Below, in pieces: positions 1-42,568 of a stretch of DNA of 42,568 nucleotides. Position 1 is the stretch's first letter. The number at the start of each line of letters is the position of its first letter. Where the stretch lies: the NCBI GenBank assembly GCA_903918755.1, contig CAIXFN010000011.1, forward strand, positions 1 through 42,568. Reading direction: 5' to 3'. Under the pieces are notes generated by a model. The model had not been told where the DNA came from. It saw only the letters and a program-made list of their open reading frames with translations, and did no database searches. The stretch is from an uncultured Pedosphaera sp. GTDB lineage: Bacteria; Verrucomicrobiota; Verrucomicrobiia; Limisphaerales; Pedosphaeraceae. Made by a program: the position numbers and the translations under genes.

Positions 1-283
1 AAGTCTATCGACAAGACCGGACACATTGCGTGAGAATTTATGGGTCCAGTTAGCACCAGCGGAGGATTCTGGGACAACGGCAGCTTTTTGGAATGAGGGG
101 CGCTTTTTTTTCAAAACTTTATTAATTCAACAGGCTGCTAAGGGGCGCAACACAGGTGGTGTTGGGGGATGGTTACATTGCTACAAGAGGAGACGGGAAT
201 TTTCCCAGTTTCCGGCTTTTGACGCGTATGGCGCCATAGCAGAACAAATTTCGTGTTTCAGAAACCCGCTTTTTATCAGGCGT
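1..283. other. Gene-free stretch at left window edge
   Basis: No convincing coding region is seen. The open frames here are short and show no family signature. The first 33 bases could be the last codons of a gene entering from the left (a frame ending in TGA at 31-33), but ten residues are too few to identify. The stretch also holds a hairpin repeat half described separately at 138-166. Confidence 0.4.
138..166 (+). repeat. Hairpin repeat half, copy 1
   Basis: The segment CTAAGGGGCGCAACAC, then a short loop and GTGTTG, recurs almost exactly at 1264-1292. The CAACAC/GTGTTG arms form a small stem. Only the 3' half of the longer element seen at 1227-1292 is recognisable here. It is likely an interspersed non-coding repeat; function unknown. 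Confidence 0.5.
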
Positions 284-892
284 TTATCGGGACACCAGCC
301 TCTTTAGGTAGGGCCAACATAAGCCAACGCCAACAGGAAAGCAAATCACGCCCCAAAAGCTCCAGAACAACTGGTGGGCATACCGTGACTTGCGGTACAA
401 TTCATTCGGACGAACAGCAAGCCAGGGGGTCATACCAGCCATCGGTTGCGAACCCCTCGAAAGCAATGAAATCTCCAAATGTGATGGGCGTTTTAAGTCA
501 AATTCCCCCACCATAAAATATAGCTGTGCTCCGGACAGGATGGCTGGTGCAGGACTCAATTCATTTAACTGCAACAAGAGCTCATTGCCTTGCATCACAC
601 TCAGTTTGGCATCCCACTTCAGTGGCGTCGCTTTTTGTGAGTTCATAAACTTTTCAAGCATGGCCTGCCGTGATGAAGAAATATCATATTTGATATAGAC
701 GAAATACCGTTCTGGAATATATGGCGTCCAGGTTATGGAGTTGTTACCGTCCGGATTAAGAAGAACTTCAAATCCGTTTTCGAACCGCTCACCAAAAAGG
801 AAATGTTGAACTCCGAAGAAAATGATAATCAAACCAAGCAGGCAAAGAACGTGCGACCGGGATTCGGCTATTCGTTGACGGTTCAATTTCAT
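284..892 (-). CDS. Small membrane protein of unknown function
   Basis: The product is about 202 residues and I do not recognise a family. A hydrophobic helix lies near the N-terminus (about residues 13-31, rich in L, I, F and V) and a second near the C-terminus (about 178-196). This suggests a protein anchored at both ends with a roughly 140-residue domain between, probably on the periplasmic side. The frame is open upstream to 1279, but the extra residues look like translated intergenic and repeat DNA. The ATG at 892, just before the basic MKLNRQR start and the first helix, is therefore preferred. No good Shine-Dalgarno sequence is seen. The gene stands alone between repeat-bearing intergenic stretches. 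Confidence 0.6.
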   Translation of the reverse strand: MKLNRQRIAESRSHVLCLLGLIIIFFGVQHFLFGERFENGFEVLLNPDGNNSITWTPYIPERYFVYIKYDISSSRQAMLEKFMNSQKATPLKWDAKLSVMQGNELLLQLNELSPAPAILSGAQLYFMVGEFDLKRPSHLEISLLSRGSQPMAGMTPWLAVRPNELYRKSRYAHQLFWSFWGVICFPVGVGLCWPYLKRLVSR

Positions 893-1226
893 CGCAGCGC
901 GCGAGATTAGGGAATTTGCGCGCCGTTCAACCTGGCCAGTCTTCCAAACCACAGTCGACACAATTGGATCCGTTGGGCTTGGATTGTGCCAATGTGCCAT
1001 TGGTGGTTTGGCGGTTTTGATGGTGCAGCCATGATTTATGCTACCAGAATTATGCCAATTTTCCACGGAATACTGTTTCGCGGGATCAGACTCGTGTCCC
1101 GAAGGGGGAGTGTTTGGGAGAAGGTTTGGGGCCGGTTGATTGGCGACTGCCAGGCATATTCGCCAGCGCATGGCAGTGGCGAGTTTGGCGCAACCGCCTT
1201 CAGGGTTGTGGAAAATTATTTGGTTA
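893..1226. other. Gene-free stretch
   Basis: No supported gene. The open frames crossing it are extensions of neighbours or lack any domain signature. The right part leads into the hairpin repeat at 1227-1292. Confidence 0.4.
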
Positions 1227-1292
1227 CCCGGGGTAGGCGCTCCTGCCTCGCGCCAACCCCGGGCTAAGGGGCGCAACACCGTTGGTGTTGAG
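1227..1292 (+). repeat. Two-hairpin repeat element, copy 2 (complete)
   Basis: A long stem is formed by CCCGGGGTAGGCGC (1227-1240) and GCGCCAACCCCGGG (1250-1263), with 13 of 14 positions paired. CTAAGGGGCG follows, then a second perfect stem CAACACC-GTT-GGTGTTG (1274-1290). The 3' half recurs at 138-166. The plan (stem, GGGCTAA, stem) resembles the repeats at 32800-32888 and 33172-33266, although the bases differ. It looks like a REP-like interspersed repeat. Confidence 0.65.
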
Positions 1293-1361
1293 GAAGCCGC
1301 CCCCCCCTTCCGAAGCCGACCGGCGAAGGAGGGGACTCCGAGCCTGGGGCCCCAGTTCCCC

Positions 1362-2768
1362 CTAATGCGCGGCGACGTCGAGGCAGGCGAGGCGGTTCAG
1401 GTCGCGGACGAGGAGGAAACCATCCGCGAGGGCCATGGGGGCCCAGGATTCACCGCCTTTGAGGACTTGCGCCTGGGCGAGCGGGTGGAAGTTGCCAGCA
1501 GAGGGGTCGGCCAGGGTCAGGCGACCGTCGCCGTTGAGAATGAAGAAAAGGCCATCCGCATAGAGAAAGGAGCCGAGGCCGAAGGAATCGCCGGCCGGAC
1601 TGGTCCAGCGGACTTCCCCGGACGGAGCCAGGCAAACAAACTGGCCGTTGGCACGGGTCGCGTAGATGTTGCCGTCCAGCAGGATCGGGGTGTGCTGGGT
1701 GGCGCCGAAGACCTCGGGGGCCAATTTGTAGCCGACCTGCGGCGCGATGACGCCGCCCGTCTCTTTCACTTGCAGCAGGACGCTGCCGGCGTTGTATCCG
1801 CCCGTGAGCAACACGCGGCCTTCGGGCAACACCAGCGGCGAGGGCACGGTGGCGATGCTGATTTTCCAGTCGGTGCTTTCCCACAGGATGGCGCCGTCCT
1901 TGGCCGAGACCCCCAGGACTCCGGCGCTGCCGCAGTAAACGTAAGTGGGCCGCCCGCCAAACTCCATCGTCATGACCGAGGAGTGGGTCATTTTCCAACC
2001 ACGGGGATTAGGGGTGCGCCAGAGGGGTTTGCCGGTGGTCAGATCCACGGCCAGGAGCAAAGCCTCCGGTCCGCCCGGCGCCAGGATAACCCGGTTGCCA
2101 TCAATCAAGGGACATTGCCCGGCGTACCACTGGGGAACGGTGGCGCCATATTCGCGGACCAGGTTGATGCTCCATTGCAACTTGCCGCTCGTGGCGTCCA
2201 GGCACAGCACATTGCATTTGGAGTCCATGGCCACCAGGTATTTGTCCGTGAGGGTGGGCACGGTGCGGGTGACGCCGTGGTTGCGCTTCAGGGCCAGCGG
2301 GTAGGCAAAGCGCCAGATTTCGCGACCATCTGCCAGCGAGAGGCAGCGCAGCGCGCTTTGCTTCTTGGCGGCGTCGTAGTCCATCAAGTAAACCCGCCCC
2401 TGCTGGATGGCCGCGCCGGCGTAGCCCTCGCCACAATCCACGGACCACACCTCCCGCGGCCCCGTGGCGGGCCACGTCCGGGCCAGGCGGATCTTGCCGT
2501 GACTGATGTTGTCACGGTTCGGTCCGCGGAACTGGTTCCAGCTTTCGCCGACCTTGGAGGGAACGCCGCTACCGGTTACCACCTGCCCGGCAACGACCGG
2601 ATTGATCGTGGCGGCGGGATTCCCCCCGGGGGCCTGGTCGGTGCCGGGCAACCGACGGGTCGTTCCCCGCCCGCCATCGGTCCCGAGCCAGACCACGAGG
2701 AGCAGTCCGCCGAGCAAAATCGTCAGCGCGGGAAGGGCGGTGGCCCAGCGGGCGTACCAGGGCTTCAT
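1362..2768 (-). CDS. PQQ-like beta-propeller repeat protein
   Basis: The 468-residue protein has one N-terminal membrane helix (about residues 12-30) followed by a domain of repeated beta-propeller blades. Typical blade phrases are seen, such as GRVYLMDYDAA, LSLADGREIWRF, CLDATSGKLQWS and VDLTTGKPLW. It also has the WNQFRGPNRDN opening common in PVC-phylum members of this superfamily. Family knowledge places it with PQQ-dependent dehydrogenase-like and BamB-like propellers. Members with only the propeller usually act as scaffolds or bind ligands in the periplasm, and enzymatic activity cannot be inferred from the sequence. The start ATG is at 2768. It is divergent from the cytochrome gene at 3009 across about 240 bp. 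Confidence 0.85.
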   Translation of the reverse strand: MKPWYARWATALPALTILLGGLLLVVWLGTDGGRGTTRRLPGTDQAPGGNPAATINPVVAGQVVTGSGVPSKVGESWNQFRGPNRDNISHGKIRLARTWPATGPREVWSVDCGEGYAGAAIQQGRVYLMDYDAAKKQSALRCLSLADGREIWRFAYPLALKRNHGVTRTVPTLTDKYLVAMDSKCNVLCLDATSGKLQWSINLVREYGATVPQWYAGQCPLIDGNRVILAPGGPEALLLAVDLTTGKPLWRTPNPRGWKMTHSSVMTMEFGGRPTYVYCGSAGVLGVSAKDGAILWESTDWKISIATVPSPLVLPEGRVLLTGGYNAGSVLLQVKETGGVIAPQVGYKLAPEVFGATQHTPILLDGNIYATRANGQFVCLAPSGEVRWTSPAGDSFGLGSFLYADGLFFILNGDGRLTLADPSAGNFHPLAQAQVLKGGESWAPMALADGFLLVRDLNRLACLDVAAH

Positions 2769-2940
2769 GTGAGCACAGAAATAATCATAGCCGTCAGCCG
2801 ACCGGGTTGGTCACCGGGCCGGATTTACTTCCCAGTATCGTTCGGCCCGGGGGCAGCGCTTTCCCGGTGTTGTTCAACACCGGCCCTTTTTTGCACATCG
2901 GAAGTGCGATCCTGGTTAAGTGATCGGCGGGGGAAAAATT

Positions 2941-2969
2941 TTGACGGCACGCCCGGCATCGGCTAGATA
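2941..2969 (+). promoter_or_regulatory. Sigma70-like promoter of the cytochrome gene
   Basis: TTGACG at 2941-2946 and TAGATA at 2964-2969 are separated by exactly 17 bases. This would start RNA around 2976, about 33 bases before the preferred ATG at 3009. It also argues against the upstream in-frame start at 2979. Confidence 0.55.
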
Positions 2970-3008
2970 AGACGAGCAGTGTTGTTGAAAAATCTTATTG
3001 CCAAACAA

Positions 3009-3431
3009 ATGAACCGTTCACTCTGCAGTATCGCGGCGGCTTCGGCGGTCGCTTTCAGTCTCCTCACCGCCTCCGCGGCGGATAAAAAGCTTGATCCCTC
3101 CAAGTTGCCCCCGGTCGCCAGCCAGACCGGTGTCACCTACGACAAGGACATCAAACCCCTTTTCGAAAAAGCCTGTGTCAAATGCCACAGCGGCGAGAAG
3201 CCGAAGTCCAAATTTGACGCCACGACCCTGGCCAACATCATCAAGGGCGGCAAGAACGCCCCGGACGTAATCGCCGGCAAGAGCGGCGAAAGCCCGCTGG
3301 TTTATGCCATCGCGCACATCGGAGATGAGGACGATTTCATGCCCCCGCCGGACAACAAGGCCAAGATCCCCCCGTTAACCAAGGAACAAGTCGGGCTGGT
3401 CCGCGCCTGGATTGACCAGGGCGCGAAGTAA
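3009..3431 (+). CDS. Secreted monohaem c-type cytochrome (PSCyt1-like)
   Basis: The protein is about 140 residues. A signal peptide (MNRSLCS, then an Ala/Val-rich core ending near TASA) is followed by a single haem c site, CVKCH. The distal methionine is probably in DDFMPPPDN. The downstream PPLTKEQVGLVRAWIDQGA ending is typical of planctomycete/verrucomicrobial small cytochromes (PSCyt1 / C-type cytochrome domain). Expected role: electron carrier in the periplasm; partner unknown. The ATG at 3009 is preferred over 2979 because it gives a clean signal peptide and fits the promoter at 2941-2969. A strong terminator follows, so the gene is probably monocistronic. Confidence 0.85.
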   Translation: MNRSLCSIAAASAVAFSLLTASAADKKLDPSKLPPVASQTGVTYDKDIKPLFEKACVKCHSGEKPKSKFDATTLANIIKGGKNAPDVIAGKSGESPLVYAIAHIGDEDDFMPPPDNKAKIPPLTKEQVGLVRAWIDQGAK

Positions 3432-3454
3432 TTCATCGCCTTTGCTTTAGCCAG

Positions 3455-3491
3455 GCCGCCCCTGACCTGCCGGTCGGAGGCGGCTTTTTTT
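3455..3491 (+). terminator. Rho-independent terminator after the cytochrome gene
   Basis: A stem with outer arms GCCGCC (3455-3460) and GGCGGC (3479-3484) continues through GACC/GGTC around a four-base loop, with one mismatch and one GU pair. A run of seven T follows (3485-3491). It lies 24 bases after the stop codon. Confidence 0.8.
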
Positions 3492-3509
3492 GCACGGCGA
3501 AGGCCCGGG

Positions 3510-4295
3510 TCAGGGTTTGGGCTTCGCGGCGGCCGCCTGGAGAATGGCCCAGTGGACCCGGGCGACATCGCCCATGTAGTGAGGCTCGGAGAATTCGGTC
3601 ACGGATTTTTGGATATGATCGCGCTCGCCGGCGGCATCGCCATTAGCAGCGGCGAACAATCCGAGATAGAGGTGGGCGAAGAAGAGGCGCGAACGGAGTT
3701 CCTCGGGCGAAGGCTTGCCTTTGGCGGCTTCGCGCAGCACATCATCGGAGGTGGCCTTGCCGGCAAACAGGTCGAGAATCTTCATCATTGGCACGCGCCC
3801 ATCGCCGTGGATCGGGATGAGCACCTTGCGGGCCGCCGCCGGACTTTCCTGCTTGGCGACGCAGAGAAAATGCCAGGCGGCGTTTTCGACATCGTTCGGA
3901 TTGACGGTCTGATGCAGTTCGAATTGCTTGCGACCATCGGCATAGCGTCCGGCATAATAAAGCGCGATACCCCGTTGCCAATAATCCGGCGCGCGATCCG
4001 GGGCGAGTTTGATCACCTGGTCGAAGTCGCGGATCGCCCCGGCCATTTCCCCCAACTGAAACTGCAGGACGCCGCGCTGGTGGTAGGCGCTGATGGCGGT
4101 CGGATTGGCGCGGATAAGCCCATCCATTTCCCGCACCGCGGCCCGTCGCTGGGCGGCGACGGGATCGGCCGGCGGATCGCCGGCGCGGACGACGGGCAGC
4201 GCCAGGCTGCCAGCGGCCAACCCCACCAAGACAAAAGCGAGACGGAGGAATGATCCGCCCGGGGCGGGAACGATCCAGAGATTTTGGAGTTTCAT
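3510..4295 (-). CDS. Exported TPR-repeat protein
   Basis: The 261-residue protein has an N-terminal hydrophobic signal segment (about residues 15-37, ending VVRAGDPP). Tetratricopeptide repeats follow: about 60-93 (AISAYHQRGVLQFQLGEMAG) and about 94-130 (DYWQRGIALYYAGRYADG), then further helices. The spacing resembles NlpI-like periplasmic TPR proteins, which act as adaptors, but no specific partner can be named. It lies 57 bases downstream of the channel gene 4353-4949 on the same strand and may be co-transcribed with it. It converges on the cytochrome gene, whose terminator lies between them. Confidence 0.75.
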   Translation of the reverse strand: MKLQNLWIVPAPGGSFLRLAFVLVGLAAGSLALPVVRAGDPPADPVAAQRRAAVREMDGLIRANPTAISAYHQRGVLQFQLGEMAGAIRDFDQVIKLAPDRAPDYWQRGIALYYAGRYADGRKQFELHQTVNPNDVENAAWHFLCVAKQESPAAARKVLIPIHGDGRVPMMKILDLFAGKATSDDVLREAAKGKPSPEELRSRLFFAHLYLGLFAAANGDAAGERDHIQKSVTEFSEPHYMGDVARVHWAILQAAAAKPKP

Positions 4296-4352
4296 GAGCC
4301 AGACAATTATCGAGGTAAACCCGGGCGGTGGCGAGGGGAAATCACGCCGGAA

Positions 4353-4949
4353 TTAGTCGGAATGGGGTTTCCGCTTCGCCAGCACCCGTTCGATGCGGCG
4401 GTCGGGAACGAGCCATAAGATCGCTACGAAAATAAAGAAACCATTGGAGATCCACGGACTCACATACGCGAGCGGGATGGCGGCCAAATAGCAGAGCGGG
4501 GAGACCTTGCCCTTCCAGTCGCGCCCGATGGCGGCGGCGAGCAGCGAGTTCGGGCCCTGCTGGGCGATGATGGCGCACTGCAAAATGTAATACGCGAGGG
4601 CGGCCAGCAGCAACACCACCGCGTAAACGGCGGTCGGTGTCGGCCGCAGATGATTCGCCCCCACCCAGGCGGTGGCAAACGGAAAGAGCGACAACCAGAA
4701 CAGCAGGTGCAGATTGGCCCAGAGAATCCCGCCGGTGACGTGTTTTGTGGAGTGGAACAGGTGGTGATGGTTGTTCCAGTAGATGCCGACATAAATGAAG
4801 CTCAGCAAATAGCTCAGGAAAACCGGCAGTAAACCCCGCAGATCGGCCAACCCGCCGCCGGAGACGGGCACCTTCAATTCCAACACCATGATGGTGATGA
4901 TGATGGCGATAACCCCGTCGCTGAAGGCCTCAAGCCGGTTCTTTTCCAT
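4353..4949 (-). CDS. TMEM175-like (DUF1211) potassium-channel family membrane protein
   Basis: The 198-residue protein begins MEKNRLEAFSDGVIAIIITI. It therefore carries the RxxxFSD signature at the start of the first helix that defines the bacterial TMEM175/DUF1211 family. About six membrane helices are visible, including a His-rich loop (YWNNHHHLFHS) typical of the family. Family members form potassium-selective leak channels in the inner membrane; the physiological role in bacteria is poorly known. The gene diverges from potA and may share an operon with the TPR gene downstream. Confidence 0.85.
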   Translation of the reverse strand: MEKNRLEAFSDGVIAIIITIMVLELKVPVSGGGLADLRGLLPVFLSYLLSFIYVGIYWNNHHHLFHSTKHVTGGILWANLHLLFWLSLFPFATAWVGANHLRPTPTAVYAVVLLLAALAYYILQCAIIAQQGPNSLLAAAIGRDWKGKVSPLCYLAAIPLAYVSPWISNGFFIFVAILWLVPDRRIERVLAKRKPHSD

Positions 4950-5080
4950 GGCCTGAGCGTGGCAAATTGGCGGCCCGATTTGAAGCGGGAAATGGGCCCC
5001 GGCCCGCGCAGGCGGACGTGGAAAAAATATTTTGCAGTTTTTTATTGCATTCCCGCCGGACTGTTCTACATCTGCGCACA

Positions 5081-6241
5081 GTGCAAAACAAAGTTGTGTG
5101 TGTCCCCGACTCCCCGCCCCGGCCGGCCTCCCGGGAAGGGTCCCCCACCCCGGCCGTGCAGGCGGAAAATCTCCGCCGCCGCTTCGGGGATCTCGAGGCC
5201 CTGGCGGGGGTATCCGTGGAAATCCGGCGCGGGGAATTTTTCTCCCTGCTCGGCCCCTCGGGCTGCGGCAAAACCACCCTATTGCGGATCATCGCCGGGC
5301 TGGAACGGCCGGACGGCGGGCGGCTGCTGCTGGGCGGACGCGACGCCGCGGAAATCCCGGCGCACCAAAGGCCCGTAAACACGGTGTTTCAATCGTACGC
5401 GTTGTTCCCGCATCTCCGGGTGCGGGACAATGTGGCCTTCGGCTTGCGCATGAAGCGCGTGCCCGCCGGGGAGATCACCGGGCGGGTGGCGCGGATCATG
5501 GAATTGACCCAGATCACGCCATTCGCCGACCGGCTGCCCGCGCAACTTTCCGGCGGCCAAAAGCAACGCGTCGCGCTGGCGCGCGCTCTGGTCAACGAAC
5601 CGGACGTGCTGCTGCTGGACGAACCCCTGGGCGCGCTGGATTTGAAATTGCGGCAGCAACTCCAGATCGAATTGCGGCAGTTGCAACGCCGGCTCGGCAT
5701 CACGTTCATTTTCGTGACCCACGACCAGGAAGAGGCGTTGGTGATGAGCGATCGCATCGCGGTGATGAACGCCGGCCTGATCGCCCAGATGGACACCGTG
5801 GAGGCGCTTTATGAGCAACCGCGCACGCGGTTCGCCGCCCAATTCCTGGGCTCGTGCAACCTGATCGCGGGTCGCGTGGAACGGGTGCGGGCGGCCGGTC
5901 ATGGGCGGGACCTGGAAGTGATGACGGAACTCGGACCGTTGCAGGTGGTCGCCGCGGCGAATCGTCGCATGCTCGCGGTGGGAGACAGCATCACCCTGGC
6001 CATCCGGCCGGAGAAGATCGGCCTGCTGGCCGCCACGGCAGCTCCGGGACCGAACCAGATCGAGGCCCGGGTGGAACAATTCAACTACGGTGGTCCCGTG
6101 TCGCATTACCGCGTCCGGGTCGGCGGTGAATCCTTGAGTGTCCGGGTCCATAACTTCGGCGAAACTTACCGAGTCAGCCAAGCGGACGGGGCGGTGCGGG
6201 TGGAATTCCCGCCGGCGGCTTTGCTGGTCCTGGAGGATTGA
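5081..6241 (+). CDS. potA: Spermidine/putrescine ABC transporter ATPase PotA
   Basis: This is the ATP-hydrolysing subunit of the polyamine importer. All ABC signatures are present: Walker A GPSGCGKTT, Q-loop FQSYALFPH, signature LSGGQKQRVALARAL, Walker B LLLDEPLGALD and the H-loop VTHDQEEA. A C-terminal TOBE-like regulatory domain (about the last 120 residues) follows. The frame is open back to an ATG at 4967, but those residues are not family-like. The GTG at 5081 is preferred; it gives about 386 residues, close to the usual PotA length. An AT-rich patch at 5025-5050 may hold the promoter, but no clear boxes are seen. It is the first gene of potABCD and lies 4 bases from potB. Confidence 0.93.
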   Translation: MQNKVVCVPDSPPRPASREGSPTPAVQAENLRRRFGDLEALAGVSVEIRRGEFFSLLGPSGCGKTTLLRIIAGLERPDGGRLLLGGRDAAEIPAHQRPVNTVFQSYALFPHLRVRDNVAFGLRMKRVPAGEITGRVARIMELTQITPFADRLPAQLSGGQKQRVALARALVNEPDVLLLDEPLGALDLKLRQQLQIELRQLQRRLGITFIFVTHDQEEALVMSDRIAVMNAGLIAQMDTVEALYEQPRTRFAAQFLGSCNLIAGRVERVRAAGHGRDLEVMTELGPLQVVAAANRRMLAVGDSITLAIRPEKIGLLAATAAPGPNQIEARVEQFNYGGPVSHYRVRVGGESLSVRVHNFGETYRVSQADGAVRVEFPPAALLVLED

Positions 6242-6245
6242 AGCG

Positions 6246-7157
6246 ATGAACGACAACACCTCCAAAAATGCCTCACCGGCCCGGCCGGGCATGCGGTTGC
6301 GCGCAGGCATCACCAGCGGTCCCGGAGTAATCTGGCTGACGGTCCTGCTGCTGCTCCCACTCGGGGCGCTGGCCGTGATCAGTTTTCTTTCGCGCGGAGA
6401 TTACGGGGAAACGCAATTGCCCTTCACCGGCGAAAACTACCAACGGTTGCTCGGCTTTGGCCTGCTGGGATTTGATCCGCTGTATCCGGTGATCCTGCTG
6501 CGCAGCCTCCTGTTGGGGGCGGGCACGGCCGCGGCCTGCCTGGCCTGCGGGCTGCCGCTGGCATTCTTCATCGCGGGGTTGGCGCCGCGTTACAAAACCA
6601 CGGCGCTGACGCTGGTGGTCATTCCGTTCTGGACGAACCTGTTGATCCGCACTTACGCCTGGCAAATCCTGCTGGCGCCGGAGAGTTGGGTGACGCGGGC
6701 GGTGCATGCGCTGGGGATCGGCACCGCGGGGGACGCGTTGTATCCCAGCACGACGGCCGTGGCGATCGGGATGATCTGCGATTACCTGCCGTTCCTGGTG
6801 CTGCCGCTCTATGCCTCGGTGGAGAAGATCGACTGGAGCCTCGCGGAAGCCGCGATGGATTTGGGCGCGGATGGGCTGCGGGTGTTCCGGCACGCCCTCC
6901 TGCCCCAAATCATGCCAGGCATCAGCGCGGGCATCATCCTGGTTTTCCTGCCGGCCACCGGGCAATTTATCATCCCGGATTTGCTGGGGGGCGCGAAAAC
7001 CGTGATGCTGGGCAATGCCATCGAACAGCAATTCCTCCAGAGTCGCGACTGGCCCTTCGGCTCCGCCGTGGCCCTGGTGGCGCTCGCCCTCGTGCTAACC
7101 GGCATATGGATTTACGCGTGGAAAAACCGGGGACAGGGACAACCCGACCTGCTCTGA
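6246..7157 (+). CDS. potB: Spermidine/putrescine ABC transporter permease PotB
   Basis: The 303-residue inner-membrane permease has about six helices. It has the EAA-type cytoplasmic loop (LAEAAMDLGADGLRVFRHALLPQIMPG) that contacts PotA. The start ATG at 6246 lies 4 bases after the potA stop; the frame extends further upstream but only inside potA. Between the first two helices is the family-typical periplasmic segment (GDYGETQLPFTGENYQRLL). It forms the translocation channel with PotC, its immediate downstream neighbour. Confidence 0.93.
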   Translation: MNDNTSKNASPARPGMRLRAGITSGPGVIWLTVLLLLPLGALAVISFLSRGDYGETQLPFTGENYQRLLGFGLLGFDPLYPVILLRSLLLGAGTAAACLACGLPLAFFIAGLAPRYKTTALTLVVIPFWTNLLIRTYAWQILLAPESWVTRAVHALGIGTAGDALYPSTTAVAIGMICDYLPFLVLPLYASVEKIDWSLAEAAMDLGADGLRVFRHALLPQIMPGISAGIILVFLPATGQFIIPDLLGGAKTVMLGNAIEQQFLQSRDWPFGSAVALVALALVLTGIWIYAWKNRGQGQPDLL

Positions 7158-7159
7158 CC

Positions 7160-7954
7160 ATGAAACAACCCAACCTCATCCTGCGATTGATCGCGACGGT
7201 GCTGTACCTGTTCCTCTATGCGCCGCTGGCGGTCGTGATCGTGTATTCCTTCAACACGGCCCGATTCGGCGCCGGCTGGCATGGCTTCACTACGCAATGG
7301 TATGCCACGCTTTGGGCCAATGACCAGGCTCTGGCGGCGACCAAGAACACCTTGATCGTCGGGGTGGCCAGCACGGTGATCGCCACCCTGGTAGGCACCC
7401 TGCTGGGCTACGGCTTGAACCGGTTCCAATTCCCGGGCCAGCGCTGGTTTCAATGGTTTCTCTATGTGCCCGTCTTCCTCCCGGACATCGTCCTGGCGGT
7501 GGCCCTGCTGCTGTTTTATACCCTGGCGCAAAAATGCTTTGGCGGGCTGGAGCGCGGTCTGTTGACGCTGATCCTGGCGCATGTCACGTTCCAGATTCCG
7601 TTCGTGGCCATTGTGGTGCGGTCGCGGTTAGTGGGGCTGGATCCGGCGCTGGAGGAAGCCGCGGGTGACCTGGGAGCGAATGCCTGGCAGACGTTTCGCT
7701 GGGTGACGCTGCCGCTGATCTTTCCCGGGGTTCTCGCCGGGGCCATGCTGGCGTTCACGCTCAGCCTGGATGACTTCGTGGTGAGCTTTTTCACCAGCGG
7801 GCCCGGGAGCACGACCCTGCCCATTTTGATTTATTCGTCCGTCAAACGCGGGATTACTCCCGATATCAATGCCCTTTCCACCCTGATCGTCCTGGCCTCT
7901 GTCACCGGCACGCTGCTCATCACCTGGTTGCAGCGAAGCCGGAAAACCACGTGA
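7160..7954 (+). CDS. potC: Spermidine/putrescine ABC transporter permease PotC
   Basis: The 264-residue second permease starts MKQPNLILRLIATVLYLFLY, followed by the PotC-like PLAVVIVYSFN segment. Its EAA loop reads LEEAAGDLGANAWQTFRWVTLPLIFPG, and the SLDDFVVSFFTSGPGSTTLP stretch is highly typical of PotC. About six membrane helices are visible. The start lies 2 bases after the potB stop, and its own stop overlaps the potD start (GTGA), indicating tight translational coupling. Confidence 0.93.
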   Translation: MKQPNLILRLIATVLYLFLYAPLAVVIVYSFNTARFGAGWHGFTTQWYATLWANDQALAATKNTLIVGVASTVIATLVGTLLGYGLNRFQFPGQRWFQWFLYVPVFLPDIVLAVALLLFYTLAQKCFGGLERGLLTLILAHVTFQIPFVAIVVRSRLVGLDPALEEAAGDLGANAWQTFRWVTLPLIFPGVLAGAMLAFTLSLDDFVVSFFTSGPGSTTLPILIYSSVKRGITPDINALSTLIVLASVTGTLLITWLQRSRKTT

Positions 7955-9030
7955 TCACAAACCCTGATTTTAGCATGCTGAAGCCTATGAAAATGCCAAT
8001 CCTCACCCTGCTCCTCGTTTGGTCCGCCCTGCTCTGCCTGACCGCGCGGGCCGCTGACCCGCAAAAGCTGAACCTGTTTATCTGGAGCGAATACATTGAT
8101 CCCAAAATCATCACGCAATTTGAAGCGGCGAATCATTGCAAGGTCGTCATCGACCTCTACGAAGACGCCGAAAGCATGCTGGCCAAAATACAGGCCGGCG
8201 GGGTGGCGCAATACGATCTCGTGGTGCCGCCGGATCACCTAGTCACGACGCTGGTGAAGCTGAACCTCCTGGCGCCGTTGCGGCACGAAAACCTGCCGAA
8301 CCTCAAGAACCTGGACCCGACCTTCGCCAACCCGCCGTTCGATCGAAGCAACCGTTTTACCGTGGCCTATCAATGGGGCACGGTGGGGGTCTTCGCCCGC
8401 CCGGCGGCCGGTCAGACGCTGGCGCCGACCTGGGGACTGTTTTTTGACCCCAAACAACAGGCCGGTTCGTTTGTGCTGATTGATTCCGTCCGCGACCTGC
8501 TCGGAGCGGCGCTCAAGTATCGCGGCTACAGCATCAACTCGGTGGATCCGAAACAATTGAAGGAAGCACGGGATCTGGTGCTGGAAGCCAAACGGCGTTG
8601 CACGGGATTCGATGGCAGTGTCGGGGCCAAAAACAAAGTGCTGGCCAAGACGGCCCGCGTCGCGATCGCGTACAGCGGGGAAGGCGTGCGCGGCATGACC
8701 GATGACAAGGAGACCGTCTATTTCATTCCCCGGGAAGGCAGCCAGATCTGGCTGGACAATATTGCGATCCCCGCCCGGGCACCCCACCGGGACCTGGCCG
8801 AGAAATTCATCGACTTTATCCTGGATGCCCGCATCGGGGCGCAACTCTCGGCGTTCACGCAGTTTGCCTCCCCCAACCAGGCCGCCCTGCCCTTCATTCC
8901 GGCGGCGGACCGCCAGAATCCGGTGATCTATCCGCCCGCCGAACTGCGCGCCAAGCTGGAATTCCTCCAGGACCTGGGCGGAAAGACACGTCTCTACGAA
9001 GAAATCTGGACGCAGGTGAAAGCAAAATAG
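7951..9030 (+). CDS. potD: Periplasmic spermidine/putrescine-binding protein PotD
   Basis: This is the substrate-binding protein of the importer. The N-terminus is a secretion signal (MPILTLLLVWSALLCL, ending TARAA). The mature start KLNLFIWSEYIDPKIITQFE is the hallmark of the PotD/PotF family, as is the later ESMLAKIQAGG segment. The mature part is about 330 residues, normal for the family. The start chosen is the GTG overlapping the potC stop; internal ATG codons at 7975 and 7987 are equally possible and would give a tidier signal peptide. It completes the potABCD operon. Putrescine versus spermidine preference cannot be read with confidence. Confidence 0.9.
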   Translation: MITNPDFSMLKPMKMPILTLLLVWSALLCLTARAADPQKLNLFIWSEYIDPKIITQFEAANHCKVVIDLYEDAESMLAKIQAGGVAQYDLVVPPDHLVTTLVKLNLLAPLRHENLPNLKNLDPTFANPPFDRSNRFTVAYQWGTVGVFARPAAGQTLAPTWGLFFDPKQQAGSFVLIDSVRDLLGAALKYRGYSINSVDPKQLKEARDLVLEAKRRCTGFDGSVGAKNKVLAKTARVAIAYSGEGVRGMTDDKETVYFIPREGSQIWLDNIAIPARAPHRDLAEKFIDFILDARIGAQLSAFTQFASPNQAALPFIPAADRQNPVIYPPAELRAKLEFLQDLGGKTRLYEEIWTQVKAK

Positions 9031-9123
9031 GTCGCAGCGAAGGGGATGATCTCCCCGGAATGGCCCCGACAAATCCCCACTCGCTTCTTGCAGGGGAAGT
9101 CGGGGCAACTTTATGCTGCGCGC

Positions 9124-9786
9124 GTGGTAATATTGGTTTTTGTAGTGACAGCCTTGGCGAGTTACTTCCTGGGGTCGATTCCCTCCGGCTACCTGGCCGG
9201 GCGCGCCCGGGGCATGGATATTCGCACGCAAGGCAGCGGCAACATTGGCGCCACGAATGTCTTCCGGATTCTCGGACGCGGGCTCGGGATCACGGTTCTT
9301 CTCGCGGACGCACTGAAGGGCTGGTGCGCCGTGGCCCTGATCCCGGGGTTGACGCTGCGTTGGTTTTCCCCGCCCGCCGGCAGCGTCCCGAATCTGGATT
9401 ACCTCAGTATCGTGGCCGGAATCGCCGCCGTGTTGGGCCACAATTACACCTGCTGGCTCCAATTCAAGGGCGGCAAAGGGATCGCCACCTCGGCCGGAGT
9501 GGTGGCGGCCTTACTGCCCCAGGCGTTGCTGATCAGCATGGCGGTGTGGATCATCGTCTGCCTGGTGACCCGGTATGTTTCGGTGGCCTCGATCGCGGCG
9601 GCCTTCGTGCTTCCGTTCGGCGCCTGGTACGCGGGGCACGGTTGGGCCATGGTCAGTGTGGCGGCATTATTGGGGGGAATGGCGATCTACAAGCACAAGG
9701 CCAACATGAAGCGGCTGATGGCCGGAACGGAAAACCGGCTGGGGCGAAAAGTTGCCCCCGCGGCGAAAGCAGAGAGAAAACCATGA
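9124..9786 (+). CDS. plsY: Glycerol-3-phosphate acyltransferase PlsY
   Basis: The integral-membrane enzyme transfers an acyl group from acyl-phosphate to glycerol-3-phosphate, the first step of phosphatidate synthesis. The three conserved PlsY loops are present: YFLGSIPSGYL then RTQGSGNIGATNVFRILGR; GHNYTCWLQFKGGKGIATSAGV; and IYKHKANMKRLMAGTENRLG. The frame is open back to an ATG at 9046. The GTG at 9124 places about 13 residues before the first loop, as in known PlsY proteins, and gives 220 residues, so it is preferred. The stop overlaps the gpsA start (ATGA), a common plsY-gpsA arrangement that couples precursor supply and acylation. Confidence 0.92.
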   Translation: MVILVFVVTALASYFLGSIPSGYLAGRARGMDIRTQGSGNIGATNVFRILGRGLGITVLLADALKGWCAVALIPGLTLRWFSPPAGSVPNLDYLSIVAGIAAVLGHNYTCWLQFKGGKGIATSAGVVAALLPQALLISMAVWIIVCLVTRYVSVASIAAAFVLPFGAWYAGHGWAMVSVAALLGGMAIYKHKANMKRLMAGTENRLGRKVAPAAKAERKP

Positions 9787-10763
9787 ATGTGACCATGTTG
9801 GGTGCGGGCGGTTTTGGCACCGCCCTGGCCAAGACCCTCCAGGAGGGCGGGCATGCGGTAACGGTTTGGGGCCATGATGCCGGATTTCTGGCCACCCTGC
9901 GGGAAACCCGTTGCAATGAGCGCTATCTACCCGGCATCGCTTTGCCGCCCACGCTGGCCTTCGAACCGGATCTGGCCCGGGCGACGGCCGGGGCGGAGGT
10001 GGTGGTGGCGGCCATTCCTTCCAAGGCGTTTCGCGAAGTGACCAGCCGGATTGCCGGATTTGGGAGTGTGGTGGTCAGTGTCACCAAGGGGATCGAATAT
10101 ACCACAGGCATGACCATGTGCGATGTGCTGGCAGAAACCATGCCCCAGGCCGAGCATGCGGCGCTTTCGGGGCCCTCTTTCGCGCGCGAAGTGGCACTGG
10201 GCTTTCCCACTGCCATCGTGGCGGCGAGCCCGGATCCCGCGGTGGCCGCGCGCGTCCAAAAGCTGTTCCACCGGCCGTTCTTCCGGGTTTACACCAGCAC
10301 GGATTTGCGCGGCGTGGAAATGGGGGGAGCCTTGAAAAACGTGATCGCCATCGCCGCCGGCGTTTGCGACGGCCTCCGTTTTGGGGACAACTCGAAGGCG
10401 GCCCTGATCACCCGGGCGATGGCGGAAGTGCGGCGCCTGGGGATCGCCAACGGCGCCAATGGGGAAACTTTCACCGGACTCAGTGGCCTGGGGGATTTGA
10501 CGGTCACCTGTTTTTCCAAACAAAGCCGGAATCGCACCTTCGGCGAACGGCTGGGGAAAGGGGAAAAACTGCCCGAGGTGCTCGCCAGCATGACGGCGGT
10601 GGCGGAAGGCTATCCCACCACCCGTTCGGCCTACCAACTTGCCCGCCGGCTCAACGCCTACACCCCGGTCATCGACGAGGTGTATCGCATGCTGTACGAG
10701 GGCAAGGATCTGGCCACCGGAGTCCGCGATTTGATGATGCGGGACACCAAACCGGAAGACTAA
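9783..10763 (+). CDS. gpsA: NAD(P)-dependent glycerol-3-phosphate dehydrogenase GpsA
   Basis: The 326-residue cytosolic enzyme reduces dihydroxyacetone phosphate to glycerol-3-phosphate, the substrate of the upstream PlsY. The Rossmann motif GAGGFGTALA lies at the N-terminus. Also visible are VSVTKGIEYTTGMTMCDVL, LSGPSFAREVALGFPTAIV and the catalytic-lysine segment GALKNVIAIAAGVCDGL. The C-terminal domain has FTGLSGLGDLTVTCFSKQSRNR. All are standard for GpsA and the length is normal. The start overlaps the plsY stop by 4 bases. The gene ends 7 bases from the convergent ThrH-like gene, and no clear terminator is seen between them. Confidence 0.95.
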   Translation: MNVTMLGAGGFGTALAKTLQEGGHAVTVWGHDAGFLATLRETRCNERYLPGIALPPTLAFEPDLARATAGAEVVVAAIPSKAFREVTSRIAGFGSVVVSVTKGIEYTTGMTMCDVLAETMPQAEHAALSGPSFAREVALGFPTAIVAASPDPAVAARVQKLFHRPFFRVYTSTDLRGVEMGGALKNVIAIAAGVCDGLRFGDNSKAALITRAMAEVRRLGIANGANGETFTGLSGLGDLTVTCFSKQSRNRTFGERLGKGEKLPEVLASMTAVAEGYPTTRSAYQLARRLNAYTPVIDEVYRMLYEGKDLATGVRDLMMRDTKPED

Positions 10764-10770
10764 AAGCTGG

Positions 10771-11376
10771 TCAGGCCAGGTTGGCTTTGATCAGGGTCAG
10801 CAGTTCTTCGTAGGATTCGAGAGCTTTAAACTGGGGAAACTGTTGCTGGACGGCCAGGGGCGACCGGAAAAGGAAACCAACGTGCGCCTCACCCAGCATC
10901 GCGGTATCGTTAAAGGCATCTCCGGCGGCGATAATGTGGTAGTTCAGGCTCTTGAATGCCGCCACGGCTTTTTGCTTTTGATTGGACAGGCGTAAGCGGT
11001 AGTTGGTGATCCGGTCATTCTCCACCTCCAAACGGTGGCAGAAAATCGCCGGCCAATCGAGCTGGCGCATCAAAGGCTTGGCAAATTCCTCGAACGTATC
11101 GGAAAGAATGATCACCTGGGTAAGGGAGCGCAATTCGGCCAGAAATTCCTTGCCGCCGGGCAGCGGCTCCAGGGTGCCGATCACATCCTGGATCAGTGAT
11201 AGAGTCAAACCATGCTGGGCGAGCAAATTCAGCCGGTATTTCATTAACTCATCATAATCCGGCACTTCGCGGGTAGTCAGTCGCAGTTCCTTCACGCCCG
11301 TGCGCTCGGCCACGGCAATCCAGATTTCCGGCACCAAAACGCCTTCCAAATCCAACGTCACAATCGATTGTTTCAC
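10771..11376 (-). CDS. thrH: HAD phosphatase, ThrH-like (phosphoserine phosphatase / homoserine phosphotransferase)
   Basis: The protein is about 201 residues. It has the ThrH form of HAD motif I, TLDLEGVLVPEIW (DxE in place of DxD), motif II LSDTFEE, a downstream lysine region and motif IV GDAFNDTAML. The DYDELMKYRLNLLAQHGL segment is characteristic of ThrH. Known ThrH dephosphorylates phosphoserine and can transfer the phosphate to homoserine. The frame extends up to 11496, but the added residues are not family-like, whereas the GTG at 11376 begins exactly at the conserved KQSIVTLDLEG start. It converges on gpsA and diverges from the isomerase gene at 11547. Confidence 0.88.
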   Translation of the reverse strand: MKQSIVTLDLEGVLVPEIWIAVAERTGVKELRLTTREVPDYDELMKYRLNLLAQHGLTLSLIQDVIGTLEPLPGGKEFLAELRSLTQVIILSDTFEEFAKPLMRQLDWPAIFCHRLEVENDRITNYRLRLSNQKQKAVAAFKSLNYHIIAAGDAFNDTAMLGEAHVGFLFRSPLAVQQQFPQFKALESYEELLTLIKANLA

Positions 11377-11483
11377 CGCGCGAGCTTTCCAAAACCGGGG
11401 GCGGTTGTCCAGCCGTTCGGGGATCCACTGAGCAGCCGGCTTCAACGTCACCGTATATTCACCCGGCGATCGAAAAATGAGAG

Positions 11484-11512
11484 TTGCCAAATTCACAGGT
11501 CGAACGTATTTT
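11484..11512 (+). promoter_or_regulatory. Sigma70-like promoter of the isomerase/epimerase gene
   Basis: TTGCCA at 11484-11489 and TATTTT at 11507-11512 have a 17-base spacer. Transcription would start near 11519, about 28 bases before the ATG at 11547. Confidence 0.5.
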
Positions 11513-11546
11513 TTTGGAAAATAAGCATTCCAGAAATATTAACTTT

Positions 11547-12557
11547 ATGGCACGTCCGGTAACTTTGTTCACAGGTCAGTGGGCCGACCTCCCCTTCGAA
11601 ACAATCGCGCAAAAGGCCAAGGCCTTTGGCTATGATGGGATTGAACTGGCCTGTTGGGGGGACCACTTTGACGTGACCAAGGCGCAGAATAAGACCTATT
11701 GCGATGACCGCCACGCCATTCTGGCCAAGCACGGCTTGAAGACCTGGGCGGTATCCAACCACCTGGTTGGTCAGGCGGTTTGCGACAAGATTGATGACCG
11801 GCACAAGTCCATCCTCCCCCCGCATATCTGGGGCGACGGCAAACCGGAAGAAGTCCGGAAACGCGCCGCGGAAGAAATGATCAAGACGGCGCATGCCGCC
11901 AAGAACCTGGGAGTGAAAGTCGTGAATGGCTTTACCGGGTCGAAAATCTGGTCCTTGCTCTATAGTTTCCCGCCGGTGAGCGACGCGGAAATCGAAGACG
12001 GTTTCGCCGATTTCGCCGCGCGTTGGAATCCGATTTTGGATGAGTTCAAGGCCTGCAAAGTGAAATTTGCCTTGGAAGTTCACCCGACCGAGATCGCCTT
12101 CGACATCGCCAGCGCGGACCGCGCTTTGGCCGCGATTGGCCGCCGGCCGGAATTTGGCTTCAACTATGATCCTTCCCACCTGGGTTATCAGGGGGTGGAT
12201 TACGTCGGCTTCATCCGCAAGTTTGCCAACCGGATCTATCACGTCCACATGAAAGATGTGTATTGGTCGGCAACGCCGACGGAAGCCGGCGTTTTCGGCG
12301 GGCACACGAAATTTGGCGATTCCCGCCGATTCTGGGAATTCCGCTCCCTCGGCCGCGGCACGGTGGATTTTGAACGCATCGTCCGGGCGCTCAATGATGC
12401 CAACTATCAGGGGCCGTTGTCCGTTGAATGGGAAGACATCGGCATGGACCGCGAACACGGGGCCACGGAAGCGGCCGCGTTTGTGAGGAAAGTCGATTTC
12501 GCTCCCAGCAAAGTGGCGTTTGACGCCGCTTTCGACAAAAAGAAGCAGGCCAAGTAA
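11547..12557 (+). CDS. Sugar phosphate isomerase/epimerase family protein (xylose-isomerase-like TIM barrel)
   Basis: The 336-residue cytosolic protein belongs to the AP-endonuclease-2/xylose-isomerase-like superfamily. Evidence: early [17 protein letters not shown], mid-barrel [13 protein letters not shown], the metal-ligand strand [26 protein letters not shown] and [11 protein letters not shown], with C-terminal [13 protein letters not shown]. The conserved E, D, H and E positions at strand ends fit divalent-metal binding. The substrate is unknown; a role in sugar or polyol conversion is inferred. A 5' extension to 11484 is rejected because it overlaps the promoter. The gene stands alone between a promoter and a strong terminator. 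Confidence 0.85.
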
Positions 12558-12596
12558 ACGACGGCCCGCAACGGGCTCAAAAATACCTTCAAACCA

Positions 12597-12632
12597 GGGC
12601 GGATGAACTGATCATCCGCCCCGGTTTTTTTT
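12597..12632 (+). terminator. Rho-independent terminator
   Basis: A perfect 10-bp stem GGGCGGATGA / TCATCCGCCC (12597-12606 and 12612-12621) with a 5-base loop is followed within 3 bases by eight T (12625-12632). It ends the isomerase transcript just before the convergent gene. Confidence 0.88.
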
Positions 12633-12641
12633 GCGGCTGGA

Positions 12642-14414
12642 TCACTTCCCCGATGGGGCGGGGCGACTGGAATTGGCAGCCGGATCGGTCAACCGGCGGA
12701 TTTCACTTTCAAAAGCCGGAATCGCATCCTTATGGGCGGTCTTTTCCGCCAGGGGAATCAGGCGACGGTAAATCCCCGCCAAATCGGAAAAATCGGGGGC
12801 CACTTTTGCGAACTCCAGGTAGGTGGCATAAGCCCCCTCATCCCGGCCGGTCGCAATCTGCCGTTCAGCCAATTTGATCAGGACCCGGATACGCTGTTGG
12901 TGGGAGGGTTGCAACGGCAGCACCCTTTGCAGGGTCGCGATGGAATCCTCCAACCGGCCGGTTGCCGCGTAAAGTTCGGCCAGTTTCTCCGTGAGCACGG
13001 AACTGTTGGTGGTAAAGGAAAGCTTTTCCAACCCGGCAATGATGTTGGCCGCCGGGGCCCCGTTGGCCAGTTCCCGATTCGCAAGCGTCAGCACCGGCCA
13101 CTCGACCAGTTTGCTGGAGCGTGCGTTCAACTCCTCCAGAGACTGGCGGGGTGACCGGGTGCAAGGGCGGTAAAGGGGATCACCCACGACAGTAGTTTGC
13201 CAGGAAAGACCGTTTTGGGCGGCGTAAGCAGCCTCGCCAAAGCTAAAGCCCGCCCCGAGAAAACGCGCAAAAAACACGCCGACATCGGGAGTCAGTGCGA
13301 GGAACGGCTCATCCACACAACCCATGGTGGCGGTGGCGCCGCGGGCCAGTAGGGGGCCGACCCACTGGTGAGTCGTGGAACGGAGGGTGGCGGCACTGAA
13401 GGAATGCAGGTGATAGGCGAACGCCCCTGGCAGGAACTCCACTTCGGGAAGCGCGAAGGGACCGGAAACATGCTCATTGTACCAGCCCGCGTAGAGCGCG
13501 ATCTGGCTGAGTGGGGTGGAACTGCCAAACGTGGCGGGCTGCTCGTCCACCACGGTTTCATACCCCAACCGGCGGGACACTTCCGCGGCGTTGCGCATCC
13601 AGTCATCCCCTACCTTGTAGTTGCCATTCGTCAGCCCCTGGAGGTCGATATAGGCGCGCCCCCACAGCCCGTCCGTTTCCGCCTGCATGGCCTTGTCCAC
13701 AAGCGCGCGCGCGATACTGGCGGAGGGGCCGTCCAATCGGGCCACGAGCAGGATGCCATTGGTGGGATTCATCATGGTGGCATTCGTCGCGCCATAAAAA
13801 GGGTTCGGCAAGAGGCCAAACCGGTGATACCCCTGCTCCACCAGGGGCAGGCAGGCCAGTTCGCTGTCCACCGCGGCCTCGTCACGTCGTAGCTCTTTTT
13901 GCACCGCATCGGAACCCGCCTCCTGAAATCCGGGATCATGGGAAATCTTCAAAGGGACGCCATAGCAAAGCACCACGTACCGGATTCCAGCCGTCAAAAC
14001 GGCCCCTTCGATCCGGGCGGGACGGCCCGAGACAGCCGGCAATTCGCGGGTGCCGAAGGTCAGCAGCTTCTTCTGCTTCAAAGCTTTCAGGAGCGGCAAT
14101 TCCAGACGGCTATGATAATCCCCCCGGCTCATGGACTCGTTGTCGGGTAAATCCAATCCGATGACCTGGTTGGCCGGAACCTGGCGGCGTTCCCGATAGT
14201 GCTCGGCCACCCCCTTGGACTCCGGCACCCGGGTGTTATAAACCACGACCACCTCATCGCCGGTGGCCGCCGGCTGTGCCGGCGCGGACCAACCGCGGGT
14301 CACCACGACAAAAATCAACAAGGCCAGCCAGCCGATCCCGGCGCGAAAGCCAAATCGATTAAGCGTCTTCACGAGCATCAGCGGGCATGGTAGCGACGAA
14401 AGTCCTTTCATCAA
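12642..14414 (-). CDS. TIGR03790-type exported protein with C-terminal TPR-like repeats
   Basis: The 590-residue protein has an N-terminal membrane/signal segment (about residues 28-44). It then shows the sequence pattern I associate with the TIGR03790 family of PVC and acidobacterial bacteria: VVVVYNTRVPESKGVAEHYRERRQVPANQVIGLDLP, IRYVVLCYGVPLKI, ATMGCVDEPFLALTPDVGVFFARFLGAGFSFGEAAYAA and TTVVGDPLYRP. The region after about residue 430 is alpha-helical with TPR-like repeats. Function of the family is unknown. The annotated first ATG is one of several possible; an internal ATG 12 residues later also fits. It diverges from the sigma factor gene. Confidence 0.8.
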   Translation of the reverse strand: MMKGLSSLPCPLMLVKTLNRFGFRAGIGWLALLIFVVVTRGWSAPAQPAATGDEVVVVYNTRVPESKGVAEHYRERRQVPANQVIGLDLPDNESMSRGDYHSRLELPLLKALKQKKLLTFGTRELPAVSGRPARIEGAVLTAGIRYVVLCYGVPLKISHDPGFQEAGSDAVQKELRRDEAAVDSELACLPLVEQGYHRFGLLPNPFYGATNATMMNPTNGILLVARLDGPSASIARALVDKAMQAETDGLWGRAYIDLQGLTNGNYKVGDDWMRNAAEVSRRLGYETVVDEQPATFGSSTPLSQIALYAGWYNEHVSGPFALPEVEFLPGAFAYHLHSFSAATLRSTTHQWVGPLLARGATATMGCVDEPFLALTPDVGVFFARFLGAGFSFGEAAYAAQNGLSWQTTVVGDPLYRPCTRSPRQSLEELNARSSKLVEWPVLTLANRELANGAPAANIIAGLEKLSFTTNSSVLTEKLAELYAATGRLEDSIATLQRVLPLQPSHQQRIRVLIKLAERQIATGRDEGAYATYLEFAKVAPDFSDLAGIYRRLIPLAEKTAHKDAIPAFESEIRRLTDPAANSSRPAPSGK

Positions 14415-14505
14415 TTCCCAAATGTAATCCGCCAGACCGGCCCGTCAACCCAAGCAAAACCCGTCCATTTTTGCACCACCGGCACCATTTAATAAAGAAT
14501 CGCAA

Positions 14506-14519
14506 AAAAATCGATTTTT
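14506..14519. promoter_or_regulatory. Perfect AT-rich palindrome upstream of the sigma factor gene
   Basis: AAAAATCGATTTTT is a perfect 14-bp palindrome in the 162-bp divergent gap between the TIGR03790-type gene and the sigma factor gene, about 60 bases before the latter's ATG. It could be an operator, but this is inference from position and symmetry only. Confidence 0.3.
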
Positions 14520-14576
14520 GAATGTCCAAAACTCGCAGTTTGCTGGAAGTATTGGTAGAACCCTCTGATCACACGA

Positions 14577-15128
14577 ATGTCCGACGACGTAAAATCCCGT
14601 TCCGGGGATCCCGCCGCGGCGCAGCAGCGATTCCTTTCGCTGTTCCTGCGCAGCGAGCGGGAAATTTTTCGTTACGTGGTGGCGCTGATTCCCAACGTGA
14701 CGGATGCCGAGGATATCGTGCAACAAACCGCCCTGGCCTTGTGGGAGAAGTTTGACGCCTATGATCCAGCCCAACCGTTCACGCCCTGGGCCTGCCGGTT
14801 TGCGTTGAATAAAGCCCGCCAGTGGATCGAACGGCGGCAGAGGTGGCAGGCGCTGCTGGAGCACGGCCTGGCCGAGGAATTGGCACAAAGACGGCAGGAG
14901 TTGCAACCGGAATTTGAACGGCGGTTGAAACACCTGGAGACCTGCCTTGGGAAGTTGCCCGAAGGTCAGCGTTCGGTGGTGGAGGCCTATTACTACGAAC
15001 GCGCGGATATCGAAGCCCTCGCCGGGCGCTCCGGTCGGACCGTGGCGGCGACTTACAAAATCCTACAACGCAGCCGTCAGGCACTGCAGGCCTGCGTAGA
15101 AGGCCAGGTCAAACCGCAACCGGCATGA
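14577..15128 (+). CDS. Sigma-70 family RNA polymerase sigma factor (ECF-like, PVC type)
   Basis: The 183-residue protein has region 2 (about 20-95): FLSLFLRSEREIFRYVV, DAEDIVQQTALALWEKF, then PWACRFALNKARQWIERR. Region 4 (about 120-175) has LETCLGKLPEGQRSVVEAYYYERADIEALAG and a helix-turn-helix RSGRTVAATYKILQRSRQALQ. This is the small sigma type expanded in planctomycetes and verrucomicrobia. Its stop overlaps the start of the FecR/LamG membrane protein (ATGA), so the two are made together, as with sigma/anti-sigma pairs. Placed at the head of the carbohydrate locus, it is the best candidate for driving those genes, but no shared promoter motif was established. Confidence 0.88.
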   Translation: MSDDVKSRSGDPAAAQQRFLSLFLRSEREIFRYVVALIPNVTDAEDIVQQTALALWEKFDAYDPAQPFTPWACRFALNKARQWIERRQRWQALLEHGLAEELAQRRQELQPEFERRLKHLETCLGKLPEGQRSVVEAYYYERADIEALAGRSGRTVAATYKILQRSRQALQACVEGQVKPQPA

Positions 15129-16765
15129 TCCTCCGGTTTCCATCGCGGGAGTTTGACGAGGTCGTAGCCGCCGTTTGCCATGGCAGCCCCACGGAGGCGG
15201 AAATGCGCGCCTTGAATGAATTGCTGCGCGGCAACCCGGCCGCCCGGGACGAGTATCTGCTGCGGGTGGAATTGCACAGCCGGTTGGCATCCGATCCGGA
15301 CCTGTTTTCTTCGCCGATCGAGGAAGCTGCCCTTTCGGCTTGCGTCCCCGGCCAAATATTGAGCAACCGCAACCAAGTCCCATTCCCGGCCTCCAAATCC
15401 CGGGCGACGGGGAAACGGCTGGTCCAGGTGCTGGCGCTGGCGGCGTGCGTGATACTGACGGTGGCGGGAATCCGGAGTTGGTGGTTTCCGCCAACGGCAA
15501 GCCGGACGGGCACCACCAGCAAAGCCGTGGCCGTGCTCACTCGCGCCGTGGAAGCCCGTTGGGCGAACGGGACAGGTCCGCTCCGGGTAGGGAGTGCCTT
15601 GGAGCCCGGCTGGTTGCGTCTGGAATCTGGCATGGCGCAAGTGGTGTTTTATAGTGGCGCCCGCCTGGTGCTGGAGGGACCCGCGGAACTAAAGCTAATT
15701 TCCGCCAATGAAGCCGTTTGCCCGGTCGGGCGACTGCTCGCGGAGGTGTCGCCGCCGGCGCGCGGGTTCCGCGTGCGTACCGACCAAATGAACGTGGTGG
15801 ATCTAGGGACGGCCTTTGGCATTGATGCCACCGCGGCGCGAACTGAGGTCCATGTGTTCAAAGGCAAGGTGGAGTTCCGCCCAGGCACCGCAGGCAGGCA
15901 GGGATTGAAAGAGGGGCAGGCGGCCGCGGTGGCGGGAAATGCCGCGCCGAGTTACATGGTGGCGAGCACGGCGGCTTTTACGCCCCTTTTTGAATTCCAA
16001 CAGCGCTCGCTGGCCTCCGAAGCCAGCCGCTATGACCAGTGGCGGCTCGCCAGTGCGCTGCGCAATCAAGACCCTTCCCTGCTGGTGCACCTGGATTTTG
16101 AGAACCTCAGCGACTCGGACTGGTCCCTGCGCAATGCGGCGGAAGGGAACAAGAGCGTTTCCGATTTAACCATCGTCGGCTGCCAGCGCGCGGAAGGCCG
16201 GTGGCGCGAGAAGCTGGCACTGGAATTTCAAAGTGTCAACGATCGGGTTCGGCTGGCGGTTCCGGGACAATTTGACTCGCTGACCCTTTCGGCCTGGGTC
16301 TGCGTCAAGGGCTTGGATCGGCAGATCAATTCACTGTTTATGTGTGATGGCTTCGAGCCGGGAACGGTCCACTGGTTGATCCGGCGCGACGGCGTGTTGG
16401 GGCTCACGGTGATGAACGCACGCTTCGGCAAGCACCAGATTGTGGCCAGCCCGCCGGTGATTACGCTCGACAAATTCGGCATGTGGCTGCATCTGGCAGT
16501 GGTGCTGGATGGCCAGGCGCAACGCGTGTCGCATTATGTCAACGGTGTCCAGGTCAGCACACAGGCCTTGCGCTTGAAGCCACCCTTCCAGATTTCCGCG
16601 GCGGAGTTGGGGAACTGGAACGCCGCGGATTTTTCCAACAACGATCCGGCGCTGATCCGCAACTTCAGCGGCGCGATGGATGAATTTTGCCTGTTCCGGC
16701 GGGCGCTCGACGCCGCCGAGATTCGCACGCTTTACTCGGAAGGCAAACCGCACGCCGATCCCTGA
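15125..16765 (+). CDS. Single-pass FecR / LamG-domain protein (putative anti-sigma/sensor)
   Basis: The 546-residue protein has a cytoplasmic N-terminal part (about 1-95; MRALNELLRGNPAARDEYL resembles the zinc-less anti-sigma-like segment common in such proteins). A membrane helix follows at about 99-118. A FecR-like domain spans about 150-265 (GTAFGIDATAARTEVHVFKGKVEF). A C-terminal LamG/concanavalin-like domain spans about 310-525 (LVHLDFENL, LTLSAWVCVKGLD, WLHLAVVLDGQAQRVSHYVNGVQV, GAMDEFCLFRRALDAAEIRTLY). FecR domains transduce signals to sigma factors, and LamG domains commonly bind glycans. I infer a sensor whose outside domain feels a polysaccharide and controls the co-translated sigma factor. 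That role is unproven. The esterase gene follows after 33 bases. Confidence 0.8.
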   Translation: MILRFPSREFDEVVAAVCHGSPTEAEMRALNELLRGNPAARDEYLLRVELHSRLASDPDLFSSPIEEAALSACVPGQILSNRNQVPFPASKSRATGKRLVQVLALAACVILTVAGIRSWWFPPTASRTGTTSKAVAVLTRAVEARWANGTGPLRVGSALEPGWLRLESGMAQVVFYSGARLVLEGPAELKLISANEAVCPVGRLLAEVSPPARGFRVRTDQMNVVDLGTAFGIDATAARTEVHVFKGKVEFRPGTAGRQGLKEGQAAAVAGNAAPSYMVASTAAFTPLFEFQQRSLASEASRYDQWRLASALRNQDPSLLVHLDFENLSDSDWSLRNAAEGNKSVSDLTIVGCQRAEGRWREKLALEFQSVNDRVRLAVPGQFDSLTLSAWVCVKGLDRQINSLFMCDGFEPGTVHWLIRRDGVLGLTVMNARFGKHQIVASPPVITLDKFGMWLHLAVVLDGQAQRVSHYVNGVQVSTQALRLKPPFQISAAELGNWNAADFSNNDPALIRNFSGAMDEFCLFRRALDAAEIRTLYSEGKPHADP

Positions 16766-18043
<1,278 letters not shown>

Positions 18044-18070
18044 GCGGTTTCCGTATCATTCACTGACTGA

Positions 18071-19291
<1,221 letters not shown>

Positions 19292-19385
19292 ACTGCTTTT
19301 CCCGGTCGTGCGCGCGCGCGCCCGGGATATGCGGAATGCCAATCCGGTGATAAATAATTGAACTTACTGCCAGACAATTCAGCAA

Positions 19386-22079
19386 ATGACTAAATCAAGC
19401 CAGATTCTGCGGGTGATGGTGGGGGCCGTGGTGGCGCTCCAAAGCATGGGGGCGGAACCGCCGGATCACCCCCTGCACGTGTTGTATCTGGGGTCGGTCG
19501 ATGTGGGCAAGGCCATCGCGCGCGGCGGTGGTGGTGGGTTCAGTGGTCCCCGCACCAACTTCAACTACCTGCCGGGTCAGACCCTGGCGGTCGAGGAGAT
19601 TTACTTTGATCACCGCGCCGACCTGACCAACCTCACGGCCGCGTACCTGAAGCATTTTGATGCCGTGGTGCAGGCCGTGCCAGATACCGAGGTGCCAGCG
19701 CCGCAACAGAAAATGTTAAGTTCGTTCCAAAGCTCCGGCAATGGCCTAATCAAACTGGCGGCGACCGGAAACACCCCGCCCGGTGACCAGGCGCTGCGCA
19801 CGAACGTCCTCGCCGCGGTCAACCCCAAGCGCCGGGCGGCCTGGACCGCCTCGGTGGCGAATCGTCCCCCGCTCCAACGCGAAGCCGGCCTGCCAGTCCC
19901 CAACTACGAGCGCCGGACGGAACCGGTGGGCTATCAAAAGCCCCTCGCCCCGCTGGACAGCATGCGCTACACGCAGGTACCGGCGGATTTTAAACTCCAG
20001 CTTTTTGCGGCCGAACCGGACGTGGTCAAACCCATCTTCGTGGCCTGGGACGAGCGCGGCCGCGCCTGGGTGGTGGAAGCCCGCGATTACCCGCATGGCC
20101 TGGTCCCCGAGGGGGAACCCGGCTTGGCGGACATCAAGATTTGTGAGGACACCGACGGTGATGGCAAGGCGGACAAATTCACCATCTTCGCCGATAAACT
20201 GAATCTCCCCACCTCTCTGGTATTCTACAAGGGCGGCATCATCGTCTCCGAGGCGCACCACCTTACCTTCCTCCAGGACACCAACGGCGATGACAAGGCC
20301 GACGTGCGGCAGATCATTTTTCCGGACACTTTTGGCACCGGCGACAGCCATGCCATGGAAAACAACCTGGGCCGGGGTTTCGACAACTGGCTCTATGGGG
20401 CGGTGGGTTACGCCAATGTCCGCGGCACCATCGGGGGCAAAGCCGTGTCCTTTGGACAGAGCGTGTTTCGTTTTCAGGGGGACGGATCCGCGCTGGAACA
20501 ACTCTATCAGTTCAGCAATAACACCTGGGGATTTGGCCAGAATGCCGCGGGTGACGTGTTCGGCTCCACGGCCAACAACAGCCCGTCCTTTTTTGGTTAT
20601 CTCCCCGCCAAACTGATTCCTCCGCAGCCCAACGGCCAGCGGGGCGGCGGCGGACGTGGTGGCAGCGGCCGGGGTGGACCCGGCACCGGAACGACCAACG
20701 ACCCGGCCACGCCGCAGACCCGCCGGTTGCAATCCGCTTTTGCGCTGGCCATGGGAATGCGAATGCACCCCAACACCCCGAATGTCCGCCAGGTGGATTG
20801 GTTCGGAGGATATACAGCCGCCGCGGGGCATAATTTCATGCTGAGCGATGCGCTGCCCCCCCGACTCCAGGGCAAAGCCATGGTCGCGGAACCCACCTGC
20901 AAACTCGTTGGCCTCATGGATATTCGGCGCGACGGCGGCGGTTACCAGGCTTTGGACGGACTGAACCTGCTGGCCAGCACCGATGAATGGATGTCCCCCA
21001 TTTTTGCCGATGTGGGCCCCGACGGCGCCGTCTGGGTCATCGATTTTTACAGCTTCGTCATCCAGCATAACCCCACCCCCAACACGCAGTCCGCGGGGAT
21101 CCAGGCCAGCACAGGGCGCGGTGGCGCTTATGCCACGGAACCCAACTTGCGCGACACCAGCCACGGCCGGATTTACCGGTTGGTCTGGCAGGACGGACCG
21201 CGCAGTTCCATCAAATCACTCGCGAAAGCCAAGCCCCGGGAACTGGTCAAGGCCCTCGACAGCGGGAACCTCTTCTGGCGGCTCACCGCCCAGCGACTCC
21301 TGGTGGACGGCCAGAAAACCGCGGCCACCAATGAACTCAAACAGCGCCTGCTCGCCGGCACGGGCGGCCCGGGCGCCATTCATGCGTTGTGGTCACTTGC
21401 GGGTTTGGGGGCGCTCGACCGGGCGACCCATCAGCAAGCCCTGCTGGATAAAGACGCCGCCGTGCGTCGCAACGCCATCCGGGCGCTACCGGCCAATGAG
21501 GCGGGCCGCAAATTGTTCTTCAGCAGCAGCGTGATCCAGGACCCCGATCTCCTCACGCGGGAAGTCGCCTTCGTGAAGCTGGCGGAATTTCCGACCATCC
21601 CGGAAATCAAGACCGTCGTGGCCCAGTTGCCCCGGACCGCAGCGAATACCAATGACGTCTGGTTGAATGATGCCTTGACCCTCCTGGGCCGCGTGCACGG
21701 GGTTACCGGCGTTGGCACCGATGAAGTAAAGGTCACCGCGGGTGATCCCAAACGCGGCGAGGAATTGTTCTTCACCAGTCCCGTAGCGGCTTGCGCGGCC
21801 TGCCACACCGTGAATGGCAAGGGCGGCGCGGTGGGTCCCAGTCTCACCGGGGTGGCGGCGCGGAGCGACAAGGCCTATATCATCGAAAGTCTCATGGACC
21901 CGAACGCCAAGCTCGCGAAAGGCTATGAGAACCTGAAGGTTTCACCGATGCCGCCGGTGGGCGTGCTGTTGAAGGAGCAGGACCTTGCCGACATTCTGTC
22001 TTTTCTCTACACCTTAACCACGCCGCCGAAACCGGGAACCGAAACTCCCGACAAGGCCAAACGCACCATCTTTGAATAA
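19386..22079 (+). CDS. PVC-type haem-binding dehydrogenase-like protein with HEAT repeats and cytochrome c domain
   Basis: The 897-residue exported protein starts with a ThuA-like segment (about 30-125; NFNYLPGQTLAVEEIYFDH, KHFDAVVQAVPDTE) that seems truncated. A beta-propeller of the membrane-bound dehydrogenase / sorbosone-dehydrogenase-like type follows (about 190-600; LFAAEPDVVKPIFVAWDERG, CEDTDGDGKADKFTIFAD). HEAT-like helices span about 610-760. A C-terminal monohaem cytochrome c domain has CAACH near residue 802, with a candidate distal Met in VSPMPPVG. The family occurs widely in PVC genomes, usually with unproven substrates. Within this locus, oxidation of released sugars is possible but only inference. 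A Gly/Arg-rich tract lies at about residues 417-440. Confidence 0.8.
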   Translation: MTKSSQILRVMVGAVVALQSMGAEPPDHPLHVLYLGSVDVGKAIARGGGGGFSGPRTNFNYLPGQTLAVEEIYFDHRADLTNLTAAYLKHFDAVVQAVPDTEVPAPQQKMLSSFQSSGNGLIKLAATGNTPPGDQALRTNVLAAVNPKRRAAWTASVANRPPLQREAGLPVPNYERRTEPVGYQKPLAPLDSMRYTQVPADFKLQLFAAEPDVVKPIFVAWDERGRAWVVEARDYPHGLVPEGEPGLADIKICEDTDGDGKADKFTIFADKLNLPTSLVFYKGGIIVSEAHHLTFLQDTNGDDKADVRQIIFPDTFGTGDSHAMENNLGRGFDNWLYGAVGYANVRGTIGGKAVSFGQSVFRFQGDGSALEQLYQFSNNTWGFGQNAAGDVFGSTANNSPSFFGYLPAKLIPPQPNGQRGGGGRGGSGRGGPGTGTTNDPATPQTRRLQSAFALAMGMRMHPNTPNVRQVDWFGGYTAAAGHNFMLSDALPPRLQGKAMVAEPTCKLVGLMDIRRDGGGYQALDGLNLLASTDEWMSPIFADVGPDGAVWVIDFYSFVIQHNPTPNTQSAGIQASTGRGGAYATEPNLRDTSHGRIYRLVWQDGPRSSIKSLAKAKPRELVKALDSGNLFWRLTAQRLLVDGQKTAATNELKQRLLAGTGGPGAIHALWSLAGLGALDRATHQQALLDKDAAVRRNAIRALPANEAGRKLFFSSSVIQDPDLLTREVAFVKLAEFPTIPEIKTVVAQLPRTAANTNDVWLNDALTLLGRVHGVTGVGTDEVKVTAGDPKRGEELFFTSPVAACAACHTVNGKGGAVGPSLTGVAARSDKAYIIESLMDPNAKLAKGYENLKVSPMPPVGVLLKEQDLADILSFLYTLTTPPKPGTETPDKAKRTIFE

Positions 22080-22145
22080 ACCCGGCCAGAACCGCATTGG
22101 CCATTCATTCCACAAATTTCCCTCCAAACCGCAACATCGTCGAAC

Positions 22146-25100
22146 ATGAAAACACCAGTTCTAATCCTCACGCTCATTGCCCTGTCATTGTCCGCCTGGG
22201 CGGCCGATCTCACCGGCAAATGGAAAGCCGAATTCGATTCGCAAATCGGCCTCCAAAAATACATCTTCACCTTCCAGCAGGAGGGCACGAAGTTGACCGG
22301 CAAAGCCGACGCGGACATCAATGGCCAGAAACGGGAAACCGAACTGAAGGAAGGCAAAGTGGAAGGCGCGGCGGTTTCGTTTGTCGAAATGATGAAGTTC
22401 CAGGACAACGAAATCCGCATCACCTACACCGGCAAAGTGGCGGGGAGTGGTAATGAAATCCAGTTCACCCGGGAAGTCGGTGAGTTTGCCAAGGAGGAAA
22501 TCGTCGCCAAACGCGAAGGCGGCGCGCCCGCCGCGGCCCCGATCGCTGCCGCCACGATTCGAATCAAGGCGGGCCAATCCACCCCGTTCAAGGATTCCAG
22601 CGGCAACCTCTGGCTCGCCGAGCAAGGTTTTGCAGGGGGCGCAGTCATTGGCCGCGATGCCGGGACGGTGATTGCGAATACCAAAGACGCCGGGCTCTAC
22701 CTGACCGAACACTATTCGATGGACTCCTTCACCCAGCGGTTGCCGAACGGCAAGTATGTGGTGAAACTCCATTTTGCGGAGACGTTTGACGGCATTACCG
22801 GCCCCGGCCAGCGCGTGTTTTCCTACACGGTGCAGGGCAAAGAATTCAAGGACTTCGATATTTGGGCCAAAACCGGGGGCGCCAATCGCGCCTACATCGA
22901 AACCGTCCCAGTGGAAGTGGGGAAGGGGGAATTACGGATTGATTTCAAAAAGGGGGTCGAAAACCCGGAGATCAATGCAATCGAGATCATTCCGCAGGCC
23001 GCGACTGCGGCCAGTGCAACTCCGGCCACCGCAGCAGTCGCCGCCCCCACGATCCGGATCAAGGCGGGCCAATCGACCCCCTTCAAGGATTCCAACGGTA
23101 ACCTCTGGCTGGCGGAGCAGGGCTTCGCAGGGGGCGCGGTTATTGGGCGCGACGCCGCCACGGTGATTGCGAACACCAAGGACGCCGGGCTTTACCTGAC
23201 CGAGCACTACTCGATGGATTCCTTTTCCCAGGCCCTGCCGAACGGCAAGTACCTGGTGAAACTGTACTTCGCGGAGACGTTTGACGGCATTACCGGTCCC
23301 GGCCAGCGCGTGTTTTCCTATACGGTACAGGGCAAGGAATTCAAGGACTTCGACATTTGGGCCAAGACTGGCGGCGCCAATCGCGCGTACATCGAAACGG
23401 TGCCCGTGGAGGTGACGAAGGGAGAATTACGGATCGATTTCAAAAAGGGGGTCGAGAACCCGGAGATCAATGCGATCGAGATCATTCCTCAATCCGCTGC
23501 CCCATCCGATGCGCCCGCCGCGGCAGCAGCGACTCCGGTGCTGAAAATTGACGCGGCCAAGGTCACCGGCAAGGTGAGTCCGAAGCTCTATGGTTTGATG
23601 ACGGAAGAAATCAACTTTTCCTACGAGGGCGGCATTTACGGCGAACTCGTCCGCAACCGCACCTTCAAAAACAACCGGCAGAATGCCTCCTTCTGGACCG
23701 CCGTCGGAGACACGACCCTGGTCATCGACACCAATCAACCGTTGAATCAGGCCCTGAATCTGAGCCTGCGCCTGGACACGACCAAAGCCACGAAGGAAGC
23801 GCCGGTGGGACTCGCCAACGAAGGGTATTGGGGGATTCCCGTGCGGCCGAACACAACGTATCGGGCTTCAATCTATGCCCGTGGCGAAAATTTCGCGGGG
23901 CCGTTGAAGCTGGAGATCGTCAGCAACGACGGCAAGACGGTCTTCGCCACCGCCCAGGTGGCGGAGGTCTCGGGCACGTGGAAGAAGTATGACGTCACGT
24001 TGCAGACCGGAAATGTCGCCGTCTCGAAAGACAACCGGTTCGTCATCACCACCACCACTCCGGGCGTGGTTTGGCTGCAAAACGTTTCCCTCTTTCCGCC
24101 CACCTACCACAATCGTCCGAACGGGAGCCGCCCGGATCTCATGCAATTGTTGGCGGATATGCAGCCCAAGTTCCTGCGTTTCCCCGGGGGCAATTACCTG
24201 GAGGGCAATACGATTGCGGAACGTTTCATCTGGAAGGAAACCATTGGCGATGTCGTAGATCGTCCCGGTCACCGTAGTCCGTGGGGCTATTGGTCCACCG
24301 ACGGCTTTGGTTTGCTGGAGTTCCTGGAATGGTGTGAAGATTTGAAAATGGAACCCCTCCTGGCCGTTTATGCGGGCTATTCCCTGCGCGGCCAAAAAGT
24401 GGAAGCCGGCCCCGGTTTGGAGCCGTATGTCCAGGAGGCTTTGGAGGAAATCGAATATGTGATGGGCGATACCAGCACGAAATGGGGCGCCCAACGCGCG
24501 AAGGATGGACATCCCGCGCCATTCCAAATGACCTGCGTGGAAGTGGGCAACGAGGATTGGTTTGATCGCAGCGGCAGTTACGAAGGTCGCTTCGCGCAAT
24601 TCTTCGACGCCATCCGGGCCAAATACCCGCAATTAAAAATCATCTCCACCATGGGTTACGAACACCCCACCCAGGTGGTCAAGAGCCGCGTGCCGGATTT
24701 GGAGGACGAACATTTCTACCGCAACCAGGAGGATATGATGGCGCATGCGCTCGACTACGACAAATACTCCCGGACCAACCAGACCAAGGTATTTGTGGGC
24801 GAATGGGCCACGCGCGTGGGCGAACCCACGCCCAACATGGCCGGGGCGTTGGGCGATGCCGTGTGGATGACCGGCATGGAGCGCAATTCGGACATTGTCC
24901 TGATGGAATGCTATGCGCCGCTGTTGGTCAACGTCAGCCAGATCACCGGCCAAAACCGCTCCATGCAATGGGCGTCGGACCTGATCGGCTATGATGCACT
25001 GGAAAGCTACGGCTCGCCCGCCTATCATGCCCAGAAGATGTTCAGCACAATGCACGGCGACGAGATTCTCGCCACCGCTTCGGAAAACATTCCGATCCGC

Positions 25101-25445
25101 GAATGGCAACCGCGCGGCCAACGCGGCGGCAATCCCCCGCCCCCGCAAAAGCTCCGCGAGGTATTCTTCGATGCGACCCGCGACAGCCAGACGGGAATCA
25201 TCTACCTGAAAGTCGTGAACACCGCCGGAACCGCGCGCAAAGTGGACGTCCAAATCGACGGCGGAACGATCAAATCACAGGGCGAAGCGGTGGTCCTTTC
25301 CGCGAGTGCCCTGGACGAAACCAATTCCTTGAAGCAACCCGCCAAGGTGGTGCCGCATACCGCGATGGTCAGCGATCTGGCCGTGAATTTCACCCGGGAA
25401 TTCCCGGCGTTTTCCATCACCATTCTCAAATTGAATACGAAGTGA
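22146..25445 (+). CDS. GH51 alpha-L-arabinofuranosidase with tandem malectin domains
   Basis: The 1099-residue exported enzyme has a signal peptide (ends SAWAAD). The unnamed beta domain shared with the 18083 esterase spans about 20-120. Two near-identical malectin-like domains follow (137-284 and 302-449), then a GH51 catalytic module. The acid/base is Glu803 in VEVGNEDW and the nucleophile is Glu886 in VFVGEW; a C-terminal beta-sandwich completes it. GH51 enzymes remove arabinofuranosyl side chains from arabinoxylan or arabinan. Malectin domains bind carbohydrates in other proteins. A small Gly/Pro patch (QRGGNPPPPQK, about residue 992) sits in the C-terminal part. It lies upstream of a GH43 gene on the same strand, consistent with one transcript. 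Confidence 0.9.
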   Translation: MKTPVLILTLIALSLSAWAADLTGKWKAEFDSQIGLQKYIFTFQQEGTKLTGKADADINGQKRETELKEGKVEGAAVSFVEMMKFQDNEIRITYTGKVAGSGNEIQFTREVGEFAKEEIVAKREGGAPAAAPIAAATIRIKAGQSTPFKDSSGNLWLAEQGFAGGAVIGRDAGTVIANTKDAGLYLTEHYSMDSFTQRLPNGKYVVKLHFAETFDGITGPGQRVFSYTVQGKEFKDFDIWAKTGGANRAYIETVPVEVGKGELRIDFKKGVENPEINAIEIIPQAATAASATPATAAVAAPTIRIKAGQSTPFKDSNGNLWLAEQGFAGGAVIGRDAATVIANTKDAGLYLTEHYSMDSFSQALPNGKYLVKLYFAETFDGITGPGQRVFSYTVQGKEFKDFDIWAKTGGANRAYIETVPVEVTKGELRIDFKKGVENPEINAIEIIPQSAAPSDAPAAAAATPVLKIDAAKVTGKVSPKLYGLMTEEINFSYEGGIYGELVRNRTFKNNRQNASFWTAVGDTTLVIDTNQPLNQALNLSLRLDTTKATKEAPVGLANEGYWGIPVRPNTTYRASIYARGENFAGPLKLEIVSNDGKTVFATAQVAEVSGTWKKYDVTLQTGNVAVSKDNRFVITTTTPGVVWLQNVSLFPPTYHNRPNGSRPDLMQLLADMQPKFLRFPGGNYLEGNTIAERFIWKETIGDVVDRPGHRSPWGYWSTDGFGLLEFLEWCEDLKMEPLLAVYAGYSLRGQKVEAGPGLEPYVQEALEEIEYVMGDTSTKWGAQRAKDGHPAPFQMTCVEVGNEDWFDRSGSYEGRFAQFFDAIRAKYPQLKIISTMGYEHPTQVVKSRVPDLEDEHFYRNQEDMMAHALDYDKYSRTNQTKVFVGEWATRVGEPTPNMAGALGDAVWMTGMERNSDIVLMECYAPLLVNVSQITGQNRSMQWASDLIGYDALESYGSPAYHAQKMFSTMHGDEILATASENIPIREWQPRGQRGGNPPPPQKLREVFFDATRDSQTGIIYLKVVNTAGTARKVDVQIDGGTIKSQGEAVVLSASALDETNSLKQPAKVVPHTAMVSDLAVNFTREFPAFSITILKLNTK
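22554..22997 (+). repeat. Malectin-encoding tandem duplication, unit 1
   Basis: Encodes residues 137-284 of the GH51 protein. It matches unit 2 (23049-23492) over 148 codons with only about seven amino-acid differences and many silent changes. It is separated from unit 2 by a 17-residue Ala/Thr/Pro-rich linker. Confidence 0.9.
23049..23492 (+). repeat. Malectin-encoding tandem duplication, unit 2
   Basis: Encodes residues 302-449 of the GH51 protein. It differs from unit 1 at only about seven residues (for example RLPNGKYVVKLHF versus ALPNGKYLVKLYF), so the duplication is recent or kept uniform by conversion. Confidence 0.9.
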
Positions 25446-25480
25446 GCCACCTCCACGGAACTCCCACCAGTCATCCCCGC

Positions 25481-27076
25481 ATGCGGCCGCGCTTACCCTT
25501 AATCCTGGGTCTCACCCTGGCCCTCTTGGGCGCCGCACCGCGGGGACAGGCGGAATCCGCCCGGAATCCCATCATTTGGGCGGATGTCCCCGATCTGGCG
25601 ATGATCCGGGCGGGCGATACGTATTACATGAGCAGCACCACGATGCATCTGAGCCCGGGGCTGCCCATCATGAAGTCCAAGGACCTCGTCAACTGGCAGA
25701 TGCTGAATTACGCCTACGAAATCCTGGCGGATAACGACGCCCTGACGCTCCGGAACGGGAAGAGCGCCTACGGGGCCGGCTCCTGGGCCAGCAGCCTGCG
25801 CTATCACGCGGGCACGTATTTCGTCACGACGTTTTCGAGCACCAGCGGTAAGACGCATGTTTACAGAACGCAAGACATCGAGAAAGGTCCGTGGACAGAG
25901 TCCGCGTTCGCGCCGGCGCTGCACGATCACTCGCTGTTCTTCGATGACGACGGCCGGGTTTACATGGTCAGCGGGGTGGGCAATATCCGGTTGACCGAGT
26001 TGAACGCCGAAGTCACGGGTATCAAGTCCGGCGGAATAAGCCAAGTGATCATCACGAACGCCTCCGCGGTGGCGGGACCCAATGTCGGACTCCAGGCGGA
26101 AGGCTCGCAATTGAACAAGATCAACGGCCGCTATTATCTCTTCAACATCACCTGGCCACGCGGCGGGATGCGCACCGCCCTGGTGCACCGCGCGGACACC
26201 ATCACCGGCCCGTACGAAGGCCGGGTGGCCTTGATGGATCAAGGCGTGGCCCAGGGCGGGCTGATTGACACGCCCCGGGGCGATTGGTACGCCTATTTGT
26301 TCCAGGATCATGGCGCGGTTGGCCGGGTTCCCTTCCTGGTCCCGGTCAAATGGGTGGACGGCTGGCCGGTGCTGGGTGAAAACGGGAAGGCACCGGAAAC
26401 CCTGGATTTGCCCGCCAGCCAGGGGGTGATTCCGGGAATCGTGGCCTCCGATGACTTCACCCGCGGCTCCGGCGATCCCGCGCTCACGCTGGCCTGGCAA
26501 TGGAATCATAATCCGGACAACCAATTCTGGTCGCTCACGGAACGTCCCGGATTCCTGCGCCTGACCACCGGCCGGGTGGATGCGGATTTCGTGAAAGCGC
26601 GGAATACCCTGACCCAGCGCACCTTTGGACCGGAATGTTCCGGGACCATTGCCGTGGATGTCAGCCAAATGAAGGACGGGGACGCCGCCGGCCTGGCGGC
26701 CTTGCAACGGAAATACGGCTGGGTGGGCGTGAAAGTAACCGGGGAAACCCGGTCGGTGGTGATGATGAGTGCCGAAAGCAACCCACCCGTGGAAGTTGAG
26801 AGCGTGCCCTGGACGGGGACCAACGTTTATCTCCGAATGGATTGTGATTTCCGGAAACGGACGGATCGCGCCCGATTTTATTACAGCGCCGATGGCAAAG
26901 AATGGACGGCCATCGGAAAACCCCTGGCGATGGCTTACACGCTGCCGCATTTCATGGGTTATCGCTTTGCCCTGTTCAATTTCGCCACCAAAACTCCGGG
27001 CGGTTACGTGGATTTCGATTACTTCCACGTCAGTGCCCCGGTCTCCAGCACCAACCAGCCCGCCAAACTCCCATGA
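25481..27076 (+). CDS. GH43 beta-xylosidase / alpha-L-arabinofuranosidase
   Basis: The 531-residue exported enzyme has a signal peptide (ending GQAESA) followed by a five-bladed GH43 propeller. The general base is Asp38 in WADVPDLAMI, and the next fingerprint is YYMSSTTMHLSPGLPIMKSKDL. The pKa-modulating Asp is in HDHSLFFDDDGRVYMV. The general acid is Glu207 in GLQAEGSQL. A C-terminal concanavalin-like domain (about 325-520) is typical of xylosidase-type GH43. Probable products are xylose or arabinose from xylo-oligosaccharides; the exact specificity cannot be read. The frame extends into GH51 upstream, but the ATG at 25481 gives the signal peptide. Its stop overlaps the GH10 start. Confidence 0.88.
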   Translation: MRPRLPLILGLTLALLGAAPRGQAESARNPIIWADVPDLAMIRAGDTYYMSSTTMHLSPGLPIMKSKDLVNWQMLNYAYEILADNDALTLRNGKSAYGAGSWASSLRYHAGTYFVTTFSSTSGKTHVYRTQDIEKGPWTESAFAPALHDHSLFFDDDGRVYMVSGVGNIRLTELNAEVTGIKSGGISQVIITNASAVAGPNVGLQAEGSQLNKINGRYYLFNITWPRGGMRTALVHRADTITGPYEGRVALMDQGVAQGGLIDTPRGDWYAYLFQDHGAVGRVPFLVPVKWVDGWPVLGENGKAPETLDLPASQGVIPGIVASDDFTRGSGDPALTLAWQWNHNPDNQFWSLTERPGFLRLTTGRVDADFVKARNTLTQRTFGPECSGTIAVDVSQMKDGDAAGLAALQRKYGWVGVKVTGETRSVVMMSAESNPPVEVESVPWTGTNVYLRMDCDFRKRTDRARFYYSADGKEWTAIGKPLAMAYTLPHFMGYRFALFNFATKTPGGYVDFDYFHVSAPVSSTNQPAKLP

Positions 27077-28350
27077 ATACTACCATCACGCTTTCGCAAT
27101 CCCGCCTCGGTTTATTGACCGCCCTGCTGATGGGCGTTGCAGCCTCCGTCCTGGCCGAAGGAATTCCTTCTTTGAAGGAGGTTTACCAAAGCCATTTTGA
27201 AATCGGTTCCGCCATCAACCGCACCATGGCCTCGGGCACGGCGGGCTGGCCAGCTCGTACCCCGGAACTGATGGCCAGCGATCTGGCCTTGGTTCAAAAG
27301 CAGTTTGGCCAGATCGCCCCGGAGAATGACCTCAAGTGGCAACTCATCCATCCCCGCGCCGGAGCGGACGGTTATGATTTTGCACCAGCCGACGCGTACG
27401 TGGAGTTCGGGGTGAAGAACCACCTGTCCATCGCCGGCCATACGCTGGTCTGGCATAGCCAGACACCGAATTGGGTCTTTCAAGGCACCAATCCCCCGCC
27501 GGCGGAAGCGACCCCGCCGGCGGCCGCGCCCGGCGCGCCGGCCGCCGAAGCGGGCACTAATGGCCCCGGCCGGGGCGGGGCGGGGAGAGGCATGGGCCGG
27601 TTCGGCTACAGCGGTCCGCGGGCCTCACGCGCGGAATTGCTGGAGCGGATGCGCGACCACATTCACACGGTGGTCGGCCGCTATAAGGGCAAGATCAAGG
27701 TCTGGGACGTGGTCAACGAGGCGATCTCAGACAACGGCACCAACGTGCTGCGGAATTCCTTGTGGTCGGAAATAATCGGACCCGATTTCATCGCCAAAGC
27801 TTTTGAATACGCCCACGAGGCCGATCCGGACGCCATCCTGCGTTACAACGACTACGGCCTGGAGAACCCGGCGAAGCGGGCCAAACTCATCCAATTGATC
27901 AAATCGTTGCAGGCGCAGAAAGTCCCGGTCGGCGCGATCGGCTCGCAAGCGCACGTCAATGTGTCCACCACCTTCGCGACGATGGATCAAGCCTTGACCG
28001 AGATCGAGAACCTGGGTTTGCCCATTCATATCACCGAACTGGATGTCAACAGCGCCCAGGGCGGCCAGCGCGGAACGGGGGCGGACGTCGCCGCCAACGC
28101 CGCCGCCACCCAGGGCGGATTGGTCAGTGACGCGGACCGGAAACTGGCGGAAGCCTACAGTGGCCTGTTCCGGGCGTTTCTGAAGCATGACAAGTCGGTG
28201 AAACTGGTCACCTTTTGGGGCATCAACGACGCGCTTTCCTGGCGCGCCAATGCCAAGCCGCTGTTGTTCGATCGCAACGACCAGCCCAAAACGGCCTTTG
28301 ACGCCGTGATTCGGGCGGCCACGGAAGCGGCGGCGGGCTCGAAACAATAG
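27073..28350 (+). CDS. GH10 endo-1,4-beta-xylanase
   Basis: The 425-residue exported enzyme has a signal peptide (ends SVLAEG). It then carries the GH10 barrel: GSAINRTMA, FGQIAPENDLKWQLIHP, IAGHTLVWHSQTPNWVF and KVWDVVNEAISDNG with acid/base Glu216. The nucleophile is Glu322 in IHITELDVNS, and KLVTFWGINDALSWR lies near the end. All catalytic landmarks are intact. An insert of about 45 residues, rich in P, A, G and R (about 137-182), follows the strand-3 HSQTPNW motif, where GH10 enzymes normally have a short loop. It cuts the xylan backbone. ATGA overlap with the GH43 gene upstream. Confidence 0.92.
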   Translation: MNTTITLSQSRLGLLTALLMGVAASVLAEGIPSLKEVYQSHFEIGSAINRTMASGTAGWPARTPELMASDLALVQKQFGQIAPENDLKWQLIHPRAGADGYDFAPADAYVEFGVKNHLSIAGHTLVWHSQTPNWVFQGTNPPPAEATPPAAAPGAPAAEAGTNGPGRGGAGRGMGRFGYSGPRASRAELLERMRDHIHTVVGRYKGKIKVWDVVNEAISDNGTNVLRNSLWSEIIGPDFIAKAFEYAHEADPDAILRYNDYGLENPAKRAKLIQLIKSLQAQKVPVGAIGSQAHVNVSTTFATMDQALTEIENLGLPIHITELDVNSAQGGQRGTGADVAANAAATQGGLVSDADRKLAEAYSGLFRAFLKHDKSVKLVTFWGINDALSWRANAKPLLFDRNDQPKTAFDAVIRAATEAAAGSKQ

Positions 28351-28416
28351 CGATCTGAAGGGGAACCTTTTGAGCGAAAACTCAAGCACACCCCTCCCCT
28401 AACCCAATTCCATTTT

Positions 28417-29271
28417 ATGATCCAATCTTTGCGCCGGTTGCTTCTGGCGGCTGTCCTCGGCCTGGGCCTGAGTGCTCAGGCCCAGAACACGAACCACCTG
28501 ATTTTCCTCTGCTTCGGCCAGTCGAATATGGAGGGGTTTCCCGGGATTGAAGCCCAGGACCAGGGGCCCGTGGATGAGCGCTTTCAAGTGCTGGCGGCCG
28601 TTCCTTTTCCCAAACTGGATCGCACCAAAGGCATGTGGTATCCGGCGGTTCCCCCGCTCTGCCGACCCTCAGCCGGGTTATCGCCCGCCGATTATTTTGG
28701 CCGGACGTTGGTGGCCCACCTGCCCGCCCCAACCCGGGTGGGGGTGGTGAGCGTCGCGGTGGCCGGCTGCAAAATTGAGCTGTTTGACAAGGCAAACTAC
28801 TCGACTTACGCCTCCAACGCCGCCCCGTGGATGAAGGGGATCATTGCCACTTACGGGGGAAGTCCCTACCAGCATTTGGTGGATATGGCGAAGCTGGCGC
28901 AGAAGGATGGTGTCATCAAAGGCATCCTCCTGCACCAGGGGGAATCGAATACCAACGACAAGGAATGGCCCAACAAGGTTAAGGCGATTTATGAAAATCT
29001 GCTGAAAGACCTCGATCTCAAAGCCACGGAAGTGCCTTTGCTCGCGGGCGAATTAGTAAATGCCGACCAAAAAGGCGCGTGCGCGGGCATGAACAACATC
29101 ATCGCGGAATTGCCCCAGGCCATCCCCACGGCCCACGTCATTTCTTCGGCCGGATGCGCCAGCCGACAGGATCATCTCCATTTCGCCCCGGCCGGCTACC
29201 GGGAATTGGGCAAACGATATGGCGAGGAAATGCTCGCCTTGCTGGGATACAAAGTCGCCGAATCCAAATAA
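28417..29271 (+). CDS. SGNH acetylesterase, sialate O-acetylesterase / CE6-like
   Basis: The 284-residue exported hydrolase has a signal peptide (ends SAQAQ). The SGNH landmarks are block I FGQSNMEG with nucleophile Ser36, a later LLHQGESNT block, and the C-terminal DHLHF with Asp252 and His255. This is the DUF303/CE6 pattern, and in this context acetylxylan esterase activity is the likely role. The length is normal. The Gly/Pro-rich insert seen in neighbours is absent. It lies 66 bases after the xylanase gene. Confidence 0.83.
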   Translation: MIQSLRRLLLAAVLGLGLSAQAQNTNHLIFLCFGQSNMEGFPGIEAQDQGPVDERFQVLAAVPFPKLDRTKGMWYPAVPPLCRPSAGLSPADYFGRTLVAHLPAPTRVGVVSVAVAGCKIELFDKANYSTYASNAAPWMKGIIATYGGSPYQHLVDMAKLAQKDGVIKGILLHQGESNTNDKEWPNKVKAIYENLLKDLDLKATEVPLLAGELVNADQKGACAGMNNIIAELPQAIPTAHVISSAGCASRQDHLHFAPAGYRELGKRYGEEMLALLGYKVAESK

Positions 29272-29341
29272 TAAAAACTGCCGGCCGCGATCCCGGCGAA
29301 ATTCACCTCCCCTCCCCCAACCCAACAACCGCTTTTTTGAC

Positions 29342-30325
29342 ATGCGCAACCATCGTCTGCTCTCCCTCCTGACTGTCGCCATGGTGGCATTCACCGCCGC
29401 GCCCACCGGACAGGCCCAAACATCCGGAACCAACAACCCTCCCGGCCAGACGCCGGGCGGCCCGGGCGGGGCGGGAAGACGCGGCTTTGGCCGCGGACCG
29501 GTGGCACCTCCCGGTCCCCCGGCTCCAGTGCCGCCCGAAGTGACCATGCCGCGCCCCTCGGCGGCGGAGGTCGCCCGGATGAATGCCGCGCTCCGGCAAT
29601 TCGTTGCCACTTCCCCCGAGAAGGAATTGTTGCAGAAATATGAATCGCTCCTGACCGTGGAAGTTCCGCGAGACAATCCCTGCATTCGGCCGGCCAGCGG
29701 CGCCCGCACATTCCGGCACCAGGCCTTTGTGGACACGGCCAAAAACGGTGATTTCGACATTCTCTTTTACGGCGATTCCATCACCGATTTGTGGAACGTC
29801 GAACAGGATCCCGCCGGCAATCCGGGCGGCAAGAACGTCTTCAAACAATTCTTTGGTGATGTGAAGGTGGCAAACTTCGGCGTCTCCGGCGACTCCACGC
29901 AGGGAATTCTCTGGGGCCTGCAAAATGGCGAAGGCCAGGGGCATCAACCCAAGGCCATCATGCTCATGATCGGCACCAACAACACCGGCGGGAGTTCGGG
30001 AGCGGAAATCGCCGAAGGCATCGGGGCTGATGTCCTGGAACTGCGCAAGGACTTTCCCGAGGCCAAGATCCTGCTCCTCGCCATTTTCCCCCGCGGAGCC
30101 AGTCCCGCGGATGCGAACCGTCGCAAGTGCGAGGAAGCCAATCGCCTCATCGCGAAATTGGATGACCAAAGGCACGTTTTCTTCCTGAATCTTAATTCCA
30201 AATTCATGGATGAAAAAGGCGCGCTGATAGGCTTCCGCCCCGCGGATAACCTGCATCCGGTGGAAAAGGGCTACGAAATTTGGGCCACCGCCGTCGCCCC
30301 CATCCTGAAAAGCTGGATCAAGTAA
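29342..30325 (+). CDS. SGNH/GDSL-family hydrolase with Pro/Gly-rich N-terminal linker
   Basis: The 327-residue exported protein has a signal peptide (ending GQAQ) and a 45-residue Pro/Gly/Arg-rich stretch (about 30-75). A GDSL-type SGNH domain follows. The nucleophile is Ser146 in YGDSITDLW, a Gly block lies in NFGVSGDSTQG, the Asn block is IGTNNTGG, and the catalytic Asp302-His305 pair is in DNLHPVEKGY. Such enzymes include acetylxylan esterases (CE3-like) and PAF-acetylhydrolase-like proteins. Deacetylation of xylan is inferred from context. The longer frame beginning at 29219 lies in the previous gene and is rejected. The ATG at 29342 begins the signal peptide. Confidence 0.8.
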   Translation: MRNHRLLSLLTVAMVAFTAAPTGQAQTSGTNNPPGQTPGGPGGAGRRGFGRGPVAPPGPPAPVPPEVTMPRPSAAEVARMNAALRQFVATSPEKELLQKYESLLTVEVPRDNPCIRPASGARTFRHQAFVDTAKNGDFDILFYGDSITDLWNVEQDPAGNPGGKNVFKQFFGDVKVANFGVSGDSTQGILWGLQNGEGQGHQPKAIMLMIGTNNTGGSSGAEIAEGIGADVLELRKDFPEAKILLLAIFPRGASPADANRRKCEEANRLIAKLDDQRHVFFLNLNSKFMDEKGALIGFRPADNLHPVEKGYEIWATAVAPILKSWIK

Positions 30326-30383
30326 AATGAAGTGAACTGAAGCTGTGGCGGTAGTCCGTCCGGCAATGTGCCCCTCTGATTTT

Positions 30384-31988
30384 ATGAAATGCACCTTCCT
30401 GGCCGTGGCCTTGCTCGCGGTTGTCGCCCGCGCGTTTGCGCTGGATGGCCAAGTCCAAATCCACGATCCCTCCACGGTCGTCCAGAGTGGCGGCAAGTAT
30501 TACACGTATGGAACCGGCGGTTCCGCCCTCGTCTCCGACGATGGCTGGACCTGGCGACGCGGCGTCACTCCAGCGCGCAGCGGCATGGCTCCGGACGTCA
30601 TCCGATGCGGCGACCGCTATTTCATGTATGTGGCCCGAAACGTCGGGGCGCAACCCCGGGCCGACATCAATTTGATCTGGAGCAAGTCCCTGGATCCCGC
30701 TTCCCCCGATTACAAATGGGAGGAAGGCGGCGTGGTGGCCTCGTCCGATGGAGTCGAAGACTGCAACGCCATTGATCCGGGTGTTTTGCTGGACCCGAAC
30801 GACGGCCGGCTGTGGCTGGTTTACGGCTCCTATTTCGGCTACATCCGGCTCGTCGAACTCGACCCCAAAACCGGCCAGCGCCTGCACCCGAAGGACTCGC
30901 CGGTGGACCTGGCCATCAATTGCGAGGCCTCGATCATGATCTTTCACGACGGTTGGTATTACCTACTGGCCACCCATGGCAGTTGCTGCCGGGGTGCGGA
31001 CTCGGGCTACAATATCCGCATGGGCCGCGCCCGGAAGATCAGCGGCCCGTTCCTGGACAACATGGGCATCGATATGATCCAGGGCGGCGGCAAACTCTTC
31101 GCCGGCTCCGGCGGCCGGTTTATTGCCCCGGGTCATTTTGGATTGCTCGACATGGGCGACGGCGTGCAGAAATTTTCCTGCCACTATGAGGCGGACCTAG
31201 ATCGCGGCGGCGCCAGCGTCCTGGATATCCGGCCACTATTGTGGCAGGACGGCTGGCCGGTCGCGGGGGAAAATCCCGTGGCGGGCACCTACGAAATCGA
31301 ATCGGTCCGCACCGGAACGGCGCTCGAACTGGCCGTGGAAGGCGTGCCGGTCGGCGGCCGGCGCGCGCGGGGCGGTGGACCGCGCGCCGGCGGGCCCGGC
31401 GGTGGACCGACTGGCGCACGGGGTGGACAAGGTGGTCCAGATGGACCGGGCGGTCCGGCGCAACTCGGCGGGGCGGGCGGCCCCGCTGGACCTGGGAGCC
31501 CCGGCGGTCCGGGCGGTCCGGGCGGTCCGGGCCGACGCGGGGGCGGCGGGGGCATGTTCGGTGGCACCGGCGCGCCGATTCCGGCGCAAAACGTGGCCCA
31601 GGTCTCGACAAATTGGCCAACCGGCAACGTCGATCTTCGTCTGGCCAATTACCTTTGCCAGGCCCAACAGAAATGGACGCTGACGGCCGTCACCAATGCC
31701 GGCGGATATCCCGGGGCACCTTATTTCCGGATCACCCTGGCGGGTACCGAGCGCACGCTGGCAGCCACGGCCGAAGGAGAATTGGTGGCCCTGCCGGCCT
31801 TCACCGGTGGCCCCGAACAACTCTGGCGCCTGGATCAGCTTTCCAGCGGGAATTGGCGCATCATGCCCAAATCCGTCCCGAACGCCCAAGAACCGCTGGC
31901 GCTCTCCGCCATCGGCAGCAGTTTCGCCACCCTGGCGAAATTCACCTCCGGCAGCGAAAAACAACAATGGCTGCTCAAAACTCCGTGA
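30384..31988 (+). CDS. GH43 endo-arabinanase-like protein with Gly-rich insert
   Basis: The 534-residue exported protein has a signal peptide (ending ARAFA) and a GH43 propeller of the arabinan endo-1,5-alpha-L-arabinosidase type. The base is Asp28 in IHDPSTVVQSGGKYYTY, the DPGVLLDPNDGRLWLVYGS blade follows, and the acid is Glu181 in NCEASIMIFHDGWYYL. About 85 Gly/Pro/Arg residues (about 325-405) follow. The C-terminal region (about 410-534) looks like a ricin-type or GH43-associated beta domain, interrupted by the insert near its start. Arabinan or arabinose-side-chain cleavage is the likely role. A GTG start at 30345 is possible; the ATG at 30384 is better for the signal peptide. Confidence 0.82.
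   Translation: MKCTFLAVALLAVVARAFALDGQVQIHDPSTVVQSGGKYYTYGTGGSALVSDDGWTWRRGVTPARSGMAPDVIRCGDRYFMYVARNVGAQPRADINLIWSKSLDPASPDYKWEEGGVVASSDGVEDCNAIDPGVLLDPNDGRLWLVYGSYFGYIRLVELDPKTGQRLHPKDSPVDLAINCEASIMIFHDGWYYLLATHGSCCRGADSGYNIRMGRARKISGPFLDNMGIDMIQGGGKLFAGSGGRFIAPGHFGLLDMGDGVQKFSCHYEADLDRGGASVLDIRPLLWQDGWPVAGENPVAGTYEIESVRTGTALELAVEGVPVGGRRARGGGPRAGGPGGGPTGARGGQGGPDGPGGPAQLGGAGGPAGPGSPGGPGGPGGPGRRGGGGGMFGGTGAPIPAQNVAQVSTNWPTGNVDLRLANYLCQAQQKWTLTAVTNAGGYPGAPYFRITLAGTERTLAATAEGELVALPAFTGGPEQLWRLDQLSSGNWRIMPKSVPNAQEPLALSAIGSSFATLAKFTSGSEKQQWLLKTP
31503..31529 (+). repeat. Triplicated 9-base unit in the Gly-rich insert
   Basis: GGCGGTCCG occurs three times in tandem (encoding Gly-Gly-Pro units) inside the GH43 Gly-rich insert. 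Length changes would stay in frame. Confidence 0.85.
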
Positions 31989-32028
31989 GCCGGCGCGCCC
32001 GACTGAAAACTTAACTCCTTCCCCCTTC

Positions 32029-32721
32029 ATGAAACGACGCGACTTCCTGCTCCTGCCCACCCTGGTGATCTTAACCAGCCTGGTGCTCCCCACGAATGCC
32101 GGTCCCGGCAAAGGATTGGCCTCCGCCCTCACCCTTACCGCGCCCACGGCAACCGCCAAAGCCCCCAACGACGCCGGCTTTCTCCAGCGTTGGACCATCC
32201 TCGAACCGATTCCCGCCAACGGCCTGACCGATCGCGCAGCCCAGGCGATCGTGAAAAAGGAATACTTTCCCAACCAATTCAGCGTGGTCCCCAAGGATGG
32301 CGATAAGGTGACGTGTAATGGCGCGGAGCTCACGTGGCACGCGGTCGATACGAAAGAATACAACGTCAACCTCTATCATTTCGCCTATGCACTGGACAAG
32401 CCTACCTCCAATGTTCTCTTCTGGGGCGTGGCGGTGGTGAATTGCCCCGAGGAAGTCACGGGCGTGCGGCTGGCCATCGGCTCCAACGCGGCCTCCGTGT
32501 GGTGGGTCAACGACCAGGAGGTCATTGGCATTTACGGCGACCGGCAAACTGTGATTGATGATGGGGTATCCAAGAAACTCACTCTGAAAAAGGGGCGTAA
32601 TATCATCCGCTGCGCGGTGATCAATGGCGGCGGCGCCACGGATTTTTGCGCGCGTTTCCTCGATGCGGCGGAGAATCCGTTCAAGGGGTTTACGCTGAGT
32701 GTGGGGGAAGCGGGGCAGTAA
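32029..32721 (+). CDS. Small exported beta-sandwich protein of unknown function
   Basis: The 230-residue protein starts MKRRDFLLLP, a twin-arginine-like (RRDFL) signal, with a hydrophobic stretch ending TNAGPG. The body (about 50-225) looks like a beta-sandwich, galactose-binding-like fold (VLFWGVAVVNCPEEVTGVRL, SVWWVNDQEVIGIY, LTLKKGRNIIRCAVINGGG). Such domains occur beside esterases and glycosidases in PVC bacteria. No catalytic residues are recognisable, so a binding role is the most I would infer. It is the last gene of the forward run; the upstream frame to 31696 lies inside the GH43 gene. A 580-bp hairpin-rich gap follows. Confidence 0.65.
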   Translation: MKRRDFLLLPTLVILTSLVLPTNAGPGKGLASALTLTAPTATAKAPNDAGFLQRWTILEPIPANGLTDRAAQAIVKKEYFPNQFSVVPKDGDKVTCNGAELTWHAVDTKEYNVNLYHFAYALDKPTSNVLFWGVAVVNCPEEVTGVRLAIGSNAASVWWVNDQEVIGIYGDRQTVIDDGVSKKLTLKKGRNIIRCAVINGGGATDFCARFLDAAENPFKGFTLSVGEAGQ

Positions 32722-32799
32722 CGGGTGCGGAAAGCAGGTGCACACCTTCGGTTCAACTCGGACGAATTGATGAGGTCCGCAGGGGCGCATGCTGGTGTC

Positions 32800-32888
32800 G
32801 CGGCCCTTCAGGCCGCCGCAATCTATGGCCTGAAAACCCAGGCTGTTAGCCTGGGCTGAGGAATCATGCACCTTTGGCGCATGGGAAT
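32800..32888 (+). repeat. Hairpin repeat, copy A
   Basis: Three stems follow in order: GCGGCC-CTTCA-GGCCGC-type (32800-32816), CCCAGGC-TGTTA-GCCTGGG (32837-32855), and a CATGCACC/GGCGCATG stem around 32866-32882. The whole 90-base unit recurs at 33172-33266 with compensating changes in the third stem. No coding function is seen. Confidence 0.75.
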
Positions 32889-32934
32889 GGGAGACCAGGA
32901 GCTCAGGAAGCGGGAATGAAACGCGTCGTTTTGG

Positions 32935-32997
32935 ACGACCCAACGGGTCGTGATTCCTCCCTTTCCGACGAAGCTCTGGGCGAAGACGGAAGCCCAG
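32935..32997 (+). repeat. Two further hairpins between the repeat copies
   Basis: ACGACCC-AAC-GGGTCGT (32935-32951) and CTGGGC / GCCCAG (32976-32981, 32992-32997) add two more stems in the convergent gap. No gene is supported here. Confidence 0.6.
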
Positions 32998-33068
32998 TCT
33001 CAGGACTCCTGATCCCGTGCGTTGGAATTCGGCGGGAGCGGAAGGTGGATGGCACCACCTCTCCCCAA

Positions 33069-33099
33069 CCCTCTCTGCCATTCTGAATGGCAGAGAGGG
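33069..33099. repeat. Perfect 15-bp inverted repeat
   Basis: CCCTCTCTGCCATTC and GAATGGCAGAGAGGG flank one central base, giving a 31-base perfect palindrome with 15-base arms. It lies between repeat copies A and B. It is not followed by a T run, so it is not an ordinary terminator. Confidence 0.8.
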
Positions 33100-33171
33100 A
33101 GGAGAGTGCTGGTCGGCCATCGTTGCGGGCCACGCAAGTTTCATGGGCTAGGAAGTTCTGAGACTGGTATC

Positions 33172-33266
33172 GCGGCCCTACAGGCCGCCGGAATTCAAGG
33201 CATAAAAACCCAGGCTGTTAGCCTGGGCTAATGAATTCTGCACCTTTGGTGCAGGGAATGGCAGGT
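33172..33266 (+). repeat. Hairpin repeat, copy B
   Basis: Same three stems as copy A: GCGGCC...GGCCGC (33172-33188), CCCAGGC-TGTTA-GCCTGGG (33209-33227) and CTGCACC-TTT-GGTGCAG (33238-33254). The third stem is fully paired here although its bases differ from copy A. Confidence 0.75.
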
Positions 33267-33303
33267 CCCCATTCCGGTGTCCCACTATCACCGAAAGTGT
33301 GCC

Positions 33304-35181
33304 TCACCGTGCTGCCGGCCACACTTTGATTTGCACCACACCCACACCGGGATTCTCGAACGGACCGGGGAATGGATTACTTTCATTGCGCGGGTTGCCG
33401 AAGTAATCGGTGGTGAGGCGAAGGGGCGAGCCGTCGGGATTTTCGTAGGCGCAATTGGGCACTTGGGCGTGGCCCAGCAGTTTTGTCGTCACTAATTGCC
33501 GCACCGCCGCGTTGCGCCATGATTTGTCCTCGGCCAGCGTGAGGTACCAGCCGTCGGGCTTTTGCTCCAATTTCAGACCGGGATCGAATTCGGGCTGGAG
33601 CAGTGGGGCGGTGTCAAACTTTGACGGCCGGGCGCCGTGGGTAAAGACATTGCCGGCGGCGAAGGATGGGAGAGCGGCTGGGTCCAGCGTTTGCAGGCTG
33701 GCGGGCGCAAGGACAACGTTGTTGTAAAAGCGGTGGTCGCCGCTGTCGTTGGAAGCGGAAGCAACGTGCAGTCCGACGATTTCCGTGGCGTGCGCTGGCT
33801 GATACGGTGTCGCGCGGCGGTCGCCGCGCTGACTGCTGATGGGGCCGGCGATCAGGTTATGCCCGAAGGCGATGCCCTGCGAATTCAGGGCGAAGGCGTG
33901 TTTCGAGAGGAAAAGATTGTTGGCGAACAAGATCGGTCCGTGCTGCATCTCGCAAAAGACGTCGCCGCAGTCGCCCTGGTTATCGTGCAGCAAATTGCCG
34001 GTGACCTGCGCGCCCTGCGCCATCCAGTCCAGCCAGATGCCGGCCACCGGTCCGCAGCGGAAAATATGGTTGCCCCGGATGACCACATCAATCGCCCCGT
34101 GGAATTTGATGCCCGCCATTTCCGCGCCGCCAAAGGATTGCCCGAAATGAATGTCGTAAATCTCGTTGCCCGTAACGGTGCTAAACGAGCAACCGAGACT
34201 GCCGACGATGCCGGTCTGGCCACAGTGGTGGATGCGATTATTCCGCACGAGATGGCTGCCGACGGTGGCCTTATTCCAGCCATTTTTCAAAGCGCGCCGC
34301 ACGCAGTCGGTGTACGGGTCGGCGGAGCCTTGACCGTTGGTGTTGTCAAACTCGTCGCTGTATTTCCCCAGCGCAATGCCACAGCAACGCGAGTAAGCAA
34401 TCTCATTGTCCTCGATGATCCAGCCCTGGCACCAATAGGCAGAAATAACGCCAAACTGTCCGGCCGAAGGCGGCGCCCAAGGCGTGGCCGCATTCCGCAG
34501 GTCAAAGCCGCGCACGGTGAGGTAATTGATGCCCGTGTGCTCCGGCGTGAAGACGGTTTGACGAACATTGATTTCCACGGTTCCTTCGTTCGGATTGACG
34601 CCGGGGAACTGGGCCCAGAGGGTGGTGTTCGTCGTGTCCACCTCGGAAAACCAGAGCGCCGGTCCAGCCAGTGGTTTTAGGACTTCGTTCAGCGTGGCGG
34701 CTTCCGTCAACCATTCGCCGCGGAGATAAACAACGCCGGGGTGATGCTTCCGGCCCTGCCCATCAAACCAGTCGCCGTGGATGAGCTCGCGGTACGGATT
34801 GAAACTCCCAAAAAACGCATTGGGCAACGTGGCCTTCCAGACACCGTCCTGCACCTTCGCCCAGTTGGTGACCACTTCCGAGCCGGTGATTGTGACCCGC
34901 TCGCCCGCCGCAGCCTGATAGATGATCCGCTGCGCGTCCGACTGGCCGCCGCGCGGCGGATGCACGCGCTCGCGATAAACGCCCGCATGCACGGTGATGA
35001 CGTCGCCGGGTTGGGCGAGATTGGCGGCCTGTTGGATGGATCGAAATGGCAGGGCCAGGGTACCCGGATGATGATCATCACCCACAATGGCGACATGATA
35101 TTCGGTGGCGGTGGCGGTCAGATTCGTCATCCCCAGCGAGATCGAGAAGAGCCCGAAGCAAAGAAGGCGGATCAGTTTCAT
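33304..35181 (-). CDS. GH120-type beta-xylosidase (parallel beta-helix)
   Basis: The 625-residue exported protein has a signal peptide (ends LTATAT) and a right-handed parallel beta-helix. By recalled family features it resembles GH120 XylC: VYREWV-like start (VYRERVHPPRGG), VWKATLPNAFFGSFNPY, AATPWAPPSAGQFG, GWIIEDNEI, AGIKFHGAIDVVIRGN, and the active-site strands GIWLDWMAQG and DVFCEMQHGP. Asp385 and Glu411 (preferred numbering) occupy the positions of the GH120 nucleophile and acid/base. GH120 enzymes release xylose from xylo-oligosaccharides. The ATG at 35181 is preferred to 35259 because it begins the signal peptide. Divergent from the acyl carrier protein gene and convergent with the xylan run. 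Confidence 0.85.
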   Translation of the reverse strand: MKLIRLLCFGLFSISLGMTNLTATATEYHVAIVGDDHHPGTLALPFRSIQQAANLAQPGDVITVHAGVYRERVHPPRGGQSDAQRIIYQAAAGERVTITGSEVVTNWAKVQDGVWKATLPNAFFGSFNPYRELIHGDWFDGQGRKHHPGVVYLRGEWLTEAATLNEVLKPLAGPALWFSEVDTTNTTLWAQFPGVNPNEGTVEINVRQTVFTPEHTGINYLTVRGFDLRNAATPWAPPSAGQFGVISAYWCQGWIIEDNEIAYSRCCGIALGKYSDEFDNTNGQGSADPYTDCVRRALKNGWNKATVGSHLVRNNRIHHCGQTGIVGSLGCSFSTVTGNEIYDIHFGQSFGGAEMAGIKFHGAIDVVIRGNHIFRCGPVAGIWLDWMAQGAQVTGNLLHDNQGDCGDVFCEMQHGPILFANNLFLSKHAFALNSQGIAFGHNLIAGPISSQRGDRRATPYQPAHATEIVGLHVASASNDSGDHRFYNNVVLAPASLQTLDPAALPSFAAGNVFTHGARPSKFDTAPLLQPEFDPGLKLEQKPDGWYLTLAEDKSWRNAAVRQLVTTKLLGHAQVPNCAYENPDGSPLRLTTDYFGNPRNESNPFPGPFENPGVGVVQIKVWPAAR

Positions 35182-35244
35182 GGTACCCGTATGATTTTTC
35201 GCAAGACCAACCGCTGCTGAACATAACATAGCGGTTCCTAGACG

Positions 35245-35274
35245 AACAATCTGGTTCACTCAGCCAGAATTGTT
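35245..35274. promoter_or_regulatory. Imperfect inverted repeat upstream of the GH120 gene
   Basis: AACAATCTGG (35245-35254) and CCAGAATTGTT (35264-35274) form an inverted repeat with one bulged base. It lies 64 bases upstream of the GH120 ATG. An operator role is inferred. Confidence 0.3.
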
Positions 35275-35341
35275 TCATTCCATGCAAAATTTGCTCGCCC
35301 TCTCCGCCCTAACCGCGCTGGCAAAAACTACCCGTATCGTT

Positions 35342-35374
35342 TTAATCGATGGCCGGGGCAGTTTTATCGATTAA
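35342..35374. promoter_or_regulatory. Perfect inverted repeat upstream of the acyl-carrier operon
   Basis: TTAATCGAT (35342-35350) and ATCGATTAA (35366-35374) are exact inverted repeats with a 15-base spacer, ending 33 bases before the start of the acyl carrier gene. The layout fits a dimeric regulator site near the promoter; inferred from symmetry and position. Confidence 0.45.
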
Positions 35375-35407
35375 CGCCATAACTGCTGTGTGGGCTAAAC
35401 AAGGATT

Positions 35408-35806
35408 ATGCAAACCGCAATCGCCATGAACCCCACCCGGGAAATCCCCGGGAATTTCGGCACCAAATCCGCCGGGCAGATCAGCGATGAATTGCTCGGC
35501 TTTCCCCCGTCGTGTCGCGCCGCCGCGTTGCGCTACCACGAGCAGGGTGACTTCGACGACCTGAGTGCGATGTTGCCGGGATTTATTGCGTTTCACCTTC
35601 CCAGTGGCACCGCCCATCCGCCCGAGCCACTCGCCGACACCCTGCGTTTGCAGGAGGATTTGGGGCTCGACTCGCTCGCCTTGACGGAGATGGCTTTCAA
35701 ACTCGAGGACTTGTTCGGGATTGCCGTCGAGACCAGCGAGGTGATGAATATCCATACGGTCGGCGATTTGAAAGCCTTCCTGAAACGCCGGCTCAACGCT
35801 GCGTGA
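35408..35806 (+). CDS. Acyl carrier protein, long form
   Basis: The 132-residue protein contains a carrier domain in its C-terminal half with the phosphopantetheine site LGLDSLALTEM (Ser89 from this start). LEDLFGIAVETSEVMNIHTVGDLKAFLKRRL is typical for helices 2-4. It has about 50 extra N-terminal residues beyond a usual 80-residue ACP; these include FPPSCRAAALRYHEQGDFDDLSAMLPGF and look helical. A start at 35426 is also possible. Its stop overlaps the ketosynthase start (GTGA). A dedicated carrier for the neighbouring ketosynthase, separate from the housekeeping fatty-acid ACP, is inferred. Confidence 0.88.
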   Translation: MQTAIAMNPTREIPGNFGTKSAGQISDELLGFPPSCRAAALRYHEQGDFDDLSAMLPGFIAFHLPSGTAHPPEPLADTLRLQEDLGLDSLALTEMAFKLEDLFGIAVETSEVMNIHTVGDLKAFLKRRLNAA

Positions 35807-37056
35807 ATACCTCCGCGTTCATCACCGGCCTGGGCTTGGTCACCAGCATTGGGCACTCCCGGAACGCCGTGAGTCAGGCCTTGCGCACCCTGACGCATGG
35901 TCTGGCACCCTGGGAAGGCGCCGGGAGCGGTGCCATCAAGGTAGCGGGGATGTTGCGCGGATTCGACGTAGGCTCAACTAATCCGGCCGCGTGGTCCTGG
36001 CCGGCCGAGTTCCATCTGGATAAGGCGGCGGTGCGCCTCATGCCACCGCACGGAGTCTATGCGATGGCGGCCGTGCAACAGGCATTGGCGGAAGCTCAGC
36101 TGGCAGCAGAAGACCTGCGGGATGGCACCACCGGTTTGTATTGCGCCTCCGCGGGATCCGCGAGGTTATTGCATCATCAACTGTCCAACCTCGAGGCGAG
36201 GGGCTGGGAGCGCGCCCACCCGCACGGAGTGATCAGTTCGGTCGCGGGAGCGCTCAATTTTCATCTGGCCTATCTGCTCGGCATCCGCGGAGCGAGTTGC
36301 GGGTTTGTGTCGGCCTGTTCTTCCGGCAGCCACGCGCTGGGTTTTGCCTTGGACGAGATCCGACTCGGCCGGCAGGAAAGGATGTTGGTAGTCGCAGCGG
36401 AAGATCTTACGGCGGAGAGCGCCCTGCCCTTCACGGGTATGGGAGCCTTGAGCCGGTCCGGCGATCCGAGACTGGCTTCCCGTCCGTTTGACCAGGAGCG
36501 GGACGGTTTTGTGCCCACGGGCGGCGCGGTGGCGCTTGTGCTGGAATCGGCGGCGAGCGCCGGCAGGCGCGGGGCCCGCGCCCTCGCGCGAATGCTGGGT
36601 TGGGGCCAGGCTTGCGATGGTCATCATGTGGCGCTGCCGCATCCGGAAGGTCGCGGACTCGTGGATGCCATTCACCGGGCGCTGCGGGACGCCGGGATCG
36701 ACCCCCAGGCCGTGGGCTATGTGAATGCACATGCCACTTCCACGCCGGCGGGAGACCGGGCAGAGGCGCGGGCCTTGTTGCAGGTGTTTGCCACGCATCC
36801 CGTTCCCGTGAGCAGCACCAAGGCCCTGACGGGACACGGATTGTCCCTCGCCGGCGCCCTAGAGGCGGCGTTCTGCGTGCTGGCGCTGGATGAAGGGTTC
36901 ATTCCCGGACAGGCGCATCTCATCGAGCCCGACGCCGATAGTGCGCGACTTAATCTGCCGCGCACTACCCGCTGCGAGCAACCGCACATTGCCGTCAACA
37001 ATAGCTGCGGCTTTGGCGGCAGCAATGTCGTCCATGTTTTCGCCACGGCTCGTTAA
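35803..37056 (+). CDS. Beta-ketoacyl-ACP synthase, KASII-type
   Basis: The 417-residue condensing enzyme has a complete catalytic triad: Cys172 in SACSSGSHA, His310 in VNAHATSTPAGD and His345 in LTGHGLSLAGALEA. NNSCGFGGSN near the end replaces the usual NSFGFGG. It should catalyse carbon-carbon bond formation between an acyl group and malonyl on the preceding ACP. It starts at a GTG overlapping the ACP stop. No ketoreductase, dehydratase or enoyl reductase is nearby, so any reduction would use housekeeping enzymes or not occur. Confidence 0.9.
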   Translation: MNTSAFITGLGLVTSIGHSRNAVSQALRTLTHGLAPWEGAGSGAIKVAGMLRGFDVGSTNPAAWSWPAEFHLDKAAVRLMPPHGVYAMAAVQQALAEAQLAAEDLRDGTTGLYCASAGSARLLHHQLSNLEARGWERAHPHGVISSVAGALNFHLAYLLGIRGASCGFVSACSSGSHALGFALDEIRLGRQERMLVVAAEDLTAESALPFTGMGALSRSGDPRLASRPFDQERDGFVPTGGAVALVLESAASAGRRGARALARMLGWGQACDGHHVALPHPEGRGLVDAIHRALRDAGIDPQAVGYVNAHATSTPAGDRAEARALLQVFATHPVPVSSTKALTGHGLSLAGALEAAFCVLALDEGFIPGQAHLIEPDADSARLNLPRTTRCEQPHIAVNNSCGFGGSNVVHVFATAR

Positions 37057-37096
37057 ACCCACTCGACACCCCAACCTCAAATCCCCAGCCAACCTC

Positions 37097-37486
37097 ATGC
37101 CTGCAGACCCCATCGTCACCACCATGATCAAAACCGGCTGGGCGGGCATGCTGCTCGGGGTGATTTCAGGCGCGGTCATTGGTTTGTGCTTTCACCGGGA
37201 AGAATGGATGGGCGGTTATGGCAGTTATCGGCGGCGGCTGACCCGGCTCGGGCATATCTCATTCTTCGGGCTGGCTTTCGTGAATTTTTGCTTTGCGTTC
37301 ACGCAATCCCAACTGCCGCTCCGGTCGCCATGGGGCACGGTGGCGATGGTGGGCCTCATTGTTGGCGCCGCGACCATGCCGGCCATTTGTTTCCTGAGCG
37401 CCTGGCGCAAACCGTTTCGTCACCTGTTCTTTATCCCGGTCAGCGGGGTGCTCACCGGCATCGTCTGTGAACTGCTTAACTTATGA
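37097..37486 (+). CDS. Four-helix membrane protein of unknown function
   Basis: The 129-residue protein has four predicted membrane helices (about 12-30, 53-70, 80-100 and 107-127) with short loops. The loop after helix 1 is basic and Gly/Tyr-rich (HREEWMGGYGSYRRRL). I recognise no family. It lies between the ketosynthase (40-base gap) and the radical SAM gene (ATGA overlap), so it likely belongs to the same operon. It may handle or house a lipid product; that is inference. An in-frame ATG at 37124 is an alternative start. Confidence 0.7.
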   Translation: MPADPIVTTMIKTGWAGMLLGVISGAVIGLCFHREEWMGGYGSYRRRLTRLGHISFFGLAFVNFCFAFTQSQLPLRSPWGTVAMVGLIVGAATMPAICFLSAWRKPFRHLFFIPVSGVLTGIVCELLNL

Positions 37487-38796
37487 AAATTGGACTGCTG
37501 GCCCTGAGCGGCGTGCGCTGCCGCAATGAGGAATTACTCGCCATGGGGCTCACGCTCCCAGGCTTTGTCGAACGGAGCAAGGTGATCGCGTCCCTGCCCA
37601 GCCTGGGCTTGCTGACCCTGGCCGGCATGACTCCGGCGGAGATCGAGGTGAGTTATCTCGAAGTGCCGGACCCTGGTTCGTTGAAGGAACTGCCGGGCGG
37701 ATTCGACGTGGTCGCCATTTCCAGTTTCACGGCCCAAATCAAGGAGGCCTACAAACTGGCGGACCGTTATCGCGCCGCAGGCGTAAAAGTGATCATGGGC
37801 GGCCTCCATGTGACGGCCCGAGCGGAGGAGGCGTTGTTGCATGCCGACAGCGTGCTGCTGGGCGAAGGGGAATCCCTCTGGCCACAGGTCATGGCCGACC
37901 TGCAGACGAACCGGTTGCAGCCCCGGTACGACGCGCGCGCCCGGAACTTTGATTTCGCGCAATCACCGATGCCGCGTTTTGAACTGCTCGACGTTTCTCA
38001 ATACAACCGGATCACCGTGCAAACCCAGCGCGGCTGTCCCTTCAACTGTGATTTCTGCGGAGCGTCCATCCGGCTCAATCCCCGGTTCAAGACGAAACCG
38101 GTGGACCGGGTGATTGCCGAAATTCAGCGGATCAAAACGATCTGGCCCCACCCCTTCATTGAGTTTGCCGACGACAACACTTTCGCGGACAAAGCGCACG
38201 GACGGGAACTGGTGCGCGCACTCATCCCGGAGGGCCTGCGCTGGTTCACCGAGACGGACATCAGCATCGCCCGGGACCCGGAATTACTGGCCCTAATGAA
38301 AGAGGCAGGCTGCGCGCAAATCTTAATCGGCTTGGAAAGCCCCACGACGGCGGGGCTCGACGGCCTCGAGCACAAGGCAAATTGGAAACTCAAGCAACGA
38401 GAGGGTTATCAGCGGGCAATCGCAACCATTCAAGACGCGGGCATCACGGTCAACGGCTGTTTTGTCCTGGGACTCGACGGGCAGGATGACACGAGCTTCG
38501 ACGCTGTCTTCGACTTCGTCCGCGCCTCCGGTCTCTATGAGGTGCAAATCACCGTGATGACCGCGTTTCCGAACGCCCCGTTGTATGATCGGCTGCACAC
38601 CGCTGGCCGCCTGTTGGATGCGGAAGCCTGGGAAGCCTGCACGCTCTTCGATGTCAATTACGTACCGGAAAAGATGTCGGTGACAGGACTGGAACAAGGA
38701 TTCCGCGGTCTGGCGCGACGAATCTATGACACCGGATTCATCGAGGAACGGCGGCGGCGGTTCTTCGAGCGTATCCGTATTGCTAACCCCGTATAG
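37483..38796 (+). CDS. B12-binding-type radical SAM enzyme
   Basis: The 437-residue protein has an N-terminal B12-binding-like Rossmann region (about 30-140; VIMGGLHVTARAEEALLHADSVLLGEGE). A radical SAM barrel follows, with the 4Fe-4S cluster ligands Cys185, Cys189 and Cys192 in RGCPFNCDFCG, then a SAM-binding barrel (INGCFVLGLDGQDDTSFDAVFDF). Enzymes of this class perform methylations or rearrangements on unreactive carbons, including lipids. The last residues (about IRIANPV) are encoded by sequence shared with the repeat at 42428, so the native C-terminus may have been changed by an insertion. Last gene of the operon. Confidence 0.87.
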   Translation: MKIGLLALSGVRCRNEELLAMGLTLPGFVERSKVIASLPSLGLLTLAGMTPAEIEVSYLEVPDPGSLKELPGGFDVVAISSFTAQIKEAYKLADRYRAAGVKVIMGGLHVTARAEEALLHADSVLLGEGESLWPQVMADLQTNRLQPRYDARARNFDFAQSPMPRFELLDVSQYNRITVQTQRGCPFNCDFCGASIRLNPRFKTKPVDRVIAEIQRIKTIWPHPFIEFADDNTFADKAHGRELVRALIPEGLRWFTETDISIARDPELLALMKEAGCAQILIGLESPTTAGLDGLEHKANWKLKQREGYQRAIATIQDAGITVNGCFVLGLDGQDDTSFDAVFDFVRASGLYEVQITVMTAFPNAPLYDRLHTAGRLLDAEAWEACTLFDVNYVPEKMSVTGLEQGFRGLARRIYDTGFIEERRRRFFERIRIANPV

Positions 38797-38910
38797 GCAG
38801 GAAAACGGGCAGCGGTTACGCTGCCCGGCATGTCAATTCTGCTTGGCTTTGGCAGCCTTCCAGGCGGTGGGCGTCAGTTCGGCAACCCGATTGATGGGCC
38901 AGTCGCCGAG
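38770..38910 (+). repeat. Direct repeat, left copy (IS66-like 3' end)
   Basis: 141 bases are nearly identical (about 10 differences) to 42428-42568, in the same orientation. It includes the last codons of the radical SAM gene and the end of an IS66-like transposase on the minus strand. A perfect 8-bp stem CGGGCAGC/GCTGCCCG lies at 38806-38827; it is degraded in the right copy. Confidence 0.9.
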
Positions 38911-39081
38911 CTTGGGCAATACCTCGGTCAGGTATTCCCGCAGATTGATGTCCAAGCGACGGCAGGTTTCAATAATCGACGCGATGGCTGCCACTTTCGG
39001 CCCGGTTTCCTCACTCCCAAGGTGCAACCAGTTCTTGCGACCAAGGGCCAGCGGCCGCATCCCACCTTCACACCAGTTATG
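38833..39081 (-). pseudogene. IS66-like transposase, C-terminal remnant
   Basis: The minus-strand reading NWCEGGMRPLALGRKNW, followed by LGSEETGPKVAAIASIIETCRRLDINLREYL and WPINRVAELTPTAWK, is the C-terminal part of an IS66 (TnpC-type) transposase. Everything N-terminal is missing. Homology stops at about 39081, next to TTATGCCGCGT, where the recombinase element begins. It is therefore a truncated, inactive copy. Confidence 0.85.
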
Positions 39082-39104
39082 CCGCGTCCCGGATTATGCC
39101 GCGT
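39077..39104 (+). repeat. Two tandem TTATGCCGCGT motifs at the left junction
   Basis: TTATGCCGCGT occurs at 39077-39087 and 39094-39104, where IS66 homology ends. The same motif is at 42403-42413 at the right end. They may be recombination or target sites of the recombinase element. Confidence 0.5.
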
Positions 39105-39170
39105 GGCCAAATGCAACCGTTCATTTTTAAGGTGGTTTCCAGCACTTTGAGGCTGATCGAAACGGCATAA

Positions 39171-40166
39171 TCAGAGGCTTTCCAAGAAGGCGATCAGTTG
39201 ATCCGTTGGCCGATACCGCTTCGGTGCCAGGTTGGTCTTGGTGGTGCGGCCCAGCGCTTTTTCTTTTATGGCCATGTCAGCGTGAAGGTACATTTGAGTG
39301 GTTTCGATGGACTCATGTCCCAACCACAGTGCGATCACTGTAATATCCACCCCGCGACGCAGCAAATTCATCGCTGACGTATGGCGCAAAGTGTGGGGCG
39401 TCACTTTTTTTCTTTGAAGTGAAGGACTCGTTTGTGCGGCGGTTTAAACATGCCGGGCCACCAACCTCTGCAGCGCGTCAGAACTCATCGGCTTGCCCAT
39501 TGCGGTTGGAAAGACAGGCGTGGCTGGATCGGAAGACACTTCTTTCAGCCAGGCGGACAGTTGGGATGCCACATCAGATCGCAAAGGAGTGCATCGAGCT
39601 TTGCGCCCTTTTCCGAGGCATCGAACATGCGCTCCTGCGCCCAACTGGACGTTCTGCCGTTGCAACTGTGTCAACTCCGAGTTCCGCAAACCCGTCTGCA
39701 CTGCTACTTGCAACAAAGTCCGGTCGCGCCGTCCAAGCCATGTAGCGGGATCAGGGGCTTTCAATAACGCGTCGGCTTCCTCTTCTGTCAAGAACGCAAC
39801 GGGGCCTCGCTCAAATCGTTTGAAAGGCACGCCCAACACCCGCTGGCAATGTTCCGATAATGCGGGATCGTTGAGGCTTACCTGCGCGAAAAATGCATGG
39901 ATCGCGCTCAAACGATTGTTGCGGCTGCGAACTGAGACGTGGCGTTCCTGCTCAAGATGCTTGAGGAATGCCCCCACCAGTTTGACATCCAAATCATCAA
40001 CGTTTAGCGCGCTGGCCGGGCGTTGGCAGGTCTTTGAGGCGTATTTAAGCAACAGGCGGAATGTGTCTCGATAGCTGGCTACCGTATGTGGGCTGGCTCC
40101 CAATTGCCCCAGCAAACGGTCGGTGAAGAACCGCTGTAAATGGCCGGCCAAGTTTGGTGTTTTCAT
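39171..40166 (-). pseudogene. Third tyrosine recombinase of the trio, with an in-frame stop
   Basis: From the ATG at 40166 (overlapping the previous stop) one continuous frame runs to 39171 with a single TAA at 39444-39446. Before it: an SAM-like N-terminal domain, TGLRNSELTQL (catalytic Arg) and GKGRKARCTPL (Lys region). After it: PHTLRHTSAMNL, LGHESIETTQMYLHAD (His and the nucleophile Tyr). The catalytic residues are thus split. Read through, it would be about 330 residues, a normal length. Unless the stop is suppressed the enzyme is inactive. Confidence 0.85.
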
Positions 40167-41110
40167 GAATGGCCTCCACGGCTGGAGGGGAGTTTGAACT
40201 CGGTTGCCAGCGCCAATAGTTCTGGAACAGCCTGGATATACCAATAGGTGCAGCTTACCGATGAGTGTCCCAAATAGGTCGACAGCTTCGGCAGTTGAGC
40301 CGTGACATTCTCCCGGGCGCGATACCATTCCACCAAACGCCTTGTGGCGAACGTATGCCGCAAGTCTTGAAGTCGCGGACCTCTGCCACATCGATGGCCT
40401 TCGCTTTTTCCCCGCAAGCCGCAGTTCCGTGAGATTTGGCAAAACCACCTCCGGACAGTGCTGGCATCCAAGGCAGTCCCATGATCAGAGAGGAAAAAGC
40501 AGGATTCGCCGGGAGGGCAAAACATCTGATCACAGCGACGAACGTAATGTTTTAAAGCCCTGACCGTTGATGGATGAATGGGTATCTGCCGGGATTTGCC
40601 GAACTTCGATTCCCGGATCATCAAAATTCCCGCCAGAAAGTCCACATCTCCTCTTTTCAAGGCGAACGCCTCGCCTGGCCGCAAACCGGTCGCCGCCAGC
40701 AGGCCAATGATGGTTTCGAGATTCAGTGATCTCATGCCCGTGTCAGAGTCAGGCTTGGCCGCTTCAGCCATCAAGGCGGCGATTTCTTCGTCGCTGTAGA
40801 TATGCGGTGGATTGCGATGATGCCGCACGCCCAATAGTCTGGGTGGCGGGATTTGGTGTCGCGGATCAACGGCATGGACCCAGCGGGCAAACTGGCGGAC
40901 CATTGATAGCTTCCGGGCCCAGGTGGCACGCTGTACATTTTTGGATTCCTGCGACCATTCCAAAGCCAGCGGTGTTGTAATGTGGGCAGAACGCTTGCGC
41001 GCCAGGAACTTGATAAAGTGTCGCAATGTTTGAGCCGGTTCCTCCAGCCGGGTGCCGAGTGCTCGTCGCGCCGCTATGTATTCAACCAAGTGGGCCTGTA
41101 ACGATTTCAT
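40163..41110 (-). CDS. Second tyrosine recombinase of the trio
   Basis: The 315-residue recombinase starts at the ATG at 41110, overlapping the previous stop by 4 bases. The motifs are TGLRPGEAFAL (Arg I), an RESKFGKSR lysine region, LQDLRHTFATRRL (Gln replaces the usual first His of HxxR), LGHSSVSCTYWYIQ with the His and nucleophile Tyr. The catalytic set is otherwise complete. It acts on DNA with its partner recombinases by strand exchange. Overlaps the third gene by ATGA. The longer frame to 41134 is rejected because it would start inside the first recombinase gene. Confidence 0.88.
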   Translation of the reverse strand: MKSLQAHLVEYIAARRALGTRLEEPAQTLRHFIKFLARKRSAHITTPLALEWSQESKNVQRATWARKLSMVRQFARWVHAVDPRHQIPPPRLLGVRHHRNPPHIYSDEEIAALMAEAAKPDSDTGMRSLNLETIIGLLAATGLRPGEAFALKRGDVDFLAGILMIRESKFGKSRQIPIHPSTVRALKHYVRRCDQMFCPPGESCFFLSDHGTALDASTVRRWFCQISRNCGLRGKSEGHRCGRGPRLQDLRHTFATRRLVEWYRARENVTAQLPKLSTYLGHSSVSCTYWYIQAVPELLALATEFKLPSSRGGHS

Positions 41111-42351
41111 TTCCCACCTCCTTGCCCCGGCCAAGGTCGGACAACCTCATCAAGTGAGCTGCGATCAATCTTGGCATAAATCTCCGTGCTGCTATACGCC
41201 CGATGGCGAAGCACTTCCGCAATATCCCGCAGCTTGGCTCCTTGTTGAAGCATTCGACTGGCCAGGGTGTGCCGAAAGAGGTGGGCGGCAATATGTTTGG
41301 GACGTTCGATGCCGGCTTGTGCCAGGCAGCGCCGGACAATATGGCCAATGCTCGCGGGACCGGTGAGCGGCACCCGTGGGGCATTCGCCCGCAAGAACAC
41401 TCGTTGCGTTCGCCGAGCGCCACGATCCAAACGCAAATAGTGCGCAATAGCCGCCCCGGTTTCATGCGGCAGCGGAAGAACGTCCCGACGAGCCCCCTTG
41501 CCGCGGATCAGGATTTCACCAGACCGCCAAAAAAGGTCGTTTGTTTGAAGAGTAATGACCTCACCAGCCCGCAGCCCAAGTCGGGCCAGCAAAAGCAGGA
41601 TGGCGTAATTGCGCCGGCCAGTGGCCGATTTCCGATCCGGCACCGCCAAGACCCGCTTCACTTCATCTGGTGTGAGTTTCTTGGGCACGCTGGTTTGGCT
41701 CCATTTTCGCACGGTCGGAACCGCCGTCGTCAGATCGTCGGCAATTTTGCCCCGCAGATGGAGAAAACGTACGAAGGAGCGCAGGCTGATGGCCAGCAAC
41801 CTCACATACTCGCTCGACCGGCCCTTGGCGCGCCCAAATAAAAAATGGCGGATGATTGAGGCATTCAACCGGCGGAGGCCAGTCCGGTCGTGCTTGCCAT
41901 GCAAGTATTCGACCAGACTGGCGGCTACGGGCAAATAAACCCGAAGCGATGATTCCGCCAAACCCTTCTCATCGCGAAGGAAATCAGCGTAGCTTTGTAG
42001 CAACCGGTCCCTGGCCGTGGACTGTACAGTCGAAGACTGCTCTCGAATCAGTCCGTGACGCCGAAGATGCTCCAAAAAACCTAACAAAGCCGTGGAGGCA
42101 AGGCAACGATGGGCTGCATCCAGTTTGCAGGCTTTGGCCATGAATGCCTTCACCTCAGCTTCATCTGGTTCGGAATCGGTCTTACTTCGGCTCTGCCGCC
42201 AAATAAAAAACTTTCGCAAAGCGGCGCGCTTGGTGCTGAGAGTGTTGGCCGGATAGCCAGCGTTTTTCAGATCGGAGACGAAGGGATCAACTTGGGATGC
42301 GAGGACATCACCTATCAGACAACGATTTTTTGCAGTGCTTTTGATTTTCAT
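41107..42351 (-). CDS. First tyrosine recombinase of the trio
   Basis: The 414-residue recombinase has an N-terminal core-binding region (about 100-215) and a C-terminal catalytic domain. LGLRAGEVITL holds Arg I, IRGKGARRDVLPL the Lys, HLFRHTLASRML is the intact HxxR box, and LRHRAYSSTEIYAKID holds the His and nucleophile Tyr. The N-terminal ~90 residues are a divergent arm-like region. It is the first gene of the trio. The ATG at 42351 is used; 50 bases upstream lies the right inverted repeat. Confidence 0.9.
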   Translation of the reverse strand: MKIKSTAKNRCLIGDVLASQVDPFVSDLKNAGYPANTLSTKRAALRKFFIWRQSRSKTDSEPDEAEVKAFMAKACKLDAAHRCLASTALLGFLEHLRRHGLIREQSSTVQSTARDRLLQSYADFLRDEKGLAESSLRVYLPVAASLVEYLHGKHDRTGLRRLNASIIRHFLFGRAKGRSSEYVRLLAISLRSFVRFLHLRGKIADDLTTAVPTVRKWSQTSVPKKLTPDEVKRVLAVPDRKSATGRRNYAILLLLARLGLRAGEVITLQTNDLFWRSGEILIRGKGARRDVLPLPHETGAAIAHYLRLDRGARRTQRVFLRANAPRVPLTGPASIGHIVRRCLAQAGIERPKHIAAHLFRHTLASRMLQQGAKLRDIAEVLRHRAYSSTEIYAKIDRSSLDEVVRPWPGQGGGK

Positions 42352-42401
42352 TTGGAGTTCTCTCTTTCCGGCATCACGTGCCGAAGCCGAGAGTCCTCCA
42401 A

Positions 42402-42413
42402 ATTATGCCGCGT
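42402..42413 (+). repeat. Right inverted-repeat end of the recombinase element
   Basis: ATTATGCCGCGT reads outward here. Its first nine bases are the exact complement of the left end CGGCATAAT at 39163-39171. IS66-like sequence begins 15 bases further at 42428. Confidence 0.5.
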
Positions 42414-42427
42414 CAGTTGTGCTCGAA

Positions 42428-42568
42428 CGTATCCGTATTGCGAACCCCGTATAGGCAGGAAAACAGGCAGCGGTTACGCTGACCGGCATGTCAACTATTC
42501 TTGGCTTTGGCAGCCTTCCAGGCGGAGGGCGTCAGTTCGGCGACCCGGTTGATGGGCCAGTCGCCCAG
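42428..42568 (+). repeat. Direct repeat, right copy (IS66-like 3' end), runs off window
   Basis: About 93% identical to 38770-38910 over 141 bases without gaps, same orientation. It continues past the window end, so its full length is unknown. Confidence 0.9.
42491..42568 (-). CDS. IS66-like transposase, C-terminal end (partial, continues off window)
   Basis: The last 25 residues on the minus strand (LGDWPINRVAELTPSAWKAAK then AKNS and a TGA) match the C-terminus of the IS66 remnant at 38833. The gene continues beyond the right edge, so whether it is intact is unknown. Confidence 0.8.
   Translation of the reverse strand: MGDWPINRVAELTPSAWKAAKAKNS

Follow-up and report, generated by a model that had tools for sequence, protein, structure and literature searches.

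The operon described here consists of two modules. Its conserved unit is not the four-gene set but a pair of genes, encoding a four-helix integral membrane protein (MEM) and a B12-binding-type radical SAM protein (rSAM), to which a second module of an acyl carrier protein (ACP) and a ketosynthase (KS) is joined. We tentatively favour a reading in which MEM and rSAM would form a membrane-docked system for lipid modification, with the acyl chain as the likeliest target; both the substrate and the reaction are putative.

Operon layout and flanking mobile DNA

Within the window (the whole stretch of DNA analysed, 42,568 nucleotides), four genes follow one another on the forward strand: ACP, a long-form acyl carrier protein of 132 aa (35408..35806; PF00550, 39.2 bits); KS, a 417-aa ketosynthase of a divergent KS family (35803..37056; PF00109 and PF02801); MEM, a 129-aa four-helix integral membrane protein without a family name, characterised by structure prediction and alignment (37097..37486); and rSAM, a 437-aa B12-binding-type radical SAM protein with CxxxCxxC at residues 185-192 (37483..38796; PF04055, PF02310 and DUF4070). 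The tight ACP-KS-four-helix-B12 radical SAM operon of the original prediction was borne out: all four reading frames are open, and both 4-bp overlaps are present (ACP/KS at 35803-35806, MEM/rSAM at 37483-37486), with a spacing of 40 bp from KS to MEM. The mechanical ORF list places the MEM start at 36890, within KS; the conserved start is at 37097, which yields the 129-aa protein. As the simple gene caller missed some overlapping small genes, neighbours were checked by models on stop-to-stop frames.

The loci used for comparison were 80 kept of 438 relatives, plus those from genome searches. Gene order ACP-KS-MEM-rSAM is common to three of them (L020, L021 and L022), and a fourth (L023), whose contig starts within KS, carries KS-MEM-rSAM; the four operon genes are the only ones common to the window operon and these loci. 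Of 12 gene comparisons between the window and L020-L022, 11 gave a dN much lower than dS, the remaining one (ACP, window versus L022) having an undefined dS, and synonymous sites were near-saturated between the window operon and its counterparts in L020-L023. The order kept in these loci, together with dN << dS, indicates an operon beyond chance. The four-gene set thus does co-occur elsewhere, but in close relatives only (L020-L022, and L023 from KS on). As a conserved entity it was ruled out, since the KS family is widespread without rSAM and MEM-rSAM also occurs without this KS.

Directly behind the operon, on the reverse strand, lies a C-terminal fragment of an IS66 transposase (38833..39060; PF13817, 37.3 bits, cut-off 30), and then three tandem tyrosine recombinases on the same strand (39171..42351), the last one being divided between two frames (39444-40448 and 39171-39404); all four pieces score above cut-off for PF00589. 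The mobile DNA predicted for the 3' flank is indeed there. The C-terminal residues of the window rSAM are unlike those of its relatives, and the tail of the protein has probably been replaced by the mobile DNA. The accompanying suggestion that downstream genes had been lost found no support, as the gene clusters hold none common to L020-L023 past rSAM, and nothing points to a missing partner gene.

The MEM-rSAM pair

Of 387 genomes sampled from the phylum, 13 carry MEM, all 13 with rSAM within about 100 bp, and 18 carry an rSAM orthologue (Fisher p = 1.5e-20 for co-occurrence, kinship not corrected for). In 36 of 48 rSAM loci, MEM directly precedes rSAM in the same orientation, with no MEM beside rSAM in the other 12; this count omits four loci judged by length to be on the same contigs as others (L138, L139, L142 and L143, with L041, L042, L038 and L048) and the paralogue loci L103, L106 and L107. 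Next to this near-constant adjacency, the two proteins diverge in parallel, their distances correlating at r = 0.857 across the 25 loci present in both alignments, with 0 of 2000 permutations as high. A correlation of this kind is also expected from co-inheritance alone. According to record titles, the pair is spread over Verrucomicrobiota, Kiritimatiellota, Planctomycetota, Eisenbacteria and single MAGs of other phyla; cultured hosts of rSAM loci are Pontiella sulfatireligans (L034) and Pelagicoccus mobilis (L047). No paper title or abstract start listed in a literature search, which covered a minority of subscription journals, names the pair.

By its domains and CxxxCxxC motif, rSAM is a radical SAM protein of the B12-binding type: PF04055 (60 bits, cut-off 29.5), PF02310 (44.8, cut-off 32.1) and DUF4070 (27) all score above cut-off, and C185, C189 and C192 are invariant across 32 aligned rows. 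Residues 26-38 form a further conserved stretch, for which the structure prediction is poor. In a rooted tree of relatives, it falls into a clade of 43 rows of its own (SH-aLRT 100); the tree comprised 73 of 99 rows, with outgroup loci thinned, L070 and the weak L072 row removed, and L049, L051, L137, L140 and L141 absent. HpnJ, HpnR, BchE, PhpK and the TIGR04072 enzymes have the same B12-binding and radical SAM domains, and some of this group act in lipid pathways, but rSAM differs from them in its own clade and in scores far under the curated cut-offs. It lies below every listed NCBIfam cut-off, with 83.3 bits for HpnJ (TIGR03471, cut-off 577.6), 76.4 for BchE (far below cut-off), 58.9 for AprD4 (NF033070, cut-off 500) and 56.8 for the ladderane-associated rSAM model TIGR04072 (cut-off 360). 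That HpnJ and BchE are among the best of these scores, far under cut-off as they are, would fit an enzyme modifying a non-fatty-acyl membrane molecule, for instance a hopanoid or quinone, or else the MEM protein. The window's genome also carries a true HpnJ elsewhere (765.1 bits), so hopanoid-like substrates may exist. We nevertheless consider this reading quite improbable, given that the 40 neighbour proteins scanned (a chosen set) included none recognised as belonging to hopanoid or quinone pathways.

The closest solved fold to rSAM is that of AprD4, a radical SAM 1,2-diol dehydratase with the same two-domain fold (PDB 6fd2; Foldseek E 8.1e-22); VIA gave Z 32.7 over 386 residues at 21% identity, the next match reaching Z 27.9. 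The tetraether lipid synthase Tes (GDGT-MAS; 7TOL/7TOM) is absent among the 50 rSAM fold matches listed, which excludes nothing. AprD4 has a soluble aminosugar as its substrate and works without cobalamin, and we know of no MEM-like partner for it. Being the best match by both methods, AprD4 invites the view that rSAM works likewise on a diol, here of a sugar or polyol in the polar head of a membrane glycolipid; MEM would present this glycolipid, and KS-ACP would make its acyl part. In line with this, KS-ACP relatives in other genomes of the class adjoin a short-chain dehydrogenase and glycosyltransferases, one of them weakly MGDG-synthase-like, and MGDG is among the Pontiella lipids given in part of the published description (PMC7356697). 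On the other side, a shared fold shows no function, the AprD4 model score is a small fraction of its cut-off, and no glycosyltransferase was present among 40 scanned proteins near MEM-rSAM loci (a chosen set), which leaves a head-group substrate unlikely in our judgement.

The predicted structure of MEM has four helices (mean pLDDT 95.4), and its alignment of 26 rows has 19 invariant positions, of which 11 fall between residues 29 and 53; in a family-model scan, no model covers the protein. It aligns end to end with styrene oxide isomerase (8pnu) at Z 11.4 and with MAPEG-type enzymes (prostaglandin E, leukotriene C4, glutathione transferase) at Z 8 to 10, all under the level trusted for helical bundles, among which Z under about 13 is common; identity to these four-helix enzymes is 3-11%. 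That MEM may be a haem protein is a hint from the fold only.

The ACP-KS module and other acyl-gene neighbours

PF00550 and the serine of a DSL site identify ACP as an acyl carrier protein, whose N-terminus extends about 50 residues beyond that of a standard ACP; this N-terminal part is conserved in L020-L022, and relatives at L170-L172 are ACP-FabA-like fusions. KS belongs to the elongating KAS fold family by PF00109, PF02801 and Cys-His-His (Lys), with C172, H310, K340 and H345 intact. It resembles FabF (KAS II) in fold family and in the catalytic Cys, His, Lys and His, but reaches only 302.7 bits against the FabF model (TIGR03150, cut-off 493.75) and sits on a long stem in the tree, flagged as a long branch; the five aligned operon KSs have His followed by Ala, not Gly, and NSC or NSS replaces NSF. 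An altered KS gate was ruled out, because the NSF to NSC/NSS change does not concern the gating Phe, which belongs to the GFGG loop and is intact. The possibility that KS and ACP are the cell's only housekeeping copies was also checked and dismissed: the genome carries two further KS genes, and at C104 one of them, a fabF, follows an acpP-like gene, both located behind a frame read by eye as fabG.

The KS family occurs in 54 of the 387 phylum genomes, four of which also have rSAM; its presence in 4 of 18 rSAM genomes versus 50 of 369 others is not significant (p = 0.23). Of 10 chosen rSAM genomes, 8 have this KS family, but the 387-genome test shows no significant link, and co-occurrence was therefore rejected as proof that KS and rSAM share a pathway. 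With models built for this analysis, KS was seen at only 6 of 48 rSAM loci (in the KS-ACP neighbourhood survey, the gene caller missed the KS of L212). The single four-gene pathway originally envisaged therefore gives way to two modules, of which MEM and rSAM are the near-constant pair. The operon might even be a chance or regulatory joining, with KS-ACP serving one lipid and MEM-rSAM another job; besides the non-significant co-occurrence, KS is located away from MEM-rSAM in the genomes of L026, L028 and L047, and genomes G003 and G007 carry the pair without the window's KS family. However, L020-L023 retain the joined order although synonymous sites are near saturation, ACP-KS-MEM remain together at a contig end in the genome of L024 (locus L168), and another KS and ACP are joined to the pair at L025, all of which makes such a joining rather unlikely.

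Carrier, ketosynthase or acyl-ligase genes adjoin rSAM in four different arrangements: ACP-KS in the window and L020-L022 (KS at L023); MEM-rSAM-ACP-KS-MMPL at L025, whose KS is unallied to that of the window; an Aas/LplT-like fusion in 10 Pontiella-type loci, detected with a model built for this analysis (confirmed at L034, 1171.3 bits against an NCBIfam cut-off of 1221, with Pfam MFS, acyltransferase and AMP-binding domains); and an AMP-binding piece with ACP at L135. A model scan of the 48 loci saw no acyl genes at rSAM loci outside these groups. Five Pontiella-type loci (L031, L039, L042, L043 and L048) carry a GNAT-aminotransferase fusion, again by a model built here; a sphingolipid reading of it was ruled out, because its PLP part is CobD/HisC-like in all three copies examined. 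The aminotransferases at L028, L036 and L037 had clustered with this fusion at first, and the two scanned are other enzymes.

Among distant rSAM relatives, a KS lies within the fetched stretch in 24 of 48 loci (L052-L099), and in G004 and G006, from the window's own family, an rSAM relative lies ~1.3 kb from a KS. Many of L058-L099 are Bacteroidales type II fatty-acid-like clusters, where rSAMs 29-37% identical to ours have an acyl-ACP context like that seen here, but no MEM was found; at L067, unlike in the window, the rSAM relative is fused to a 3-hydroxyacyl-CoA dehydrogenase. These KS-bearing Bacteroidales rSAMs were ruled out as a sister group, since they branch outside other relatives in the rooted tree, so their KS context is weak evidence. 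The lipid or acyl role originally proposed thus gains support from the separate acyl-ACP contexts around rSAM and, more weakly, from the company of distant relatives.

A comparable combination is found in the proposed anammox ladderane clusters, for which part of the source describes FabF paralogues alongside radical SAM enzymes, including one that has a B12 domain, within large FASII sets with phytoene-desaturase-like genes (PMC2649909). The window operon shares KS and a B12-type radical SAM protein with these clusters; with four genes only and no phytoene-desaturase-like gene, it does not present the FASII set, phytoene-desaturase-like gene and several rSAM genes of a ladderane cluster.

A candidate membrane-docked lipid modification

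In the scheme that we tentatively favour, MEM would sit in the cytoplasmic membrane with its conserved Arg/Trp/Gly loop facing the cytosol, and soluble rSAM would dock on this loop. With SAM and probably cobalamin, rSAM may abstract a hydrogen at an unreactive lipid carbon, the likeliest site being the acyl chain, and attach a methyl group or form a C-C bond. In the window lineage, the dedicated KS and long ACP would prepare or extend the acyl chain; elsewhere, their place may be taken by an Aas/LplT-like acyl-ACP synthetase/acyltransferase with a hydrolase, or by an AMP ligase together with ACP. Points that weigh against this scheme are the fold match to AprD4, an aminosugar enzyme, the non-significant co-occurrence of the KS family with rSAM, the 12 rSAM loci with no MEM beside rSAM, and the loci at which the model scan saw no acyl genes. 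Radical SAM enzymes are responsible for several lipid biomarkers and uncommon membrane lipids. It is possible, though more doubtful, that MEM-rSAM represents a hitherto undescribed lipid-modifying system of two components, one of them an integral membrane subunit, that yields a new membrane lipid and is served by interchangeable acyl-ACP modules. The genome of P. sulfatireligans F21 has the pair, and the major fatty acids reported for this strain in part of its description are only common saturated straight and iso forms (PMC7356697); the product would therefore be a minor or inducible one, or something other than an ester-bound fatty acid.

If true, a near-constant membrane partner for a lipid-type radical SAM enzyme would be a new arrangement. 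The separation of KS-ACP from MEM-rSAM shows which two genes deserve testing first, and in the cultured hosts P. sulfatireligans and Pelagicoccus mobilis, the product can be sought at once.

The operon and its 3' boundary

ORF and domain analysis of the window identified four genes forming one operon on the + strand at 35408-38796, which confirmed the observation behind the original prediction: an acyl carrier protein (ACP, 132 aa), a ketosynthase (KS, 417 aa), a four-helix membrane protein (MEM, 129 aa, start corrected to 37097) and a B12-binding-type radical SAM protein (rSAM, 437 aa). The source genome is a 7.2-Mb draft of 118 contigs, one of which is the entire window. In comparisons with three rSAM orthologue loci (L020, L021, and L022), each of the four genes had a dN much lower than its dS (dN/dS values versus L020: rSAM 0.087/1.77, MEM 0.21/1.56, KS 0.17/1.47, ACP 0.34/1.66), with dS close to saturation and one value undefined (ACP, L022); purifying selection acts on all four. 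Upstream, on the opposite strand (33304-35259), lies a gene whose product is a beta-helix protein carrying an insertion domain of glycoside hydrolase 120.

Mobile DNA had been proposed to cut the 3' side, with possible loss of genes. Directly behind the rSAM gene we found a C-terminal fragment of an IS66 transposase (38833-39060), and three tandem tyrosine recombinase genes occupy the − strand at 39171-42351, the last split over two frames, an arrangement that we take to resemble a RIT element. As the final residues of rSAM are unlike those of its relatives, the insertion probably replaced a variable tail. The mobile DNA is real. No downstream gene was common to loci L020-L023 in the gene clusters compared, and thus there is no sign of a lost partner.

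Conservation of the MEM-rSAM pair

A scan of genome contigs yielded 438 rSAM relatives, 80 of which were kept; 32 of these (L020-L051) were 50-88% identical, the next one 37%. The orthologues formed a single clade in the rSAM tree (43 rows, SH-aLRT 100), their CxxxCxxC motif was invariant in 32/32 aligned rows, and none of the best 25 of 29 matching NCBIfam families reached its cut-off with rSAM. In a sample of 387 genomes from the phylum, MEM (E 1e-8 or better) was present in 13 and an rSAM orthologue (E 1e-100 or better) in 18, and all 13 MEM genes lay within about 100 bp of rSAM, counting the split N-terminal piece in genome G166.

MEM was located directly upstream of rSAM on the same strand in 36 of 48 loci, with the 4-bp type of overlap in 20 of them. 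The 12 exceptions comprised a MEM 129 bp upstream (L031); a MEM placed with ACP-KS at the end of another contig of the same genome (L024, KS locus L168); C9, a different small membrane protein, behind rSAM (L030, L032), with an additional weak, partial MEM-like match downstream in L030; the multi-helix protein c15 adjoining rSAM (L040, L049, L132, L133, L134, and L136; weak in L136, divergent in L040); an rSAM whose start was not seen (L044); and an ACP with an AMP-binding piece (L135). Overall, a hydrophobic multi-helix protein neighboured rSAM in 44/48 loci. MEM and rSAM distances were correlated (r = 0.857, 25 loci, 0/2000 permutations equally high), as expected from co-inheritance alone too. 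The conserved unit is the MEM-rSAM pair.

The c15 protein was also seen beside rSAM in L033, L129, and L130, and some c15 loci are without MEM. C9, weakly DUF4345-like, additionally occurs by rSAM in L029, L035, L036, L050, L128, L131, and L141, and in front of MEM in L027.

Acyl-ACP neighbours and a separate KS-ACP module

In four distinct arrangements, the neighbours of rSAM orthologues point towards acyl-ACP chemistry; these arrangements represent four lineages, not many independent counts. ACP-KS precedes MEM-rSAM in the window, L020, L021, and L022 (L023 starts from KS). L025 has the order MEM-rSAM-ACP-KS-MMPL, with a sigma-54 activator and, upstream, a ceramidase-like match below cut-off; its KS is not allied to that of the window in the KS tree. 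An Aas/LplT-like fusion, called by a model built in this analysis, occurs in ten Pontiella-type loci (L034, L038, L039, L041, L042, L043, L045, L048, L137, and L140), accompanied by an alpha/beta hydrolase, by a sigma-54 activator where the contig permits and sometimes by a GNAT-CobD-like fusion; in L034 it joins MFS, acyltransferase and AMP-binding parts (1171.3 versus an NCBIfam cut-off of 1221). In L135, the AMP-binding piece and ACP lie ahead of rSAM. The remaining loci gave no such acyl-ACP gene with the models used, and pilus or secretion genes were nearby in, for example, L131 and L100. The GNAT-CobD-like protein, a FeeM-like GNAT joined to a CobD/HisC-like PLP domain, was found beside Pontiella-type MEM-rSAM at L031:1497-3266, L042:5915-7639, and L043:4812-6638.

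Among distant rSAM relatives (L052-L099), a KS lay within the fetched stretch in 24/48 loci. L067 is a type II fatty-acid-like cluster (KS, dehydratase-like, enoyl-CoA hydratase, KS III-like, ACP, and acyltransferase-like genes) whose rSAM relative is fused to a 3-hydroxyacyl-CoA dehydrogenase (7944-10517), and many Bacteroidales loci show similar synteny. The tree placed the Bacteroidales proteins outside the other relatives, with moderate support for the order of deep branches; because they are not sister to the window's clade, their KS context is weak evidence on substrate. Two genomes of the window's own family (G004, G006) carry a 28% rSAM relative about 1.3 kb from a KS.

The operon's KS and ACP are not the cell's housekeeping copies: the window's genome holds two further KS genes, 36% and 41% (over 261 residues) identical to that of the operon, one preceded by an acpP-like gene that carries a separate DSL site. 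The operon KS falls into a divergent clade (SH-aLRT 99; quick tree, 35 rows), whose stem of 2.72 changes per column was flagged as a long branch. Its catalytic Cys, Lys and both His were invariant in 9/9 aligned rows, while in the five operon KSs aligned Ala follows the His of the HGT motif and NSC or NSS replaces NSF. This KS family occurred in 54 of the 387 genomes, all of the window's class and 35 in one taxonomic family, and in 4 of the 18 rSAM genomes (Fisher p = 0.23). The KS-ACP module has an independent existence apart from rSAM.

Beside divergent KSs, ACP and a FabA-like dehydratase form a single fusion protein (L170:6854-7792, L171:8558-9523, and L172:10801-11778). A model built from these three detected such a fusion in 8/14 examined KS loci. 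Among the neighbours scanned there were group 1 glycosyltransferases, a short-chain dehydrogenase and a pair of GT28-like proteins, of which one scored over and the other under the Pfam cut-off. The best match to the fusion in the window's genome was its long ACP (E 2.8e-12), which resembles the carrier half. Given this resemblance and these neighbours, the operon has the look of a chain-building module of glycolipid type that lacks the dehydratase and is coupled to MEM-rSAM; the general fatty acid synthase would have to supply reduction and dehydration. The proposed role in making a modified fatty acyl or lipid is therefore upheld in part: the repeated acyl-ACP company of rSAM favours it, but the conserved unit is MEM-rSAM and KS-ACP a separate module.

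Structural models and lipid context

The AlphaFold model of rSAM (pLDDT 87.4) was nearest in fold to AprD4 (Foldseek E 8.1e-22; VIA Z 32.7 over 386 residues), followed by MgmA, CysS, TsrM, and OxsB. Residues 26-38 had pLDDT <50 although they lie inside a highly conserved stretch, as would fit a segment made ordered by a partner or substrate.

MEM was modelled confidently (pLDDT 95.4). It had no Pfam match above cut-off, its longer frame had none in NCBIfam, and Foldseek returned nothing at E 0.001 or better. The top VIA ranks went to portions of haem-copper oxidases (Z 12.6 at most), in the helical-bundle range; styrene oxide isomerase (8pnu, Z 11.4 over 122 residues) and MAPEG-type enzymes (Z 8 to 10) likewise scored at a level that VIA considers common for helical bundles. 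Of 19 invariant columns in a 26-row alignment, 11 fall at residues 29-53, the loop behind helix 1 and the beginning of helix 2. By the positive-inside rule, this Arg-rich loop would face the cytosol and hence rSAM.

Pontiella sulfatireligans F21 carries the pair (L034). According to the lipid description in its published account, the major fatty acids are i-C12:0, i-C14:0, i-C16:0, C18:0, and i-C18:0, and the lipids include PG, MGDG, cardiolipins and lyso-cardiolipins; that description names no unusual acyl chain (PMC7356697). The window's organism probably makes hopanoids, since its genome encodes a true HpnJ (L103:8320-9771, contig C34; TIGR03471, 765.1 bits, cut-off 577.6).

The main result to retain is the MEM-rSAM pair, whose substrate and reaction we infer: it is conserved, patchily distributed across several phyla (as read from record titles, in which MAGs may be mislabelled), not covered by any family model and repeatedly found in acyl-ACP company.
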